A stretch of DNA of 64,000 nt from Sneathiella glossodoripedis JCM 23214 (GTDB lineage Bacteria; Pseudomonadota; Alphaproteobacteria; Sneathiellales; Sneathiellaceae). A program made the translations under genes and the position numbers. Under the pieces are notes generated by a model, which saw only the letters and a program-made list of their open reading frames with translations, searched no databases and was not told the origin of the DNA. The stretch spans positions 1 through 64,000 of the forward strand of contig NZ_BAMS01000005.1 in assembly GCF_000616095.1 (NCBI RefSeq), read 5' to 3'. Of this stretch, positions 1 to 64,000 are shown in pieces (the stretch's first letter is position 1; every line of letters begins with the position of its first letter).

Positions 1-251
1 ATAATACTTAGTTAACTGAATACATTAATTACAATTAAAATGAATTTTTAACTTTAGTTTTTTCTGTTTTATATTTGCATTGTTTAGAATTTAATAACAT
101 TTAACTTCGATTTTTATCTACTCAACTCTTTGAAGCCAGTAATTATTACAAAAAATTCACGTTATTTATGATTCCCCTATGGTATCCGCGCTTCGAACGT
201 GCTAAGCGAACGCCAAAGAAAACCGGAAGCTTATAAGGAGCTTGATTAAAG
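1..251. other. AT-rich region upstream of ppa
   Basis: No gene is visible here. The first 150 bases are very AT-rich and contain several TTAA tetramers; the rest becomes GC-balanced towards ppa. The only functional element I can support is the ribosome-binding sequence AAGGAG near 235, serving ppa. A promoter probably lies here, but I cannot single out one pair of hexamers. Confidence 0.5.
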
Positions 252-785
252 ATGGATATTTCCAAGATTTCCGCGGGTAAAGATGTCCCTTGGGATGTGA
301 ACGTCATCATTGAAATTCCAATTGGTGGTGTTCCTGTAAAATACGAGGTGGACAAAGACTCCGGAGCGATGTTTGTTGATCGCTTTTTGCACACAGCCAT
401 GTTCTATCCGTGCAATTATGGTTTTATCCCCCACACTCGTTCTGACGATGGCGACCCAACAGACATGCTGGTTGCAGGCCCTATTCCAGTCATCCCCGGC
501 GCAGTCCTTCGCGCTCGCCCCGTAGGTGTACTGATCATGGAAGACGAAGCTGGTCAGGATGAAAAAATTCTGGGTGTGCCTGTTGATGACCTGCACCCTT
601 ATTATTCAAACGTGAATAACTACAAAGATCTACGTGGTGTACTTCTCGATCAAATCGCCCACTTCTTTGAGCATTATAAAGACCTGGAAGCCAACAAGTG
701 GGTTAAGGTCGTTCGCTGGGGTGATGCAGACGAAGCTGCTGAGATGATTAAAAATGCGCTCCTGCCCGGTGCACTGGTAGGATAA
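252..785 (+). CDS. ppa: inorganic pyrophosphatase
   Basis: Family I soluble inorganic pyrophosphatase, 177 residues, the usual bacterial length. It hydrolyses cytoplasmic pyrophosphate to two phosphates and so pulls biosynthetic reactions forward. The acidic metal-binding signature DDGDPTDML is at about residues 65-73, after the conserved YPCNYGFIP stretch. The ATG is preceded by AAGGAG about 11 bases upstream. The gene is monocistronic and ends in a strong rho-independent terminator shared with the convergent MFS gene. The assignment is secure. Confidence 0.97.
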   Translation: MDISKISAGKDVPWDVNVIIEIPIGGVPVKYEVDKDSGAMFVDRFLHTAMFYPCNYGFIPHTRSDDGDPTDMLVAGPIPVIPGAVLRARPVGVLIMEDEAGQDEKILGVPVDDLHPYYSNVNNYKDLRGVLLDQIAHFFEHYKDLEANKWVKVVRWGDADEAAEMIKNALLPGALVG

Positions 786-806
786 GTAATCATCTATAAT
801 AAATAA

Positions 807-839
807 AAAAGCCGCTGATATTATCAGCGGCTTTTTTTT
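807..839 (+). terminator. rho-independent terminator after ppa
   Basis: Perfect stem AAAAGCCGCTGATA / TATCAGCGGCTTTT with a one-base centre, followed by a run of T. A-tracts on the other side suggest it can also stop transcripts of the convergent MFS gene. Confidence 0.92.
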
Positions 840-857
840 GTTGAAGATTCAATTTTG

Positions 858-2051
858 TCAGCCCGGCATTGCCTGTGTTCTTTTCATTCCTTTGAATAGG
901 GTCACAACCGCGATGGCTGCGAAAAACGGCAACACAGACAGATTAACAACATCCCAGCCGAACTGTGTCTGTAATATACCAGCCGAAAGGGATGCAGTTG
1001 CAACCGTTCCAAACACCAGAAAATCATTAAAGCCTTGTACTTTTGACGCTTCAGATGGTTTGTATGTAGTTGTGAGCAATGTTGTTCCACCAATAAACAT
1101 GAAGTTCCACGACACACCAAGCAACACCAACGCCAACCAGAAGTGAGAGATAAGCAGGCCTGAAAGAGCCACTACCACGCATAAAATTCCAAGTAACGCC
1201 CCAACAAAGATGATATGGAATTCACCGAAACGAGAAATAAGGGAACCTGTAAAAAAACTTGGACCGAACATCGCTACAACATGCCAGCTAATGACATTAA
1301 AACTGTCAGCGGCAGTCAGACCGCACCCAATCATAGCAATGGGTGTTGCTGTCATCACAAAGCTCATACCAGCATATCCAATCATAGCACTGGCAATTGC
1401 AACAATTGCGGTGGGTTGCTTTATTATTTCGAATAAGGGTCTTGCAGGCTCAGCGTGACTTTCTTCTTTCAAATTGGGAATTTTGACAAAGGAAATAAAG
1501 AAGATGGCCAACAATCCCAGCCCGATGATTGCAAGGTAAGGACCCAGATATTGGTATTGGATGAAAAGATCCTTACTGTGACTCGCAATTTGTGGCCCAA
1601 TAAATCCAGCAATCAAGCCCCCGGCCATGACGTAGGATACAGCCTTACTTCTATTTTGAGGCCCAGCAACATCAACAGCCGCGAAACGATAATAGTTACC
1701 AAAGGCAGTGCTGGTACCGATTAACATTGCCCCTAGTGTGAACCCAATAAAATTATGAATATATATTGAATAAGCAGCAAGAGCAGCACCACATATTCCC
1801 AAGGTGATCCCAAAAAGAAATCCCGGCTTACGCCCTTGTTTTTTCATGAAATAGGAGGCCGGGATTGTTGCAAGAGCAGTTCCTGTCACAACCGCAGTCA
1901 CCGGCACTGTAGCGAGAGATTTATCTTCACCAAGCAGTAATAGTGCGACCAAAGATGCTGAACTGATTAGAATGGAAGTTGTGCTATTAAGCATGGCCTG
2001 CGCGCCGGCCATGAATAAAATACTCAGTTTAACTCGTGAACTCGTTGCCAC
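858..2051 (-). CDS. MFS transporter
   Basis: Major facilitator superfamily permease with about twelve hydrophobic segments. The sequence between TM2 and TM3 (SYFMKKQGRKPGF) matches the MFS loop signature. The substrate cannot be told from sequence. The longest reading frame would begin at a TTG at 2072; I prefer the GTG at 2051, which has GGGGAG about 8 bases upstream and gives 397 residues. It lies 39 bases downstream of a secreted FliL-like gene on the same strand and may be the last gene of that operon. A short GGGGC/GCCCC stem-loop sits at the junction. Confidence 0.8.
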   Translation of the reverse strand: MATSSRVKLSILFMAGAQAMLNSTTSILISSASLVALLLLGEDKSLATVPVTAVVTGTALATIPASYFMKKQGRKPGFLFGITLGICGAALAAYSIYIHNFIGFTLGAMLIGTSTAFGNYYRFAAVDVAGPQNRSKAVSYVMAGGLIAGFIGPQIASHSKDLFIQYQYLGPYLAIIGLGLLAIFFISFVKIPNLKEESHAEPARPLFEIIKQPTAIVAIASAMIGYAGMSFVMTATPIAMIGCGLTAADSFNVISWHVVAMFGPSFFTGSLISRFGEFHIIFVGALLGILCVVVALSGLLISHFWLALVLLGVSWNFMFIGGTTLLTTTYKPSEASKVQGFNDFLVFGTVATASLSAGILQTQFGWDVVNLSVLPFFAAIAVVTLFKGMKRTQAMPG

Positions 2052-2090
2052 TTTCGGCACTCCCCTGTGCAAGGGGCACCGAAGGCCCCG

Positions 2091-2531
2091 CTAACTACCT
2101 TTAAACACTTTTACAACATGCATCCCGTTAGGGGCATTTTTACCCAGCACTTTTTTGGCCTGCTTATTGAGCCTTCGCTTGACCTGCTCAAAATCCACGC
2201 CGCGAGATTTATCTTTGTGCAGCACGGACCGACCACTCAAATCCTGAAGAAATGCATCCCTTAACCGTGGGATCATTTTTCGCGAATAGTCTTTTTTGTC
2301 CTGATCATCGAATTCCATACTCATGGAGATGAACATATAGTATCTGATGGCACCGCTTTTTTTGCGGATAGGGACACTCAGTGGCTTGAGTTCCAGATAA
2401 AACGGCCCTTCATCAATAACTTCTTCACCCTCTTCCTCGGATGCTGCTGCAACAGCATCTGAAGAATATATCCCTACAGTACAAAACCCGAGGAAAAGGG
2501 CAATCATTAAATATTTCAGTAAGTTAAACAT
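2091..2531 (-). CDS. secreted or anchored FliL-like small protein
   Basis: A 146-residue protein with an N-terminal hydrophobic segment (about residues 5-24), then an acidic patch and a globular region. The region with LKPLSVPI, then a YYMFISMSMEF strand, then RLRDAFLQDL resembles the periplasmic domain of FliL-like proteins: a strand, a conserved aspartate-rich turn and an amphipathic helix. It is not in a flagellar cluster, so a flagellar role is not established. The reading frame extends to a TTG at 2543, but the ATG at 2531 puts the hydrophobic core at the right distance for a signal peptide. The family link is from my recognition of the pattern only. Confidence 0.6.
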   Translation of the reverse strand: MFNLLKYLMIALFLGFCTVGIYSSDAVAAASEEEGEEVIDEGPFYLELKPLSVPIRKKSGAIRYYMFISMSMEFDDQDKKDYSRKMIPRLRDAFLQDLSGRSVLHKDKSRGVDFEQVKRRLNKQAKKVLGKNAPNGMHVVKVFKGS

Positions 2532-2617
2532 CTGGTCACGCAAGTTTTTAATAAATTCACTGCGTGAATGTTAACCAAAACACCTTTCAGAAACGTTACT
2601 TTTCAAATGTGAGTATT

Positions 2618-3178
2618 TTACGCTGCACCGGACAGCGGCAGCTTATCGCTCACAACGTCATACTCATACACACAGTCACTCTCTGATGTTACTTGTCTGT
2701 CTTTGAATGACCACAGACTACATCTGGAAATTTCCCAGCGATCCGGATCCAGCAGAACCATATGCGCAAACAAGCCGTCCTGCTTAAGCATCCCTTTATG
2801 AACTTTTTCTTCAATTTTCCGGATATCTGTTAATGACTTTTCGTTGCAGACTTTATCCACTTCTGCAGTCATCTTAACGGGTTCAATGGTAGAAGAGCCG
2901 TAATTGAACTCTAGAATTTGCCAACTCCGCACACGAGGGCGGCCAAAGTCCTGAATTACATCACCAAACAGGCTATCCATCAAAAAATCTTGCGCAGCCT
3001 GACTGTTCTCCCAGATATAAAGCGGAGCATAAATATGCTCTTCACGCTCATACAAATAAAATTTATGTGTAAGGCCGGGTCTGCCCTGAAATTTGGGGCC
3101 ACGCAGGGCTACCCTTTCGTTTACTTTGTTCAAATCATATTCTGTCGGTAGTTTGACTGAATATTGCATTGCCAGCAT
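2618..3178 (-). CDS. DUF4865 family protein
   Basis: A 186-residue protein starting MLAMQYSVKLP, followed by a region with YAPLYIW and a GRPRVRSW-like motif that I recognise as DUF4865. Members are often annotated as monooxygenase-like, but the biochemical role is not known. The frame extends to a TTG at 3196; the ATG at 3178 is preceded by GGGAGA with 7-base spacing and is a better start. It lies about 130 bases downstream of thiL, so it may be in its own unit or read through from the riboflavin/thiamine operon. Confidence 0.65.
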   Translation of the reverse strand: MLAMQYSVKLPTEYDLNKVNERVALRGPKFQGRPGLTHKFYLYEREEHIYAPLYIWENSQAAQDFLMDSLFGDVIQDFGRPRVRSWQILEFNYGSSTIEPVKMTAEVDKVCNEKSLTDIRKIEEKVHKGMLKQDGLFAHMVLLDPDRWEISRCSLWSFKDRQVTSESDCVYEYDVVSDKLPLSGAA

Positions 3179-3307
3179 CAAGTTCTCCCAATTCAAACGA
3201 ATGATAGGGTGCGGAGTGTTTCAAAATGACAAAAGAATGACAACAGTCAGAAATGCATAGCACTCATGCAGGAATCGAAAGGGTATCACAGCAGTACGGA
3301 AAACCAG

Positions 3308-4300
3308 TCATCTATGCTGCCATCCCATTGATTTTACCGCAACTTCCGAACCATCCTTGGAAAACACCTTAACCCCTTCACCCGCTATTACCGTCCCTAT
3401 CACACTTAAAGGAACCCCGGTTTCAGTACTAAGCCACTCCAACTGGTCGCGGGAGGATGGGGGAATTGTAAAAGCAAGCTCATAGTCATCCCCTCCTCCG
3501 AAAATGAGCTGCCATAGTTTTTCATCTCGCTTTACAAGCGCTTGGGCAGATTTCGATAAAGGAATTGCATCACTCAATACCTCCGCTGCCACATGCGATT
3601 GTTCACAAATATGATTGATATCTGCCAACAGACCATCCGATATATCAAGGCAGGCGGTTGCCATTTCGACAAGCTTTTCACCCAGCTCAACACGAGGTTC
3701 GGGCAAAAAATATCTTGAAGTTAAAAACTCAGTATCATCTGCACTGACAGTCGGTATATTTCCAGTCGCAAGAGCCAGACCCAGTGCAGCATCACCAATG
3801 GTTCCTGAAACACACAGCAAATCGCCTGCTGAGGCACCATTTCTGCGCAGCGCCTTTCCTCTTGGAACTTCGCCCATCATTGTCAAACTTAATGTAAGCG
3901 GACCATTTGTTGATACCGTATCCCCGCCGATCAGGTGAACACCGAACGTTGACTGATCGTCATGAAGCGCCTTTGCAAAAGTTTTTAACCATTGCTCATT
4001 ACAACGCTCGTTCAACGCAATCGCCAGTAGGTAATGTCTTGGCGTCGCCCCCATTGCTGCCATATCTGACAAATTGGTTCGGATCAATTTTCGGGCAATA
4101 TTATCAGCAAAATCATCTTCTAGAAAATGAACGCCAGCGACCATGGCATCTTTGGTCACAACAAGCTCGCTACTGGGACTACAAGAAAAAACCGCGGCGT
4201 CATCTCCCAGCTCAAATGCCCCCTCAAATCCAACAGCTAAAGGCGCAAAAAGAGTACGGATCAGATCAAATTCGCTAGCATTATCTGTCCCGGATGACAT
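3308..4300 (-). CDS. thiL: thiamine-monophosphate kinase
   Basis: Phosphorylates thiamine monophosphate to thiamine diphosphate, the last step of cofactor formation. The 330 residues start with the typical EFDLI motif, then a GDDAAV metal/ATP motif near residue 37, a conserved SDMAAMGA segment and a LDISDGL motif. This is the AIR-synthase-like PurM fold. It starts one base after the nusB stop and ends the conserved ribD-ribE-ribBA-ribH-nusB-thiL block, so it is almost certainly co-transcribed. Confidence 0.95.
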   Translation of the reverse strand: MSSGTDNASEFDLIRTLFAPLAVGFEGAFELGDDAAVFSCSPSSELVVTKDAMVAGVHFLEDDFADNIARKLIRTNLSDMAAMGATPRHYLLAIALNERCNEQWLKTFAKALHDDQSTFGVHLIGGDTVSTNGPLTLSLTMMGEVPRGKALRRNGASAGDLLCVSGTIGDAALGLALATGNIPTVSADDTEFLTSRYFLPEPRVELGEKLVEMATACLDISDGLLADINHICEQSHVAAEVLSDAIPLSKSAQALVKRDEKLWQLIFGGGDDYELAFTIPPSSRDQLEWLSTETGVPLSVIGTVIAGEGVKVFSKDGSEVAVKSMGWQHR

Positions 4301-4301
4301 C

Positions 4302-4784
4302 TCAATCGGTGAATTCGCCTGCGCGATATTTGCGGGCTAACCGATCCAGAATACCATTTACAAATAATGGCTCATTCCCGGTAAAGAACGATCGCGCTAA
4401 ACCAACATATTCAGTAATTAACACAACTGCCTTTGTATCAATCCGCGCCATGAGTTCATACACAGCAACACGCAAACAAGCTTGCATAACCAAATCAAGC
4501 TTTTCCAGTTTGCGTTCTTTATCGAGTGTTGACTGAATAGCTTCGTCAATTTCAGACTGACGCTCTGTTGCCCCCATGACCAGGTCCCGAAACAACGGCT
4601 TATCACTGTCCTTAAACTGATGACCATCTATTTCAGCACCCAATCGATGCGACATGAACTGCTCCACCACCTCTTCGGCTGTACTATCTTCCATACCCAT
4701 TTGGTATAGAGCCTGAATAGCGCTGAAGCGGGCCAATGTCCGGCGGCTATGTTTGTCACCGCGCTTCTCTGATTTTGTACTCAT
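4302..4784 (-). CDS. nusB: transcription antitermination protein NusB
   Basis: All-helical RNA-binding NusB, 160 residues. It binds boxA RNA with NusE (S10) in rRNA antitermination complexes. The basic N-terminus (RRTLARFSAIQALYQM) and the YVGLARSFF segment with a following NGILDRLAR helix near the C-terminus are family hallmarks. Its ATG overlaps the ribH stop in an ATGA, indicating translational coupling. Confidence 0.95.
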   Translation of the reverse strand: MSTKSEKRGDKHSRRTLARFSAIQALYQMGMEDSTAEEVVEQFMSHRLGAEIDGHQFKDSDKPLFRDLVMGATERQSEIDEAIQSTLDKERKLEKLDLVMQACLRVAVYELMARIDTKAVVLITEYVGLARSFFTGNEPLFVNGILDRLARKYRAGEFTD

Positions 4785-5242
4785 CGTGGAAACAATCCAA
4801 AATTCTGTTTAAGTGAGAGCATGGCCAGCGCTGCCTTGGCAGCCCCTCCGCCCTTGTCTTTTTCACTGCGCTTCGCGCGGGCCCATGCCTGCTCCTCATT
4901 TTCGCAGGTGATAATACCATTTCCAACGGCCAGACAGAAATCCTTGCTCAAGTCCAAAAGACCCCGTGCACTTTCTTCTGACACTGTGTCATAGTGACTG
5001 GTCTCACCGCGGATCACACATCCCAGCGCCACATAGGCATCATAACGGCGACGTCCACCAGTATGCTCCATCGCTTTCATAGCAAAGCGAACAGCAGCAG
5101 GAATTTCCAGACACCCTGGCACCTGTACGATGTCATAGGTCACGCCGGCCTCATCCAGAACTGCTTTAGCACCATCCAGAAGGGCATCTGAAATATCGCG
5201 ATAAAAATCCGCTTCAACGATCAAAACATGTACGTCATCCAT
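4781..5242 (-). CDS. ribH: 6,7-dimethyl-8-ribityllumazine synthase
   Basis: Condenses 5-amino-6-ribitylaminouracil with 3,4-dihydroxy-2-butanone 4-phosphate in the penultimate riboflavin step. The conserved GCVIRGETSHYD motif, with its catalytic-site histidine, is followed by the GNGIITCEN segment. The open frame runs back to 5308 inside ribBA, but the protein aligns with the family from MDDVHVLIVEADFY. The ATG at 5242 lies four bases after the ribBA stop, with AGAGG upstream, so I take 153 residues as the product. The downstream nusB start overlaps its stop. Confidence 0.93.
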   Translation of the reverse strand: MDDVHVLIVEADFYRDISDALLDGAKAVLDEAGVTYDIVQVPGCLEIPAAVRFAMKAMEHTGGRRRYDAYVALGCVIRGETSHYDTVSEESARGLLDLSKDFCLAVGNGIITCENEEQAWARAKRSEKDKGGGAAKAALAMLSLKQNFGLFPR

Positions 5243-5246
5243 TGGA

Positions 5247-6359
5247 CTAACCTCTACTCTTGATGGCTCTGGTTTCAGCGACAGAAAGGCCATAGCCATC
5301 CAGGCCAATAATATGTCTTTTTGTGTTCGACAGAAGGATCATATCTTTGACCCCCAGGTCAAGCAGGATTTGTGCTCCAATGCCATAGTCACGCAAATCA
5401 TTTTCAGTTTTTGGTGGCTCACCAACTTTACGGCGGACCTTGTCTGATAATGCCATCGGACGCGGCTCACGGATCAACACTACGACGCCTCGACCTTCTT
5501 CATCAATCTGGGCCATCGCATCCTGAAGTAAAGTCGGGTTCTCGTCGGTCTCACCCAGGACATCACCCAAGGGATTCATAGCGTGCATTCGAACCATTAT
5601 CGGCTCTGATGTGAAAATATCGCCCTTCACCAACGCAACATGCTCTGCATATTCGGGTTTATTGGAATATACTATCATTTTCCAATCGCCCCCATAAATG
5701 CTGGAGATATCGGCTTCCACTTCCCGCGTTATAAGGCTGTCGTTCAGGCGGCGATATGCAATCAGATCGGCAATCGTGCCAACTTTCAAATCGTGCTTTT
5801 TGGCAAACTCCAAAAGATCTGGCAACCGTGCCATGGTCCCATCGTCATTCATGATTTCACAAATAACTCCGGCCGGCATCAGGCCCGCCAAACGTGCGAT
5901 ATCAACGGCTGCTTCTGTATGCCCAGTTCGCCGCAACACGCCACCTTCGCGGGCGACAAGGGGAAAGACATGGCCGGGGCTCACAATGTCTTGTGCCCCT
6001 TTCGTTGGATCAATTGCAACAGCAATCGTATGAGCGCGATCTGCTGCTGAAATACCCGTTGTCACACCTTCACGAGCTTCAATGGAAACTGTAAAATTGG
6101 TATGCAGGCGAGATGCGTTGGATTGCGCCATCAACGGAAGTTCAAGCTCGTTGATCCGGTCCTCCGTCATAGAAAGACAAATAAGACCTCGACCATATTT
6201 GGCCATGAAGTTGATCACATCAGGAGTTGCCATTTGGGCCGGGATCACCAGGTCCCCTTCATTTTCCCGATCCTCCGCATCCACAAGTATAATCATCTTG
6301 CCATTGCGGGCGTCTTCAAGAATTTCCTCAGTTGTGGAGAGGCCGTTTTCGAGGGGCAT
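5247..6359 (-). CDS. ribBA: DHBP synthase fused to a degenerate GTP cyclohydrolase II domain (RibBX type)
   Basis: The N-terminal half (about residues 1-205) is 3,4-dihydroxy-2-butanone 4-phosphate synthase, with the [15 protein letters not shown] active-site loop and the [10 protein letters not shown] motif. The C-terminal half has the GTP cyclohydrolase II fold outline (EHVALVKGD, then a GDVLGE turn, then a C-terminal [14 protein letters not shown] segment). It lacks all three zinc-binding cysteines: the position of the usual SECLTGDVFGSxRCDCG reads [18 protein letters not shown] infer it makes only the four-carbon precursor and that a separate active RibA exists elsewhere in the genome. 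The ATG overlaps the ribE stop by one base (TAATG). Confidence 0.92.
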
Positions 6360-6949
6360 TATTTTTTTACCTCATTCATTCTGGCGACGTAGCGCGCCAA
6401 GACATCTATTTCCATGTTGATCAACTGCTCAATTGCTAAAGCATCAAAAGCTGTACGCTCTTTCGTATGGGAAATAATATTAACCGTGAAGTAGTCATCA
6501 CCCACCTCATTCACAGTAAGTGACACACCATCAAGTGTGACGGAACCCTTTGGCGCAACGAAAGCTGCAAATTTTGTCGGCAGAGAAAAAGTGACTTTCG
6601 TAGAATCGCCAATTGTCTCCATCGCCTTTACGGAAATGACCGCATCTACATGTCCTGTAACAATGTGACCGCCAAGCTCATCACCAATTTTCAGCGCTCG
6701 CTCCAGATTTACACGAGAGCCAACGGCCCAGTTGCGCAAATTGGTCACAGACAGAGTTTCCTCCGATGCCTCGGCTGCGAACCAGTCGCCCCCCTTGTCA
6801 GTGACTGTCAAACAAACGCCGCTGCAGGCGATGGACGCCCCAATTTCGATATCCGATGTATCAAATGCAGTCGTTATTCTTATTTTTGTATCGCCGCTTT
6901 TTTCGAGGGAGGCAACTGTCCCTACATCCGTGATAATTCCGGTAAACAT
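6359..6949 (-). CDS. ribE: riboflavin synthase, alpha subunit
   Basis: Dismutates two 6,7-dimethyl-8-ribityllumazine molecules into riboflavin. The 196 residues contain two lumazine-binding barrels, each with a typical MFTGII or GHVDAV-like strand. The N-terminal [10 protein letters not shown] and the [10 protein letters not shown] segment are diagnostic. It begins three bases after the ribD stop and overlaps ribBA by one base. Confidence 0.95.
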
Positions 6950-6952
6950 CGT

Positions 6953-8076
6953 TTAATCGTTCCGAAAGATATATTTTTCCACCTGATCAATTCCCAGTTG
7001 GCGCTGCCCAATCAATTCAAGAAATGGCGCTTGTGATACCTCTTTCAATCCAATGGATTGCAAGGCCGGTATCCCATCACCACCGATAATCTTGGGCGCT
7101 CTGAACCAGTAAATTTGATCGACTAATCCTTCTTTTACCAATGTTGCCTGCAGATGGGAACCACCTTCGACAAGTAATCTTGTAATACCCAGGTCACAAA
7201 ACTGCTCAAATGCCAATCGCATATCGGGATATCCGGCATCATTGAGGTCAGTTTCAATGATTTTAACCCCCAAATCTTCAAACGCTTCAACGCGTTCCCT
7301 ATCATTGTCAGGGGCCGTTACGATCCAAAGCGGCACCTTTGAAGCTGAGCGGACAAGTTCACTGGTCAACGGCAGGCGAAGATGACTGTCTGCCACAATG
7401 CGAATGGGCGAGTGAACTTTCAAGCCAGCCAATCGGCAATCAAGCTTGGATCATCAGCAAGAGCGGTTCCTACTCCAACCATGATCGCATCATATCTTGC
7501 ACGTAACAGATGGCCATAGCGCCGAGCTTGCGTATCCGTTATCCATTGGCTGTTGCCGGTTCGACTGGCAATTTTCCCATCCAGAGTAGTTGCCATTTTC
7601 AAAGAAACTTTAGGGCGACTAATAGTCTTGCTCAATATAAAGCCAAGATTGGCGGCCAAAGCCTCTGCTTCGCATACACCGGTCGAAACTTCGATGCCCG
7701 CATCCCGCAGCATTTGTACGCCATCACCGTTCACCCGCTCATCCGGATCAGTAAGCGCCACAACGACACGGGAAATACCGGCCTTTATCAGAGCATCTGC
7801 ACAGGGTGGCGTTTTCCCATGATGCGAACATGGCTCCAGTGTGACATATGCGGTTCCTTCATGAGCAAAACCTCTGGCCTGCTCTATTGCCATCGCTTCT
7901 GCATGTGGGCGACCACCATCCTGCGTCCAGCCGCGCCCTACAATTTTTCCGTTGTTGACAATGATGCATCCCACCGCCGGGTTGGGTGCAACCCGGCCAA
8001 GCCCCCGCTTGGCAACTCGCAGTGCCAACGTCATGAAATGAATATCGGCTTCAGACCGACTAGTTTGAGACTTCAC
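6953..8076 (-). CDS. ribD: bifunctional riboflavin deaminase/reductase, interrupted by one frameshift
   Basis: The N-terminal cytidine-deaminase-like domain has PHAEA and [12 protein letters not shown] zinc motifs. The C-terminal domain is the pyrimidine reductase (LLVEGGSHL). The frame breaks near 7441: the deaminase-side frame reads [11 protein letters not shown] then stop, while the other frame continues as [11 protein letters not shown]. Adding one G after AGCTTG gives [13 protein letters not shown], the expected family sequence and a 374-residue protein. I therefore think it is an intact gene with a base missed in the sequence. The start is taken as the GTG at 8076, overlapping the end of nrdR; an ATG at 8034 would cut into the domain. 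Confidence 0.9.
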
Positions 8077-8521
8077 TATGCAAATCGCCGATAAATTCTT
8101 CGAAATCCTTCGCTTCACGGAATTCCTTATAAACGGAAGCAAATCGAACATATGCAACACTGTCGATGTGGGAAAGCCCTTCCATCACCAACTCGCCGAT
8201 TTTTTCGGATGAAACCTCTTGATCTCCGCTGCTTTCAAGCTGGCGCACAATTCCGTTAATCATGCGATCAATTTTCTCGGGATCAACTTGTCTTTTTCGG
8301 GTTGCAATGGAAACAGAACGTTCCAATTTTTCACGCTCGAAAGGGCTGCGCTGCCCGTTTTTCTTAACAACCGTTAGCTCACGAATTTGCACACGTTCGA
8401 AAGTTGTGAACCGCGCACCACAATCCGTGCAGGCGCGTCGCCGCCTGATGGCTGTGTTGTCCCCGGTCGGGCGACTATCCTTAACTTGAGTTTCTTCACT
8501 ATTACAAAATGGACAACGCAT
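8060..8521 (-). CDS. nrdR: transcriptional repressor NrdR
   Basis: Represses ribonucleotide reductase genes according to the ATP/dATP balance. The 153 residues start with the four-cysteine zinc ribbon (CPFC about residues 3-6, CTDC about 31-34), then an ATP-cone domain ([16 protein letters not shown]). Its 3' end overlaps the proposed ribD start. Lying directly downstream of glyA and upstream of ribD is a common alphaproteobacterial arrangement. Confidence 0.95.
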
Positions 8522-8577
8522 CTACCAGCTCCCCGCGTTTATCAGTATTCTACCCGAACACCCTGATTTTATAGGCC

Positions 8578-9873
8578 TTAAAGCGAGGCGTAAATCGGGA
8601 AAGCGTCACAGAGTTCCTTGACGTCTGCCCTTACTTTCGCTTCTACCTTGCTGTTATCCTCCGGATTTGCAACCAATCCGTCAAGAACTTCGGCAATCAG
8701 ATCACCAACTTTCGCAAATTCTGCTGTACCAAAACCACGTGTCGTCGCAGCAGGTGATCCGAGGCGAACACCGGATGTCACCATCGGTTTTTCCGGATCA
8801 AACGGAATTCCATTTTTGTTGCAGGTGATATTGGCATTTTCAAGGGAATGCTCGGCAAGTTTACCTGTCAATTTCTTGGGCCTGAGATCAACCAAGAGCA
8901 AATGCGTATCCGTACCGCCAGAGACAATATCAAGACCGTGAGAGACAAGCGTTTCAGCCAATATATTTGCGTTATCCTTAACCTGTTGTGCGTATGCGCG
9001 AAACTCTGGTGTCAGTGCTTCACCAAATGCAACAGCCTTACCAGCGATAACATGCATTAACGGACCACCTTGCAGACCCGGGAAAATAGCGGAGTTCACT
9101 TTTTTGGCGATCGCTTCGTCGTTGGTTAGAATCATACCGCCGCGAGGCCCGCGAAGCGTTTTGTGTGTTGTTGTCGTCGCGATATGGGCATGTGGGAATG
9201 GACTTGGATGCAAACCCGCCGCCACTAGACCGGCGAAATGAGCCATATCCACCATCAGATAAGCACCGACCTCATCTGCAATTTCACGGAATTTTGCAAA
9301 ATCAAAGATACGAGGATAGGCTGACCCTCCAGCAACGATAAGCGCGGGTTTATGCTCATGCGCCAATTGACGCACTTCATCAAAATCCACAAGATGATCG
9401 TCTTGACGAACACCGTATTGAACTGCATTAAACCATTTGCCTGACTGATTTGGTGCTGCGCCATGAGTTAAGTGACCGCCCGCAGCAAGAGACATTCCCA
9501 AAATGGTATCACCCGGCTTGATCAGAGACATAAAAGCACCCTGATTTGCCTGTGAACCTGAGTTAGGCTGCACATTGGCAAACTCACAACCGAACAGTTG
9601 CTTTGCCCGCTCGATCGCCAGATTTTCAACAATATCTACATACTCACAGCCACCATAATACCGACGCCCGGGGTAACCTTCTGCATATTTGTTTGTCAGA
9701 ACAGAGCCTTGAGCCGCCATCACAGCCGGACTAACAATATTCTCAGACGCAATCAATTCGATCTGGTCACGCTGACGACCAAGTTCTTTTTGCATTGCGC
9801 CAAATACGTCTGGGTCAGACTTTGCAAGATCGGCGTTAAAGAAATTGATCTGATCTGGGCTCTGTTTGGTCAT
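8578..9873 (-). CDS. glyA: serine hydroxymethyltransferase
   Basis: Interconverts serine and glycine while loading tetrahydrofolate with a one-carbon unit. It is a PLP enzyme of 431 residues, with the internal aldimine lysine in the [14 protein letters not shown] motif (K238) and the preceding DMAHFAG segment. The ATG overlaps the stop of a small upstream ORF in an ATGA, so the two are probably translationally coupled. nrdR follows after 56 bases. Confidence 0.97.
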
Positions 9874-10090
9874 ATGGTATACTCCATTTTTGACAACTCA
9901 TCTGCTGAACGCTTCCCTGACCGACTGGCAAACTGTCCAAAAGGACAAGTTTCACCGCTAAATTCAGCCATTTCTGCGCGGGTTGGATAGCACAACATGC
10001 CGTCGGTTCCTAGCCTTAACTCGGCAATTATTTGAAACGAGTTGTTAAGTCCGCCTGAGCGCCAAACGGATACGCTGCGAATACCGTCAT
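9870..10090 (-). CDS. probable small protein gene overlapping glyA, with one frameshift
   Basis: One frame is open from about 10130 to a TGA whose last bases overlap the glyA ATG as ATGA. In that frame the only ATG is at 9998, giving a 42-residue product. The better start, an ATG at 10090 preceded by AAGGA, is in the adjacent frame. One extra G in the ACGGT at 10084-10085 would join the two into 73 residues, containing [29 protein letters not shown] and a CPFGQF motif. That is the same kind of repair needed by the conserved genes in this window. I do not recognise the family and no function is claimed. The overlap with glyA and the protein-like composition are the evidence. Confidence 0.5.
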
Positions 10091-10234
10091 TTTCCTTGAT
10101 TAAATCCCTAAAATTGATTATAAATTAGAGTTTATTAATATATGTGGACCCGCTGCGTATTTTGGGTAAGTCGTATTTTAGTTCGCACCAGATTCTACAT
10201 GTTTTTTTCAATTCATTTCAATAAGGAGACGACC

Positions 10235-10708
10235 ATGGGAATGGCCACAACTCTTGAGACATATATGCTACGGGCGGGTGTTGATTATGATATGGTGCAT
10301 CACGATCCCTCTGCCACGATTTCCGAAGCAGCACACAAGGCACATATTCGCAGTAACTGTGTTGCAAAAGCCGTTGTACTGAAAGACAAAAAAGGGTTTG
10401 TCCTTGCAGTCGTACCCAGCGAGAAGCGAATTTCACTTGAAAAAATAAACGAACTGACAGATCGCGAACTGGCACTTTCCAGCGAAAGCGAGTTTACTCC
10501 GGTTTTTGACGATTGCAAAATGGGTGCAGTTCCCCCAATCGGCAATGCCTATGGGGTCAATGTTCTGATGGACCAATCCCTGGAAGATAACTCCGATATC
10601 TACTTTGAAGCAGGCGATCACGAAAATCTTGTCCATGTGACAGATTGGGATTTCGAGATCCTGATGCGCGGCGCGTTGACTGCCGATATTAGCACCAAGA
10701 AACGTTAA
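10235..10708 (+). CDS. YbaK/ProX-type aminoacyl-tRNA deacylase domain protein
   Basis: A stand-alone editing-domain protein of about 157 residues. Family members hydrolyse mischarged tRNAs (for example Cys- or Ala-tRNAPro). The conserved lysine is in CVAKAVVLKDKKGFVLAV, and GAVPPIGNAYG matches the family's substrate-pocket motif. The open frame runs back to 10142, but the ATG at 10235 follows AAGGAG and starts the domain. Its stop overlaps the stop of the convergent DUF6898-like gene within TTAA. Substrate specificity cannot be read from the sequence. Confidence 0.85.
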   Translation: MGMATTLETYMLRAGVDYDMVHHDPSATISEAAHKAHIRSNCVAKAVVLKDKKGFVLAVVPSEKRISLEKINELTDRELALSSESEFTPVFDDCKMGAVPPIGNAYGVNVLMDQSLEDNSDIYFEAGDHENLVHVTDWDFEILMRGALTADISTKKR

Positions 10709-10941
10709 ACGACTATACCTCTGCCTTTTGAAGAAGCGCCATTCGGTGCTTCTTCTCGTTCAGACTGCTCTTTTTCCATAACGTATCGCAATTTCTGAAT
10801 TGCGGTCTTCTGCAATTCCTGCTGAGAGGCTCCTCTTGGGCCAACAATGGATACCTCGGTCAATGTCACCGGATCCATAACTGATACCTTTACCGAGTTT
10901 CCAACAGGGAAAAATTCTATTATCAATTCCCGTTCATTCAT
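10705..10941 (-). CDS. small DUF6898-like protein
   Basis: A 78-residue basic protein with the pattern ELIIEFFPVGNSVKVSVMDPVTLTEVSIVGP, then a helix (QKTAIQKLRYVMEK) and a charged, disordered tail. I recognise it as a short alphaproteobacterial family (DUF6898 from memory). The function is not known. The frame extends to an ATG at 10968, but MNERELIIEF at 10941 is the conserved beginning. It is convergent with the YbaK gene and divergent from gcdH. Confidence 0.6.
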   Translation of the reverse strand: MNERELIIEFFPVGNSVKVSVMDPVTLTEVSIVGPRGASQQELQKTAIQKLRYVMEKEQSEREEAPNGASSKGRGIVV

Positions 10942-11064
10942 GCCATTTCGCCAAAAACCTGCAGCCATTCCTTGAGTTCGCGCTTAAAATTATATAGACA
11001 CGTAGCACTGAATTCAAAATCATAAGTAAAACAAGAATATTTGTATGTATATTGGAGCCCTGCC

Positions 11065-12261
11065 ATGAGCAAAACACCTGCAAATCATCGCCCGTCTTTC
11101 GATCCGGTTGACCCGTTTCTTCTCTTGGATCAATTGACTGAAGAAGAACGCATGGTTCAAAAAACGGCACAGGATTACTGTCAGGAAAAACTGATGCCTC
11201 GTGTCTTGGAAGCTAACCGCCATGAAAAAATGGATACTAGCATTTTTCGTGAAATGGGTGAACTCGGTCTTCTTGGCGCGACAATCGATGGCTACGGTTG
11301 CGCAGGTATGTCATATGTATCCTACGGTCTGATTGCCAGAGAGGTCGAAAGAGTAGATAGCGGATATCGCTCAATGATGAGTGTTCAATCCAGCCTCGTG
11401 ATGCACCCAATCTACACATATGGCACAGAAGCACAGAGAGAAAAATATCTACCCAAACTGGCAACAGGTGAATGGATTGGCTGCTTCGGCCTAACTGAAC
11501 CCGATCATGGTTCAGATCCTGGATCCATGGTGACGCGGGCCAAATCTGTAGACGGCGGTTACCGTCTGACTGGCGCAAAAATGTGGATTACCAACTCGCC
11601 TGTTGCCGATGTATTTGTTGTTTGGGCGAAAACCGATGACGATGTTATCCGTGGCTTCATTCTAGAAAAAGGAATGGAAGGATTATCTGCACCAAAGATT
11701 GAAGGAAAATTCTCACTGCGCGCTTCAATCACCGGTGAGATTGTGATGGACAACGTTTTTGTTCCAGAAGAAAACCTAATGCCAAATATTCAAGGCCTTG
11801 GCGGCCCATTTGGCTGCCTTAACAGCGCTCGTTTCGGCATTGCATGGGGCGCTTTGGGTGCGGCAGAATTTTGCTGGCAGGCAGCATTGCAATACACAAT
11901 GGACCGTAAACAGTTTGGTCGCCCATTGGCTTCTAACCAGCTGATCCAGAAAAAACTAGCGGATATGCAAACTGAAATTTCAATCGGTTTACAGTCCTGC
12001 CTGCGAGTAGGTCGCCTGCGGGATGAAGGCCGTGCTGCCCCAGAAATGATTTCACTGATTAAGCGCAATTCATGTGGTAAAGCGCTCGACATTGCCCGCA
12101 CAGCACGTGATATGCATGGCGGGAATGGCATCAGCGATGAATTCCATGTCATTCGCCACGTCATGAACCTTGAGGCGGTAAACACCTACGAGGGAACACA
12201 TGATGTTCATGCGTTAATCTTGGGGCGGGCACAGACAGGCATTCAGTCTTTCTCAAACTAA
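11065..12261 (+). CDS. gcdH: glutaryl-CoA dehydrogenase
   Basis: FAD enzyme oxidising and decarboxylating glutaryl-CoA to crotonyl-CoA in lysine/tryptophan catabolism. It has the acyl-CoA dehydrogenase layout: [12 protein letters not shown] flavin motif, then [11 protein letters not shown], then a C-terminal catalytic glutamate in [17 protein letters not shown]. The N-terminal [20 protein letters not shown] and the [14 protein letters not shown] segment are typical of glutaryl-CoA rather than straight-chain enzymes. The start at 11065 has GGAG at 11053-11056; the longer frame starting at 11041 lacks one. It ends in a strong terminator. Confidence 0.93.
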
Positions 12262-12282
12262 GAAATTACCAACCGTTCAGAA

Positions 12283-12309
12283 AAGGCGCCCATTGTGGCG
12301 CCTTTTTTT
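12283..12309 (+). terminator. rho-independent terminator after gcdH
   Basis: Stem AAGGCGCC / GGCGCCTT around a CATTGT loop, followed by seven T. It separates gcdH from the downstream SDR gene. Confidence 0.9.
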
Positions 12310-12376
12310 ATTGTCTCCATCGCTCAAGCAGCTAACATGGAAGCAAGTAAGAAGAAAAAACAAAGGAAAAATAAAA

Positions 12377-13147
12377 ATGAAAATTGCGGGGAAAAATATA
12401 GTCATAACTGGTGGTGCTAGCGGTATTGGAAAAGCACTCGCCGAAAGATTTCATGCAGAAGGGGCTAAATCAATAACGGTCGCAGATCTAAGTAAAGGAC
12501 CACTGGAAGAAGTTGCCAAATCCGTAAACGGGCTTGCAGTTGTTTGCAATGTGGCCAGTGAAGCTGATATCCAAAACCTGATTTTCAAAGCTGAACAAGC
12601 CTACGGAGATATCGATATTTTTGTATCCAACGCAGGCTTGGCACGTTACGGTTGGGAGGAAACTGCTAACGAAACCTGGCAGCTTAATTGGGATGTCCAT
12701 GTAATGGCTCACGTATATGCCGCGCGTGTTCTAGCCCCAAAAATGGCTGCCCGTGGTGAGGGCTATCTTGTGAACACGGCTTCTGCGGCCGGCCTACTCA
12801 GCCAAATCGATAGTGCAACCTATGCCGTCACCAAACATGCTGCCATAGCTTTTGCTGAAACCATGTCCATTCGATATGGCGATAAAGGCGTTAGAGTATC
12901 CGTCTTATGTCCTCAGCAAGTTCGCACCGGAATGACAGAAGGTCGCCTTGACGCCGTTGCCTCCGTAGATGGCACTCTAGAACCAGAAGAACTTGCCGAT
13001 TGCGTGGTCGATACAATGGATAAGGAAGAATTTCTAATTCTTCCACACCCACAAGTCCGTGAATATATGCAACGCAAGACCGCTGACTATGACAGATGGT
13101 TAAAGGGTATGCGCAAATTGCGGGATCGGTTCTTAGGAACCAATTAA
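12377..13147 (+). CDS. SDR family oxidoreductase
   Basis: Short-chain dehydrogenase of 256 residues with TGGASGIG at about residues 10-17, an NAG motif (SNAGLAR), an NTASAAG serine strand and YAVTKHA giving the Y-x-x-x-K pair. The variable C-terminus gives no clear substrate. The upstream frame opens at 12293, but the ATG at 12377 follows an AAAGGA and begins directly with the Rossmann strand. It is transcribed from its own promoter, as terminators lie on both sides. Confidence 0.88.
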   Translation: MKIAGKNIVITGGASGIGKALAERFHAEGAKSITVADLSKGPLEEVAKSVNGLAVVCNVASEADIQNLIFKAEQAYGDIDIFVSNAGLARYGWEETANETWQLNWDVHVMAHVYAARVLAPKMAARGEGYLVNTASAAGLLSQIDSATYAVTKHAAIAFAETMSIRYGDKGVRVSVLCPQQVRTGMTEGRLDAVASVDGTLEPEELADCVVDTMDKEEFLILPHPQVREYMQRKTADYDRWLKGMRKLRDRFLGTN

Positions 13148-13171
13148 TTTTCCTTAACCAGTTTATTGCTT

Positions 13172-13206
13172 AAAAGGCTCGCTAAAAGCTGTGCGAGCCT
13201 TTTTTC
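13172..13206. terminator. bidirectional terminator between SDR and enoyl-CoA hydratase
   Basis: Stem AAAAGGCTCGC / GCGAGCCTTTT around a ten-base loop with T tracts. It lies between convergent genes and could serve both strands. Confidence 0.85.
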
Positions 13207-14000
13207 TATTTACCTTTAAAATCAGGATCACGCTTCTCCAGAAAAGCCTGAATTCCCTCCGCATAGTCTTCGGTCAGGGTCGTTAATGTAAATTGATCGA
13301 TATCCATGAAACTGGTTGCCTGATTAAGCGCATTTGCCGCTGCGCTCGCTCCTTTTTTAATCATCCGCACAGGAATTGGCGGACGCGCTGCAATCTTTTG
13401 TGCATACTCCATGGCCAGGTCAAAAGCACAATCACCCTCCGCGATCTCTTCAACAAGCCCCCAACGGTGAGCTTCTTCCGCTGGAATTATATCGGCGATT
13501 ATCGACAACTGTTTCGTTCTTGCTGGACCAATCAAATTCACCATTCGCGGTATTGAGTTCCAGCTCATGTTCATACCGTTCTTGATTTCGGGTACATAAT
13601 AACTGGCTGTAGATGCAGAAACCCTGAAATCAAGCGACACTGCCAAAGCGACACCACCACCAATACAATATCCATCCACAGCTGCGATGGTCATGGGTTC
13701 AATATTTTCCCATGCCTGGCACATACGAGGACCAACCGCCTGCAATACTCTGCGTTCAAGAATACCGGCCTCCATGCGCTGCTTTAGACTTGCGCCTTTC
13801 AGATCAAATCCGGCCGAAAAATTTTCGCCATTTCCAGTGAGAATAACTGCATTTGTTTCGGTATCTGTCTCAAAGCTGCGGGCCACGTCAGTCAACTCTT
13901 CCATCAAATCGACCGAGAGTGGGTTCATTCGATGTCCCTGATCAAACCTGACGACTGCTATTCGGTTTTCTTTGGAAACAGATACATACTTGTAGCCCAT
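13206..14000 (-). CDS. enoyl-CoA hydratase/isomerase family protein
   Basis: Crotonase-fold protein of 264 residues. The first oxyanion-hole region reads GENFSAGFDLKG and the second CIGGGVALAVSLDFRV. It is placed near gcdH and the valine-degradation genes but lacks features tying it to one substrate. The position expected for a catalytic glutamate reads PEIKNGMNMS, so it may be a hydratase or a side-chain isomerase or hydrolase. It is convergent with the SDR gene and divergent from the DUF1330 gene. Confidence 0.82.
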   Translation of the reverse strand: MGYKYVSVSKENRIAVVRFDQGHRMNPLSVDLMEELTDVARSFETDTETNAVILTGNGENFSAGFDLKGASLKQRMEAGILERRVLQAVGPRMCQAWENIEPMTIAAVDGYCIGGGVALAVSLDFRVSASTASYYVPEIKNGMNMSWNSIPRMVNLIGPARTKQLSIIADIIPAEEAHRWGLVEEIAEGDCAFDLAMEYAQKIAARPPIPVRMIKKGASAAANALNQATSFMDIDQFTLTTLTEDYAEGIQAFLEKRDPDFKGK

Positions 14001-14069
14001 AACTTTCCCCTCTATTGTTCTTTTTCTTCACCATAACCGTGATTTTTCAAGAACAGAAGGATAAGTTTT

Positions 14070-14366
14070 ATGACCGCCTACATGATCGCTCGCATCAATG
14101 TAACTGACCCGGAGCAATATGAAGAATACAAGGCACTTGCACCCATCGCGGTCAATAAATTTGGCGGACAATACTTAACCCGTGGCGGTGCAATGGAAAC
14201 ACTGGAGGGCGATGAAGAAACGTTACGAGTAGTGGTCCTCAGTTTTCCTGATATGGACAGTGCCCGCGCCTGCTACAACAGCCCGGAATATACGAAGGCT
14301 AGAGATGCTCGAGCTACCGCAGCAACCGCCCAGTTCATAATCCTGGACGGCTACACTCCCGAATAA
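14070..14366 (+). CDS. DUF1330 family protein
   Basis: A 98-residue ferredoxin-like dimeric alpha/beta barrel protein. It has MIARINVTDPEQYEEY at the start, a GGQYLTRGG loop and a FPDMDSARACYNSPEY motif, which match DUF1330. Members are small cytosolic proteins of uncertain function. It lies between two crotonase-fold genes on the opposite strand, with its stop eight bases from the HIBYL-CoA hydrolase stop. Confidence 0.85.
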   Translation: MTAYMIARINVTDPEQYEEYKALAPIAVNKFGGQYLTRGGAMETLEGDEETLRVVVLSFPDMDSARACYNSPEYTKARDARATAATAQFIILDGYTPE

Positions 14367-14373
14367 AAAACAT

Positions 14374-15432
14374 TTAGATTGTTAAATCACCTTTATTCAA
14401 TGGCGCAAAATAGGCCTCTATATCGGTGTCTTTAATTTCTTCCAAACGCGATGGGGACCAGATGGGTTTCTGGTCCTTATCAATCAATAGAGCGCGAACC
14501 CCCTCGTAAAAGTCAACACCGTCGATAATGCGGTTGACCATGCGCCATTCCAGCTTCATACACTCATCGAAATCAGCCTTTGCTCCTCGCCTCAACTGGG
14601 CAAGAGTGAGCTTTAAACTGGTAGGAGACTTTTGCCGGAGTGTTTTAACAACACGCACCGCCCATTCGTCATCTTCCTGATCAAGATTTGTGAGGATTTC
14701 CTCGACCGTATCGTTGGAAAAATGCCGATCGATCATCAAACGAAGGTCCGGCAACCCCGCATCTCCCGCATCGCCTTCAAAAATGGACAAAACCTGATCA
14801 ACATCGTTGTAGGGATCCTTTGAAAAATCCACATTGGCAAGTGCCGCTTCCAATTCATCAAGCCGTGCACTTTTTACATATGAATTGGAAATTCCAGCAT
14901 ATATTGTATCTGCCGCCTTCAATCTGTCGCCTGTTAGTCCCAGATACATCCCTATTTCCCCGGGACAGCGAGGAAGAAAATAAGTGCCTCCCACATCCGG
15001 GAACAGACCTATACCAGTTTCTGGCATCGCAAATAGTGTCCGTTCGGTTGCAATTCTGTGGCTACCATGGACGGAAACTCCGACGCCACCGCCCATCACA
15101 ATGCCATCAATAAACGCAATATATGGCTTCGGAAAATGCTTCACTCGAGCATTGCAAATATACTCATCATGATAAAAACGGCGCGGATAATCACCCCCTG
15201 CACGTCCTTCCTGATATAATTTGACCACATCACCACCAGCGCAAAATGCTTTCTCGCCGGAGCCTTTGATCAACACTGCACCGATGGAACTGTCAGCACC
15301 CCATTCGACCAGTTTAGAATCCAGCTCAAGTGCCATCTCATGGGTGAGAGCATTTAAAGCTTTGGGGCGATTAAGCGTCACAACGCCCAATTGACCTTTT
15401 TGCTCAAAAATAATTTCCTGATCCGCTGACAT
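14374..15432 (-). CDS. 3-hydroxyisobutyryl-CoA hydrolase
   Basis: Crotonase-superfamily thioesterase (HIBCH) of 352 residues that frees 3-hydroxyisobutyrate from its CoA ester in valine breakdown. Signatures are GEKAFCAGGDVVKLY, GIVMGGGVGVSVHGSHR, MPETGIGLFPDVGGTYFLPR, and a longer C-terminal domain than a simple hydratase. It lies two bases downstream of the isobutyryl-CoA dehydrogenase-type gene on the same strand, so the two consecutive pathway enzymes are made together. Confidence 0.93.
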   Translation of the reverse strand: MSADQEIIFEQKGQLGVVTLNRPKALNALTHEMALELDSKLVEWGADSSIGAVLIKGSGEKAFCAGGDVVKLYQEGRAGGDYPRRFYHDEYICNARVKHFPKPYIAFIDGIVMGGGVGVSVHGSHRIATERTLFAMPETGIGLFPDVGGTYFLPRCPGEIGMYLGLTGDRLKAADTIYAGISNSYVKSARLDELEAALANVDFSKDPYNDVDQVLSIFEGDAGDAGLPDLRLMIDRHFSNDTVEEILTNLDQEDDEWAVRVVKTLRQKSPTSLKLTLAQLRRGAKADFDECMKLEWRMVNRIIDGVDFYEGVRALLIDKDQKPIWSPSRLEEIKDTDIEAYFAPLNKGDLTI

Positions 15433-15433
15433 T

Positions 15434-16585
15434 TTAATTCCGACCTTGTCCGTCTTGCAATTTACGCGAGACCACTACGCGCATGATTTCATTTGTGCCC
15501 TCCAAAATCTGATGGACACGGGCATCTCTTACAAATCGTTCTATAGGGAAATCTTTCAAGTATCCATAGCCACCATGAAGCTGCAGGGCCTGATTACAGA
15601 CATTAAACCCCACGTCTGTGGCAAATCTTTTGGCCATCGCACAATATAAAGTTGCTTCTGGATCCTTGGCGTCAAGTTTGGCGGCTGCCTGACGGATCAT
15701 TAAGCGGGCAGCTTCAAGTTCTGTGGCCATATCCGCCAAATTAAACTGAACCCCCTGAAAAGCGCCAACAGCTTTACCAAATTGCTTTCGATCCGCAGTA
15801 TAATCCAATGCTGCTTCTAAACAGGCTCGTGCAGCTCCAATAGAACACGCACCAATATTCAGGCGTCCGCCATCCAGCCCCATCATAGCGATTTTAAACC
15901 CTTGGCCTTCATCGCCAATCAAGTTTTCAGCGGGAACCCTGCAATCATCGAATAAAACTGTTGAAGTGGGTTGAGAATTCCAGCCCATTTTGCGCTCTTG
16001 CGCTCCGAAACTGATCCCGGGTGCATCTCTAGGAATGGCAATACAGCTAACACCACCTGCACCTTCTTCACCTGTTCTGACCATTGTCACATAAACATCC
16101 GAACGGCCACCACCCGAAATAAAAGCTTTACCTCCGTTGATCACATATTCATCGCCTACCCGCTCCGCCCGCGTGCGAAGAGAAGCCGCATCGGACCCTG
16201 AGCCCGGCTCTGTCAGGCAATAGCTTGCAAAATGTTCCATAGTTGTCAGCTTTGGAAGGAACTTGCTGCGAACAGTGTCAGAGCCAAAACGATCGATCAT
16301 CCAGCTCGCCATATTGTGAATAGAAATATAGGCGGCAGTGGAAGTACAACCAGCGGCCAGCTCTTCGAAGATAATCGCGGCGTCAAGACGTGTGAGCGCC
16401 GAGCCGCCGTATTTATCATCCACATAAATTCCAGCAAAGCCAAGTGCAGCGGCTTCTCGCAATTGATCCACCGGAAAGATTTTATCTTCATCCCATTTTT
16501 CGGCATTTGGTGCGAAGACATCTCTGGCGAACCCGCGCGCCATCTCCTGAAACGCTAGCTGATCTTCACTTAGGCTGAAATCCAT
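15434..16585 (-). CDS. acyl-CoA dehydrogenase (isobutyryl-CoA dehydrogenase type)
   Basis: FAD acyl-CoA dehydrogenase, 383 residues, with CLTEPGSGSDAASL, FISGGGRSDVYV and the C-terminal catalytic glutamate in the ILEGTNEIMR segment. The FEELAAGCTSTAAYISIHNM stretch fits the ACAD8 (isobutyryl-CoA) group, and pairing with HIBCH supports that substrate. It is the first gene of the two-gene minus-strand unit and diverges from hemB. Confidence 0.88.
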   Translation of the reverse strand: MDFSLSEDQLAFQEMARGFARDVFAPNAEKWDEDKIFPVDQLREAAALGFAGIYVDDKYGGSALTRLDAAIIFEELAAGCTSTAAYISIHNMASWMIDRFGSDTVRSKFLPKLTTMEHFASYCLTEPGSGSDAASLRTRAERVGDEYVINGGKAFISGGGRSDVYVTMVRTGEEGAGGVSCIAIPRDAPGISFGAQERKMGWNSQPTSTVLFDDCRVPAENLIGDEGQGFKIAMMGLDGGRLNIGACSIGAARACLEAALDYTADRKQFGKAVGAFQGVQFNLADMATELEAARLMIRQAAAKLDAKDPEATLYCAMAKRFATDVGFNVCNQALQLHGGYGYLKDFPIERFVRDARVHQILEGTNEIMRVVVSRKLQDGQGRN

Positions 16586-16720
16586 TTAAGCATCCTCCTC
16601 AACATAATGTTCTGTGATACGGCTTTAAAAGCAAGCTGTCAACGCTCACCTAACGATCGTTTGGTTTGGTTGAAATTTCCAAGCACACTTCTCATTTCTG
16701 ATTTCGATTTGCTCATTTGA

Positions 16721-17773
<1,053 letters not shown>

Positions 17774-17774
17774 C

Positions 17775-18520
17775 CTATCGGCCGCCGGAAACATCCAGAG
17801 TGGTGCCTGTAATATAACCGGCTTCATCGGATAGCAGCCAAAGGACTGCATTGGCAACTTCAACGGCTGTCCCTCCGCGTTTCATCGGCACCGCATCTTT
17901 CACTCTATCCACACGATCAGGCTCCCCACCCGATGCATGAATATCCGTATAAATAACGCCAGGCCGTACAGCATTGACCCGAATTTTCTCTTCAGCGACT
18001 TCTTTGGCCAGCCCAATCGTAAAACTGTCGATAGCACCCTTTGAGGCTGCGTAATCCACATACTCATGAGGAGAGCCCAGCCGCGCCGCCACTGAGGAGA
18101 TATTCACGATCCCCCCACCTTTGCCACCCTGTTTTGCGGACATCACTTTGACCGCTTCACGAGCACATATGAAACTTCCAATTATGTTTGTCGTGAACAC
18201 TCTTTGCAGGCGATCAAACGACATTTGCATAACGCTCATATGGTGCTCCAGAACGCCAGCATTATTTACAAGTGCAGTCAACGGAGGCATTTGCTGTTTG
18301 ATGATATCAAAGACAGAGAGAATATCAGCCTCAACAGCTACATCAGCCTTCACTGCCTTGGCAATTCCTCCACCATCAATAATGTCACTGACGACCTTTT
18401 GGGCTGCAACATCGTTAGAGTGATAAGTCAGACACACCGCATAACCCGCATCTGCAGCCTGTCGCGCTATCTCCGCCCCAATTCCCCGGCTTCCACCAGT
18501 GACAAGAAGTGATTCAGCAT
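17775..18520 (-). CDS. SDR family oxidoreductase, frameshifted at its start codon
   Basis: A short-chain dehydrogenase. Without correction the first start codon leaves a 220-residue product lacking the cofactor-binding glycines. In the DNA just upstream, the same frame reads ESLLVTGGSRGIGAEIARQ, which is that motif. The natural start ATG at 18520 sits in a TGATG with the stop of the upstream PLP gene, and is one base out of frame. Adding one G (ATGGCT instead of ATGCT) restores a 248-residue enzyme. The catalytic set (SSVAARLG, Y-x-x-S-K at YAASK) is intact. Substrate unknown. Confidence 0.88.
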
Positions 18521-19662
18521 CACCCCTTCAAAGCCTGTTCAATATCAGCGATCAAATCATCCGCGTTTTCAATCCCAATCGACAAACGCAACAAATCATC
18601 AGGACACGGCGTTCCCTCGCCTTCGATACTGGCCCGATGTTCCACAAGGCTTTCAACACCTCCCAACGAAGTTGCACGCTTGAAAAGTTCCAGACGAGCG
18701 GCCGCTTTCATCGCTGCGTCCTCCCCGCCTTTTACACGTATACTCATCATTCCGCCAAAGCCGCCACTCATCTGACGCGCACTCACTTCATGTGATGGAT
18801 CGTCCGGTAATCCGGGATAGAGAACGGCTTCCAGATCAGGGTGGCCTTTCAAAGCAGATGCAATTTTCAGTGCATTTTCGGACGCCTGCTTGACGCGGAT
18901 ATGCAAAGTCCGCATCCCCCGCATCAGGAGCCAGGCTTCGAACGGCCCCAGCACAGCACCTCCAGCATTACGAACCTTTCGTAGCCTTTGCCAAAAATCG
19001 TCATCTTTTGCCGTTACGAGAGCTCCCGCCAGCACATCTGAATGCCCATTGAGATATTTGGTGGCTGAATGCATGACAATGTCTGCCCCATACTCAATGG
19101 GACGCGTCAGCACCGGTGTCGCCACAGTATTGTCAACAGCCAAAATTGCCCCAACACTCTTCGCAATTTCAGACCATGCTGCAATATCATCAGCGACCCA
19201 AGTGGGGTTCGCAGGTGTTTCCATCCAAAGTAATTTGGTTTTCCCTGCGACAACCGTTTGTTTGACAGAGCTAATATTTCCGTTTTCAACAAACGAAAAT
19301 TCCAAGCCCATATCCACACCAAAAGTCAGCATCCAATTCCGCAACGCCCAATACATTACCTTTGGCGCAATCACATGATCACCGGGCTTCAGTCCTTGAA
19401 ACACTGTCACGGCAGCAGCCATCCCCGATGAAAACAGCATGGCTTCAACCCCGTTTTCAAGCTTGCTCAGAACTTGTTCGGGCTGATCATAATTAGGATT
19501 TTGATCACGCGTGTATACGCGACCGCTTGGATAGCTTCCATCCACCTCGCGCTCATAAGTGGTACTCGGGTAAATACCCGGTATCACTCCCTTGAAGCTA
19601 CCATCCATCATACCGAAGCCTTGAGCGGTATAGGTTTGCGGAGTTACATCCTTTTTCGTCAC
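18520..19662 (-). CDS. trans-sulfuration enzyme family PLP protein (cystathionine synthase/lyase type)
   Basis: Cys/Met metabolism PLP enzyme, 380 residues. The PLP lysine is in HSATKYLNGHSDVLAG, and the C-terminal SLGGVESLVEHRAS is characteristic of cystathionine gamma-synthase/lyase and O-succinylhomoserine sulfhydrylase. The exact reaction cannot be resolved. The start is a GTG at 19662; the overlapping ATG is out of frame with an immediate stop. The downstream SDR begins at its stop, so the two are coupled. Confidence 0.85.
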   Translation of the reverse strand: MTKKDVTPQTYTAQGFGMMDGSFKGVIPGIYPSTTYEREVDGSYPSGRVYTRDQNPNYDQPEQVLSKLENGVEAMLFSSGMAAAVTVFQGLKPGDHVIAPKVMYWALRNWMLTFGVDMGLEFSFVENGNISSVKQTVVAGKTKLLWMETPANPTWVADDIAAWSEIAKSVGAILAVDNTVATPVLTRPIEYGADIVMHSATKYLNGHSDVLAGALVTAKDDDFWQRLRKVRNAGGAVLGPFEAWLLMRGMRTLHIRVKQASENALKIASALKGHPDLEAVLYPGLPDDPSHEVSARQMSGGFGGMMSIRVKGGEDAAMKAAARLELFKRATSLGGVESLVEHRASIEGEGTPCPDDLLRLSIGIENADDLIADIEQALKG

Positions 19663-19757
19663 ATTTTTCTCTGTTCACAGCGCGAACAGCCCCTGCGTCT
19701 TTAAACAAAGACTTTTAATACTTCAAAACTTACCATGACCTGCATAGTGAGGGCCGG

Positions 19758-20201
19758 ATGACACCTTGCGCTGAAGAATTACTAACACTTTTTAATGCCG
19801 CCAGATCAGCTATCGGCGCCCCGTCACTTAGTTTTAACCTGCTGCTCAACCGCGCTGCAAGAAAACATTCATCCTATATGCTTCAAAGTGGCCAGTTTTC
19901 CCATATTGGAGAAAATCGGAGCAGCTTTGCGGAACGCATCAGTAACGCAGGATATTTTTATCGGAATGCTGCAGAAAACATCGCATTTTGCCCACCCGTT
20001 TCAAAGCGCGTGTATCAGATATGGAAGAACAGTCCCCCTCACTGGCAAAATATTCTGAACCCGGATTTTGTCCATATGGGCATAGCAGTGGCGCCTGAAT
20101 CCGTCATGAAATCGCGTGACAATCACTATTGGACCCTGAAACTGGCAGCGCCACTGAAATTTGAAAATTTGGCAGAGGCTCCCTTAGGACAGTTTGCGTA
20201 A
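19758..20201 (+). CDS. CAP-domain (SCP-like) protein without a visible signal peptide
   Basis: A 147-residue protein almost entirely made of a CAP domain: RKHSSYM, SHIGENRSSFAER, AENIAF and the C-terminal PDFVHMGIAVAPE strand. Bacterial CAP proteins are usually exported, but this begins with a soluble helix (MTPCAEELLTLFN). Either the start lies further upstream with an undetected sequence error, or the protein is cytosolic. Function not established. Its 3' end overlaps the convergent HIBADH gene by 18 bases. Confidence 0.8.
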   Translation: MTPCAEELLTLFNAARSAIGAPSLSFNLLLNRAARKHSSYMLQSGQFSHIGENRSSFAERISNAGYFYRNAAENIAFCPPVSKRVYQIWKNSPPHWQNILNPDFVHMGIAVAPESVMKSRDNHYWTLKLAAPLKFENLAEAPLGQFA

Positions 20202-21059
20202 TCGACGGATTAAGCTCGACGTATCATGACGCCCGCCGCCCATATTCTGAACATCTGCATAATATTGATCAACAAGTGCGGTGTTTGGAATACTTGCGCC
20301 GATCCTTTTGGCTGTACTCAAGCAAATTCCCAAATCTTTTCTCATCCAGTCCACAGCAAATCCGAAATCAAATTCATCTGCAATCATGGTCTTGTATCGA
20401 TTTTCCATTTGCCAACTTTGCGCTGCACCTTTGGAAATCACTTCAATCACTTTCTCTGCATCAAGGCCCGCTTTTTGGGCAAAATGAATACCTTCTGACA
20501 AGCCCTGCAGAACACCTGCAATACAGATCTGATTGACCATTTTGGTCGTTTGGCCTGCACCAACATCACCCATCAGCTTGCAGGCTTGCGAATAGGCATC
20601 GATGGCCGGTACAGCAAGATCAAAATCTTTTTGGCTCCCCCCGCACATAACGGTCAGCACACCATTTTCCGCGCCTGCCTGCCCACCAGAAACCGGAGCA
20701 TCAACAAACCCGATCCCCAGCTCTTTGGCGACACCCGCCAATTCAACAGCAACTTCAGAAGAAGCGGTCGTATGATCCACGAAAACAGAGCCACTCTCCA
20801 TACCAGCAAATGCCCCATCATCTCCTAAGACTACACTTCGAAGATCATCGTCATTTCCAACGCAGGCCATTACCAGCGCAGCACCATCAGCAGCTTGCTT
20901 GGGAGTTGTCGCGAAAGAACCACCATATTCAGCTGCCCACTTTTCTGCCTTTGATGTCGTTCTATTGTAAACAGTAACTTCATACCCGGCTTTTTGCAGA
21001 AAGCCTGCCATCGGGTATCCCATGACACCAAGACCAATAAATGCTGCTTTTTTATTCAT
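20184..21059 (-). CDS. 3-hydroxyisobutyrate dehydrogenase family protein
   Basis: NAD(P)-dependent beta-hydroxyacid dehydrogenase, 291 residues, with the GLGVMGYPMAG nucleotide motif, DAPVSGGQAGAENG substrate motif and the catalytic lysine in GAGQTTKMVNQ. It could convert 3-hydroxyisobutyrate to methylmalonate semialdehyde, the step after the hydrolase at 14.4 kb, but relatives include tartronate semialdehyde reductases. It ends in GGGRHDTSSLIRRL, typical of this group, and diverges from the penicillin acylase gene. Confidence 0.85.
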   Translation of the reverse strand: MNKKAAFIGLGVMGYPMAGFLQKAGYEVTVYNRTTSKAEKWAAEYGGSFATTPKQAADGAALVMACVGNDDDLRSVVLGDDGAFAGMESGSVFVDHTTASSEVAVELAGVAKELGIGFVDAPVSGGQAGAENGVLTVMCGGSQKDFDLAVPAIDAYSQACKLMGDVGAGQTTKMVNQICIAGVLQGLSEGIHFAQKAGLDAEKVIEVISKGAAQSWQMENRYKTMIADEFDFGFAVDWMRKDLGICLSTAKRIGASIPNTALVDQYYADVQNMGGGRHDTSSLIRRLRKLS

Positions 21060-21216
21060 GTGACGAACCTCCTTGATTGACCCTAAACTGTTGTACTGAA
21101 CAGTGCATCAACATGAAAGGGATAAATCCGCACAATTATTCCATGATGCGAGAATCTATTGAAACTGTTGAAAAAGCTGCGACAAATGCCACAATGCATT
21201 TACGTGAGGAGGGGAT

Positions 21217-23631
21217 ATGCATCTGATAACAAAAATTGGTCTGGGTATTATCGCAAGCAGCGCGCTCCTGTTAATCGGGACCGCTCTATATTTTCGAAGC
21301 GCCCTCCCCCTGGTTGACGGTACAGTGCATGTTATCGGTCTATCTAATGAAACCCGTATTACGCGGGATAAAGATGGCGTCCCTCATATCGAAGCCAAAT
21401 CACTAAGGGATGCAACTTTCGCCCTCGGATATGCACATGCACAGGACCGGCTGTGGCAAATGGAAATGAACCGGCGAATTGGTGCCGGACGTCTGGCCGA
21501 AGTACTGGGTCCTTCCGCAATTGGAAAAGATAAGTTTCTGCGAACCGTGGGGTTCTATCACGCCGCCGCATCAACTTTCGAGCGACTTAACTCAGAAACA
21601 AAAGACTTGTTGAAATCATACAGTTCCGGTGTGAATGCGTTCTTAAACACACATAAAGGAGCCCTCCCCCCTGAATTTATAATATTGGGGCATGAACCAG
21701 AGAAGTGGAGTGTTGCCGACTCCCTTGTTTGGATGAAAATGATGTCATGGGACCTTAGCAAGAACATGTGGAACGAACTCGAACGCATGAGACTGCTGCA
21801 AACCTTGACACCGAAACAAGTAGCGGAGTTTTTACCCCCCTACCCCGGTGAGGATCCTCAGCCACTCCCCGATTATACAAATATCTATAAAATGAGTGCA
21901 CTGGATATCCCCAAGCTTCTGGCGGCACTGCCAGAGCCATTACCTGAGGGTGCTGGCTCAAACAACTGGGTAATTAATGGTGAGAGAACGAAATCCGGAG
22001 CGCCACTTCTGGCCAACGACCCACACTTGGGATTATCCGCTCCCTCCCTTTGGTACTTTGCGCATTTGAAAACACCTTCAATCAATGTAATCGGAGCAAC
22101 TCTACCCGGAGTGCCAGGTATTATCTTGGGACGAAATGATCAGATCGCATGGGGATTTACCAACACTGGCCCTGATGTTCAGGATCTGTTTATTGAGAAA
22201 ATCAACCCAGATGACGCGGGCCAATATCTAACACCCGACGGATGGGCCAATTTTGAAACCCGCGAAGAAATCATTTATGTGAAGGACGGCGACCCTGTTA
22301 CCATCACTGTCCGCAAAACCCGGCATGGCCCAGTGATTTCAGATGTTTTGGGCTCCAACACAACACATGGTCTGAATGAGAGATATGTTCTGGCTTTAGC
22401 ATGGACGTCCCTACTTGAGGAAGACATTACCCCAGATAGTGCCGCGCCGATGATGCGTGCTCGAAACTGGGAAGAATTCACCAGCGCCATCCAGAACTTT
22501 ACCAGTCCACAGCAAAATATGGTTTATGCAGATGTTGAGGGTAATATAGGCTATTATGCACCAGCGCTTGTTCCTGTTCGCGGGCCGCAAAACCTTGCTC
22601 AAGGTCGATTACCGGTACCGGGCTGGCTTGAAGAATATGACTGGAAAGGTTTCATACCTTTTAACGAATTACCACATGTCTATAATCCCAAGTCCGGTCA
22701 GCACCTCACTGCAAATCAGAAGATAGTCGACAAAGACTACCCCCATTTCCTAACCCATGACTGGGCAACCCCCTATCGTGCGACACGCATTGCGGAACGA
22801 CTGGAAAGAGAAGAACAACACAGTGTTCAAACATTTGTTGATTTGCAGTCTGATGTATTTTCGAAAATGGCGGAGGAATTTCTGGTTATCCTGCAAACAA
22901 CAAAACCACGAAATGAACGGGAGAGAAAAGCGCTTACTGAACTGTCCATCTGGGATGGCAAAATGTCCAAACAACAGATCGCACCGTTATTGTTCAACAG
23001 TTGGATGCGTCAATTGAATAAAGCCATCTATGCGGATGACCTCAAAGAGGATTTCACGCGCTCATGGACGCAACGCCCATTATTTTTGCTAAATGTCTTA
23101 ACTGACAAAAACCGCATGGGTCGCTGGTGTGATGACACAACCACCACAGAACAACAAGAAACATGCGATCAAATGCTCCAACTGTCACTGGGGTGGGCGC
23201 TCGATGACCTTTCAGAACGGTATGGCGCGGATATGAGCGCGTGGAATTGGGGAGAAGCCCATTTCGCCCATAGTGACCATTTACCATTTACTCATATTAA
23301 ACCATTGAATTTATTGTTTGACATAAAGACACCGTCAATGGGTGATACGTTTACAGTAAATGTAGGTCGACACAATATCCGGGACGAAAATTTCCCGTTC
23401 GCAAATCTTCATGCGGCTTCCCTTAGGGCAATATATGATTTTTCTGATCTGGATCAGTCGCTCTATATTCATTCAACTGGCCAATCAGGTATTTTCTTCT
23501 CCAGCCTATACCGAAATATGGCGACTGACTGGTCAAACATGAAATACAGAAAGATGTCGACCAAGCCCGCAGACTACATGGAGGATAATATGGGTACCCT
23601 CTCATTGAAGCCAAACTGGATGCAAAATTAG
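21217..23631 (+). CDS. penicillin acylase family protein (Ntn hydrolase)
   Basis: A precursor of 804 residues, with an N-terminal hydrophobic segment (about residues 7-25) for export, a small subunit with HIEAKSLRDATFALGYAHAQDRLWQMEMNRR, and the Ntn nucleophile serine at 248 in AGSNNWVI, where autocleavage would produce the large subunit. The family includes penicillin acylases, cephalosporin acylases and AHL quorum-signal acylases; sequence alone does not pick one. It is periplasmic by prediction. Its last four bases overlap the convergent flavin reductase gene. Confidence 0.9.
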   Translation: MHLITKIGLGIIASSALLLIGTALYFRSALPLVDGTVHVIGLSNETRITRDKDGVPHIEAKSLRDATFALGYAHAQDRLWQMEMNRRIGAGRLAEVLGPSAIGKDKFLRTVGFYHAAASTFERLNSETKDLLKSYSSGVNAFLNTHKGALPPEFIILGHEPEKWSVADSLVWMKMMSWDLSKNMWNELERMRLLQTLTPKQVAEFLPPYPGEDPQPLPDYTNIYKMSALDIPKLLAALPEPLPEGAGSNNWVINGERTKSGAPLLANDPHLGLSAPSLWYFAHLKTPSINVIGATLPGVPGIILGRNDQIAWGFTNTGPDVQDLFIEKINPDDAGQYLTPDGWANFETREEIIYVKDGDPVTITVRKTRHGPVISDVLGSNTTHGLNERYVLALAWTSLLEEDITPDSAAPMMRARNWEEFTSAIQNFTSPQQNMVYADVEGNIGYYAPALVPVRGPQNLAQGRLPVPGWLEEYDWKGFIPFNELPHVYNPKSGQHLTANQKIVDKDYPHFLTHDWATPYRATRIAERLEREEQHSVQTFVDLQSDVFSKMAEEFLVILQTTKPRNERERKALTELSIWDGKMSKQQIAPLLFNSWMRQLNKAIYADDLKEDFTRSWTQRPLFLLNVLTDKNRMGRWCDDTTTTEQQETCDQMLQLSLGWALDDLSERYGADMSAWNWGEAHFAHSDHLPFTHIKPLNLLFDIKTPSMGDTFTVNVGRHNIRDENFPFANLHAASLRAIYDFSDLDQSLYIHSTGQSGIFFSSLYRNMATDWSNMKYRKMSTKPADYMEDNMGTLSLKPNWMQN

Positions 23632-24110
23632 GCTTTAGGAAAGCGGGGAAAGGCTCCCTTATAAAACAGGAGCGGCTCTTCATCCGTATGCGCAATCACA
23701 TTGGTCACGCGACAAATAAAAACCAGATGATCGCCAGCTTCCTGCAATGCAAAAGTCTCGCATTCAAGGATAGACAGGCTGTCTTCAAATACTGGGGCAC
23801 CGTTTTCGCCTATCTGGTGATCGACCCCGGAAAAACGATCTTCAATAGGTGAAGCAAACCGCTCACACAAATGCATTTGCTTGTCACTTAGTATATTGAC
23901 GGCAAATTTTCCTGACTGCTGGTACTCCTGACAGTGATTGCCCGCGTGCCCCAAACTGAATAGAATTAGCGGTGGCTCGAGAGAGACTGAACTAAAGGAG
24001 TTTACGGTCACTCCCAGAGGTTCGTTTTGCTGATTAAACGAGGTAACAACGCTTACACCAGTTGCAAAACAACCCAACGCGTCCCGAAATTGTCTGGCAT
24101 CAAATGTCAT
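23628..24110 (-). CDS. flavin reductase family protein
   Basis: A 160-residue FMN-binding split-barrel protein with FRDALGCFATGVSVVTS at the N-terminus, GVTVNSFSSVSLEPPLILFSL and a C-terminal strand with a conserved arginine (VFICRVTNV). Members supply reduced flavin to two-component monooxygenases. No oxygenase partner lies next to it, so the partner is unknown. It is divergent from motA across a 235-base AT-rich gap. Confidence 0.88.
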   Translation of the reverse strand: MTFDARQFRDALGCFATGVSVVTSFNQQNEPLGVTVNSFSSVSLEPPLILFSLGHAGNHCQEYQQSGKFAVNILSDKQMHLCERFASPIEDRFSGVDHQIGENGAPVFEDSLSILECETFALQEAGDHLVFICRVTNVIAHTDEEPLLFYKGAFPRFPKA

Positions 24111-24345
24111 TTCGATACTAATATCTTCCTTTGAATCTGAAGGGGAACCTTCCCACAGCTTGAACTTAAAATCACGTATTTTTTTAGCCTTATAAAAAGC
24201 TGTTAAGGAAATACAGTGTTGTAAATACTCTCTTTTTCCAGATTGTTTACAAACTTAATCAAATTGCACACTGTTTATTAACCAAATTCACCGCAATATC
24301 CCATTGCTAAAAAAAATACTAGACTTTGCAAGGGTTGTTTCGCGA

Positions 24346-25202
24346 ATGTTTTGGATACTGGGTGTTGTCGTTGTTTTTGGATCTGTCGCCGGTGGTTATC
24401 TGCCTCATGGTGAACCCGGGATTTTGTTCCAGCCTCTGGAATACCTGATCATTCTGGGTGCGGGCATTGGTGCATTTTTGCAGGGTAACCCCAAATGGGT
24501 GATCACAGGAGTGCTGGCCAATCTGGGCGCTCTTATCAAAGGGGCCCCTATGATAAAAAGGCATATTCAGAGCTGCTTACGCTTATGTACGCTGTTTTCA
24601 AGCTTGCAAAAACAAAAGGGATGATTGCTCTGGAGCCGCATATCGAAAACCCAAAAGACAGTGCCTTGTTCCAGAATTTTCCATCCTTTACCAAAAACCA
24701 TCACGCGATGGATTTTATGTGTGACTATCTTCGCCTGATGACTATGGGCACTGAAAACCCGCATGAAATGGAAAACCTGATGGATCAGGATCTGGAAACC
24801 CACCATCATGAACATCATGCAATTGCTGCGGCGGTTACAACACTGGGAGAGGCCCTGCCCGCTTTTGGTATCGTGGCGGCCGTGCTGGGTGTGATTGTGA
24901 CAATGGGCTCTATTGCGGAGCCACCAGAAGTACTCGGTGGCCTGATCGCGGCTGCGCTTGTGGGTACATTTTTTGGTATTTTTGTTGCGTATGGCATGTT
25001 CTCCCCAATTGGAACAAACCTACAGCAGTATTTTGAAGCCGATGGCAAATATTACGAATGCATGAAAGTGGGTATGCTAGCACATTTGCAGGGCTATGCG
25101 CCGGCTGTTTCGGTCGAGTTTGCCCGAAAAATTCTCTACAGCCACGAGCGACCAACATTCGCAGAGGTTGAAGAAGCCTGCAACAACGCACCGACCGTAT
25201 AA
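24346..25202 (+). CDS. motA: flagellar motor protein MotA, interrupted by one frameshift
   Basis: Stator protein of the flagellar motor, forming the proton or sodium channel with MotB. Residues 1 to about 65 carry FGSVAGGYLPHG, then TM2, IGAFLQGNPKW and LIKG. The frame breaks in GGGGCCCC at 24541-24548, where the other frame resumes as PYDKKAYSELLTLMYAVFKLAKTKGMIALEPHIENP. One more G or C restores a 285-residue protein, normal for MotA. The four membrane segments include the later FGIVAAVLGVIVTMG and LVGTFFGIFVAYG. The TTG at 24304 is out-scored by the ATG at 24346. Confidence 0.9.
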
Positions 25203-25228
25203 GCCAGACTTAAAGAAGTGTTGATCGA

Positions 25229-26118
25229 ATGGCTGAAGAACTCGCCCCGATAATTGTTAAAAAAGTCAAAAAGGCTGGTCATGGACATCATGGCGGAGCT
25301 GGAAGGTGGCCTATGCTGACTTTGTGACTGCAATGATGGCTTTCTTTTTGCTTCTGTGGTTGCTGAACGTGACTGACGCGGTCCAAAAGCAAGGCATTTC
25401 CGACTATTTCGCACCAACTGTTGCAAGCTCCAGCGAATCTGGCTCTGGCGGTGTATTGGGCGGAACCAGTATGCAAACAGAAGGTGCGATGATCTCCAAC
25501 ACCGGTACGCCTTCAGTTGTCTCCAGTATTTCTCCGCCGGAGGAAGGCTCCAAAGATGACGCTGAATCTGACGGGAAAAGCGAAATTGATGAGGCTGAAT
25601 TCCTTGAAAGATTGGCGGCACTGGAAGAAGCAAGTTTTGAAGAATCTCGGGATCAAATCAAAGCTGCAATAGCAACCGACCCTGAAATGGCGGGACTTGA
25701 AGACAATATCATCATTGATATGACACCGGAGGGCCTGCGCATCCAAATTGTCGATCAATATGACGAGAGTATGTTTGAGCCCGGAAGTACTGAGATAAAA
25801 CCGGGAATCAAGAAACTTCTGGCGAAAGTCGTAAAAGCAATCGAACCCCTTCCAAACAACATTGCTGTCGATGGCCATACGGACAGTTCTGGAAGCTCTA
25901 ACCCCAGCTATACCAACTGGGAACTCTCGTCGGATCGGGCGAACTCCAGTCGAAGAGCCTTGATCGAGGTAGGCCTTGATCCAGACAGAATAGAGCGGGT
26001 TTCAGGAAAGGCAGACACAGAACCAATGATCGCCGATGACCCATCCAATCCGGGGAACAGGCGAATTACCCTCACATTGCTTAGGGAAACTCCGGTTCTT
26101 CCACCGAACCTGAAATAA
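25229..26118 (+). CDS. motB: flagellar motor protein MotB, interrupted by one frameshift
   Basis: Inner-membrane stator protein with a peptidoglycan-binding OmpA-like C-terminus. The N-terminus reads PIIVKKVKKAGHGHHGG, then breaks after GGA: one missing T at 25300 (GCTTGG as GCTGG) would give [25 protein letters not shown]. That places the ion-binding aspartate at about residue 31. The OmpA domain (VDGHTDSSGSSNPSYTNWELSSDRA) is intact. The repaired length is about 296 residues. Starts 26 bases after motA. Confidence 0.9.
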
Positions 26119-26122
26119 TATT

Positions 26123-26893
26123 TCACATTTTCCAGATAAAAAGCTTGGTTTTTCGGCCATCTTTTAGGGTGATGGTTCGGTTAGGTTTCACATCAGGAAC
26201 CGTGAAACTGTTGCTGATAAAAAGGCTTCCCGGTTTCATTTCTGAACGGGCCTTTTCATATAGCCTTGGCATAGGCACAGGTGATAAAAAACAATAAACC
26301 ACGTCAAATCCGTCCAGCGGTACATTCCAGATATTTTTCATTTCAATGTGAACGTTCCGTTTCCGGTAAAAAATGTTCAACAATTTCGAAATTAAAAAAG
26401 GGACTGGTGCTGTTTCATACCCATATAAATGACAATCTGGGCGTAATGTAGAAATATCCCGCAGCGTATTTGCAAGACCACTCCCAAGATCGACAAATTT
26501 GGCATTCTTATTATTCGGAATAAGGGTCGCCAGTTTCTGAGCGGTTGTCCGATTACTCAGGTAAAGAGGAACCCTATTAAAAACAACATTCCAAAAGACC
26601 GCAAGAATGAGAATCAAAAGAACGGGATATACCCAAATCGGGATATCAAGAAGCAAGCCATAATAAATCGAAATCGGAAAAATAAGATGGATTGGCCCCC
26701 ACCAGTAAGACTGGCGCAAGACGAATGAAATCCCTGCAGCTACTGCACCCTGCAAGAGCAATTTTTCATCTAGTCCGATCGCAAAATCGAATTCCGCCTG
26801 AAGAATTGGCAATCCCAAGAACAAGGTCAGGAAACCCGAAACCTGACATATCAGAGCGGTAAAGGCAGGTGGAATTGAAAAATTATTATTCAT
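26123..26893 (-). CDS. membrane-anchored class I SAM methyltransferase-like protein
   Basis: A 256-residue protein. The first 110 residues have three or four hydrophobic segments. The rest has a Rossmann methyltransferase-like motif I (FVDLGSGLANTL), an acidic YGYETAP loop and an FDVVYCFLSPVPM motif. The likely topology is an N-terminal membrane anchor followed by a cytosolic catalytic domain. No substrate can be inferred. It ends four bases from the convergent motB stop and diverges from the RDD gene. Confidence 0.75.
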   Translation of the reverse strand: MNNNFSIPPAFTALICQVSGFLTLFLGLPILQAEFDFAIGLDEKLLLQGAVAAGISFVLRQSYWWGPIHLIFPISIYYGLLLDIPIWVYPVLLILILAVFWNVVFNRVPLYLSNRTTAQKLATLIPNNKNAKFVDLGSGLANTLRDISTLRPDCHLYGYETAPVPFLISKLLNIFYRKRNVHIEMKNIWNVPLDGFDVVYCFLSPVPMPRLYEKARSEMKPGSLFISNSFTVPDVKPNRTITLKDGRKTKLFIWKM

Positions 26894-27051
26894 TTAAATT
26901 CAATATGTTGAAGCCAAAATCTCAATTACCAGTTAATCTTCAATGAGAATGATGATGATGTTTTTACTTGAACATATTTTCATAATTCCCATCTAAGGGA
27001 TAGCGCAGAATTTTAATTTCTGCCCTTTTGAATAGTCGGGGGATCGCTGCT

Positions 27052-27552
27052 GTGTCGTCAGATCAAAATTCATCTATCCAATTAACTTCTTTAAATGGTA
27101 CGGATAAGGATCATTCCTTTTCCACCTCATCTGATGATTTTGACGGCATTCGTATCAAACGGCTAGTTGCCTATGCAATTGATGTTGTCTGCATTGCCTG
27201 TTTAGGTTTTATCGCAACAATAATTGCGACCTTGATGGGAATTGTAACCTTCGGATTGCTTTCACCTATTCTGGCAGTGGGACTCGCGCTGGTTCCGATT
27301 GCGTATCACACAATTACAATTGGCAGCGAATGGAACGCAACAATTGGGATGCGGGTGATGGGGATCGAAGTGTATCTGTATTCGGGAGAAAAACCTGATT
27401 ACTTGACCGCATTTATTCATTCGGGCCTGTTTTATGCTTCTTTGGCACTGACGTCTTCGTTAATTCTGCTCGTGTCTTTGTTTAACGATAAAGGTCGCCT
27501 GCTGCATGACTATCTGACCAATAGTGGTGTCCGTCGCGTCCGATCCTCATAA
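27052..27552 (+). CDS. RDD family membrane protein
   Basis: A small protein of about 166 residues. The RDD-type pattern begins RIKRLVAYAIDVVCI, then TM1 and TM2, IGMRVMGIEV, and ends NDKGRLLHDYLTNSGV. The role of the family is mostly unknown. The open frame starts at a TTG at 27028, but the GTG at 27052 follows GGGGGA with suitable spacing. It is convergent with the flavoprotein gene, with two bases between the stops. Confidence 0.82.
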   Translation: MSSDQNSSIQLTSLNGTDKDHSFSTSSDDFDGIRIKRLVAYAIDVVCIACLGFIATIIATLMGIVTFGLLSPILAVGLALVPIAYHTITIGSEWNATIGMRVMGIEVYLYSGEKPDYLTAFIHSGLFYASLALTSSLILLVSLFNDKGRLLHDYLTNSGVRRVRSS

Positions 27553-27553
27553 A

Positions 27554-28822
27554 TTAAAGCAAGTCTTTTAACCTGTTCCAGAACAGGATGGTGTAGTAAA
27601 TGGGAAGCTGCGCGAACCTGTATTTTGGGATGAAACTGTGGGGAATTCGTTCAAATACATCCAATCGCCCCATATCTCCTGCAACCGCTTCTGCAAGAAT
27701 TCTGCTCACGACTGCGGATAAAGGGACACCTTGACCGGAATAACCATGCGCATAGTAAGTATATTTTCCAAGCCGCCCCAAGTCGGGCAAACGTTTGCGG
27801 GTAACAGAAACCTGACCGTTCCAGAAATAGTCGACTTTCACATCATCTAGCATAGGGAATGTTTTCAGCATGCAGTTACAGACGGCATTATTTTGAGGAG
27901 TAGATCTGCCGAAAGATAAATCCTGCGCGCCGTAAACCAATCGCGTATCCGTCGTAAATTTAAAGTAATCCAGATCGAAATTTGTATCTGCCACACAAGC
28001 CGTCGACCTCATTAAACTGTCACGCCGTTCCTGCCCAAGCGGTTCGGTTGCCAGGATACTGCTGGTGATGGGTACCATTCGCCACTCCAGCGCCGGGGCA
28101 ACACCTCTTAGATAGGCATTGCCTGCCAGAACAAGCGATTTAGCGGTAACGCTACCGGTGTCAGTGACTACTTTTACCCCGTTTTGTTCCGTATAGGATT
28201 TCGCCCGTGTATTAGTGTAAATCTGAACGCCACGTTTTAAGGCCGCGTCAGCCATACCCAAACTGTAATTGAGAGGATGAATGTGCCCCCCTTCTACATC
28301 AAGCAAGGCCCCGACATATCTCGATCCCGCCATCGTTTGTCTCATGGCAGATGTGTCCAGCCACCGATACCCATTATATCCGTAATTTCGTTCGACAAAC
28401 TCCTGCTCTTTTCGAAGCCATTTCGCATGTGATTCTTTGGGCGCTGCGTATAATTCACCGTCCTGATAGTCGCATTCAATTTTGAAACTGGAAATTCGCT
28501 CGTGTAAAATTTGTTTTGCTTCTTCGGAAAAGGCCCATAGATGCCGTGCATCGTCAGGTCCGACAATGTTTTCTGTTTCCATCATACCACAGGAATACCC
28601 CGAGGCAATCTGCCCCCCACTCCGTCCAGAGGCTCCCTCAGCAATTTCACCGGCTTCAAGCACAACGACAGACAGCCCTTTAGTTGACAATTCAAGTGCC
28701 GTCCCAAGCCCTGTGAATCCGGCACCGATGATACAAACATCCGCGGTGATATCCCCATCAAGCGAAGGGCAATCGATAGATTTATTCGCTGTGGCCCGGT
28801 AGTAATTATTTTCTTTTTTCAA
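27554..28822 (-). CDS. FAD-dependent oxidoreductase (gamma-glutamylputrescine oxidase/OrdL type)
   Basis: DAO-fold flavoprotein of 422 residues with the dinucleotide motif ADVCIIGAGFTGLGTALEL at about 28-46, EGASGRSGGQIASGY and GYSGQGVP near the C-terminus. This pattern is shared by PuuB/OrdL amine oxidases and glycine oxidases. The start appears to be a TTG at 28822 with only a weak ribosome-binding site upstream. No putrescine genes adjoin it, so the amine substrate is unknown. Confidence 0.82.
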   Translation of the reverse strand: MKKENNYYRATANKSIDCPSLDGDITADVCIIGAGFTGLGTALELSTKGLSVVVLEAGEIAEGASGRSGGQIASGYSCGMMETENIVGPDDARHLWAFSEEAKQILHERISSFKIECDYQDGELYAAPKESHAKWLRKEQEFVERNYGYNGYRWLDTSAMRQTMAGSRYVGALLDVEGGHIHPLNYSLGMADAALKRGVQIYTNTRAKSYTEQNGVKVVTDTGSVTAKSLVLAGNAYLRGVAPALEWRMVPITSSILATEPLGQERRDSLMRSTACVADTNFDLDYFKFTTDTRLVYGAQDLSFGRSTPQNNAVCNCMLKTFPMLDDVKVDYFWNGQVSVTRKRLPDLGRLGKYTYYAHGYSGQGVPLSAVVSRILAEAVAGDMGRLDVFERIPHSFIPKYRFAQLPIYYTILFWNRLKDLL

Positions 28823-28975
28823 GGGTTTGACTTTCTGATATGAACAAATTGTTCAATGTAACACTTGCAGGATTGACGCCAATCCGCATGATGTAAAATG
28901 ATGAAAAGTAAAAATAAACACAGTAGATAGTTCAGGTTTTTATCCTTTACCAGGCAGGCTGGACGGACAGAATTG

Positions 28976-30823
28976 ATGATTGAAACTCAACTTCATATGT
29001 GGCTGGTATTCGCATTCATTGCCGTTGCCATGTATGCTTTTGCCAGCGAAAAAATAGAGCTTGAAATCTCGTCTGTTGCCGTAATCACAGGGCTGCTTTT
29101 GCTCTTTTATATCTATCCGCTTAAAGATGAAAGCGGCAACTTGATCCTCAACGCACAATCTCTCATGTCCGGCTTGGCTGACCCGGCTTTGATTACCGTT
29201 TTATCCTTGCTCGTAGTTGGCCAGGGGATCGTCAGAACTGGTGCGTTGGAAAAGCCAATCCGGCTTCTTGTGACTATTCGCCGCCATCATCCAATCATTG
29301 CCATCACACTTGTGCTGACAACGGTCCTCATTATCAGCGCATTCATGAACAACACCCCTGTTGTCGTCATTTTCATCCCGTTGATGACAGCTCTCGCTGA
29401 AAGATTGCACAAGCCAACTTCCAGTGTCATGATTCCACTCAGCTATGCGTCAATATTAGGCGGAATGACAACATTGATCGGATCATCAACCAATCTGCTG
29501 GTATCTGCTGCAGTTGTTCAGGCTGGCTTGCCTGCAATCAAGTTTTTTGACTTTACCGTTCTCGGTATGGTTCTCGCCGGAGCTGGATTATTATATGCAT
29601 TGCTGGTTATCCCCAAAATACTGCCAGAACGTGAAGCGGTGACGGACGGCACCTCGCTTTCGGGAAAACAATTCATCGTACAGCTGGAAATTTCTGCTGA
29701 CAGTCCACTGGTTGGTGAAGAGGCTGTTGCAGGCCAATTTCCAAGCCTTCGAAACATCACGATCCGCTTTATCCAGCGGGACGACAAATTGCTGCTGCCC
29801 CCCTTTGATGATCTAATGCTAAGGCCCGGCGATGCTGTTGTTTTTGCCGGCACGCGCAAATCACTAACGGATGCGTTTGCAGACAACCCTCAAATAATCA
29901 GTGACTTCCTGGATATTGAAGATGATCCCAGGGCTGAACAGGGCACAAACCAGATTGAAAAGGATCAAATGGTTGCCGAAGTTGTGATTGCCCCTGCTTC
30001 ACGGATGATTGGCAGAGCATTGCATCAGATTAATTTTCGGTACCGCACACATTGTGTCGTGCTTGGCATTCAACGGCGTTCCAGAATGATCAGAACCAGC
30101 CGGATGACGGATATCCGACTGGAAGCAGGTGATGTACTTCTTCTCATGGGGAGTCGAGCGGATGTGACGCGCCTGCGTAACAATCCTGACGTGCTGTTGA
30201 TGGAATGGTCAACCCGCGAGCTTCCTGCGCTATCTCTCGCCCGTCGCGCCCGCTTTATCTTTGGGGCGGTGGTTCTTTGCGCGGCAACTGGGCTATTACC
30301 GATCGTTGTCGCAGCGGTGGCCGGAGCAACAGCAATGGTTGCGACCGGCTGCCTGAATATTCATCAGGCAAGCCGTGCCATAGACCGACGAATAGTCTTG
30401 TTGATCTGGGCGGCCCTGGCGCTCGGATCTGCCATGCAGGCTACTGGCGGTGCGGTGTATCTGGCCGAACAGGTTGTGTCTTTGTTACAGGGTGCTCATG
30501 TTACGGTAATTTTGTCTTTCTTTTTCCTGCTGGTCGCTTTCTTCACCAACATCTTGAGCAATAATGCGACGGCTGTTCTGTTTACACCTGTAGGAATCGG
30601 TATCGCGCAAACGCTGCAGGTTGAGCCCATGATTTTCGTCTTTGCCGTCATTTTTGCAGCCAACTGTTCTTTTGCGACCCCGATGGGATATCAAACGAAT
30701 CTTCTGGTGATGGGCCCCGGCCATTACCGTTTTGCGGACTTTTTCAAAGCAGGTGCTCCGCTTGTAATCCTGATTTGGCTTGTTTTTTCAGTTCTGGCGC
30801 CGATTTATTACGGTTTAATATGA
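28976..30823 (+). CDS. SLC13 family permease with RCK/TrkA-C domains
   Basis: A membrane transporter of 615 residues. The N-terminal half has ITGLLLLF, MNNTPVVVIFIP and GSSTNLLVS segments of the ion-transporter/SLC13 family. The middle carries two TrkA-C-like domains (about residues 220-300 and 320-400, with LRPGDAVVFAG and LEAGDVLLLMG). The C-terminal half has a second set of segments, including SNNATAVLFTP. The substrate may be a dicarboxylate, sulfate or cation; the sequence does not decide. The frame starts at a TTG one codon before the ATG at 28976. Confidence 0.88.
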   Translation: MIETQLHMWLVFAFIAVAMYAFASEKIELEISSVAVITGLLLLFYIYPLKDESGNLILNAQSLMSGLADPALITVLSLLVVGQGIVRTGALEKPIRLLVTIRRHHPIIAITLVLTTVLIISAFMNNTPVVVIFIPLMTALAERLHKPTSSVMIPLSYASILGGMTTLIGSSTNLLVSAAVVQAGLPAIKFFDFTVLGMVLAGAGLLYALLVIPKILPEREAVTDGTSLSGKQFIVQLEISADSPLVGEEAVAGQFPSLRNITIRFIQRDDKLLLPPFDDLMLRPGDAVVFAGTRKSLTDAFADNPQIISDFLDIEDDPRAEQGTNQIEKDQMVAEVVIAPASRMIGRALHQINFRYRTHCVVLGIQRRSRMIRTSRMTDIRLEAGDVLLLMGSRADVTRLRNNPDVLLMEWSTRELPALSLARRARFIFGAVVLCAATGLLPIVVAAVAGATAMVATGCLNIHQASRAIDRRIVLLIWAALALGSAMQATGGAVYLAEQVVSLLQGAHVTVILSFFFLLVAFFTNILSNNATAVLFTPVGIGIAQTLQVEPMIFVFAVIFAANCSFATPMGYQTNLLVMGPGHYRFADFFKAGAPLVILIWLVFSVLAPIYYGLI

Positions 30824-30923
30824 GTTTTTTAGGATTTTGGGCTGTAGTCTAATTTAGACTTGGTCATATATTTATGTATAGGCTATCATATGCCCAAAAC
30901 TAACTCGGAATAACGACTAGCAA

Positions 30924-31643
30924 ATGAAACGTGTGGAGATCCCATCCAGATTCTTTTTTTCGACGCCTCCGGCGCCGTGCCCTTACCTTGCGGGAAAGCT
31001 GGAAAAAAAGATTGTGACTTTGCTGGCGGGAAAAGATCCCGATAACCTTCACAATACGCTCAGCCTTGCTGGCTTCAGACGTAGTCAGGATTTGGCCTAT
31101 CGTCCGGCCTGTGACGATTGTAATGCATGCATCCCAATCCGAGTTTCTGCTGAAGAGTTTCAACCCGGAAAGTCCTTTCGGCGGATCATTAATACCAACA
31201 AGGACTTGAATGCCCGTGTGATGCCCGCAATAGCAGAGCCCGAGCATTTTGATTTATTTCACAGATACTTACGTAGCCGTCACTCCGACGGAGGCATGGC
31301 TGATATGAGCTTTAACGACTATCAGGCAATGGTCGAAGATAGTCCCGTTCGAACACAGCTCACAGAGTTTAGAGACGAGAACAAAAAACTGCTGGCTGTC
31401 TGCCTTACGGATCAAATGGACGATGGTCTGTCATTGGTTTACAGCTTTTTTGAACCCGAACTTGCAAAGCGTAGTCTTGGTAGTTTTCTTGTGCTTTGGC
31501 ATTTGCAACAAGCCAAGAATATGGGGCTTCCGCATGTGTATCTTGGATACTGGATATCAGAAAGCCCTAAAATGTCTTACAAAACAAGGTTTACACCGGC
31601 TGAAATCTTAACGCGTGAAGGTTGGCAAAGCTTCAGACCCTAG
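30924..31643 (+). CDS. bpt: aspartate/glutamate leucyltransferase (N-end rule)
   Basis: Adds leucine from Leu-tRNA to N-terminal aspartate or glutamate, marking proteins for degradation by ClpAP. The 239 residues contain the conserved cysteine region CPYLAGKLEKKIVTLL, then CDDCNACIPIRV and the GNAT-like LGYWISESPKMSYK region. The presence of Bpt rather than an arginyl transferase is common in proteobacteria. It stands alone between the SLC13 gene and the TRAP operon. Confidence 0.93.
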   Translation: MKRVEIPSRFFFSTPPAPCPYLAGKLEKKIVTLLAGKDPDNLHNTLSLAGFRRSQDLAYRPACDDCNACIPIRVSAEEFQPGKSFRRIINTNKDLNARVMPAIAEPEHFDLFHRYLRSRHSDGGMADMSFNDYQAMVEDSPVRTQLTEFRDENKKLLAVCLTDQMDDGLSLVYSFFEPELAKRSLGSFLVLWHLQQAKNMGLPHVYLGYWISESPKMSYKTRFTPAEILTREGWQSFRP

Positions 31644-31734
31644 CCAATCTCGCAACAAGAGAAATTTTCCGTTCTAAAACTCCCTCCTTACGCAATTAAA
31701 TAATATTTAAAAGGTGCTTTAGATATCTAACCAG

Positions 31735-31762
31735 TTGCGTTTATGCGATTTATTTTTATACT
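31735..31762 (+). promoter_or_regulatory. candidate sigma-70 promoter of the TRAP operon
   Basis: TTGCGT, 16 bases, TATACT, about 100 bases upstream of dctP. An ACGCAA at about 31690 and this TTGCGT form a distant inverted pair that could be an operator. Sequence match only. Confidence 0.5.
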
Positions 31763-31861
31763 CTGTTCGCGAAAGGTGGAAATTCAGATAGTTATCCACT
31801 TCAAAGTCAGGTGTTATTTTTAACAGGGTATGCCTGTCTATTTTACAGGGAGAATATATTA

Positions 31862-32944
31862 ATGGATCGTCGTAAATTTATTAAATCCGCAGGTCTCGTG
31901 GGTGCTGCGAGCACTGTTGCGATTGGTACACCAGCCATCGCACAGGGCCGTGAAAAGCTGACAATGGTAACCGCTTGGGGCCGTGGTCTGGCTGGCGTTT
32001 TTGATGCAGCAGTTCATCTTGCTGAATCTGTAAATGCAATGTCAGACGGCACATTGGAAATCGACGTTAAAGCACAAGGTGAATTGGTATCTGGCTTGGG
32101 TCCAGTGTTTGATGCTGTAACTGCAGGTCAGGCAGATATGTACCATGCTGCAGACTACTACTATGTAGGTCAGCACCCTGCCTTTGCATTCTTTACCGCT
32201 GTTCCTTTCGGTATGACACCAAATGAATTGCACAACTGGTACTACCATCAGGATGGCCACAAACTTCATCTGGAACTGGGTGAAGAATTCGGCCTGCATT
32301 CTTTCCTTGCTGGTAACACAGGTCCACAGGCAGGTGGTTGGTTCAAGAAAGAAATCAAATCAGCTGCAGACTTTAATGGTCTTAAATTCCGTATGCCTGG
32401 TCTGGGTGGTAAAGCTCTTGGTAAACTGGGTGCGTCTGTTCAAACCCTCCCTGGATCAGAAGTGTATCAAGCACTTGCTTCTGGCGCGATTGACGGTACT
32501 GAATGGATTGGCCCATGGGCTGACGAGAAAGCCGGCTTCCAGGAAATCACGAAAATTTACTACACATCAGGCTTCCATGAGCCAGGTGCTGGCCTTGCAC
32601 TGGGTGTAAACAAAGATCGCTTTAATGGTCTGAGCAAAGCTCACCAGAAAATGATCGAAGTTGCTTCTGCTGAAGCAAACCTCTGGAACCTGCACCAGTA
32701 TCTTGCAAACAACTCAGAAGCGCTTGTTCGCTTGCAAGCTGGTGGCGTAAAAACCCTAGAATTCCCTGATGATGTTTGGGATGCATTCGGTAAAGTTTCC
32801 AAAGAAACTCTGGACGGTTTCATGGACGACGAATTCTTCAAGAAAACTCATGATTCTGTCATGAAGTCCATGAAAGCATCTGCTGCTTGGGATGCACTTT
32901 CATCAGGCGCCTACGCACGTCAACGTACACGCGTGCTGGGTTAA
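31862..32944 (+). CDS. TRAP transporter substrate-binding protein, TakP-like
   Basis: Periplasmic DctP-family binding protein of 360 residues. It begins MDRRKFIKSAGLVGAA, a twin-arginine-type signal ending near AIAQG. The body matches the 2-oxoacid/lactate (TakP) branch: YYYVGQHPAFAFFTAVPFGM, GGWFKKEI, LKFRMPGLGGKALGKLGA with its carboxylate-binding arginine, and AIDGTEWIGPWAD. The likely ligand is a monocarboxylate such as pyruvate or lactate, by family inference. The frame extends to 31811, but the ATG at 31862 starts the signal. dctQ follows after about 300 bases carrying hairpins. Confidence 0.88.
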   Translation: MDRRKFIKSAGLVGAASTVAIGTPAIAQGREKLTMVTAWGRGLAGVFDAAVHLAESVNAMSDGTLEIDVKAQGELVSGLGPVFDAVTAGQADMYHAADYYYVGQHPAFAFFTAVPFGMTPNELHNWYYHQDGHKLHLELGEEFGLHSFLAGNTGPQAGGWFKKEIKSAADFNGLKFRMPGLGGKALGKLGASVQTLPGSEVYQALASGAIDGTEWIGPWADEKAGFQEITKIYYTSGFHEPGAGLALGVNKDRFNGLSKAHQKMIEVASAEANLWNLHQYLANNSEALVRLQAGGVKTLEFPDDVWDAFGKVSKETLDGFMDDEFFKKTHDSVMKSMKASAAWDALSSGAYARQRTRVLG

Positions 32945-32969
32945 GCCAATCGCTTTTGTTGTAAGTCAG

Positions 32970-32995
32970 AAACCGGGCCCCTTTGGCCCGGTTTC
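32970..32995 (+). terminator. hairpin after dctP
   Basis: Perfect stem AAACCGGGCC / GGCCCGGTTT just after the dctP stop, with a weak T tract. It probably stabilises or partly terminates the dctP message, leaving less of dctQM. Confidence 0.75.
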
Positions 32996-33043
32996 ATATT
33001 TTTAATACAGATTGTCCGTGAAGGTTTAAGCGAAAGCAAATCT

Positions 33044-33119
33044 GGTTTGACGGCAAAATTTGCTAGCCATCAAACCGCCTTCAGTATAATAACTGCGGAA
33101 GTTTTAAACGAAACCGCAG
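33044..33119 (+). promoter_or_regulatory. two stem-loops between dctP and dctQ
   Basis: First stem GGTTTGACGGC (33044-33054) pairs with GCCATCAAACC (33066-33076) with one wobble, and has GCAAA/TTTGC nested in its loop. The second pairs CTGCGG (33093-33098) with CCGCAG (33114-33119), with GTTT/AAAC inside. No ORF occupies this gap. They may set the ratio of binding protein to permease, or be part of a small RNA target. Nothing else is seen up to the dctQ start. Confidence 0.55.
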
Positions 33120-33241
33120 GGAATTGGTCGTATTCGGGCGGGGCGTGTGCGTGTTAGTACCCAAATAATGCCATCCGAGGCAGAGCCAGAAGGAATTTGT
33201 ACAGCGATTTAAACCTGCGGTGCTGATCGGAAAGAACCGCT

Positions 33242-34126
33242 ATGGAAGCGCTTGGGAATCTTTTACTAGAATTTTTGATGGGGTTCGTGAACTTGTTCAT
33301 GTTGCCCTGGCATATCTATCAGTGGCTGACACTGGATACGCTGAAGCTGCAAATGAACCAGCTGACTATGGCTGGCATGTCAGTACAGTTTTTATTTGTC
33401 ATACTGGCACTTCTGGTAATTATCATTGCAGTTGGCATTTATAGACGTACTTTTCTGGAAAAAGTTGTCTATGGCCTGGAAACTTTTAACGGAAAAATCG
33501 GACAGCTTGCTGCCTGGTTTGCGTTAATCATGATGATCCAGCAGGTAATGATTATTGCCATGGGGCAGGTTTTTCGGGGAAATGAACTGGTGTTTTCTCC
33601 GCTCGGTATAAATCTTATCGGGGAAGAACTGCAGTGGCTTTCCGGCCAACTTAAATTTTACAATACAATTCTGATTGTTTTTGCATCTGCCTATACCTTC
33701 ATTGAAGGCGGTCATGTGCGGGTAGACCTGATTTACGCCTCGTGCAAAACCAGAACAAAACAATGGATCGATTTCTTTGGAACGTTGTTCTTCTTTTTGC
33801 CTTCAACGATCATGTTGTGGTGGTTCGCATGGCCAATCGCAATGAACGCGATGTTTGCGCAAAAACCCATGAACGCGCTAACAACCTCCACCCGCTGGCG
33901 GGATTTTCGATTTGAAACATCCGGAACTGCGGAATTTTCGTGGGTATGGGCGTTCAAATTCATGGTTCTGGTATTTGCGGGTTTGATGTTTATTTGCGCT
34001 GTCGGCTTTTTGCTGCGTAACATTCTGGCGCTGCTCGAACGCAATAGAAATATACCAACCCATTATTCTTTTGATGGTGATTCAGCCGGTGATGCGGGTT
34101 CAGACGCACACTCTCACCCACTATAA
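33242..34126 (+). CDS. TRAP transporter small permease (DctQ)
   Basis: Four-helix DctQ-type subunit of 294 residues, with GHVRVDLIYAS and QWIDFFGTLFFFLP as the recognisable core. It is longer than typical DctQ (about 160-200 residues), with an N-terminal hydrophobic region before the core. It pairs with the enlarged DctM at 34149. The start follows a GGAAAG. Ligand is set by the dctP product. Confidence 0.85.
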   Translation: MEALGNLLLEFLMGFVNLFMLPWHIYQWLTLDTLKLQMNQLTMAGMSVQFLFVILALLVIIIAVGIYRRTFLEKVVYGLETFNGKIGQLAAWFALIMMIQQVMIIAMGQVFRGNELVFSPLGINLIGEELQWLSGQLKFYNTILIVFASAYTFIEGGHVRVDLIYASCKTRTKQWIDFFGTLFFFLPSTIMLWWFAWPIAMNAMFAQKPMNALTTSTRWRDFRFETSGTAEFSWVWAFKFMVLVFAGLMFICAVGFLLRNILALLERNRNIPTHYSFDGDSAGDAGSDAHSHPL

Positions 34127-34148
34127 TTTGTCACGGAGTTTTTGACCC

Positions 34149-36251
34149 ATGTTATTTGGTTTTACCGGCGTTGAACTTTCGCTGATAATTGTGGGGATAT
34201 CGCTATTTGGCGGTATTCTGTCAGGCTACCCGGTCGCTTACGCGATCTCAGGTTCAGCCTTTGTGAGTTTCGTTGTAATTGCCGGCCTTAACGAGGCAGG
34301 CCTCCTTTATACTTTGCAAGAAATCAACGGAACAGTGCAAAAAATACCTGTCTTTGAAGGCGGATGGGAGAGAGCCATACTCTCGACCTTATCCACCTGG
34401 TCACAAGGGGTATTTTCGCGAGCGTTTGGGGGCAATGTAGAGACATTGCTGGCGGTCCCTCTTTTTGTATTGATGGGAATTGCGCTTGAGCGTTCCAACA
34501 TCGCAGAAGATCTTCTGACAACTATGGCAAAACTGTTTGGTACCTTGCCTGGTGGTCTGGCGATTGCTGTTGTGCTGGTTGGTACATTGTTGGCGGCTTC
34601 CACTGGTGTGGTTGGTGCAACAGTTGTGACAATGGGCCTGATCGCACTTCCGACAATGCTGAAGAACGGTTACTCCAAATCGCTTGCAACAGGTGTAATT
34701 GCAACATCCGGCACGTTGGGGCAAATCATCCCGCCCTCAATTGTGATTGTGCTGTTGGGTTCCATTGTGGGTGATATGTATGCGATTGGGCAAGAAAACC
34801 GGGCGAATGAGCTTGGGGTAACAGTGCTTGAGATGTTAGGTGAACCTGCGGTTCTTTCAACAGGTACTTTGTTCAAGGCTGCGTTTATTCCGGGTATCAT
34901 GCTAGCGCTTCTATACGCTGCGTATGCTCTGGGTTATGCTCTTCTTAACAAAGACAAAGCACCACCAGTACAGTTAGGCGAACCCGACAGTTACGGATTG
35001 CTGTCCTACTACAACAACAATCCCTGGCTCATGGTTGGTGCGGCTGTAGGCCCACTGGTTGCTATGGTGTTTGCCTGGATCCTGATGGCACAAACCGGCA
35101 TCATTGGCACTACAGTCATTGAGGAAGAGGTTACTCATGGTCCACTTTCCGGTGGCACATTCGCACTCTTCGTTCTGTGTGGTTTCCTGATAACGCTCGC
35201 ACTGGCTTTGCGTCCTAGTTACGATAAGAAGCCAATCATCGCCGGTCTCGCTGGTCTCGCATTACTGCTAATTGCAGACTGGTTATATGTACCTGCTGAT
35301 GCTTCAGGTGGTGATAAGTTTCAATTCTATATCATTCCGGCGATACTTATCGTTTACGGTCTGAAGCACGCACTATTGCGGCTTTTGGAAATTGAGACAC
35401 TTCGTGTTGTTTCACCTCCGGTTATTCTGATTGTAGCCGTATTGGGCTCCATCCTCGGTGGTGTGACAAACCCAACCGCGGCAGCATCACTTGGTGCCGC
35501 TGGTGCCATGATGCTGGCTGCAAACCGCAAACTTAAAGACTCCGGACAATCCACAAAACCTATTATCTGGGCATCTCTTGCGGTGATTGTCATGCTGCTT
35601 ATGCGTGGCAACTTTGATCTGCGCATGACAATGGAAGATACGTCTTTCGAAGACAAGATCGCTATTCTCGTGTCATTGATTGCTTATCATATTGCACTGT
35701 TTGGTCTGCTTTATTCCTGCTGGATCCTGATCCGGGAAAAAACAATGTCACCCATCATCAATGAAACCACCAAGGTAACATCGATGGTGTTTGTGATCTT
35801 GATTGCATCCCTGTTTTTAAGCCTCACAATCCGCTCTTTTGGTGGTGAGCACTATATTCAGGAATTTCTGCAATCCTTCGAAGACCCACGGACATTGCTG
35901 ATTATTGTGATGGTGGTTCTGTTCCTGCTTGGCTTTGTATTGGACTTTATCGAGATCATTTTCATTGTGATTCCGATTGTCGGACCGGTTATCTATGCAG
36001 CCGACCCAACATTAATGCCGCCAGCTTGGATCACAATCCTGATTGCCGTGAATTTGCAAACATCCTTTATCACGCCACCGTTTGGTTTTGCGCTTTTCTA
36101 CTTGCGCGGCGTGGCACCAAAGGATGTGACAACCATGGATATTTATCGGGGCGTCATCCCATTCGTCATAATTCAGGTGATTGGATTGCTGCTGCTGTGG
36201 CACTTCCCGGAAATTACAACATTCCTGCCGGAGTTATTGCCGGCCAACTAA
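34149..36251 (+). CDS. TRAP transporter large permease (DctM), enlarged
   Basis: Ion-coupled TRAP permease with TLLAASTGVVGATVVTMGLIALP, GTLGQIIPPSIVIVLLG and a C-terminal LDFIEIIFIVIPIVGPVI. At 700 residues it is much longer than the common DctM of about 430. An extra central region, roughly residues 280-520, inserts several additional hydrophobic segments between the two conserved halves. Large-permease variants of this kind occur with TakP-type binding proteins. It ends in a strong terminator at 36306. Confidence 0.9.
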   Translation: MLFGFTGVELSLIIVGISLFGGILSGYPVAYAISGSAFVSFVVIAGLNEAGLLYTLQEINGTVQKIPVFEGGWERAILSTLSTWSQGVFSRAFGGNVETLLAVPLFVLMGIALERSNIAEDLLTTMAKLFGTLPGGLAIAVVLVGTLLAASTGVVGATVVTMGLIALPTMLKNGYSKSLATGVIATSGTLGQIIPPSIVIVLLGSIVGDMYAIGQENRANELGVTVLEMLGEPAVLSTGTLFKAAFIPGIMLALLYAAYALGYALLNKDKAPPVQLGEPDSYGLLSYYNNNPWLMVGAAVGPLVAMVFAWILMAQTGIIGTTVIEEEVTHGPLSGGTFALFVLCGFLITLALALRPSYDKKPIIAGLAGLALLLIADWLYVPADASGGDKFQFYIIPAILIVYGLKHALLRLLEIETLRVVSPPVILIVAVLGSILGGVTNPTAAASLGAAGAMMLAANRKLKDSGQSTKPIIWASLAVIVMLLMRGNFDLRMTMEDTSFEDKIAILVSLIAYHIALFGLLYSCWILIREKTMSPIINETTKVTSMVFVILIASLFLSLTIRSFGGEHYIQEFLQSFEDPRTLLIIVMVVLFLLGFVLDFIEIIFIVIPIVGPVIYAADPTLMPPAWITILIAVNLQTSFITPPFGFALFYLRGVAPKDVTTMDIYRGVIPFVIIQVIGLLLLWHFPEITTFLPELLPAN

Positions 36252-36305
36252 CAAATAGATACTGGGCTGGCGTATTTTAACGCTTCCCCAGTATTTCTTC
36301 ATAAT

Positions 36306-36340
36306 AAAAGCCGCTGGCATTTCCAGCGGCTTTTATTTTT
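36306..36340 (+). terminator. terminator after dctM
   Basis: Stem AAAAGCCGCTGG / CCAGCGGCTTTT around a CATTT loop, then T-rich sequence. The A-tract on the other side suggests it also serves the convergent ligase gene. Confidence 0.9.
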
Positions 36341-36363
36341 GCAAGTGACCTCAAGTGTCTCAG

Positions 36364-37974
36364 CTATCTGTTCTTTTTCTTCAGTTTTCGAAAATCGTGA
36401 ACCCCAGGCACCTCCCGTGGGTCAGTTTCACTTCCAAAAATCTGTGTTTTCTGGATTTTCTGTGTCCCTGTCGTCGGTAAGCTATCCAAAAACAGGACAT
36501 AGCCCGGAGGCTTGAAATAGGCGAGCCGCTCAAAGGTGTAATCAAACAATTCTCGCGCCAGTTCGCCTGAGGGACTAACCCCATCCATCAGAACGATACA
36601 GGCCATCACCTCTTCTTCGCGGATTTCATCCGTAACTGCAATGACAGCGACCTGAGCAACCGCTTCGTGACTTTGAAGTGTTGCCTCCACTTCCGCAGCA
36701 GCGATATTTTCCCCTGATCGACGGATGATGTTTTTCTTTCGATCAACAAAGTAGAGCATACCGCTCTCATCTTGTGTGACGGTATCTCCGGTATGAAACC
36801 ACCCGCCTTTCCAAGCTTCTTCCGTCGCTTTTTCGTTATTCAAATATCCTGCAAAAAACCCTTTACGCGGATTATCGCCAGCAGCTCTGACCAGTAACTC
36901 ACCCTGCTCGCCTCGCGGAACCTCATTGCCGTTTTCATCTGCAACTTTGGCTTCAAAGCCACCGAATGGTCGTCCGAATGCCCGTGTATGGATTTGCCGG
37001 GGTTCTTCGAGCACGCCAAATATTCTCCCGGTTTCTGTCATCCCCCACACTTCCTGCAAGGGAAAGCCATAACGTTCTTCGAAAATACCATGCAATTCAG
37101 GTTCAACGCCTGCACCCACGCCCAGACGGACGTTGTGCTTTCGTTCATATTCATTGACTGGCTGGTTCAGCAACATCGGCGGCACAACACCCAAATAGTG
37201 AATAATGGTCGCGCGACTATCGCAAACTTCCTGCCACCAACTGGAAGGGTGGAAGCGATCAGGAATAATGAGGCATCCCCCCGTCAGTAACATTGCACCA
37301 AGCGAGACAACAGCAGCATTCATATGGAATAACGGCAACGGATTATACAGGCGATCTTCACCGGGGCGAATTTCGATCAACCCTCTCATATCGGCGTACC
37401 ATTGCCCAGCTGTCAGATGATAGTCATTGGTTAGAATGCATCCCTTGGGTCTTCCAGTGGTACCCGAAGTGTAGAGCAGACTAGCCTCTGTCATCAAACA
37501 TGGCGTACCTTTCGCATTTGGGGCCAACGACGCAGGAAGACTGTCAAAAAACTCTGATTGACGAACCACCGCAAGGGGCTTTTCGCGCTCATTTGCGACA
37601 GCAATGATATCGTCGTAACGTTCATCTATTGTCACAACCAGGTCGGCAGATGAATGATCCATCTGGTAGAGCATTTCGTCATGCCGATAATCGGGGTTTA
37701 TGGGCACACAAGATATACCAATCGCATTCAGGGCTATCAGATGCAGTACATATTCCGGTCTGTTTTCCAGCAAGAAACCGACACGTGCCCCATAGCCATA
37801 TCCCGCATCAACATAATATTGTCTTATGTCTTCAATCTGTCTTGCGGCTTGTGAGTAGGTAATCTCCATACCCTTCTCATAGTAGGATCTGCCCTTCAAA
37901 GGAGGTACACACAAAAAGGCATTATCAGGATAGATTTCCGCAGTTTTCAAAAACGCTTCGTAAAGGGTTTCCAT
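36364..37974 (-). CDS. ATP-dependent acyl-CoA synthetase (CaiC-like)
   Basis: AMP-forming ANL ligase of 536 residues with YTSGTTGRPKG, a WGMTETGRI adenylation motif, GWFHTGDTVTQ and a C-terminal domain lysine near TTGTQKIQKTQ. It resembles crotonobetaine/carnitine-CoA ligases, but the acid substrate cannot be named. The frame opens at 38043; the ATG at 37974 follows AGGAAGG. It lies 16 bases after the parC stop and could be co-transcribed with it. Confidence 0.85.
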   Translation of the reverse strand: METLYEAFLKTAEIYPDNAFLCVPPLKGRSYYEKGMEITYSQAARQIEDIRQYYVDAGYGYGARVGFLLENRPEYVLHLIALNAIGISCVPINPDYRHDEMLYQMDHSSADLVVTIDERYDDIIAVANEREKPLAVVRQSEFFDSLPASLAPNAKGTPCLMTEASLLYTSGTTGRPKGCILTNDYHLTAGQWYADMRGLIEIRPGEDRLYNPLPLFHMNAAVVSLGAMLLTGGCLIIPDRFHPSSWWQEVCDSRATIIHYLGVVPPMLLNQPVNEYERKHNVRLGVGAGVEPELHGIFEERYGFPLQEVWGMTETGRIFGVLEEPRQIHTRAFGRPFGGFEAKVADENGNEVPRGEQGELLVRAAGDNPRKGFFAGYLNNEKATEEAWKGGWFHTGDTVTQDESGMLYFVDRKKNIIRRSGENIAAAEVEATLQSHEAVAQVAVIAVTDEIREEEVMACIVLMDGVSPSGELARELFDYTFERLAYFKPPGYVLFLDSLPTTGTQKIQKTQIFGSETDPREVPGVHDFRKLKKKNR

Positions 37975-37990
37975 AGAAGCCTTCCTGTGA

Positions 37991-40240
37991 CTATTTAAAC
38001 TTGTTGTTTCTGCTAAAGCCTCTGGGTGCAAGACGACCCGCATTTCCGCGGCGCGTATACCAGCCTGTCAGATCAGCCTCAGTCCGAGTACGATCACCAG
38101 ATTTCCAGCTTAAGCCTTCGTCCTTGTTAAAGGTCGTAATATCGGAGAGGCCACCGTCCTTGTAGCGTTGCAAGGTCACGCCACGCCCGCGACTCATTTC
38201 TGAGATTTCCTCAACCGCGAAGCAATTGAGCTTACGGTTTTCACCAATTACAGCAACGGAGTCGCCGTTAATTTCTTCACAGAATGCAGCCTCCACATCA
38301 CCGGAAACATTCAAAGTCTGCTTACCATTTCTGGTCTGAGCAATCACACTGTTTTCATCAACTATGAACACGCCCGTCAGTCGACGCGATGATCAGCTTC
38401 CGGCCCGGTTTATGAACAAAGAGTGCCACAATATCCTGATCATTACCCAGATCAATCATCAGTCTGATGGCTCGCCATGACCGCGGCCGCGCGGTAACTT
38501 ATCGCAGCCGATTGTGTAAAAACGGCCGTTCGTAGCAAACAGGATCAGTTTATCCGTGGTTTCTGCAGGTATCCAGAACTTCCCTTTGTCTCCGTCCTTG
38601 TATTTCTCCTCGCCTGTTTCTGTCACATGGCCTTTCAGTGCACGGACCCAGCCTTTTTCCGAGCAGATTACAGTGATCGGTTCCTTTTCGATCATCGCTT
38701 CCAACGGAACTTCAGGCAACTCCTGTGCCTCGCCAATCACAGTACGGCGATTTGTCACTTCCGGATGTTCTTTTAGAAGCTTCTTAAGATCTTTCAACTC
38801 TTGTGTAATAGCTGATTTTTGCAACTCTTCACTCTCAAGCAAAGCTTCCAAATCCGCTTTTTCAGCTGACAGATTGTCATGCTCAGTGCGAAGCTCCATT
38901 TCTTCGAGCTTACGCAAAGACCTGAGCCGCATGTTCAAAATGGCTTCAGCCTGAACTTCGGTCAGTTTAAAGGTGTCAATCAGACTTTGTTTGGGATGAT
39001 CCTCTTCGCGTATGATGCGAATGACTTCATCAAGGTTGAGAAAAACGATCAGATAACCTTCAAGTACTTCAAGCCGGTTTTTAATTTTCTCCAACCGATT
39101 GCGAGAACGGCGCTGAAGAACTTCGAAACGATGGCGCAAGAAGGATTCAAGAACCTCTTGCAATCCCATTACCCGCGGCGTCTGGCTAGCATCCAACACA
39201 TTCATATTCAGTGAAAAGCGACTTTCCAGATCTGTAAGTCTGAACAGACCCTGCATCAGCATTTCAGGTTCAACATTCTTGCTACGCGGCTCCAGCACCA
39301 AACGAATGTCTTCAGCAGATTCGTCTCTTACATCTGCAAGCAGAGGAAGCTTTTTACTTTGAATGAGTTCTGCAATGCGCTCGATCAATTTTCCCTTCTG
39401 AACCTGATAGGGAATTTCTGTAACAACCACCTGATAAGTGCCGCGGGCACCCTGCTCCACTTCCCATTTGGCACGCTGACGAAAACCACCGCGTCCCGTA
39501 AGGTATGCTTCACGAATATTTTCCGGTTTTTCAACAAGTTCACCGCCCGTTGGAAAGTCCGGCCCAGGAATATACTGCAACAGCTTGTCCAGCCGCGATT
39601 TTGGCTGCTCAACAGGTTCTGCTGTGTAGTATTTCACAAGGTAAAGCAGGCCGTCACAAAGCTCACTCGCATTATGCGGAGGAATAGATGTGGCCATCCC
39701 CACAGCAATACCTGCGGACCCGTTTGCAAGCAGGTTGGGAAACGCTGCTGGCAACACTACAGGCTCTTTATCTTCACCATCATATGTTGGTCGAAAATCA
39801 ACCGTATCCTGATCAAGATCACGCAGCAACAAATCTGCAAAGATGGTCATGCGAGATTCGGTGTAACGCATGGCCGCAGCATTATCGCCATCAATATTCC
39901 CAAAGTTCCCCTGACCATCGACAAGTGGATAACGTTGCGCGAAATCCTGGGCAAGTCGAACAAGGGCGTCATAAACAGACTGGTCACCATGAGGGTGATA
40001 TTTACCGATTACATCACCAACAACACGGGCACATTTTTTATAACCGGAATTGGGGTCCAGCTTTAGCATCCGCATCGCGTATAGAAGCCGCCTATGCACA
40101 GGTTTCAGGCCATCGCGCACATCTGGCAAAGAACGGGACATAATGGTTGACATCGCATAAGCAAGATAGCGCTCGCTAATGGCGTCCTTCAGTGAAGTGG
40201 GAAGCACTTCGCCGGATTTAATTGTCGTCTGATCACTCAT
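37991..40240 (-). CDS. parC: DNA topoisomerase IV subunit A, with sequence frameshifts
   Basis: Type IIA topoisomerase that decatenates daughter chromosomes; partner of ParE. The N-terminal 590 residues are intact, with [29 protein letters not shown] and the catalytic tyrosine in [11 protein letters not shown]. The frame then stops at GEPSD instead of GEPIRLMIDL: one A is missing near 38468. A second spot near 38368 lacks two bases (CGTGTTC, expected CGTGGTTTC for RGF). After it the original frame resumes with [20 protein letters not shown]. All three losses fall in two-to-three-base runs. The gene is essential, so decay is unlikely. Confidence 0.9.
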
Positions 40241-40289
40241 GGTTTCTGTATATCATTTGGCATCAGTAGAAGAACATCTAAATATCACT

Positions 40290-41054
40290 TCAGGAAAGAT
40301 TTTGCGGATTTTTTTGCCGTCTTTTATGAAGAGAATTTAAAAGTCTTTCGCGTGCTGGTAAACTTTCTGTTGAATAATGCGCGAGTAAATTTTTATGCAA
40401 AAAATATCCGGATAATTCCAGCCCATCGAGCACTTCACCCATCACGTCATTGACACCGTCCGGCTGAGGGGACGGTTGCAAAAATGCAGGTAATTTTAAT
40501 AGCTTGTCGTGATACGGCAGCCCCGCATCCCGGCTCACAGCACCCGCCGATCTGGGGGATACATAAACCAGATCATCCTGTTGACCTGTTGCTACACATT
40601 TTTCAAGATCCAAACCGTATCCGAGTTCGCGCAAGAGTCCCAGCTCCCACTTTACAAATAGCGGTCCCCAATGATCGACCGTCTGATCCAGATTTTCAAC
40701 CAATACGCATGTGGCATCAAACAGCTTTGGATGGGCTTCACGTTCCGGAAGTACTTTCTCAAGCAGGCCAAGCGCTGCACTTAGCGCTGAAAGAGCGAGA
40801 GGATTGTCAAATAGTATCAGGGAACCTGATGATATCGCCTCGACGGTAAAATTGCCCAGATGCTCTGCAAGCCTACCATTCCAGTTTAATCCCACCAGAT
40901 TCCCGGGTTGCAAAATTCCCCTAAGCCGCTTTCCGCTGCCTCCTCTTACAAGTCCGGCATGACGGCCGTGATCGTGCGTTAATGCATGAATAATAACGCT
41001 ACTTTCACCATGCTTGCGTACAGACAGAATTATGCCCTCGTCGCTCCAGTGCAT
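40290..41054 (-). CDS. recO: DNA repair protein RecO
   Basis: Loads RecA onto SSB-coated DNA with RecR. The 254-residue frame begins MHWSDEGIILSVRKHGESSVIIHALTHDHG, the OB-fold start typical of RecO, and has the later helical domain (KWELGLLRELGYGLDLEKC). The longer frame back to 41120 does not add conserved sequence. It lies 49 bases upstream of parC on the same strand. Confidence 0.9.
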   Translation of the reverse strand: MHWSDEGIILSVRKHGESSVIIHALTHDHGRHAGLVRGGSGKRLRGILQPGNLVGLNWNGRLAEHLGNFTVEAISSGSLILFDNPLALSALSAALGLLEKVLPEREAHPKLFDATCVLVENLDQTVDHWGPLFVKWELGLLRELGYGLDLEKCVATGQQDDLVYVSPRSAGAVSRDAGLPYHDKLLKLPAFLQPSPQPDGVNDVMGEVLDGLELSGYFLHKNLLAHYSTESLPARERLLNSLHKRRQKNPQNLS

Positions 41055-41175
41055 GAAATCGCTACTCCAACTGCAAGCCGGTATGGCTTTGCATGCGGGC
41101 ATACTATAATCACAAATCATTCCTCACATCAACGCGCAGGCGTGCGTCTATTCCTCCAACAAGAGAGGATTATGA

Positions 41176-41496
41176 ATGCCGTTAGCCGTTGAAATTTCAT
41201 TGATCAACACGATCGAAGGAAAAGGGTTGGAATTTGCAGACCTGAACAAGGGTGGAAATCACGACTGGATCGTACCGCCCCCAGATGTTTTAAACCCGTA
41301 CCAGTATTTCAAATGTGAATGCAGTGGCCCTTCTTCGGGATACGAAATCGGCATCAAATACGGCGGTCTGATATGCAGAATTCTTGTAACTGCATGGGGA
41401 ATAAAATACAGAAAATCCACACCAACTACACGTGATGTGGAGTTGGTGCAGATTTCAGAAAAAGCCCCGTATCGCATGGAACTCATCCTCATTTAG
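41176..41496 (+). CDS. hypothetical protein, unrecognised
   Basis: A 106-residue soluble protein predicted to be beta-rich: strands at about residues 2-14, 38-50, 58-74 and 85-105, with a WIVPPPDVLNPYQYF segment. It has an ordinary composition, its own start with a preceding AGAGGA-like sequence, and diverges from recO. I do not recognise a family, and the converging MCP gene ends 23 bases later. Confidence 0.6.
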   Translation: MPLAVEISLINTIEGKGLEFADLNKGGNHDWIVPPPDVLNPYQYFKCECSGPSSGYEIGIKYGGLICRILVTAWGIKYRKSTPTTRDVELVQISEKAPYRMELILI

Positions 41497-41519
41497 TTCC
41501 AAGCGGTGTAGGACGAGGT

Positions 41520-43058
41520 TTAAGCGCGAAACTTTTTGAGGAACTCTTGTACTTCTGTCAGAACCGTATCCGTGTCTGTCACCATTTCTGTGACTGCACC
41601 AAGGACAGCCTCTGAACTTTCGGAAGACTGTTTGGCAAATTGCTCGATATTTGCCACATCGCCTTTCAAGCGCACCGTTCCGTCATAGGCATTCTTGGTA
41701 CTGCTGGAGATTTCATTAGTTGCCACTGACTGTTCTTCGACAGCAGCAGCAACTGAGGAGGTCGTTGAGTTGATTTCATTAATTGTACCAAGGATCGCTT
41801 CAATTTCCGCCGCCGCCTGTTCACTGACTTGCTGAATACCGGAAATCTGAGTTGTGATATCCTCAGTTGCCTTCGCTGTTTGAGTGGCAAGGTTTTTAAC
41901 TTCAGATGCAACAACAGCAAAGCCTTTACCTGCCTCACCAGCGCGTGCCGCTTCAATAGTTGCGTTCAGTGCAAGGAGGTTGGTCTGCTCGGCGATGTCG
42001 TTAATCAGACTGACCACTTCACTGATCTGGTTTGCAGCATCTTTCAGCTGCTCCATAGTGCCGGCAGTTGCACTTGCTCTTTCAGAGGCAGTTGTCGCAA
42101 CTTTATTCGACTGACTGACCTGAGTGGAAATTTGCTGAATGGAGGAGCTCAATTCCTCGGTTGCGGAACTGACTGCCTGCACGCTGCTTGTCATTGTTTC
42201 AGCAACACCCGTCGTTTGCATAACCTTTTCGGTTACCTCACTTGAGATTTGTTTCAAATTCTTGATGAGGTCTGACATGTTGTGTGAGTTGCTGGATACT
42301 TTTTTCAGGATGGTTCCTACGGCTTCCTCAAATTGGCTCGCAATCTCGAGACGTTCTACACGCCGCCTCTCCGACTCTTCCTCACTTGAGCGAAGTTTCT
42401 CTTCATTTAACCGGTCGGCCTCTGCTTTTAATGCTGTTACCCGCTCTGCGGCTTCAGTTGCTTCTTTACTTGCCGTTTCTGCATTTGCTTTTTCGATCTC
42501 AGCCTGTTTTGTTGCCTCACTAGCTTTCGAGATCGCCAGTTCTGCATCTGTAAAGGCATTCACTAGATTAAATGAAAGATATGTAAGTGCAGCAGCTTCA
42601 CAAATTACAATCACCGCATGCAACATTACTCGCATAAATTCCGTACCATCTGGGAATACAGCGGATGGTAATACGTAGTTCAATACCAGATGATGCAACG
42701 CAATCGTGACAGTCGCGACGATAATTGTTCTCCAGCAGCATAAAATGCCGACAACAGCCAAGCCTGCAAAGAAGTACATATGCACGTCAATTTGCCAATG
42801 ATGACCACTGAAAACATACACAAGCAAACCTATCTGAATCATAAAGGAAACCGCTGCTGCATATCGATACTGGAGAGACATACGGTTTTTCAGGGCGATA
42901 AGTGTTGGAACCACTGCGAAGACCAGAGATCCAAGTGTTGCGTACAACCAATCCGTTCCAGTGAGTAATGCTGCAATAGCAGTCAAAGGAATATGAGCCC
43001 ACAGAATAAATAGTAAGTACTTGGTGACTATTTCTCTAAGTTGGTCTAGTGCGTTCAT
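41520..43058 (-). CDS. methyl-accepting chemotaxis protein with a membrane-embedded N-terminus
   Basis: A 512-residue receptor whose C-terminal signalling domain carries the hairpin tip [28 protein letters not shown]. The N-terminal half has about six hydrophobic segments and no periplasmic ligand domain or clear HAMP. TM regions include [29 protein letters not shown] and [11 protein letters not shown], with several conserved-looking histidines. A long charged coiled coil follows. The start MNALDQL at 43058 follows AAAGGA and is preferred over 43100. It overlaps a small membrane protein gene by 23 bases. Confidence 0.92.
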
Positions 43059-43419
43059 TTGACGTCCTTTTATCAGCGATCTTCCGATCGAGGAATACAC
43101 ACCCTCCCCCTGTCACTGCATCCAGCATCAGAAAGTCATTTTTCTGAGATAATTCTTCAAAAGCTGCCGGACTATGCGTACGGACGATGACAATAAAGTC
43201 AGTTACACCGGTGCGAACCAGTTTTACTGGTAGGTCAGACAGGGCCACTACTATTTCGGTGAGGGATTTGGATGGTGAGAAAACCAGAGCAAGATCACGA
43301 GTTGATTTATCCGGTTTCATCTGAAGATACCCGAGAAGAGCGCAGCCGAATAAAATCAGCATAGAAGCCATAAATCCGGCCCTTACATCCTCTCTTGCAG
43401 TATCATTTTTCTTTTCCAA
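43036..43419 (-). CDS. small membrane-anchored protein upstream of the chemoreceptor
   Basis: A 127-residue protein with one hydrophobic segment (about residues 14-30), then a mixed alpha/beta periplasmic-looking domain with FVIVR-like strands and a [10 protein letters not shown] tail. I do not recognise the family. It starts at a TTG with CGGAG about 8 bases upstream; the nearby ATG is out of frame. Its end overlaps the chemoreceptor start, so the two are probably translated together and may act in one sensory unit. Confidence 0.62.
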
Positions 43420-43768
43420 GCTATTGCTCCGGGAATACGAATGAAAAAGACAATAAAGTGCATTAATTTATAATGAGTTAAGAGAATTCATTGGTGAGCC
43501 AGAAAGACAAATTGTCGCATTTGCGCAAAATCAATGCTGCAACCGCGAAAAAACATTATCTTTCGCAAATCCAACGGCCCTCACTTCATAGAGTTCAGTT
43601 ATGATTACGCTAAAAATCACAAATATTTCAAAGCTTTGCAGAAAAATTCTAAACAAAGATATTTATGCAATTTTCGCATTCCCTCTTGCAATGCTAATTT
43701 GGGCAATTGCATCCTATCAAATATAACGTCACTAACCACAAGATGCCATTTCGCATCGCAGCAACAAA
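43420..43768. other. AT-rich intergenic region
   Basis: No gene recognised in 350 bases. An open frame on the plus strand up to 43812 has poor codon composition and no family resemblance, and ends against the gatB terminator. A TTTA-N7-TTAA at 43467-43481 resembles a CtrA site for the small membrane protein/chemoreceptor operon. Confidence 0.55.
43467..43481 (-). promoter_or_regulatory. weak CtrA-like site upstream of the chemoreceptor operon
   Basis: TTTA-N7-TTAA, one mismatch to the CtrA consensus TTAA-N7-TTAA, 48 bases or more upstream of the TTG at 43419. In an AT-rich region such a match can arise by chance. Confidence 0.3.
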
Positions 43769-43795
43769 AAAGGCGCTCAAATGAGCGCCTTTTCT
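43769..43795 (-). terminator. terminator after gatB
   Basis: Inverted repeat AAAGGCGC / GCGCCTTT followed on the minus strand by a T run. It marks the end of the gatCAB operon. Confidence 0.88.
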
Positions 43796-43812
43796 TTCAA
43801 TCAATAGGTTGA

Positions 43813-45267
43813 TTAACCATCCAGTTTGGGCTTCAGAAGCTTGTTTACGACACCGGGATTTGCCTTACCACCAGTTGCTTTCATAACCTGCCCCATAAAG
43901 AAGCCCAGCAACTTGTCTTTACCTGCTCTGTACTCAGCGACTTTATCTTCATTAGCAGCAATCACTTCGTCAATAGCTGCTTCAATTGCGCCTGTATCGG
44001 AGACTTGTTTGAGACCTTTTTCCTCCACGATATCCGCAGCGGCCTTACCGGTTTCAAACATTTCTTCAAAGACTTCTTTAGCGATCCTGTTGGAAATGGT
44101 TCCATCCTTGATCAAACCTATCAGATCACCAAGCGCATCAGCCGAAACAGGACTTTCAGAAAGAGATTTTCCTGTCCGATTGAGATTACCAAACAACTCT
44201 CCTGTCACCCAGTTGGCTGCTAATTTGGCATCACGCCCTTTGGCAACGGCTTCGAAGTAATCCGCAACCTCCTTCTCAGCCACGAGTACACCAGCATCGT
44301 AAGGGCTAATTCCCAATTCGGTAATAAACCGGTTTTTCTTCTCATCTGGAAGTTCAGGCAATTCTGATTTCAGCTTTTCAACAAAAGCATCATCAAATTC
44401 AAGCGGCAGAAGATCAGGATCAGGGAAATAGCGATAATCATGCGCTTCCTCTTTCGAACGCATGGATCTGGTTTCGCCTTTTACTGGATCATACAATCTG
44501 GTTTCCTGATCTACCGTGCCGCCGGCCTCAATTATGTCAACCTGCCGGTTGGCTTCGTATATGATAGCCTGCTGCATGAAGCGCACTGAATTGATGTTTT
44601 TCATTTCACAGCGTGTACCAAATCCTTCACCCGGCCGGCGAACGGAAACGTTCACATCAGCACGCATGGAACCTTCTTCCATATTTCCATCGCATGTTCC
44701 CAAGTACCGAAGAATGCTCCGCAACTTTTTCACATATGCAGCAGCTTCTTCAGGGGACCTCAAATCGGGCTCAGATACGATCTCCATAAGCGCAACGCCT
44801 GATCTGTTCAAATCAATCAAGGACATGCTTGGATGTTGATCATGGATACTTTTACCAGCGTCCTGCTCCAGATGCAGGCGGGTAATACCAATCTCGCGAG
44901 TTTCACCATCTTTTAAATCGATAGTCAAAACACCCTTGCCAACAATAGGTTGTTGGAACTGGCTGATCTGATAGCCCTGAGGCAGATCCGCATAAAAATA
45001 GTTTTTTCGATCGAAAACAGAAAATTTATTGATCTGAGCTTTCAGTCCAAGACCGGTGCGCACAGCCTGTTCGACTGCAGCACGATTAATCACTGGCAGC
45101 ATACCGGGCATTGCAGCATCAATAAAGGACACTTGAGTATTCTGTTCCGCTCCATATTCAGTCGCGGATCCAGAGAAAAGTTTCGCCTTAGAGGTCACCT
45201 GAGCATGGACTTCCAGTCCAATCACAACTTCCCAATCGCCTGTGGCTCCTTGAATAATCATTCCCAT
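43813..45267 (-). CDS. gatB: aspartyl/glutamyl-tRNA amidotransferase subunit B
   Basis: Part of GatCAB, which converts Glu-tRNAGln (and Asp-tRNAAsn) to the amide form. The 484 residues begin [24 protein letters not shown], contain EDAGKSIHD and end in the helical tail domain with a [16 protein letters not shown] stretch. The frame reaches 45369, but the ATG at 45267 is one base after the gatA stop and begins the family alignment. Confidence 0.95.
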
Positions 45268-45268
45268 A

Positions 45269-46747
45269 TCAACCTCTCCACCAAGCAGTTGGCGCGGCAT
45301 CAAAAGCGGCAGCCTCTTCCAAAACACCAGCGGTGCGAATAACAGTTTCTTCGTCAAACGGCCGCCCAAGTAACTGCAGTCCTAGTGGAAGTCCATCTGA
45401 AGAGAGGCCGGAGGGAACCGAAATACCAGGAAGCCCTGCAAGACTTGCGGGAACAGTAAACACATCATTCAGATACATTTCGAGCGGATCAGTGCCTTTT
45501 TCGCCAAAAGCAAATGCCGCACTAGGCGCTGTTGGCGTTAAAATAGTATCAACAGTTTTGAACGCTTCGCGGAAGTCTTCTGCAATACGGGTCCGCACTT
45601 TCTGAGCTTTCAGATAATATGCGTCATAGTAACCCGCAGACAGCGCATAGGTACCAATAAGAATACGACGCTTAACTTCTGCGCCAAAACCTTCTGCGCG
45701 GGTACGCGAATACATGTCGGCAAGGTCTTCACCTTCAACTCGGAGTCCGTAGCGAACACCATCATATCGCGCCAGATTGCTTGAAGCTTCGGCCGGTGCG
45801 ACAATGTAATAAGCTGGCAGAGCATATTTGGTATGGGGCAGGCTAATATCAATGATTTCAGCTCCAGCAGCCTTCAACCACTCAATTCCCTGATTCCATA
45901 GCGCTTCAATCTCCGCAGACATGCCATCAAGACGATATTCTTTTGGAATACCAACTTTTAAGCCTTTCACATCCCCGGTAAGAGCCGCTTCAAAATTTGG
46001 CACTTCCATATCAACGCTTGTGCTGTCTTTTGGATCGAAGCCAGCCATTGCTTCCAACATAATAGCGGCGTCACGAACAGTACGCGTCATGGGGCCTGCC
46101 TGATCAAGGCTGGAGGCGAATGCAACGGTGCCCCAACGTGAACAGCGGCCGTAAGTAGGCTTCATACCAACAATTCCGGTGAAGGCGGCTGGCTGACGAA
46201 TGGATCCACCCGTATCCGTTCCTGTAGCGCCCATGGCAAGATTTGCGGCAACCGCACTGGCTGATCCGCCAGATGACCCTCCTGGAACCAACGGCTGATC
46301 ATCAGTTTGGCGGCGCCAAGGATTTACCACATTACCATAATAACTGGTTTCATTGGAGGACCCCATGGCAAATTCATCCAAATTGACCTTACCCAGCATC
46401 ACTGCGCCAGCGTTCCACAAATTACTGGTCACAGTACTTTCATATTCGGGCTTAAATCCATCGAGTATGTGTGATGCAGCAGTCGTTAGCGTTCCCTTGG
46501 TGCAAAACAGATCCTTGATCGCTAACGGAATGCCTTCCAGCTTACCCTCTTCCCCTTTTGCAAGGCGGGCATCGGAAGCAGTTGCATTTTCAATCGCCTT
46601 TTCAGGTGTTTCCGTAATAAAGGCGTTTAAGCCACGTGCGCTGTCCATTGCAGTGATATGAGCCGCTGCCAACTCAACCGCGGAAAATTTCTTTGCCTTT
46701 AGGCCGTCACGGGCTTCAGCAATTGTCAGTTTCGTTAAATCGCTCAT
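45269..46747 (-). CDS. gatA: aspartyl/glutamyl-tRNA amidotransferase subunit A
   Basis: The glutaminase of GatCAB, supplying ammonia to the GatB active site. An amidase-signature protein of 492 residues with the triad at Lys78 (IPLAIKDLF), Ser158 (GGSSGGSA) and nucleophile Ser182 (GGSIRQPA). It starts at 46747, overlapping the gatC stop by one base (TAATG), and precedes gatB directly. Confidence 0.96.
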
Positions 46748-47034
46748 TATTCGATCACCTTTGGAACCGCGAAAAAGCCGTCTTCCTCTGCAGGGGCATT
46801 AGCAACGACCTGTTGCTGATACCCTCCATCGGTAACTTCATCATCACGCCAGCGAAGGCTCATCTCCGCTACGGACGTCATGGGCGCCACATTTTCAGTG
46901 TCGACCTCAGATAACTGTTCAACCCAGCCAAGGATTGCGTTCAATTCGTTGGCCAAAGGCTCCAGGTCATTTTCTTCAACCCGTATCCTTGCCAAATTGG
47001 CTACTTTTGCCACAGTGGCTTTATCAAGCGACAT
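46747..47034 (-). CDS. gatC: aspartyl/glutamyl-tRNA amidotransferase subunit C
   Basis: Small 95-residue subunit that wraps GatA against GatB. The N-terminal helices ([18 protein letters not shown]) and the MTSVAEM[12 protein letters not shown] stretch fit GatC. It is the first gene of gatCAB and diverges from ruvX over 109 bases. Confidence 0.93.
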
Positions 47035-47143
47035 TTGTCACCCTTTGCTATATTAAGAAGCGTATTCCGGATGGTCGGCCCGGGTATCCAAGTTATTTTA
47101 AGAAAACAGGCCAAACCGACATGGCCGCAAATTAGCGCAACCA

Positions 47144-47608
47144 ATGCTCCTCGGCAACCCCACACACCTGAAACATTTTATTGCACTTGATCAACGCCTC
47201 ATGGGATTTGATCAGGGAACCAAAACCATCGGTATCGCTCTGTCTGACAAAGGACTAAAAGTCGCGACCCCTCTTGTCACCATAAAGCGCAAGAAGTTTC
47301 GCGATGACGCATCGGAAATCCGCCGGATTATTGAAGAACATAATGTAGGAGGATTTGTCATTGGCCTGCCTCTGAACATGGATGGCAGTGAAGGCCCTCG
47401 TTGTCATTCTGCAAGACAATTTCAACGAAACCTTGATGAGCAATTCGATTTACCCTGCTGTTTCTGGGATGAACGGCTATCAACTGTAGCCGTTACTCGC
47501 ACTTTGCTTGACGCTGATACCTCTCGTAAAAAGAGATCGGAAGTCGTGGATAAGATGGCCGCAAGCTTTATTCTGCAAGGTGCACTTGATTCGCTGGGCG
47601 AAGGTTAA
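47144..47608 (+). CDS. ruvX: Holliday junction resolvase-like protein RuvX (YqgF)
   Basis: A 154-residue RNase H-fold nuclease family protein. Active-site aspartates appear in MGFDQGTKTIGIALSD and the second motif FWDERLSTVAV. GLPLNMDGSEG fits the family glycine-rich strand. It is implicated in 16S rRNA 5'-end maturation. Its usual neighbourhood (gatCAB, pyrB) is preserved here. Confidence 0.92.
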   Translation: MLLGNPTHLKHFIALDQRLMGFDQGTKTIGIALSDKGLKVATPLVTIKRKKFRDDASEIRRIIEEHNVGGFVIGLPLNMDGSEGPRCHSARQFQRNLDEQFDLPCCFWDERLSTVAVTRTLLDADTSRKKRSEVVDKMAASFILQGALDSLGEG

Positions 47609-47635
47609 GGCCAAGTGGATTTCATAAAGTTACGC

Positions 47636-47666
47636 TTGCCCTGTTGTTCACACGACAGTATATAAT
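47636..47666 (+). promoter_or_regulatory. candidate promoter of pyrB, nearly leaderless
   Basis: TATAAT at 47661-47666, with a weaker TTGCCC-like -35 about 19 bases upstream. The start codon at 47676 is only ten bases after the -10 element, so the transcript may have almost no leader. Confidence 0.4.
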
Positions 47667-47675
47667 GCCCCTTTA

Positions 47676-48623
47676 ATGACACATATTGATGAAACAAGAT
47701 TTGCCCATCGGCATTTACTCGATATTGCACGCCTTAGCGCTGCCGATATCGATACGCTTTTGAATGTCGCTGAAGGTTATGTGAGCAAATCCCGCGCCGG
47801 TGATAAGAAACATTCTCTGTTACGGGGGCGAACCCAGATCAACCTTTTCTTTGAAAATTCCACTCGAACCCGAACATCCTTTGAGTTGGCAGGAAAAAGG
47901 CTCGGCGCAGACGTTATCAATATGTCTGTGGGCTCCAGTTCCGTGAAAAAAGGGGAAACCCTCATTGATACGGCCATGACGCTCAATGCGATGCACCCGG
48001 ATGTACTGGTCATTCGCCATTCGGATTCAGGAGCCCCTCACCTTTTGGCACAAAAGGTTGACTGCGCGGTTATTAATGCTGGTGATGGCAGCCACGAACA
48101 TCCAACACAAGCCTTACTTGATGCACTTACCATTCGAAACCATAAGGGCAAGCTTGCAGGCCTTACCGTTGCAATTTGCGGCGACATTCTGCATAGCCGA
48201 GTAGCCAGATCAAACATTGCTCTTCTGAATATAATGGGTGCACGTGTTCGGATTGTTGGCCCAACAACACTCATTCCTTCGAATGCGAAAACACTTGGCG
48301 TTGAGGTCTACCATTCAATGAAAGAAGGCCTGAAAGACGCAGATATTGTAATGATGCTGCGCCTGCAAACCGAACGCATGCAAGGAGCATTCGTTCCCTC
48401 AATTCGCGAATATTTTCACTATTTCGGCCTTGATAAAGAAAAGCTGTCTGTTGCTCGCGATGATGTCATGATCATGCATCCGGGGCCAATGAACAGAGGC
48501 GTGGAAATTGATTCGGAAATTGCTGATGACTTAAATATAAGCTTGATCAACGAACAAGTGGAAATGGGTGTCGCAGTTCGTATGGCCTGCCTTGATTTAC
48601 TTTCTCGCGGGGACCAGTCATGA
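47676..48623 (+). CDS. pyrB: aspartate carbamoyltransferase catalytic subunit
   Basis: Joins carbamoyl phosphate and aspartate in the first committed pyrimidine step. The 315 residues contain the carbamoyl-phosphate motif [11 protein letters not shown], the DG-rich [10 protein letters not shown] motif and [10 protein letters not shown]. No regulatory PyrI is present; instead a dihydroorotase-like gene overlaps its stop by ATGA. That fits the ATCase/pseudo-dihydroorotase assemblies known from Pseudomonas. Confidence 0.96.
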
Positions 48624-49918
48624 GCAATAAAAAACATGCCATCGTCAATGTCCGCCTGCTTGATCCCGCAACTGATACAGACACTGTGGGCGGTGTCCTC
48701 ATCGAGGCTGGAAAAATTCTCGACTGGGGAGAGCATATCAAGGCTGATGAAATGCCTGAAGGCTGTGAGATTGAGGATGGTGGTGGCCACTGTCTAATCC
48801 CGGGTCTGGTTGATGCTCACGCCTACCTTTGTGAGCCCGGAAAAGAACACCGCGAAACCATGCAAACAGCAGGCCTCGCGGCAGCGGCAGGTGGAATTAC
48901 AACCATCAATGCGTTTCCAGCAACAGAACCCGTCATTGATGACCCCTCTTTAGTTGAAATGGTCAGGCGGCGCGCTGCAGTTAGCTGTCCGGTTAATATC
49001 GCAATTACAGGAGCCCTTACAAAAGGGCTGCAAGGCCTTGAAATGGCGGAACTTGGCCTGCTTTCAGAAGCAGGTGTAGTCGCATTTAGTGATGGTCAAT
49101 ATGCAATAAATGACATCAACCTGATGCGAAGGGCCCTCGCCTACAGCACAATGTTTGAAAAACCAATTATTGTGCATGCAGAAGAGCCCTACCTTGCAGG
49201 CAGCGGAATGATGACTGGCGGGCGGACCGCCACTTTCATGGGATTGAAATCCATCCCTGCAGCGGCCGAAGCCATACTGGTCGAGCGGGATATACGTCTT
49301 GTTGCAATGACAGGTGCCAGGTGGCATGCGGCCCATTTAAGCACAGCAGACGCGCTTAATTCTATCAGGCGCGCAAAAGACCAGCAGATTAATGTAACAG
49401 CCGGTACTGCACCTCACTATCATGCTCTGAATGATCTTGAAGTCGGTGAATACAGGACCTTTGCCCGTGTCTCACCCCCACTTAGAACCGAGGAAGACCG
49501 GATGGCCGTTGTGGCAGCGATTGCCGATGGCACAATTGATGTAATTTCTTCTCAGCACTTACCGCAAAGTGCAGACAGCAAGCGGCTGCCATTTGCTCAG
49601 GCAAAACCTGGCGTCATTGGGCTGGAAACTATGCTCCCCGTCAGCTTGCGGCTGTACCATAACGAACAAATTGGACTGCTCTCTCTCCTGCGCAGTATGA
49701 CTGTTGCTCCAGCAAAACTACTGGGACTTGACGCAGGTTCGCTAGCGCCGGGCAAGTCGGCAGATATTTGTTTGTTTGACCTCAACAAACCGTGGAAAGT
49801 CGACGGCAGCAATTTACTTTCAAAATCAAAAAATACTGCTTTTGACGGGCACCTATTGCAGGGTAGAGTTCTCAAAACCTGGGTTCAAGGAAATCCGGTA
49901 TTCGAATATAAGGATTAA
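48620..49918 (+). CDS. pyrC': dihydroorotase-like protein, likely non-catalytic (PyrC')
   Basis: A 432-residue dihydroorotase homolog. The usual metal motif DxHxHxREPG reads [10 protein letters not shown], so the second histidine and the arginine are replaced. The catalytic TDHAPH motif reads SQHLPQ. The overall fold markers remain ([30 protein letters not shown]). In Pseudomonas a comparable inactive PyrC' is needed to assemble ATCase, and I infer the same job here. A true dihydroorotase must lie elsewhere. The start overlaps the pyrB stop. Confidence 0.88.
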
Positions 49919-49920
49919 AA

Positions 49921-50568
49921 ATGCCAGATCCATTGGGGGATATCAGCTTTACCTGGCCGTTTTTTGCGGCGGCACTCATTGGCTATCTTATTGGCTCAAT
50001 ACCCTTTGGGCTTGTCCTTACACGCCTAGCTGGACTCGGAGATGTTCGGAAAATTGGGTCAGGCAACATTGGTGCAACTAATGTTCTTCGAACCGGAAAT
50101 AAGGCACTTGCCTTGGCAACCCTTCTACTGGATGGGGGGAAAGGCGCTGTGGTGGTTATAATCGCCAACGCCTATTTGACGCAGGATTACGCTGTTCTTG
50201 CTGGGGGCGGTGCATTTTTAGGCCACCTGTTTCCAATCTGGTTAAAATTTAAAGGTGGTAAGGGTGTTGCAACTTTTCTGGGCGTAATGCTCGCAATTTC
50301 CTGGCCTGCAGGACTTGGCGCGGCCCTAACCTGGCTTGCCGTTGCGCTGTTGCTTAGAATTTCGTCCCTATCTGCATTGGTTGCCGCCGCTCTATCACCT
50401 GTTTATCTGTATATCCTTTCGCAAACACCTTTTGACGATGCTATTTTTTATGGCGATCTGCAGCGTATTGAATTGTCAATTTTCATGGCTGTCCTCGTGT
50501 TCATTCGGCATCATGAGAACATTCGGCGTCTGTTGAAAGGCGAAGAGCCAAGAATTGGTAAGAAATAA
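49921..50568 (+). CDS. plsY: acyl-phosphate glycerol-3-phosphate acyltransferase
   Basis: Membrane enzyme moving the acyl group from acyl-phosphate to glycerol-3-phosphate in phospholipid synthesis. The 215 residues have SIPFGLVLTRLAGLGDVRKIGSGNIGATNVLR, FKGGKGVATFLG and RHHENIRRLLKGEE, the three conserved cytosolic motifs, between hydrophobic segments. It starts two bases after pyrC' and may share its transcript. Confidence 0.95.
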   Translation: MPDPLGDISFTWPFFAAALIGYLIGSIPFGLVLTRLAGLGDVRKIGSGNIGATNVLRTGNKALALATLLLDGGKGAVVVIIANAYLTQDYAVLAGGGAFLGHLFPIWLKFKGGKGVATFLGVMLAISWPAGLGAALTWLAVALLLRISSLSALVAAALSPVYLYILSQTPFDDAIFYGDLQRIELSIFMAVLVFIRHHENIRRLLKGEEPRIGKK

Positions 50569-50649
50569 ATCGACAATTTTCTACCTATAGAATAAATAAT
50601 ATTTTTATTTTCAATTGACGCGGGATTTTCGTTTCTTCAAAATCAAAGA

Positions 50650-51771
50650 ATGAAAGAAACGCGCGCGCTCACAGAACAAGAAAAAATTGAATGGTTGCGA
50701 CTTATCAGGTCGGAGAATATTGGCCCCATCAGTTTTCACCAATTGCTGGAAAAATTCGGTTCAGCGGCTTCTGCTATTGAACAAATTCCTGAACTCGCAG
50801 CCAAGGGCGGAGCGAAAAGAGCACCAAGAATATTTGCGAAAAAAGCGACAGAAGATGAATACAGAAAGCTAAAAAAACTTGGCGGCCAATTGATCTGCAG
50901 TTGTGAGCCGGCTTATCCTGCTGCCCTACGTCAAATACACGACCCGCCGCCGGTTCTGAGCATAATCGGCCATAGTCATCTCTTGGCGAAGCCCAGTATT
51001 GCAATTGTCGGATCAAGAAACTCCTCTGCTGTGGCTCTCCGCCTTACAGAACGATTTTCGGAAGAGTTGGGAAAGGCAGGGTTTGTCATCTCTTCAGGAT
51101 TGGCCCGCGGCATTGATGCCGCAGCTCACCAAGCTGCTCTTGTGAACGGTACAATCGCTGTTGTCGGAGGCGGTGTCGATATCTCCTATCCAAAAGAGAA
51201 TCAAAAACTGCAACAAATGATATATGAGCAGGGTTGCGTCATCGCAGAGCAACCTCTTGGCACTCAACCACAAGCTCGCCACTTTCCAAGAAGAAACCGA
51301 ATTATTTCAGGTCTATCCGTTGGAGTTTTGGTCATGGAAGCGGCACCAAGATCCGGGTCACTAATTACCGCCCGCATGGCATTGGAACAGGGGAGAGACG
51401 TTTTCGCAATTCCCGGATCCCCACTGGATCCAAGAGCGAAAGGCACCAACAATTTAATCAGGAACGGCGCGCAACTTGTTGAATCTGCATCAGAAATTGT
51501 TGATGCCTTGCGTCAGATCATTCAAAGTCCTATGCGAGAGGAGGGCGATTCAGCCCTTCCCCTGTTTCAGCACGCGCCAAACACTGAAACAATCGACCAA
51601 AACAGCAGAGATGAAATTTTTTCTCTATTGGGACCAACGCCCTGTCCCATCAGTGATATTGTCCACCACACAAACTGCTCTTATACATCAGTTTTAACGA
51701 TTTTACTTGAACTGGAGCTTGCAGGCAGACTAGAACGCCATTTTGGAAACAGAGTTTCCTTGATCGAATAG
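50650..51771 (+). CDS. dprA: DNA processing protein DprA
   Basis: Binds incoming single-stranded DNA and recruits RecA in natural transformation. The 373 residues contain the Rossmann-like region with VGSRNSSAVALR, GLARGIDAAAHQAAL and GGVDISYPKENQKL, and a winged-helix-like C-terminus. Its presence alone does not show competence. The topA gene follows after 70 bases. Confidence 0.93.
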   Translation: MKETRALTEQEKIEWLRLIRSENIGPISFHQLLEKFGSAASAIEQIPELAAKGGAKRAPRIFAKKATEDEYRKLKKLGGQLICSCEPAYPAALRQIHDPPPVLSIIGHSHLLAKPSIAIVGSRNSSAVALRLTERFSEELGKAGFVISSGLARGIDAAAHQAALVNGTIAVVGGGVDISYPKENQKLQQMIYEQGCVIAEQPLGTQPQARHFPRRNRIISGLSVGVLVMEAAPRSGSLITARMALEQGRDVFAIPGSPLDPRAKGTNNLIRNGAQLVESASEIVDALRQIIQSPMREEGDSALPLFQHAPNTETIDQNSRDEIFSLLGPTPCPISDIVHHTNCSYTSVLTILLELELAGRLERHFGNRVSLIE

Positions 51772-51841
51772 CCTCTCTATATATGGCCATGGCCCTATGA
51801 TAAGAGAGGGCATAAACCAGAACGAACCTGCGGTGTCCTAA

Positions 51842-54454
51842 ATGAATGTAGTCGTTGTTGAGTCCCCGGCAAAAGCAAAAACCATTAATAAATATCTGGG
51901 CAAGGACTATACGGTTCTCGCCTCATATGGTCATATTCGCGATCTTCCCTCAAAAGACGGGTCGGTTAAGCCGGACGAAGATTTCGCGATGGATTACCAG
52001 AATGATGCGAAATCAGCAAAGCACATCAAAGCAATTGCGGATGCCCTGAAGGATGCAGAAAACCTTTATTTAGCTACTGACCCTGACCGCGAAGGTGAAG
52101 CCATTGCCTGGCATGTGCTCAAGGTAATGGAAGAAAAAAAGAAGCTGAAAAGCGCCAAAGTCAGCCGCGTCGTTTTCAATGAAATTACAAAGAAGGCTGT
52201 GCTGGATGGGATTGCCAATCCACGTGAGCTGGACATGAACCTTGTCAACGCGCAACAGGCACGCAGGGCACTTGATTATTTGGTCGGATTTACGCTCTCC
52301 CCCGTTCTTTGGCGCAAATTACCAGGCGCAAAATCCGCAGGTCGGGTGCAGTCTGTAGCGCTTCGTCTTATCTGTGAGCGTGAATTGGAAATCGAATCCT
52401 TTGTGCCCGAGGAATACTGGACAATTGATGCCGATTTCAACACATCTGATGGGGACGTGGTTACGGCCCGTCTGACCCAGCTTTCAGGTGAGAAGCTTGA
52501 AAAATTTTCTCTGCCTAGTGAAGACACAGCAAAAGCAGCTGGTGAGAAGGTTAGAAATGGTAGTTTCTCGGTCCAGTCAGTTACCAAGAAACCTGCCAAA
52601 AGAAACCCCTCTCCACCTTTTACAACTTCTACCCTCCAGCAGGAAGCATCACGCAAACTTGGCTTCGGCGCCAAGCGAACCATGATGGCTGCACAGAAAC
52701 TTTACGAAGGATTTGATATTGGCGGTGAGACGACTGGCCTGATTACCTATATGCGTACCGATGGAGTCACTCTTGCCGGTGAAGCTATTCACGCTTGCCG
52801 TGAAGTAATCGCTAGCGAATATGGAGAGAAATTTGTTCCCAAGTCGCCCCGTCAATATAAGACCAAATCAAAGAACGCTCAGGAAGCCCACGAAGCAATC
52901 CGCCCGACAGATATGCGCCGAACCCCAAAAATGATGGCACAATATCTGGATGCAGAACATCTTAAACTTTATGAGTTGATCTGGAAACGCACCATCGCAA
53001 GTCAGATGGAAAGTGCTCAGCTTGAACGCACAACAATCGATTTCGCCGATGGCGCTGGCCAAATCATGCGCGCTACGGGCAGCGTGGTTCGCTTTGCGGG
53101 TTTTCTCAAACTGTATGAAGAGGGTCGAGACGATTCCGACGATGAAAAGGATGGAAAAAGACTTCCGGCTGTAGAAGAAGGAGACCGGATGACAACTTCC
53201 GAAGTCCGCGAAGATCAGCATTTCACGGAACCCGCCCCTCGCTACACTGAAGCCAGCTTGGTCAAAAAGCTGGAAGAATTGGGTATTGGCCGCCCATCGA
53301 CCTATGCCTCTATCATCTCGGTTCTTCAGGATCGCGACTACGTGAAGCTTGATCAGAAACGTTTTATCCCTGAAGACAAAGGACAGCTTGTAACAGCGTT
53401 CCTTTCCTCTTTTTTCACGCGCTATGTCGAATATGATTTCACGGCTCAGCTTGAAGAACGTCTGGACGATATTTCTGACGCGAAAGTAGACTGGAAACAA
53501 GTCTTAAGAGATTTCTGGAATGACTTTAACCTGTCCGTAGAAGGGACAGCCGAACTGCGTGTCAGTGATGTTCTGGAAGAGCTGAACAAGGTATTGGGTC
53601 CCCATATTTTTCCACCACGTGAAGATGGAAAAGATCCAAGGGGATGCCCGAAATGTGACGACGGTCGACTCAGTCTTAAAACTGGTCGTTTCGGAGCGTT
53701 TATTGGCTGTTCCAATTACCCCGATTGTCGATACACTCGCCAACTGGGCGCTACAGAGGAAGAAGCGGAAGCCACGCAGGATGATGGCCCCAGAATTCTC
53801 GGTATTGAACCAAAGAGCGGACTTGAGATCAGTCTGCGGAAAGGCCCATACGGTCCCTACCTGCAACTTGGTGAGGCTGAACCGAAGAAAAAACCGAAGC
53901 GGGTGTCTATTCCAAAAGACATTATGATTGAAGATGTCGATTTGGAAATAGCCCTGCAGTTAATTTCTCTCCCCCGCGAAATCGGCCCTCATCCGGAAAC
54001 TGGATCTATGATTACGGCTAATCTTGGTCGCTATGGTCCATATGTGGAATGTGATAAAAAATATGGAAAACTTTCCAGCGGAATGGAAGTTCTCACAGTG
54101 GGGATGAACCGGGCTGTTGAGCTTCTGGCTGCATCCAAAACACGCGGTGCCGGACGGGCTGCGCCCCCCTTACGTGTTGTAGGCGCCCATCCTGACGATG
54201 GTGCAGATATAAACGTAAAAGACGGACGCTATGGTCCATATGTAACACATGGCGGTATTAATGCGACAATACCCAAAGGCTCAGACCCAATGACCATTAC
54301 GCTCGAAGAAGCCGTAAAATTGCTGGCTGAGCGAGCGGAAAAAACTGGTAAGAAGCCCAAAAAAGCCAAAGCTGCTGCCAAAAAGAAACCAGCGGCAAAG
54401 AAAAAGGCCCCGGCGAAGAAAACTGCATCCAAGAAGTCCACTGCTAAAGATTGA
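51842..54454 (+). CDS. topA: DNA topoisomerase I
   Basis: Type IA topoisomerase that relaxes negative supercoils, 870 residues. The TOPRIM motif VVESPAKAKTI begins the protein, with DPDREGEAIAWH shortly after. The active tyrosine is in GLITYMRTDGV. One zinc ribbon of four cysteines remains (CPKC about residue 602, CSNYPDC about 628). Several repeated GRYGPYV domains and a lysine/alanine-rich tail follow. No break is seen across this long frame. Confidence 0.97.
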   Translation: MNVVVVESPAKAKTINKYLGKDYTVLASYGHIRDLPSKDGSVKPDEDFAMDYQNDAKSAKHIKAIADALKDAENLYLATDPDREGEAIAWHVLKVMEEKKKLKSAKVSRVVFNEITKKAVLDGIANPRELDMNLVNAQQARRALDYLVGFTLSPVLWRKLPGAKSAGRVQSVALRLICERELEIESFVPEEYWTIDADFNTSDGDVVTARLTQLSGEKLEKFSLPSEDTAKAAGEKVRNGSFSVQSVTKKPAKRNPSPPFTTSTLQQEASRKLGFGAKRTMMAAQKLYEGFDIGGETTGLITYMRTDGVTLAGEAIHACREVIASEYGEKFVPKSPRQYKTKSKNAQEAHEAIRPTDMRRTPKMMAQYLDAEHLKLYELIWKRTIASQMESAQLERTTIDFADGAGQIMRATGSVVRFAGFLKLYEEGRDDSDDEKDGKRLPAVEEGDRMTTSEVREDQHFTEPAPRYTEASLVKKLEELGIGRPSTYASIISVLQDRDYVKLDQKRFIPEDKGQLVTAFLSSFFTRYVEYDFTAQLEERLDDISDAKVDWKQVLRDFWNDFNLSVEGTAELRVSDVLEELNKVLGPHIFPPREDGKDPRGCPKCDDGRLSLKTGRFGAFIGCSNYPDCRYTRQLGATEEEAEATQDDGPRILGIEPKSGLEISLRKGPYGPYLQLGEAEPKKKPKRVSIPKDIMIEDVDLEIALQLISLPREIGPHPETGSMITANLGRYGPYVECDKKYGKLSSGMEVLTVGMNRAVELLAASKTRGAGRAAPPLRVVGAHPDDGADINVKDGRYGPYVTHGGINATIPKGSDPMTITLEEAVKLLAERAEKTGKKPKKAKAAAKKKPAAKKKAPAKKTASKKSTAKD

Positions 54455-54487
54455 TTTATCGCGGATATATCCGCAGAAACAGGTATT

Positions 54488-56816
54488 GTGAAACGCAAAA
54501 CACCAGCGCCAAACCAGTTGCCAACCAAAGAAGAAATTCGGACCTTCATTGAAAAAAGTGAAGGTCCTGTTGGCAAGCGTGAAATTGCCAAAGCTTTTGG
54601 TATTAAAGGTTCCGACAGAATTTATCTCAAACAGATTCTCAAAGAATTGATCGAGGATGGAACTCTGGAAAAAGGCCATCGTCGCTCTGTAAATCCGGCA
54701 GGAACGCTTCCATCCGTGTTGATCGCTGATGTCGCCCGCATTGATGATAATGGTGAGGCAATAGCGAAACCGGTTAAATGGGATAGTGACGCTCCTGCCC
54801 CGATTATATATGTGCAAACTGATCGCAAAAGCCGGACAAAGATCAAAGCACCTGCTGTAGGTGATCGGCTTTTGTTAAAAACGTATCGTCAGCCAAATGG
54901 CAACTATGATGGACGTGTTATACGGCACTTGAAAGCGACAAGTGGTCCTGTCCTTGGCGTTTACACCAAAACAGGAGCCAATGGTCGCATTCAGCCAACA
55001 GATCGCAAAAACAAAAAAGAGATCATTGTTCTGGATGAGCATTCAATGAATGCGCAAAGCGGCGAAGTTGTTGTTTGTGAATTACTTCCGGGGCGGCAGT
55101 TTGGATTACCGGAAGGAAAAATTACCGAGCGTCTGGGTCCAATGGGCGACTCGCGGTCAATTAGCATGGTCGCTATTCACACCCACGGCATTCCTTATGA
55201 ATTTAATGACGATGTGGTCCGTGAAGCCCTAAATGCAAAACCAGTCACGCTTGGCAATCGCACAGACCTGCGTCATTTACCAATAGTTACCATTGACCCA
55301 GCAGATGCAAGAGACAGAGATGACGCTGTTTGGGCGGCACCGGATAAGAGCACGGACAATCCTGATGGTTGGCAGATTATCGTCGCGATCGCAGATGTGG
55401 CCCATTATGTGACCACTGGTTCTGCGCTTGATCGAAGTGCTTTGGAAAGGGGCAATTCAGTCTATTTTCCAGATCGGGTTGTTCCAATGCTTCCCCATGA
55501 ACTTTCCAGTGACTTGTGTTCCTTGCATGAGAAAGTTGACCGGCCCGTCATGGCGGTCAGAATGACTTTTGACAAGCATGGAAATAAGGTGCGACACGAG
55601 TTTATGCGCTCTTTGATTAATTCTGTTGCCTCTCTTACATATGAACAGGCTCAATCAGCGCATGACGGACACCCGGATACGCAAACCGAGCCCCTAAAAG
55701 AGTCAGTCATTGATCCCTTATTTGCAGCTTACGCAGTTCTTAAAAAAGCCAGAGACAAACGTGAACCTCTTGATCTTGATCTGCCAGAGAGGAAAATTGA
55801 ACTGAACGAGGATGGTTTATAAAATCAGTCGGCAAGAAGCATCGATTTACGGCTCACATGCTGATTGAAGAATTCATGATTCAGGCAAATGTCTGCGCAG
55901 CCGAAACACTGATTGCCAAGAAAAGCCCTTGCATGTTCCGCGTTCATGAACAACCTGACAGGGACAAACTTGAAGGGTTGCATGAGATTCTAGGTGATAT
56001 GGATATCAGTTTTGCGAAAGGGCAAGTCTTAAAAACCTCTACTTTCAATAATATCCTTGCCCAGGCAAAGACGGAAACTGATAAAGAACTGGTCAGCGCA
56101 TTGGTCCTCAGATCTCAGTCTCAGGCAGTGTATAGCCCCGATAACAGACATCACTTCGGGCTCAACCTAAAGAACTATGCGCATTTCACATCCCCAATCC
56201 GGCGTTATGCGACCTGCTGGTCCATCGCAGTCTAATTTCTGCTCACGGATTTGGAACTGATGGCCTCTCTGACGATCAGGCAGATCAATTTGATCAAATC
56301 GGTGAGCAGATTTCAAATCTGGAAAGACGCGCTATGGTCGCGGAGCGCCAAACACTCGATCGTTTTACAGCTGTGTTTCACGCCAATCAGGTTGATAAAA
56401 TTTTCGAAGCTAAAGTCACAGGTGTCACCCGGGCGGGTTTGTTTGTATCGTTAGAACCAACTGGTGCGGATGCATTGGCCCCTATCTCTACGCTCGGCCA
56501 TGATTTCTTTATTTATGATCAGGACCGCCATACGCTATTTGGTGAGCGCACCGGCGTAACCTTTCGATTGGCCGACAGAATTATGGTTCGACTTCAGGAA
56601 GTAGATATAACAACAGGTAGTATGATCGTTACCGTCGAAGACGGTGATGAGAACCCCGCCTACAAGTCACGGATAAACAAAAAACGCAGTCAGAGGGGCT
56701 CTCGATCAGCCAAATCACCGAGAGCGCCACAAACAGCCAAAAAGTCGCGAAAGAAAACGATGCCTAAAGCGCGTAAAAAGGCATTACTGAAAAAGAAAAA
56801 CTCGAAAGACGGTTAA
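54488..56816 (+). CDS. rnr: ribonuclease R, with two sequence frameshifts
   Basis: RNB-family 3'-5' exoribonuclease. The first part has cold-shock domains and DARDRDDAVWAA, the RNB metal-binding motif. The frame stops near 55816-55818 (GGTTTATAA); adding one T gives DGFIKSVGKKHRFTAHMLIEEFMIQANV. It breaks again near 56211 (GCGACC); adding one G gives SPIRRYADLLVHRSLI. The S1 domain (FEAKVTGVTRAGLFVSL) and a basic tail end the protein. Repaired length about 776 residues. The start is a GTG 33 bases after topA. Confidence 0.9.
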
Positions 56817-56916
56817 GAAAAGAGCTTGCGGCACAGTGTCGCATGAGTTTGATTTCATACGACAACATACTAAAATTTGCTATATTCGTCCCCCAATCAA
56901 GATGTGGTGGAGACTC

Positions 56917-57315
56917 ATGAGACAGGAACGACCTCTCGGTACAGCCTTCGTAAATGGTTTGAAATGTAAATGCCCTGCCTGCGGCGAGGGTAAGATTTTC
57001 AAAGGTTACATAAAAGTCCGGCATAGCTGTGACCACTGTGGGCTTGAACTGCACCATCAACGTGCAGACGATGCCCCGCCCTACTTCACCATGCTAATCG
57101 TCCTGCACTTCGTTGTATCCGGCATTTTGACTGTTGAGCAGTTATACAGCCCAGCAAACTGGGTACAGCTTGTGATCTGGATGCCAGTTGCAACACTCAT
57201 GTCATTTTTACTATTACCGCCCATAAAAGGCGCATTGATTGGCATTCAATGGGCGAAGGAAATGCACGGATTCAATCCGGAAAAAGATGGCTATACTGCT
57301 CAACAAATCGACTGA
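56917..57315 (+). CDS. DUF983 family membrane protein
   Basis: A 132-residue protein with a zinc ribbon at its N-terminus (CKCPACGEG, then CDHCG) and two hydrophobic segments (about residues 60-80 and 88-108). That is the layout of DUF983, whose role is unknown. The ATG at 56917 follows GTGGAG; the longer GTG-started frame at 56836 is not convincing. It lies between rnr and the NUDIX pair as in other alphaproteobacteria. Confidence 0.88.
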   Translation: MRQERPLGTAFVNGLKCKCPACGEGKIFKGYIKVRHSCDHCGLELHHQRADDAPPYFTMLIVLHFVVSGILTVEQLYSPANWVQLVIWMPVATLMSFLLLPPIKGALIGIQWAKEMHGFNPEKDGYTAQQID

Positions 57316-57392
57316 TTAATCCGTTTGACGTCCAACTACTGGACTTCACGCGTTAATAAGGGCATTCTTGTCTAAAAACAGGAAAAGCTCTT

Positions 57393-58112
57393 ATGGAAAC
57401 AACAAAAAAACGTGTCATTGCCGAAAACCGAAAAGATGGCTCAAAAGCCCCAAGGCCCAAAGACGCTTCAACGATCATAATATACCGCAATTCTGGGTCA
57501 CGCACCGAAATCCTGATGGGCGAGAGAAGCGCCCGCCACAGCTTCATGCCAAATACATATGTCTTTCCAGGTGGCCGAGTAGATGCAGGCGATTCAAGAA
57601 TTATTCCCGCTAAAGACCTTTGCCCCGACGTCTTGGAGCGTTTATGTCGCGGGGGATGCAGCCCAGCGCGAGCAAGAGCACTGGCCATAGCAGCAATTCG
57701 GGAGACTTTTGAAGAAACTGGCCTGAGAATAGCCGCAAATTATGACAAACCAAGACGATCGAAAGTAAGTGTGTGGAATGAGTTTGGCACAGTTACCTGC
57801 GGCCCGGATCTATCTGAACTCGACTATATTGTTCGTGCTGTCACTCCACCCATGCGGAAAAAGCGATTTAACACCCGGTTTTTTGTCTATGATGGCAATG
57901 AAATTGAAGGCGAACTTGGTGGGTCTGACGAATTACTGGATATGAAATGGGTAACCCTAGAAGAGGCACGTGATCTGGAAATTCCTGCCATCACTGAATT
58001 TGTTCTAAATGAAGTAGAAGGGTATTTACGAAACCCGCCAAAGAAAACGGCACTTCATCCTGTCAAATTGTTCAAGATGGTCAACGGCAAACGGGTATTT
58101 ACGACCGAATGA
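57393..58112 (+). CDS. NUDIX hydrolase, long-loop type
   Basis: A 239-residue NUDIX protein. The box is split by a long insertion: PGGRVDAGDSR, then about thirty residues, then AIRETFEETGL, the REx2EE core. That layout resembles Nudt19/RP2-like CoA or nucleotide-sugar diphosphatases. The start has AGGAAAAG upstream. The next gene starts inside its stop in an ATGA and encodes a relative, so the pair probably arose by duplication. Confidence 0.85.
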   Translation: METTKKRVIAENRKDGSKAPRPKDASTIIIYRNSGSRTEILMGERSARHSFMPNTYVFPGGRVDAGDSRIIPAKDLCPDVLERLCRGGCSPARARALAIAAIRETFEETGLRIAANYDKPRRSKVSVWNEFGTVTCGPDLSELDYIVRAVTPPMRKKRFNTRFFVYDGNEIEGELGGSDELLDMKWVTLEEARDLEIPAITEFVLNEVEGYLRNPPKKTALHPVKLFKMVNGKRVFTTE

Positions 58113-58741
58113 GCATGAAACTATCCGTTAAAGCCGCCGTACGTCCGCGTGACGCGGCAAGCCTTGTATTATACAGAAAGCAAGCAGGCCAAATCAGAGT
58201 TCTGATGGGCAAGCGCGCAAAAGCACATCGGTTTCTTCCTAATGTTTTCGTCTTTCCCGGTGGGCGCGTTGACGCGAGCGATCATAGGATGCCCGCACTT
58301 AAACCGCTTAAAGAGTCAGTTGCACACCAACTTTCACAGCCGGGGAACAAGGCGCATGCGATTGGTTGCGCCGCTGTTCGCGAGACTTTTGAGGAAACCG
58401 GGCTGACAATTGGGCAGAGCGAAGATCAGTTCATAAAACCGGATCTGTCGGGCCTCGACTATTTGGCACGGGCCATAACGCCCGCTCACAACCCGATCCG
58501 CTTCAACACGCGTTTTTTAATGGTTGATGCGGATCACAGTTCCGGTAGTTTAGCTGGTTCAGGTGAGTTGCTACACTTACAATGGTTTCCCATTGAAGAC
58601 GCTTTGGCGATGCCACTCGTTGATGTTACCGAGTTTGTACTTATTGAACTAAAAAACAGGTTAGCAAACCCGTCGCGACCACCGGCCGTCCCTCCACTTT
58701 TCACTTATCGAAACGGCAAGGCAATGGTTACGAGGGGCTAA
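58109..58741 (+). CDS. second NUDIX hydrolase, tandem paralogue
   Basis: A 210-residue relative of the previous product with the same architecture: VFPGGRVDASDHR, a long insertion, then AVRETFEETGLTIG. Both end in a strand and loop with FNTRF. The two differ enough (for example in the insertion) that they may have different substrates or form a heterodimer. Translationally coupled by ATGA overlap. Confidence 0.82.
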   Translation: MSMKLSVKAAVRPRDAASLVLYRKQAGQIRVLMGKRAKAHRFLPNVFVFPGGRVDASDHRMPALKPLKESVAHQLSQPGNKAHAIGCAAVRETFEETGLTIGQSEDQFIKPDLSGLDYLARAITPAHNPIRFNTRFLMVDADHSSGSLAGSGELLHLQWFPIEDALAMPLVDVTEFVLIELKNRLANPSRPPAVPPLFTYRNGKAMVTRG

Positions 58742-58758
58742 GAAACAGGTCATGAAGC

Positions 58759-59909
58759 ATGAGCCCGAGAAAATCAATAATCATAATAATTGCCGCCGTC
58801 ACGGCAATGGGGCTCTCCCTCAGCCTTTCCATACCACTTGTTTCACTCGCTCTTGAGCGAAGGGATGTTGGTGCAGATATTATCGGCTTAATGGGCGCTC
58901 TGCCCGCTTTAGCCTTTATATTTGTATCACCTGTAGTGCCGCGTCTGACACGAATATTTGGCTCTGGCCCTCTCCTGTGGCTCTCCCTGATTTTATGCAG
59001 CGGATCCATCTTCGGCCTCGCGCTCGATGATAACCTGATATACTGGTTTATTCTGCGCATTCTCATCGGTGTAGGTATGTCGATTCTTTTTCTGATTGCT
59101 GAAACCTGGATCAATCAGGTTTCCAGTGATGAAAACCGCGGCAAGATAATTGGCCTTTATGTCACGATCCTGACAATGGGATTTGCCTCCGGTCCGATTT
59201 TGATCAACTTTCTGGGAACCGAAGGAACGAAGCCCTTTGTAATTGCCAGCCTGATAGTAGCCTCCGCCGGTGTTGTGTTTCTTTTCGCGGGAAGAAACTA
59301 CCCAAAATTTGAAGGGCAAAGCAGCTTTTCCGTTTTTTCTTTCATCCGAATAGCGCCCCTGATTTGTGCTGCAGCCTTACTTTTATCTTTTTTCGACGGA
59401 ACCATCCTCACCTTGCTGCCGGTCTATGGTGTTCGGCATGAAATGAGCGAAGGAATGGCGGTACTGATGACCAGCACACTGCTGGCAGGCAATATTTTAT
59501 TGCAATTTCCCATAGGCTGGCTGGCTGATAAATTTGGCGAAAAACCAATTATTCTCGTATGCGGTCTGTTAGGACTAACGGGTGCAATTCTTCTGCCTTC
59601 CTGATAACAACACAGTATATCCTATGGCCCTCACTTGTCATCTGGGGCGGTGCAGTAGTCGGCACCTATACCTTGGCGCTCGTCATCATGGGGCGGCAAT
59701 TTGTCGGGGCCGAACTCATAACAGCCAACGCAACAGCAGGCGTTTTGTGGGGCGTTGGCAGTCTTGCAGGCCCAGCAGTTGGCGGCTATGCGATGAAACT
59801 TTCAGATTCTTACGGAATGCCGGGTGTATTCGTCGTAATTTGCCTTCTCTTTGTCTGCCTGACGCTGCGCGAAATGACTAAAAAAACAAGCTATGCTGCG
59901 GCTAAATAA
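58759..59909 (+). CDS. MFS transporter, one frameshift
   Basis: Major facilitator family protein. The first frame has about nine segments and ends GLTGAILLPS; the next frame continues FLITTQYILWPSLVIWGG with three more. Adding one T to CCTTCC at 59598 gives LLPFLITTQYI and a 383-residue protein with twelve segments. The IPLVSLALERR start and the GWLADKFGEKP loop (cytosolic MFS motif) are typical of YcaD-like permeases. The substrate is not known. It starts 18 bases after the second NUDIX gene. Confidence 0.85.
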
Positions 59910-59937
59910 AAAACCTTGGGAAAAATAACTGTTATGC

Positions 59938-59965
59938 TTGACTTGGTCGGCTAAATCCGTATTTT
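59938..59965 (+). promoter_or_regulatory. candidate sigma-70 promoter of rpmG
   Basis: TTGACT, 16 bases, TATTTT, about 60 bases upstream of rpmG. Fits a strong housekeeping promoter, based only on the sequence. Confidence 0.5.
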
Positions 59966-60022
59966 TCGGGCTTCAATTATTTATTCTTCTGCATGACGCA
60001 GTCGAAAGACGGAGTTTCTGGC

Positions 60023-60190
60023 ATGGCTAAGCCAACCACGTTGAAAATCAAACTTGTCAGCACTGCTGGTACTGGTTTCTATTACGTAACCAAGAAAAAC
60101 CCTCGCACACTGACTGAAAAAATGGTTATGCGCAAATACGATCCAGTTGCGCGCAAACATGTTGAATTCAAGGAAGCTAAAATCAAGTAA
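60023..60190 (+). CDS. rpmG: 50S ribosomal protein L33
   Basis: A 55-residue ribosomal protein, [26 protein letters not shown] through [10 protein letters not shown], of the type without the four zinc cysteines. The open frame runs back to 59993, but the ATG at 60023 starts the conserved protein and follows GGAG. It has its own promoter and terminator. Confidence 0.96.
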
Positions 60191-60233
60191 TTCAGTTTAT
60201 TTAAACTGAACTTCTGATTTTTGCGAAGTGACT

Positions 60234-60258
60234 AACCCTAGCATTTGCTGGGGTTTTG
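60234..60258 (+). terminator. terminator after rpmG
   Basis: Stem AACCCTAGC / GCTGGGGTT with one wobble pair and an ATTT loop, followed by T. A smaller AT stem (CAGTTTATTTAAACTG) lies just upstream. Confidence 0.75.
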
Positions 60259-60338
60259 TCGTTTGTACTTCATAGAACTCCTGTTCGAAATTCTATATTT
60301 CCACCACTTTTATGCGGGAAAGGTCTGTCCGTAAATTT

Positions 60339-61703
60339 TCATGTTGCGGTAACTACACGGTTTCGCCCATCCCGCTTCGCTTGGTAGAGCGCTTCATCCG
60401 CTCTCTTTATCAAGCCTTCGGAACTTTCTCCCTGACTGGACATAGCCACACCGATTGAGCAGGTAATATCGAGGGACAGATCTGCACCAGATATTACAAA
60501 AGGCTCCTCAGCAACCTCACGCCGTAAACGCTCCGCCACACCCAGCGCAACTGCGAGATCTGTATCTGGCATGACAACGACAAATTCTTCACCGCCATAG
60601 CGACAGGCCAGATCAATACCGCGCACACTTTTAATCATACGGCTCGAGAACTGTTTAAGCACCTCATCGCCGATATCATGACCGTGGGTATCATTTACCT
60701 TTTTGAAAAAGTCAATATCCATAATCAGCAGAGATACAGGCTTGAAGTCCTGCATCACATTATTCTGGAGCGTTTCCAGATGGTTTGTCATATATCGCCG
60801 GTTGTACAATCCTGTAAGCGCGTCGGTAACAGCCAGTTCCATACTGCGGTGATAATTATGACGTAGCCGGTCCTGATATTGTTTGCGCAACACTTGCGTG
60901 CGGGTTCTGACAATTAGCTCATTCTTGTCGATTGGGCGCATGACATAGTCATTAACACCAAGCTCCAGACCTTTGACCAGTTTATCAGTATCAGCTTCAT
61001 CAACAAGCGTAAGAATAGGTAACTGGCGGGTTTCTTCAAAGGTTCGGACCCGCGAACAGAATCGCAATGGATCGAAGCTCGTTGACCCAAGGCTAACGAC
61101 GGCGAGATCAAAATCTCCACCTCGCGAGAGGACTTGCGCTTCATCCATGTTACTTTCGATCGTCAGATCATACTGGTCACCATAAATTTGCATCAGTTGC
61201 TGGCTGGAAAACTCATTGTCATCCACGGCCAAAATACGCCCCCGGATCGCGTTCGTGTTCTCTTCATCATCTGGGTTAATAACGCCCAGGTCGAAACTGG
61301 TCGCTTCGCGAAGACGGAATTCATCCATCATCATTTTCAACCGCAGCAACGATTTAACCCTTGCAAACAAGGCCACATCGTCAACCGGCTTGGTTAGAAA
61401 ATCATCTGCTCCCGCCTCAAGCCCTTGAACGCGGTCAGCTGTTTCACTAAGCGCTGTTACCATTACAACTGGAATATGTGCTGTTTTCGCGTCTTTTTTA
61501 AGCCGTTGACAGACTTCAAAACCGTCCATTTGCGGCATCATAACATCAAGCAAAATCAGATCCGGAGACTTGTCTCGAGCAAGCTCCAAAGCATCTGGAC
61601 CATTATACGCAGTTATTACATCGTAATATTCGACCGAAAGCTTTGCTTCGAGAATTTTTACGTTAGGTACTACGTCATCAACTACAAGAATTCGTGCTGA
61701 CAT
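60339..61703 (-). CDS. pleD: response regulator and diguanylate cyclase PleD
   Basis: Makes cyclic di-GMP during the swarmer-to-stalked transition. The 454 residues contain REC1 (phosphoacceptor Asp53 in LILLDVMMP), REC2, and a GGDEF domain. REC2 reads LAVVSLGSTSFDP at the phosphoacceptor position, so it is a structural adaptor, as in Caulobacter PleD. The active site is GGEEF, and RGID five residues before it is an intact inhibitory site. It lies four bases after the divK stop, in the usual divK-pleD operon. Confidence 0.96.
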   Translation of the reverse strand: MSARILVVDDVVPNVKILEAKLSVEYYDVITAYNGPDALELARDKSPDLILLDVMMPQMDGFEVCQRLKKDAKTAHIPVVMVTALSETADRVQGLEAGADDFLTKPVDDVALFARVKSLLRLKMMMDEFRLREATSFDLGVINPDDEENTNAIRGRILAVDDNEFSSQQLMQIYGDQYDLTIESNMDEAQVLSRGGDFDLAVVSLGSTSFDPLRFCSRVRTFEETRQLPILTLVDEADTDKLVKGLELGVNDYVMRPIDKNELIVRTRTQVLRKQYQDRLRHNYHRSMELAVTDALTGLYNRRYMTNHLETLQNNVMQDFKPVSLLIMDIDFFKKVNDTHGHDIGDEVLKQFSSRMIKSVRGIDLACRYGGEEFVVVMPDTDLAVALGVAERLRREVAEEPFVISGADLSLDITCSIGVAMSSQGESSEGLIKRADEALYQAKRDGRNRVVTAT

Positions 61704-61706
61704 CGA

Positions 61707-62084
61707 TTAATCTAGGAACCCTTTAACGGTATTGATGAAGTTCTCAACGGAAATAGGTTTTGCCACATAGGCTTCACAGCCACCTTCGCGGATTTTTTCT
61801 TCATCCCCTTTCATGGCGAAAGCCGTAACCGCAACAACCGGAATTGACTTCAAATTTTCGTCTTCTTTTATCCATTTGGTCACTTCAAGACCCGAAACCT
61901 CTGGCAATTGGATATCCATGAGTATCAGATCAGGTTTGTGCTCTCTTGCAAGGGACAGTGCTTCCATTCCATCTTTGGTTTGCAGGGTTGCATAGCCATG
62001 GGCTTCCAGCAAATCATGGAATAATTTCATGTTTAGTTCGTTGTCTTCGACAATTAGAACTGTTTTCTTTCCTTCAGAATTCAT
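61707..62084 (-). CDS. divK: single-domain response regulator DivK
   Basis: A 125-residue CheY-like regulator with the acid pair ED near residues 13-14, phosphoacceptor Asp57 in [13 protein letters not shown], a conserved threonine in VTAFAM and lysine in VAKPIS. In Caulobacter it relays cell-cycle signals from DivJ and PleC to CtrA. It is first in the divK-pleD operon. The 205-base upstream gap has a CtrA-like site. Confidence 0.95.
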
Positions 62085-62243
62085 CGTTCTACTGCCCTAC
62101 TTTCCCATGCAACATGGCCTGCTATTCATCCCCCAAGAGACAGTAACGCATTTTATCTAACCGCGCTACAGCCACAAAAAAACAAGAAAACCAAATTGAA
62201 ATACAAAAATGGTAATATCCTCTCACACTAAACAGCTATAAAC

Positions 62244-62258
62244 TTAACATTAAGTTAC
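62244..62258 (-). promoter_or_regulatory. candidate CtrA site between divK and DUF3572
   Basis: TTAA-N7-TTAC, one mismatch to the CtrA consensus TTAA-N7-TTAA, inside the inverted CTTAA/TTAAG. CtrA control of divK is known in Caulobacter. A match like this can occur by chance in AT-rich DNA. Confidence 0.4.
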
Positions 62259-62289
62259 TCCCACTCACGAGAATTGATAAAAATTAACC

Positions 62290-62562
62290 ATGAATCAGGA
62301 ACAGGCAGACATAATATCCCTCAAAGCCGTCACCTATCTGCTCTCAGATGAAAAAAGAATTTCTTGGCTGCTGGGAGAAACAGGATTGGATGTGACGTCA
62401 TTGCGGCAATCACCGGATAACCCCGAAATCCTAGCAGGCATTCTGGATTTTTTATTGAGCCATGAAAATATTCTTGTTGATTTTGCCCAGAACTGTGATG
62501 TTGACCCAAGCATAATTTATAAAATCCGGCCACTATATCCCGGCTTTGTTGGAGAGTATTAA
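62290..62562 (+). CDS. DUF3572 family protein
   Basis: A 90-residue helical protein: SLKAVTYLLSDEKRISWLLGETGLDV, then ILDFLLSHENILVDFAQNCDVDPSIIYKIRPLYPG. This is DUF3572, commonly next to divK/pleD in alphaproteobacteria. Function unknown. It diverges from divK and starts a plus-strand unit with the HAD and ROK genes. Confidence 0.85.
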   Translation: MNQEQADIISLKAVTYLLSDEKRISWLLGETGLDVTSLRQSPDNPEILAGILDFLLSHENILVDFAQNCDVDPSIIYKIRPLYPGFVGEY

Positions 62563-62566
62563 TCAA

Positions 62567-63232
62567 ATGACTACCGGAATTCATGTGGACGTTCTCCCGC
62601 AACTTGATTCAGTTTCAATTGACCCAAATACCCCTCTCATTGTGACAGATGCAGATGAAGTACTCTTCAACTTTATGCAAGGGCTGGAGCTGTTTCTTGA
62701 GGAAAATGATCTGTATTTCGATTGGAAATCTTTTGCCTTGCGCGGCAATATAAGACGAAAATCTGATCACGGCGCGGTTGAGGCGGAACACATACCAGAA
62801 CTACTGGACAAATTCTTTTTCCTCTACGCGGAACGCTTACCCGCCGTCGAAGGCGCTGCTGAAATTTTGGCGGAGTTAAGCGAATACGCACAAGTGGTTG
62901 TATTAAGCAACGTCCCCCCCAAATATGCCGACAAACGATTAAAAGGCCTTCGTGCCGCCAACATGGATTTTCCCTTGATCGCAAATGTAGGCGCAAAAGG
63001 TCATGTGGTTAGACATTTGACGCAGGATTTGTCCTGCCCAGCATTTTTCATTGATGACATTCCGCACAATCATGGCTCTGTTCGCGAACACGCTGGACAT
63101 GTGCACCGTCTTCATTTTATCGCTGACACCCGTTTGGCCAAACTTTTGGGGCCTGCTGAGGACAGCTCTGCCCGGCTTGATAGTTGGGATGAGTTGCGAG
63201 ATTATATACTGCGTGAGATTGAAGGAGCCTGA
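62567..63232 (+). CDS. HAD-superfamily hydrolase-like protein
   Basis: A 221-residue protein with HAD motif I TDADEVLF, motif II VVLSNVPP, an AKGH lysine segment and motif IV FFIDDIPHN. Substrate unknown. The frame extends to a TTG at 62546, but the ATG at 62567 follows GGAGAG and begins just after the DUF3572 stop. It ends five bases before the ROK gene, so they are a transcription unit. Confidence 0.82.
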   Translation: MTTGIHVDVLPQLDSVSIDPNTPLIVTDADEVLFNFMQGLELFLEENDLYFDWKSFALRGNIRRKSDHGAVEAEHIPELLDKFFFLYAERLPAVEGAAEILAELSEYAQVVVLSNVPPKYADKRLKGLRAANMDFPLIANVGAKGHVVRHLTQDLSCPAFFIDDIPHNHGSVREHAGHVHRLHFIADTRLAKLLGPAEDSSARLDSWDELRDYILREIEGA

Positions 63233-63237
63233 TATCC

Positions 63238-64000
63238 ATGCGATATGGCATTGATCTGGGTGGCACAAAGACTGAAATTATAGCCTTGTCAGAGACCGGT
63301 GAGGAAATATTCCGAACGCGAAAACCCACTCCGCGTGGAGATTATGGCTCGATTCTGCGAAACATTGCTGATCTGGTTGCAGAGGCTGATCAAAAAACAG
63401 GGGAAACCGGCACAGTCGGTGTCGGCATTCCAGGTGTTATCTCCCCAAACAGCGGGCTAGTAAAAAATGCCAACACAACGGAACTGATCGGACATCCGCT
63501 GGATAAAGACCTGGAAGCCTTGATCAATCGACCTGTTCGAACAGCGAATGATGCAAATTGCTTTGCTTTGTCTGAAGCAACTGATGGCGCTGGAGCGGGA
63601 GCTGGATCTGTATTTGGTATCATTCTGGGAACGGGAGTTGGCGGCGGATTAGTAATCAACGGAAAACTTCATGCCGGACGGAATGCTATCGCAGGTGAAT
63701 GGGGGCATTCTCCACTACCTTGGGCCAACCAAACGGAACATCCCGGGCCGGAGTGTTATTGCGGCAAAAAAGGCTGCATTGAAACATTTCTCTCGGGACC
63801 GGGGTTCAGCCAATCACACAATTCAGTCGGTGCAACTGGCCCGTCTGCTGAAGAAATCGTAGCACAGGCAACAAATGGAGACGCCGCAGCGCTCAAAACC
63901 ATCAGCATATTCGAGCGTAGGTTGGCAAAGGCACTAACAGGGATTATCAATGTTATTGACCCGGAAATCATCGTCTGTGGAGGCGGCCTGTCAAATATTT
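63238..64000 (+). CDS. ROK family sugar kinase, cut by the window end
   Basis: The first 254 residues of a ROK kinase. It begins MRYGIDLGGTKTEIIAL (ATP phosphate-binding DxGGTK), has GVGIPGVISP and ANDANCFALSEA for the sugar site, GTGVGGGLVINGKL and a zinc motif CYCGKKGCIE. The set is typical of Mak/NagK-like fructo- or glucokinases. No stop occurs before the window end. The sugar cannot be told. It follows the HAD gene by five bases. Confidence 0.93.
   Translation, partial: MRYGIDLGGTKTEIIALSETGEEIFRTRKPTPRGDYGSILRNIADLVAEADQKTGETGTVGVGIPGVISPNSGLVKNANTTELIGHPLDKDLEALINRPVRTANDANCFALSEATDGAGAGAGSVFGIILGTGVGGGLVINGKLHAGRNAIAGEWGHSPLPWANQTEHPGPECYCGKKGCIETFLSGPGFSQSHNSVGATGPSAEEIVAQATNGDAAALKTISIFERRLAKALTGIINVIDPEIIVCGGGLSNI

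Follow-up and report, generated by a model that had tools for sequence, protein, structure and literature searches.

Several described systems come close to the locus reported here. In Campylobacter and Magnetospirillum, CetA/CetB is a bipartite energy-taxis receptor, composed of an MCP membrane transducer and a small sensor protein (PMC12442639). In Pseudomonas aeruginosa, ImcA is a six-helix membrane signalling protein controlled by the iron-binding membrane protein IsmP (PMC10904736). Six helices are also described for the class III adenylyl cyclase Rv1625c/Cya, with a proposed extracellular cation site named Ex1 (PMC9433096), and for HtrVIII, an aerotaxis transducer of Halobacterium that combines a proposed haem site with an MCP domain (PMC13401364). 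MHYT, an integral membrane sensor of about six helices, is named after a Met-His-Tyr-Thr pattern (PMC8846402), while McpR of Caulobacter is an alphaproteobacterial copper chemoreceptor in which a cysteine and a histidine matter for Cu coordination (PMC10579534).

Here we describe a pair of overlapping genes found in a stretch of 64,000 nucleotides (hereafter, the window) of Sneathiella glossodoripedis JCM 23214, contig NZ_BAMS01000005.1. The features of the pair are:

41520..43058, minus strand: chemoreceptor gene, 512 aa, ATG start (ORF, PF00015 and family alignment)
41583..42116, minus strand: MCP signalling domain PF00015, receptor residues 315-492 (Pfam match, E 4.1e-31)
42564..43058, minus strand: six-helix sensor domain, receptor residues 1-165, of a family not in Pfam
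43036..43058, minus strand: overlap of the small gene and the receptor gene, 23 bases
43036..43419, minus strand: small partner gene, 127 aa, TTG start, conserved beside the receptor
43427..43430, minus strand: GGAG, likely ribosome-binding site 7 nt before the TTG (from sequence only)
43321..43410, minus strand: single membrane helix, small protein residues 4-33, predicted N-in
43120..43299, minus strand: beta-alpha-beta-beta-alpha-beta ferredoxin-like domain, residues 41-100, predicted periplasmic
43099..43101, minus strand: Cys107 of the small protein, a near-invariant single cysteine after the helix

The PF00015 match identifies the receptor as a methyl-accepting chemotaxis protein. Its machine-called frame starts at a GTG at 43100, and the family alignment backs the ATG at 43058. 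A candidate 106-residue frame on the plus strand (41176-41496) is convergent with the receptor gene, and other neighbours in the window presumably correspond to gatCAB, recO and parC, which they resemble by eye.

Predicted architecture of the two proteins

No supported Pfam or NCBIfam family was found for receptor residues 1-186. A non-sensory transporter module at the N terminus, which would have spoken against the sensory reading of the first-pass annotation, was not found either. When 31 relatives of the sensor domain were compared with Pfam at E 0.1, only six weak and mutually inconsistent families were obtained; the search of solved structures by sequence, profile included, gave no match at E 10, and the sensor domain was without match in phages. 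The host genome contains 18 MCP matches and one single match to the sensor domain.

The AlphaFold2 model of the sensor (mean pLDDT 93.6, 18-row alignment) places helices at residues 3-33, 37-57, 62-82, 89-93/95-104 (broken), 109-128 and 141-208 (long), in agreement with the earlier view of about six N-terminal segments and no periplasmic ligand domain. The receptor thus fits the chemoreceptor type without periplasmic domain, with several predicted helices and no ligand domain; such receptors are class III in the scheme quoted in PMC13401364. Counted over 138 distinct sensor domains, K+R averaged 1.57 (N terminus), 1.99 (loop 2-3), 0.97 (loop 4-5) and 1.88 (following helix 6), whereas loops 1-2, 3-4 and 5-6 averaged 0.22, 0.22 and 0.83, respectively. 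This distribution favours a receptor with both termini inside, whose histidines would lie where the helices reach the periplasm, although loops 4-5 and 5-6 contrast weakly. The sensor had been called membrane-embedded: the six helices and the lack of a periplasmic domain stand, but the predicted position of the conserved histidines is at the helix ends on the periplasmic side.

The small protein had been reported as a 127-residue, single-TM, unrecognised product of a gene overlapping the receptor by 23 bases, and we confirmed one hydrophobic helix and no Pfam or NCBIfam family above chance. The 28 family members compared with Pfam at E 0.1 gave two single weak hits only, and no match to PF02630 (SCO1/SenC) was found for the small protein. 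Against solved structures, the protein alone had no match by sequence, and the family profile gave five rows (E 0.05 to 0.95) of designed or unrelated proteins, taken as chance. The model shows the helix at 4-33 followed by the beta-alpha-beta-beta-alpha-beta domain, with pLDDT blocks of 85-92 over residues 41-100. In 111 distinct small proteins, the net charge falls from +1.38 ahead of the helix to −0.15 behind it, a contrast that predicts the C terminus, and therefore the domain, outside. Exactly one cysteine follows the helix in 109/111 of them; in the column of Cys107, cysteine occupies 83 of 85 aligned residues, and 26 rows end earlier. The sole sequence of the 111 without cysteine is encoded by an orphan gene with no recognised receptor nearby (L103:2968-3333), which may be decaying.

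Neither model had a Foldseek match at E 0.001. The best fold match of the small domain was pro-subtilisin (Z 7.9, typical noise being 7 to 8), and the I9 (subtilisin-propeptide) family was not listed by sequence for the small family. For the sensor, the top fold match was ImcA (Z 10.4, rmsd 6.7, 199 aligned residues), followed by AC8 (Z 9.0) and Rv1625c (Z 7.1), all values often reached by helical bundles.

As regards the described systems, the locus resembles CetA/CetB in that a gene pair would form one chemoreceptor with a small partner. CetA/CetB was the first identity suspected, and it was rejected: CetB is a cytoplasmic PAS protein with FAD, whereas the small protein here has one helix, a predicted periplasmic domain and no PAS match (window protein at E 1; none listed for 28 members at E 0.1). 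The ImcA PDB chain had no sequence match to the sensor profile at E 10, and IsmP is a CHASE4-PAS-GGDEF-EAL protein, unlike a small cysteine protein. The membrane domain of Rv1625c/Cya has six helices as the sensor does, its fold match being weak; to our knowledge, it has no four-histidine site and no partner protein. HtrVIII, compared by description, differs in that no COX1 match was listed for the sensor (31 members, E 0.1), and we know of no small partner for it. Similarly, MHYT was not among the six Pfam families listed for the 31 sensor members at E 0.1, and McpR is a single protein predicted to be cytoplasmic, without membrane helices. Among the matches listed from the open-access literature, no paper on the receptor/small-protein pair was found.

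Pairing of the two genes across genomes

In the order to which the window belongs, 11 of 25 genomes carry both genes and 14 carry neither, some of the latter being incomplete, and the partner is adjacent in 12/12 receptor matches. When only good genomes are considered, both genes are found in 8/18. The split has a probability of 2e-7 under genome independence, which does not hold, as 24 of the 25 genomes belong to one genus.

At the level of the class (Alphaproteobacteria), the search of 289 genomes with the small protein gave 16 matches. In 15 of them, the window's own included, the small gene adjoins a receptor that shares this N-terminal domain, and only the weakest match lacks such a neighbour. 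Conversely, the sensor-domain search of genome contigs gave 17 named loci, with a small-family gene directly upstream in 15 and none found beside the receptor in the other two (L021, L022). Profile searches of 385 class genomes identified 56 receptor matches in 49 genomes and, at E 0.01, 86 small-family matches in 75 genomes. A small-family match lies within 2.5 kb of 45/56 receptors (42 upstream and three downstream, all on the same strand), and three further upstream small genes (G012 twice, G145) came from weaker local searches. In three other loci (L172, L176, L178) no small gene was found by profile, and an upstream frame of similar make-up was seen by eye. One locus (L127:40-3712) has two tandem receptors and one shared small gene, placed after the second receptor.

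A sample of 398 genomes from the phylum showed the small family in 29 class genomes and in two others, whose matches (21-22 bits, inside long frames) were taken as chance. On plasmids, tblastn with the window small protein alone gave no match at E 0.1, and yet a small-family gene lies beside eight of the ten receptors fetched out of 23 found; single-sequence searches therefore miss many members.

The co-occurrence, adjacency and order of the two genes across many families strongly support that they are a conserved unit, and the receptor and the small protein very probably form a functional one. The first-pass annotation had suggested a possible sensing unit, to be checked by the co-occurrence of the small gene; the pairing held in the order, class, named-locus and small-protein-first samples.

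The same annotation had proposed to look for the N-terminal domain in cyclases and kinases, where it is indeed present. Besides MCP, the outputs of the sensor are hybrid kinases (L012 by Pfam; L015, L019, L023 and L024 alike by eye, on length and C-terminal sequence), a plain kinase (L164) and a GGDEF-EAL, i.e. cyclase/phosphodiesterase, protein of Roseibium (L147). Each of these seven loci has a small gene, and the variety of outputs, each with its partner, indicates that the pair is a portable input module.

Conserved residues and the SCO1/SenC neighbours

The residues that stand out in the sensor domain are:

42786..42788, minus strand: Asp91, Asp in 46/47 class receptors with the small gene, Glu in 38/38 non-class loci
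42780..42782, minus strand: His93, conserved, predicted on the periplasmic side
42690..42695, minus strand: His122-His123, conserved pair at the periplasmic end of the fifth helix
42630..42632, minus strand: Arg143, present in 46/47 class receptors with the small gene and in 1/38 non-class loci
42618..42620, minus strand: His147, conserved, at the periplasmic end of the sixth helix

Gln89, His93, His122, His123, Arg143, Val144 and His147 are invariant in the 31-row alignment. LHAVIV and [18 protein letters not shown], the motifs quoted in the first-pass annotation, are present, but H86, which comes second in the GHH stretch, varies: 23/47 class receptors with the small gene have His there. Outside the class, 37 of 38 loci (L192-L230 without L212, from 44 non-class receptor matches) retain the four histidines. 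Trp88-Gln89 is found in 40 of the 47 class loci with four histidines and the small gene; together with Arg143, it is a candidate for contact with the small protein, judging from residue patterns. Residue counts in distant rows come from an alignment made to a class profile.

In the class sample, the small gene is beside 48 of the 50 receptors that keep all four histidines, its presence being assigned by hand and, for three of the 48 (G012 twice, G145), from weak local scores. No adjacent small gene accompanies G198 or G112a, the latter being the first of a tandem receptor pair with the small gene at the end of the cluster. Histidines were lost in 5/56 receptors (G175 and G271 in the sample are of one genus), and none of those five has the small gene; G351, a cut frame starting after His93, was set aside from the count. 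Elsewhere, L021, L022 and L146 are also without an adjacent small gene, and two further class receptors from the phylum sample (L212, L231) miss both the full site and the small gene. Overall, the data support a link between conservation of the histidines and presence of the partner gene.

Overlapping genes are common in bacterial genomes, and the two genes could in principle be mere neighbours, co-transcribed without joint function. This is highly improbable given that order and adjacency are constant in many families, that the genes are jointly present or absent inside one genus, and that the small gene is absent together with histidine loss.

In the phylum sample, 44 receptor matches were found in 41 genomes outside the class. 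Ten of them, in nine genomes and seven families, have a match to SCO1/SenC, a copper chaperone family, within 2.5 kb; if the 95 SCO matches in 189 Mb were placed uniformly, 0.11 would be expected. The distances were computed for 17/95 matches, on contigs with a receptor possibly near, and all rows were compared by eye. Seven of the ten matches share the strand of the receptor, four upstream and three downstream, and the other three are encoded on the opposite one; one of the ten (G689) is weak and partial. Examples of SCO1/SenC beside receptor relatives outside Alphaproteobacteria include L148:1893-2474, L217, L222, L225 and L228. In a Marinobacter plasmid relative, SCO1/SenC stands where the small gene would be. 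CxxxC is present in each of the ten SCO proteins inspected (from nine of these loci and the Marinobacter plasmid), and nine have a His after Asp or Asn, which was not aligned to the known ligand. A DUF6436 protein, also with cysteine motifs, is upstream of two other non-class receptors. For the remaining 34/44 non-class receptors no SCO1/SenC match was found within 2.5 kb, so there the site works without SCO1/SenC or with unlinked partners. Inside the class, the 25 commonest of 59 neighbour families showed no copper theme, with the exception of one COX1; this sample comprised 72 of 80 selected proteins from 16 of 17 loci, eight being dropped for receptor overlap or the look of shadow frames.

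As for the ligand, the metal or haem proposed in the first-pass annotation remains a candidate. Copper or redox is suggested by the SCO1/SenC neighbours of non-class receptors, and two other readings of the histidine site draw on the same neighbours. In the first, the receptor would be a haem or haem-copper oxygen/redox sensor similar to HtrVIII, with the small protein tuning or reading the redox state through its cysteine. Six helices and conserved histidines, including an adjacent pair, are consistent with it, as are the descriptions of HtrVIII as six helices resembling the cytochrome oxidase haem site joined to an MCP domain (PMC13401364) and of SCO proteins as serving oxidase assembly (PMC12617631). 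However, COX1 (PF00115) is missing from the six families listed for the 31 sensor members at E 0.1, and the predicted location of the four histidines is periplasmic, at the helix ends. We consider such a sensor unlikely. In the second, the pair would sense the periplasmic thiol/oxidant state: the cysteine would be oxidised or enter a mixed disulphide, the receptor would relay this, and the histidines would be structural. The single cysteine of 109/111 small proteins and the cysteine motifs of the SCO1/SenC and DUF6436 partners fit such a sensor, which we nevertheless regard as quite improbable, since it leaves the four histidines and the acid unexplained in receptors without a detected thiol partner.

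Other partners of the small family and a proposed mechanism

The searches of the 385 class genomes left 41 small-family matches unpaired, of which 24 loci were read (the other 17 comprise one match of 38.2 bits, G197, and 16 at 20.3 or less). In 12/24 loci (L104, L105, L106, L107, L109, L112, L113, L114, L120, L122, L135, L137) the small gene directly follows an MFS gene on the same strand, with frames abutting or overlapping; MFS identity was checked by Pfam or NCBIfam in nine of the 12. The five MFS partners scanned resemble monocarboxylate carriers, below curated cut-offs, a group without an evident connection to metals, and their identification as the copper importer CcoA was not supported. 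In 3/24 loci the small domain is fused at the C terminus of DUF2243 (PF10002), a histidine-rich membrane protein:

L108:3201-4049: DUF2243-small domain fusion
L117:2423-3484: DUF2243-small domain fusion
L118:2278-3105: DUF2243-small domain fusion

No recognised partner was found in the remaining nine loci. A relationship between the sensor and DUF2243 was unsupported by profile comparison (probability 0.1), and no paper on DUF2243 was found among the open-access papers searched.

These partners are the main argument for the strongest rival, in which the small protein is a general ancillary subunit for the folding or stability of polytopic membrane proteins and the receptor alone senses. One partner family serving three unrelated membrane proteins fits this helper role, as does the resemblance of the MFS partners to monocarboxylate carriers. 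In mammals, basigin is an ancillary protein for monocarboxylate carriers, and the MFS-linked small protein is a possible bacterial counterpart of the ancillary subunits of monocarboxylate-like carriers. On the other hand, histidine loss and small-gene absence coincide, which a shared site would explain better than a folding aid; a helper does not need a strictly kept single cysteine; and some non-class receptors adjoin SCO1/SenC instead. On balance, we consider a pure helper rather doubtful.

The small protein is likely to be a periplasmic subunit of the receptor. With moderate confidence, we read the pair as one bipartite receptor in which the small subunit provides the periplasmic portion that the large one lacks, probably built around a metal site; for the metal site taken by itself, the case is about evenly balanced, and copper as the sensed metal is tentative.

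In this proposed bipartite receptor, the six-helix membrane sensor would have both termini in the cytoplasm, and its last helix would run on as a signalling helix into the MCP domain or, in relatives, into histidine kinase or GGDEF-EAL domains. The four histidines and the acid would cluster at the periplasmic ends of helices 4, 5 and 6. The one-helix anchor of the small protein would set its ferredoxin-like domain, with one conserved cysteine, over this cluster, in place of the absent periplasmic ligand domain of the receptor. The pair would then most likely hold or capture a periplasmic metal ion, with copper as leading candidate and the histidines, with or without the cysteine, as ligands. 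Binding or a redox change could shift helix 6 and thereby alter CheA activity. Pairing, conservation, predicted topology and fold, outputs and the SCO1/SenC neighbourhood of non-class receptors were computed; physical contact, the metal, copper and the direction of the response are what we infer.

A broader and speculative possibility is that these proteins represent a new class of bipartite periplasmic copper/redox-metal receptors, in which a periplasmic thiol protein, anchored in the membrane, would complete or load a site of four histidines and an acid. This thiol protein would be the one-cysteine ferredoxin-like protein in Alphaproteobacteria, and SCO1/SenC or DUF6436 in some other Proteobacteria. 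The module would feed chemotaxis, phosphorelays and c-di-GMP, and transporters and DUF2243 proteins would have recruited the one-cysteine protein as well.

For chemoreceptors lacking a periplasmic domain, the signal sensed and the place of sensing are often unclear. One such receptor family now comes with a linked partner gene, a conserved histidine site and a single cysteine, all of them open to deletion or mutation. Both protein families are absent from the Pfam version searched, and their joint presence can be scored across many genomes. The prediction is that the missing ligand domain would be supplied in trans, which makes the pair a candidate for periplasmic metal sensing in chemotaxis.
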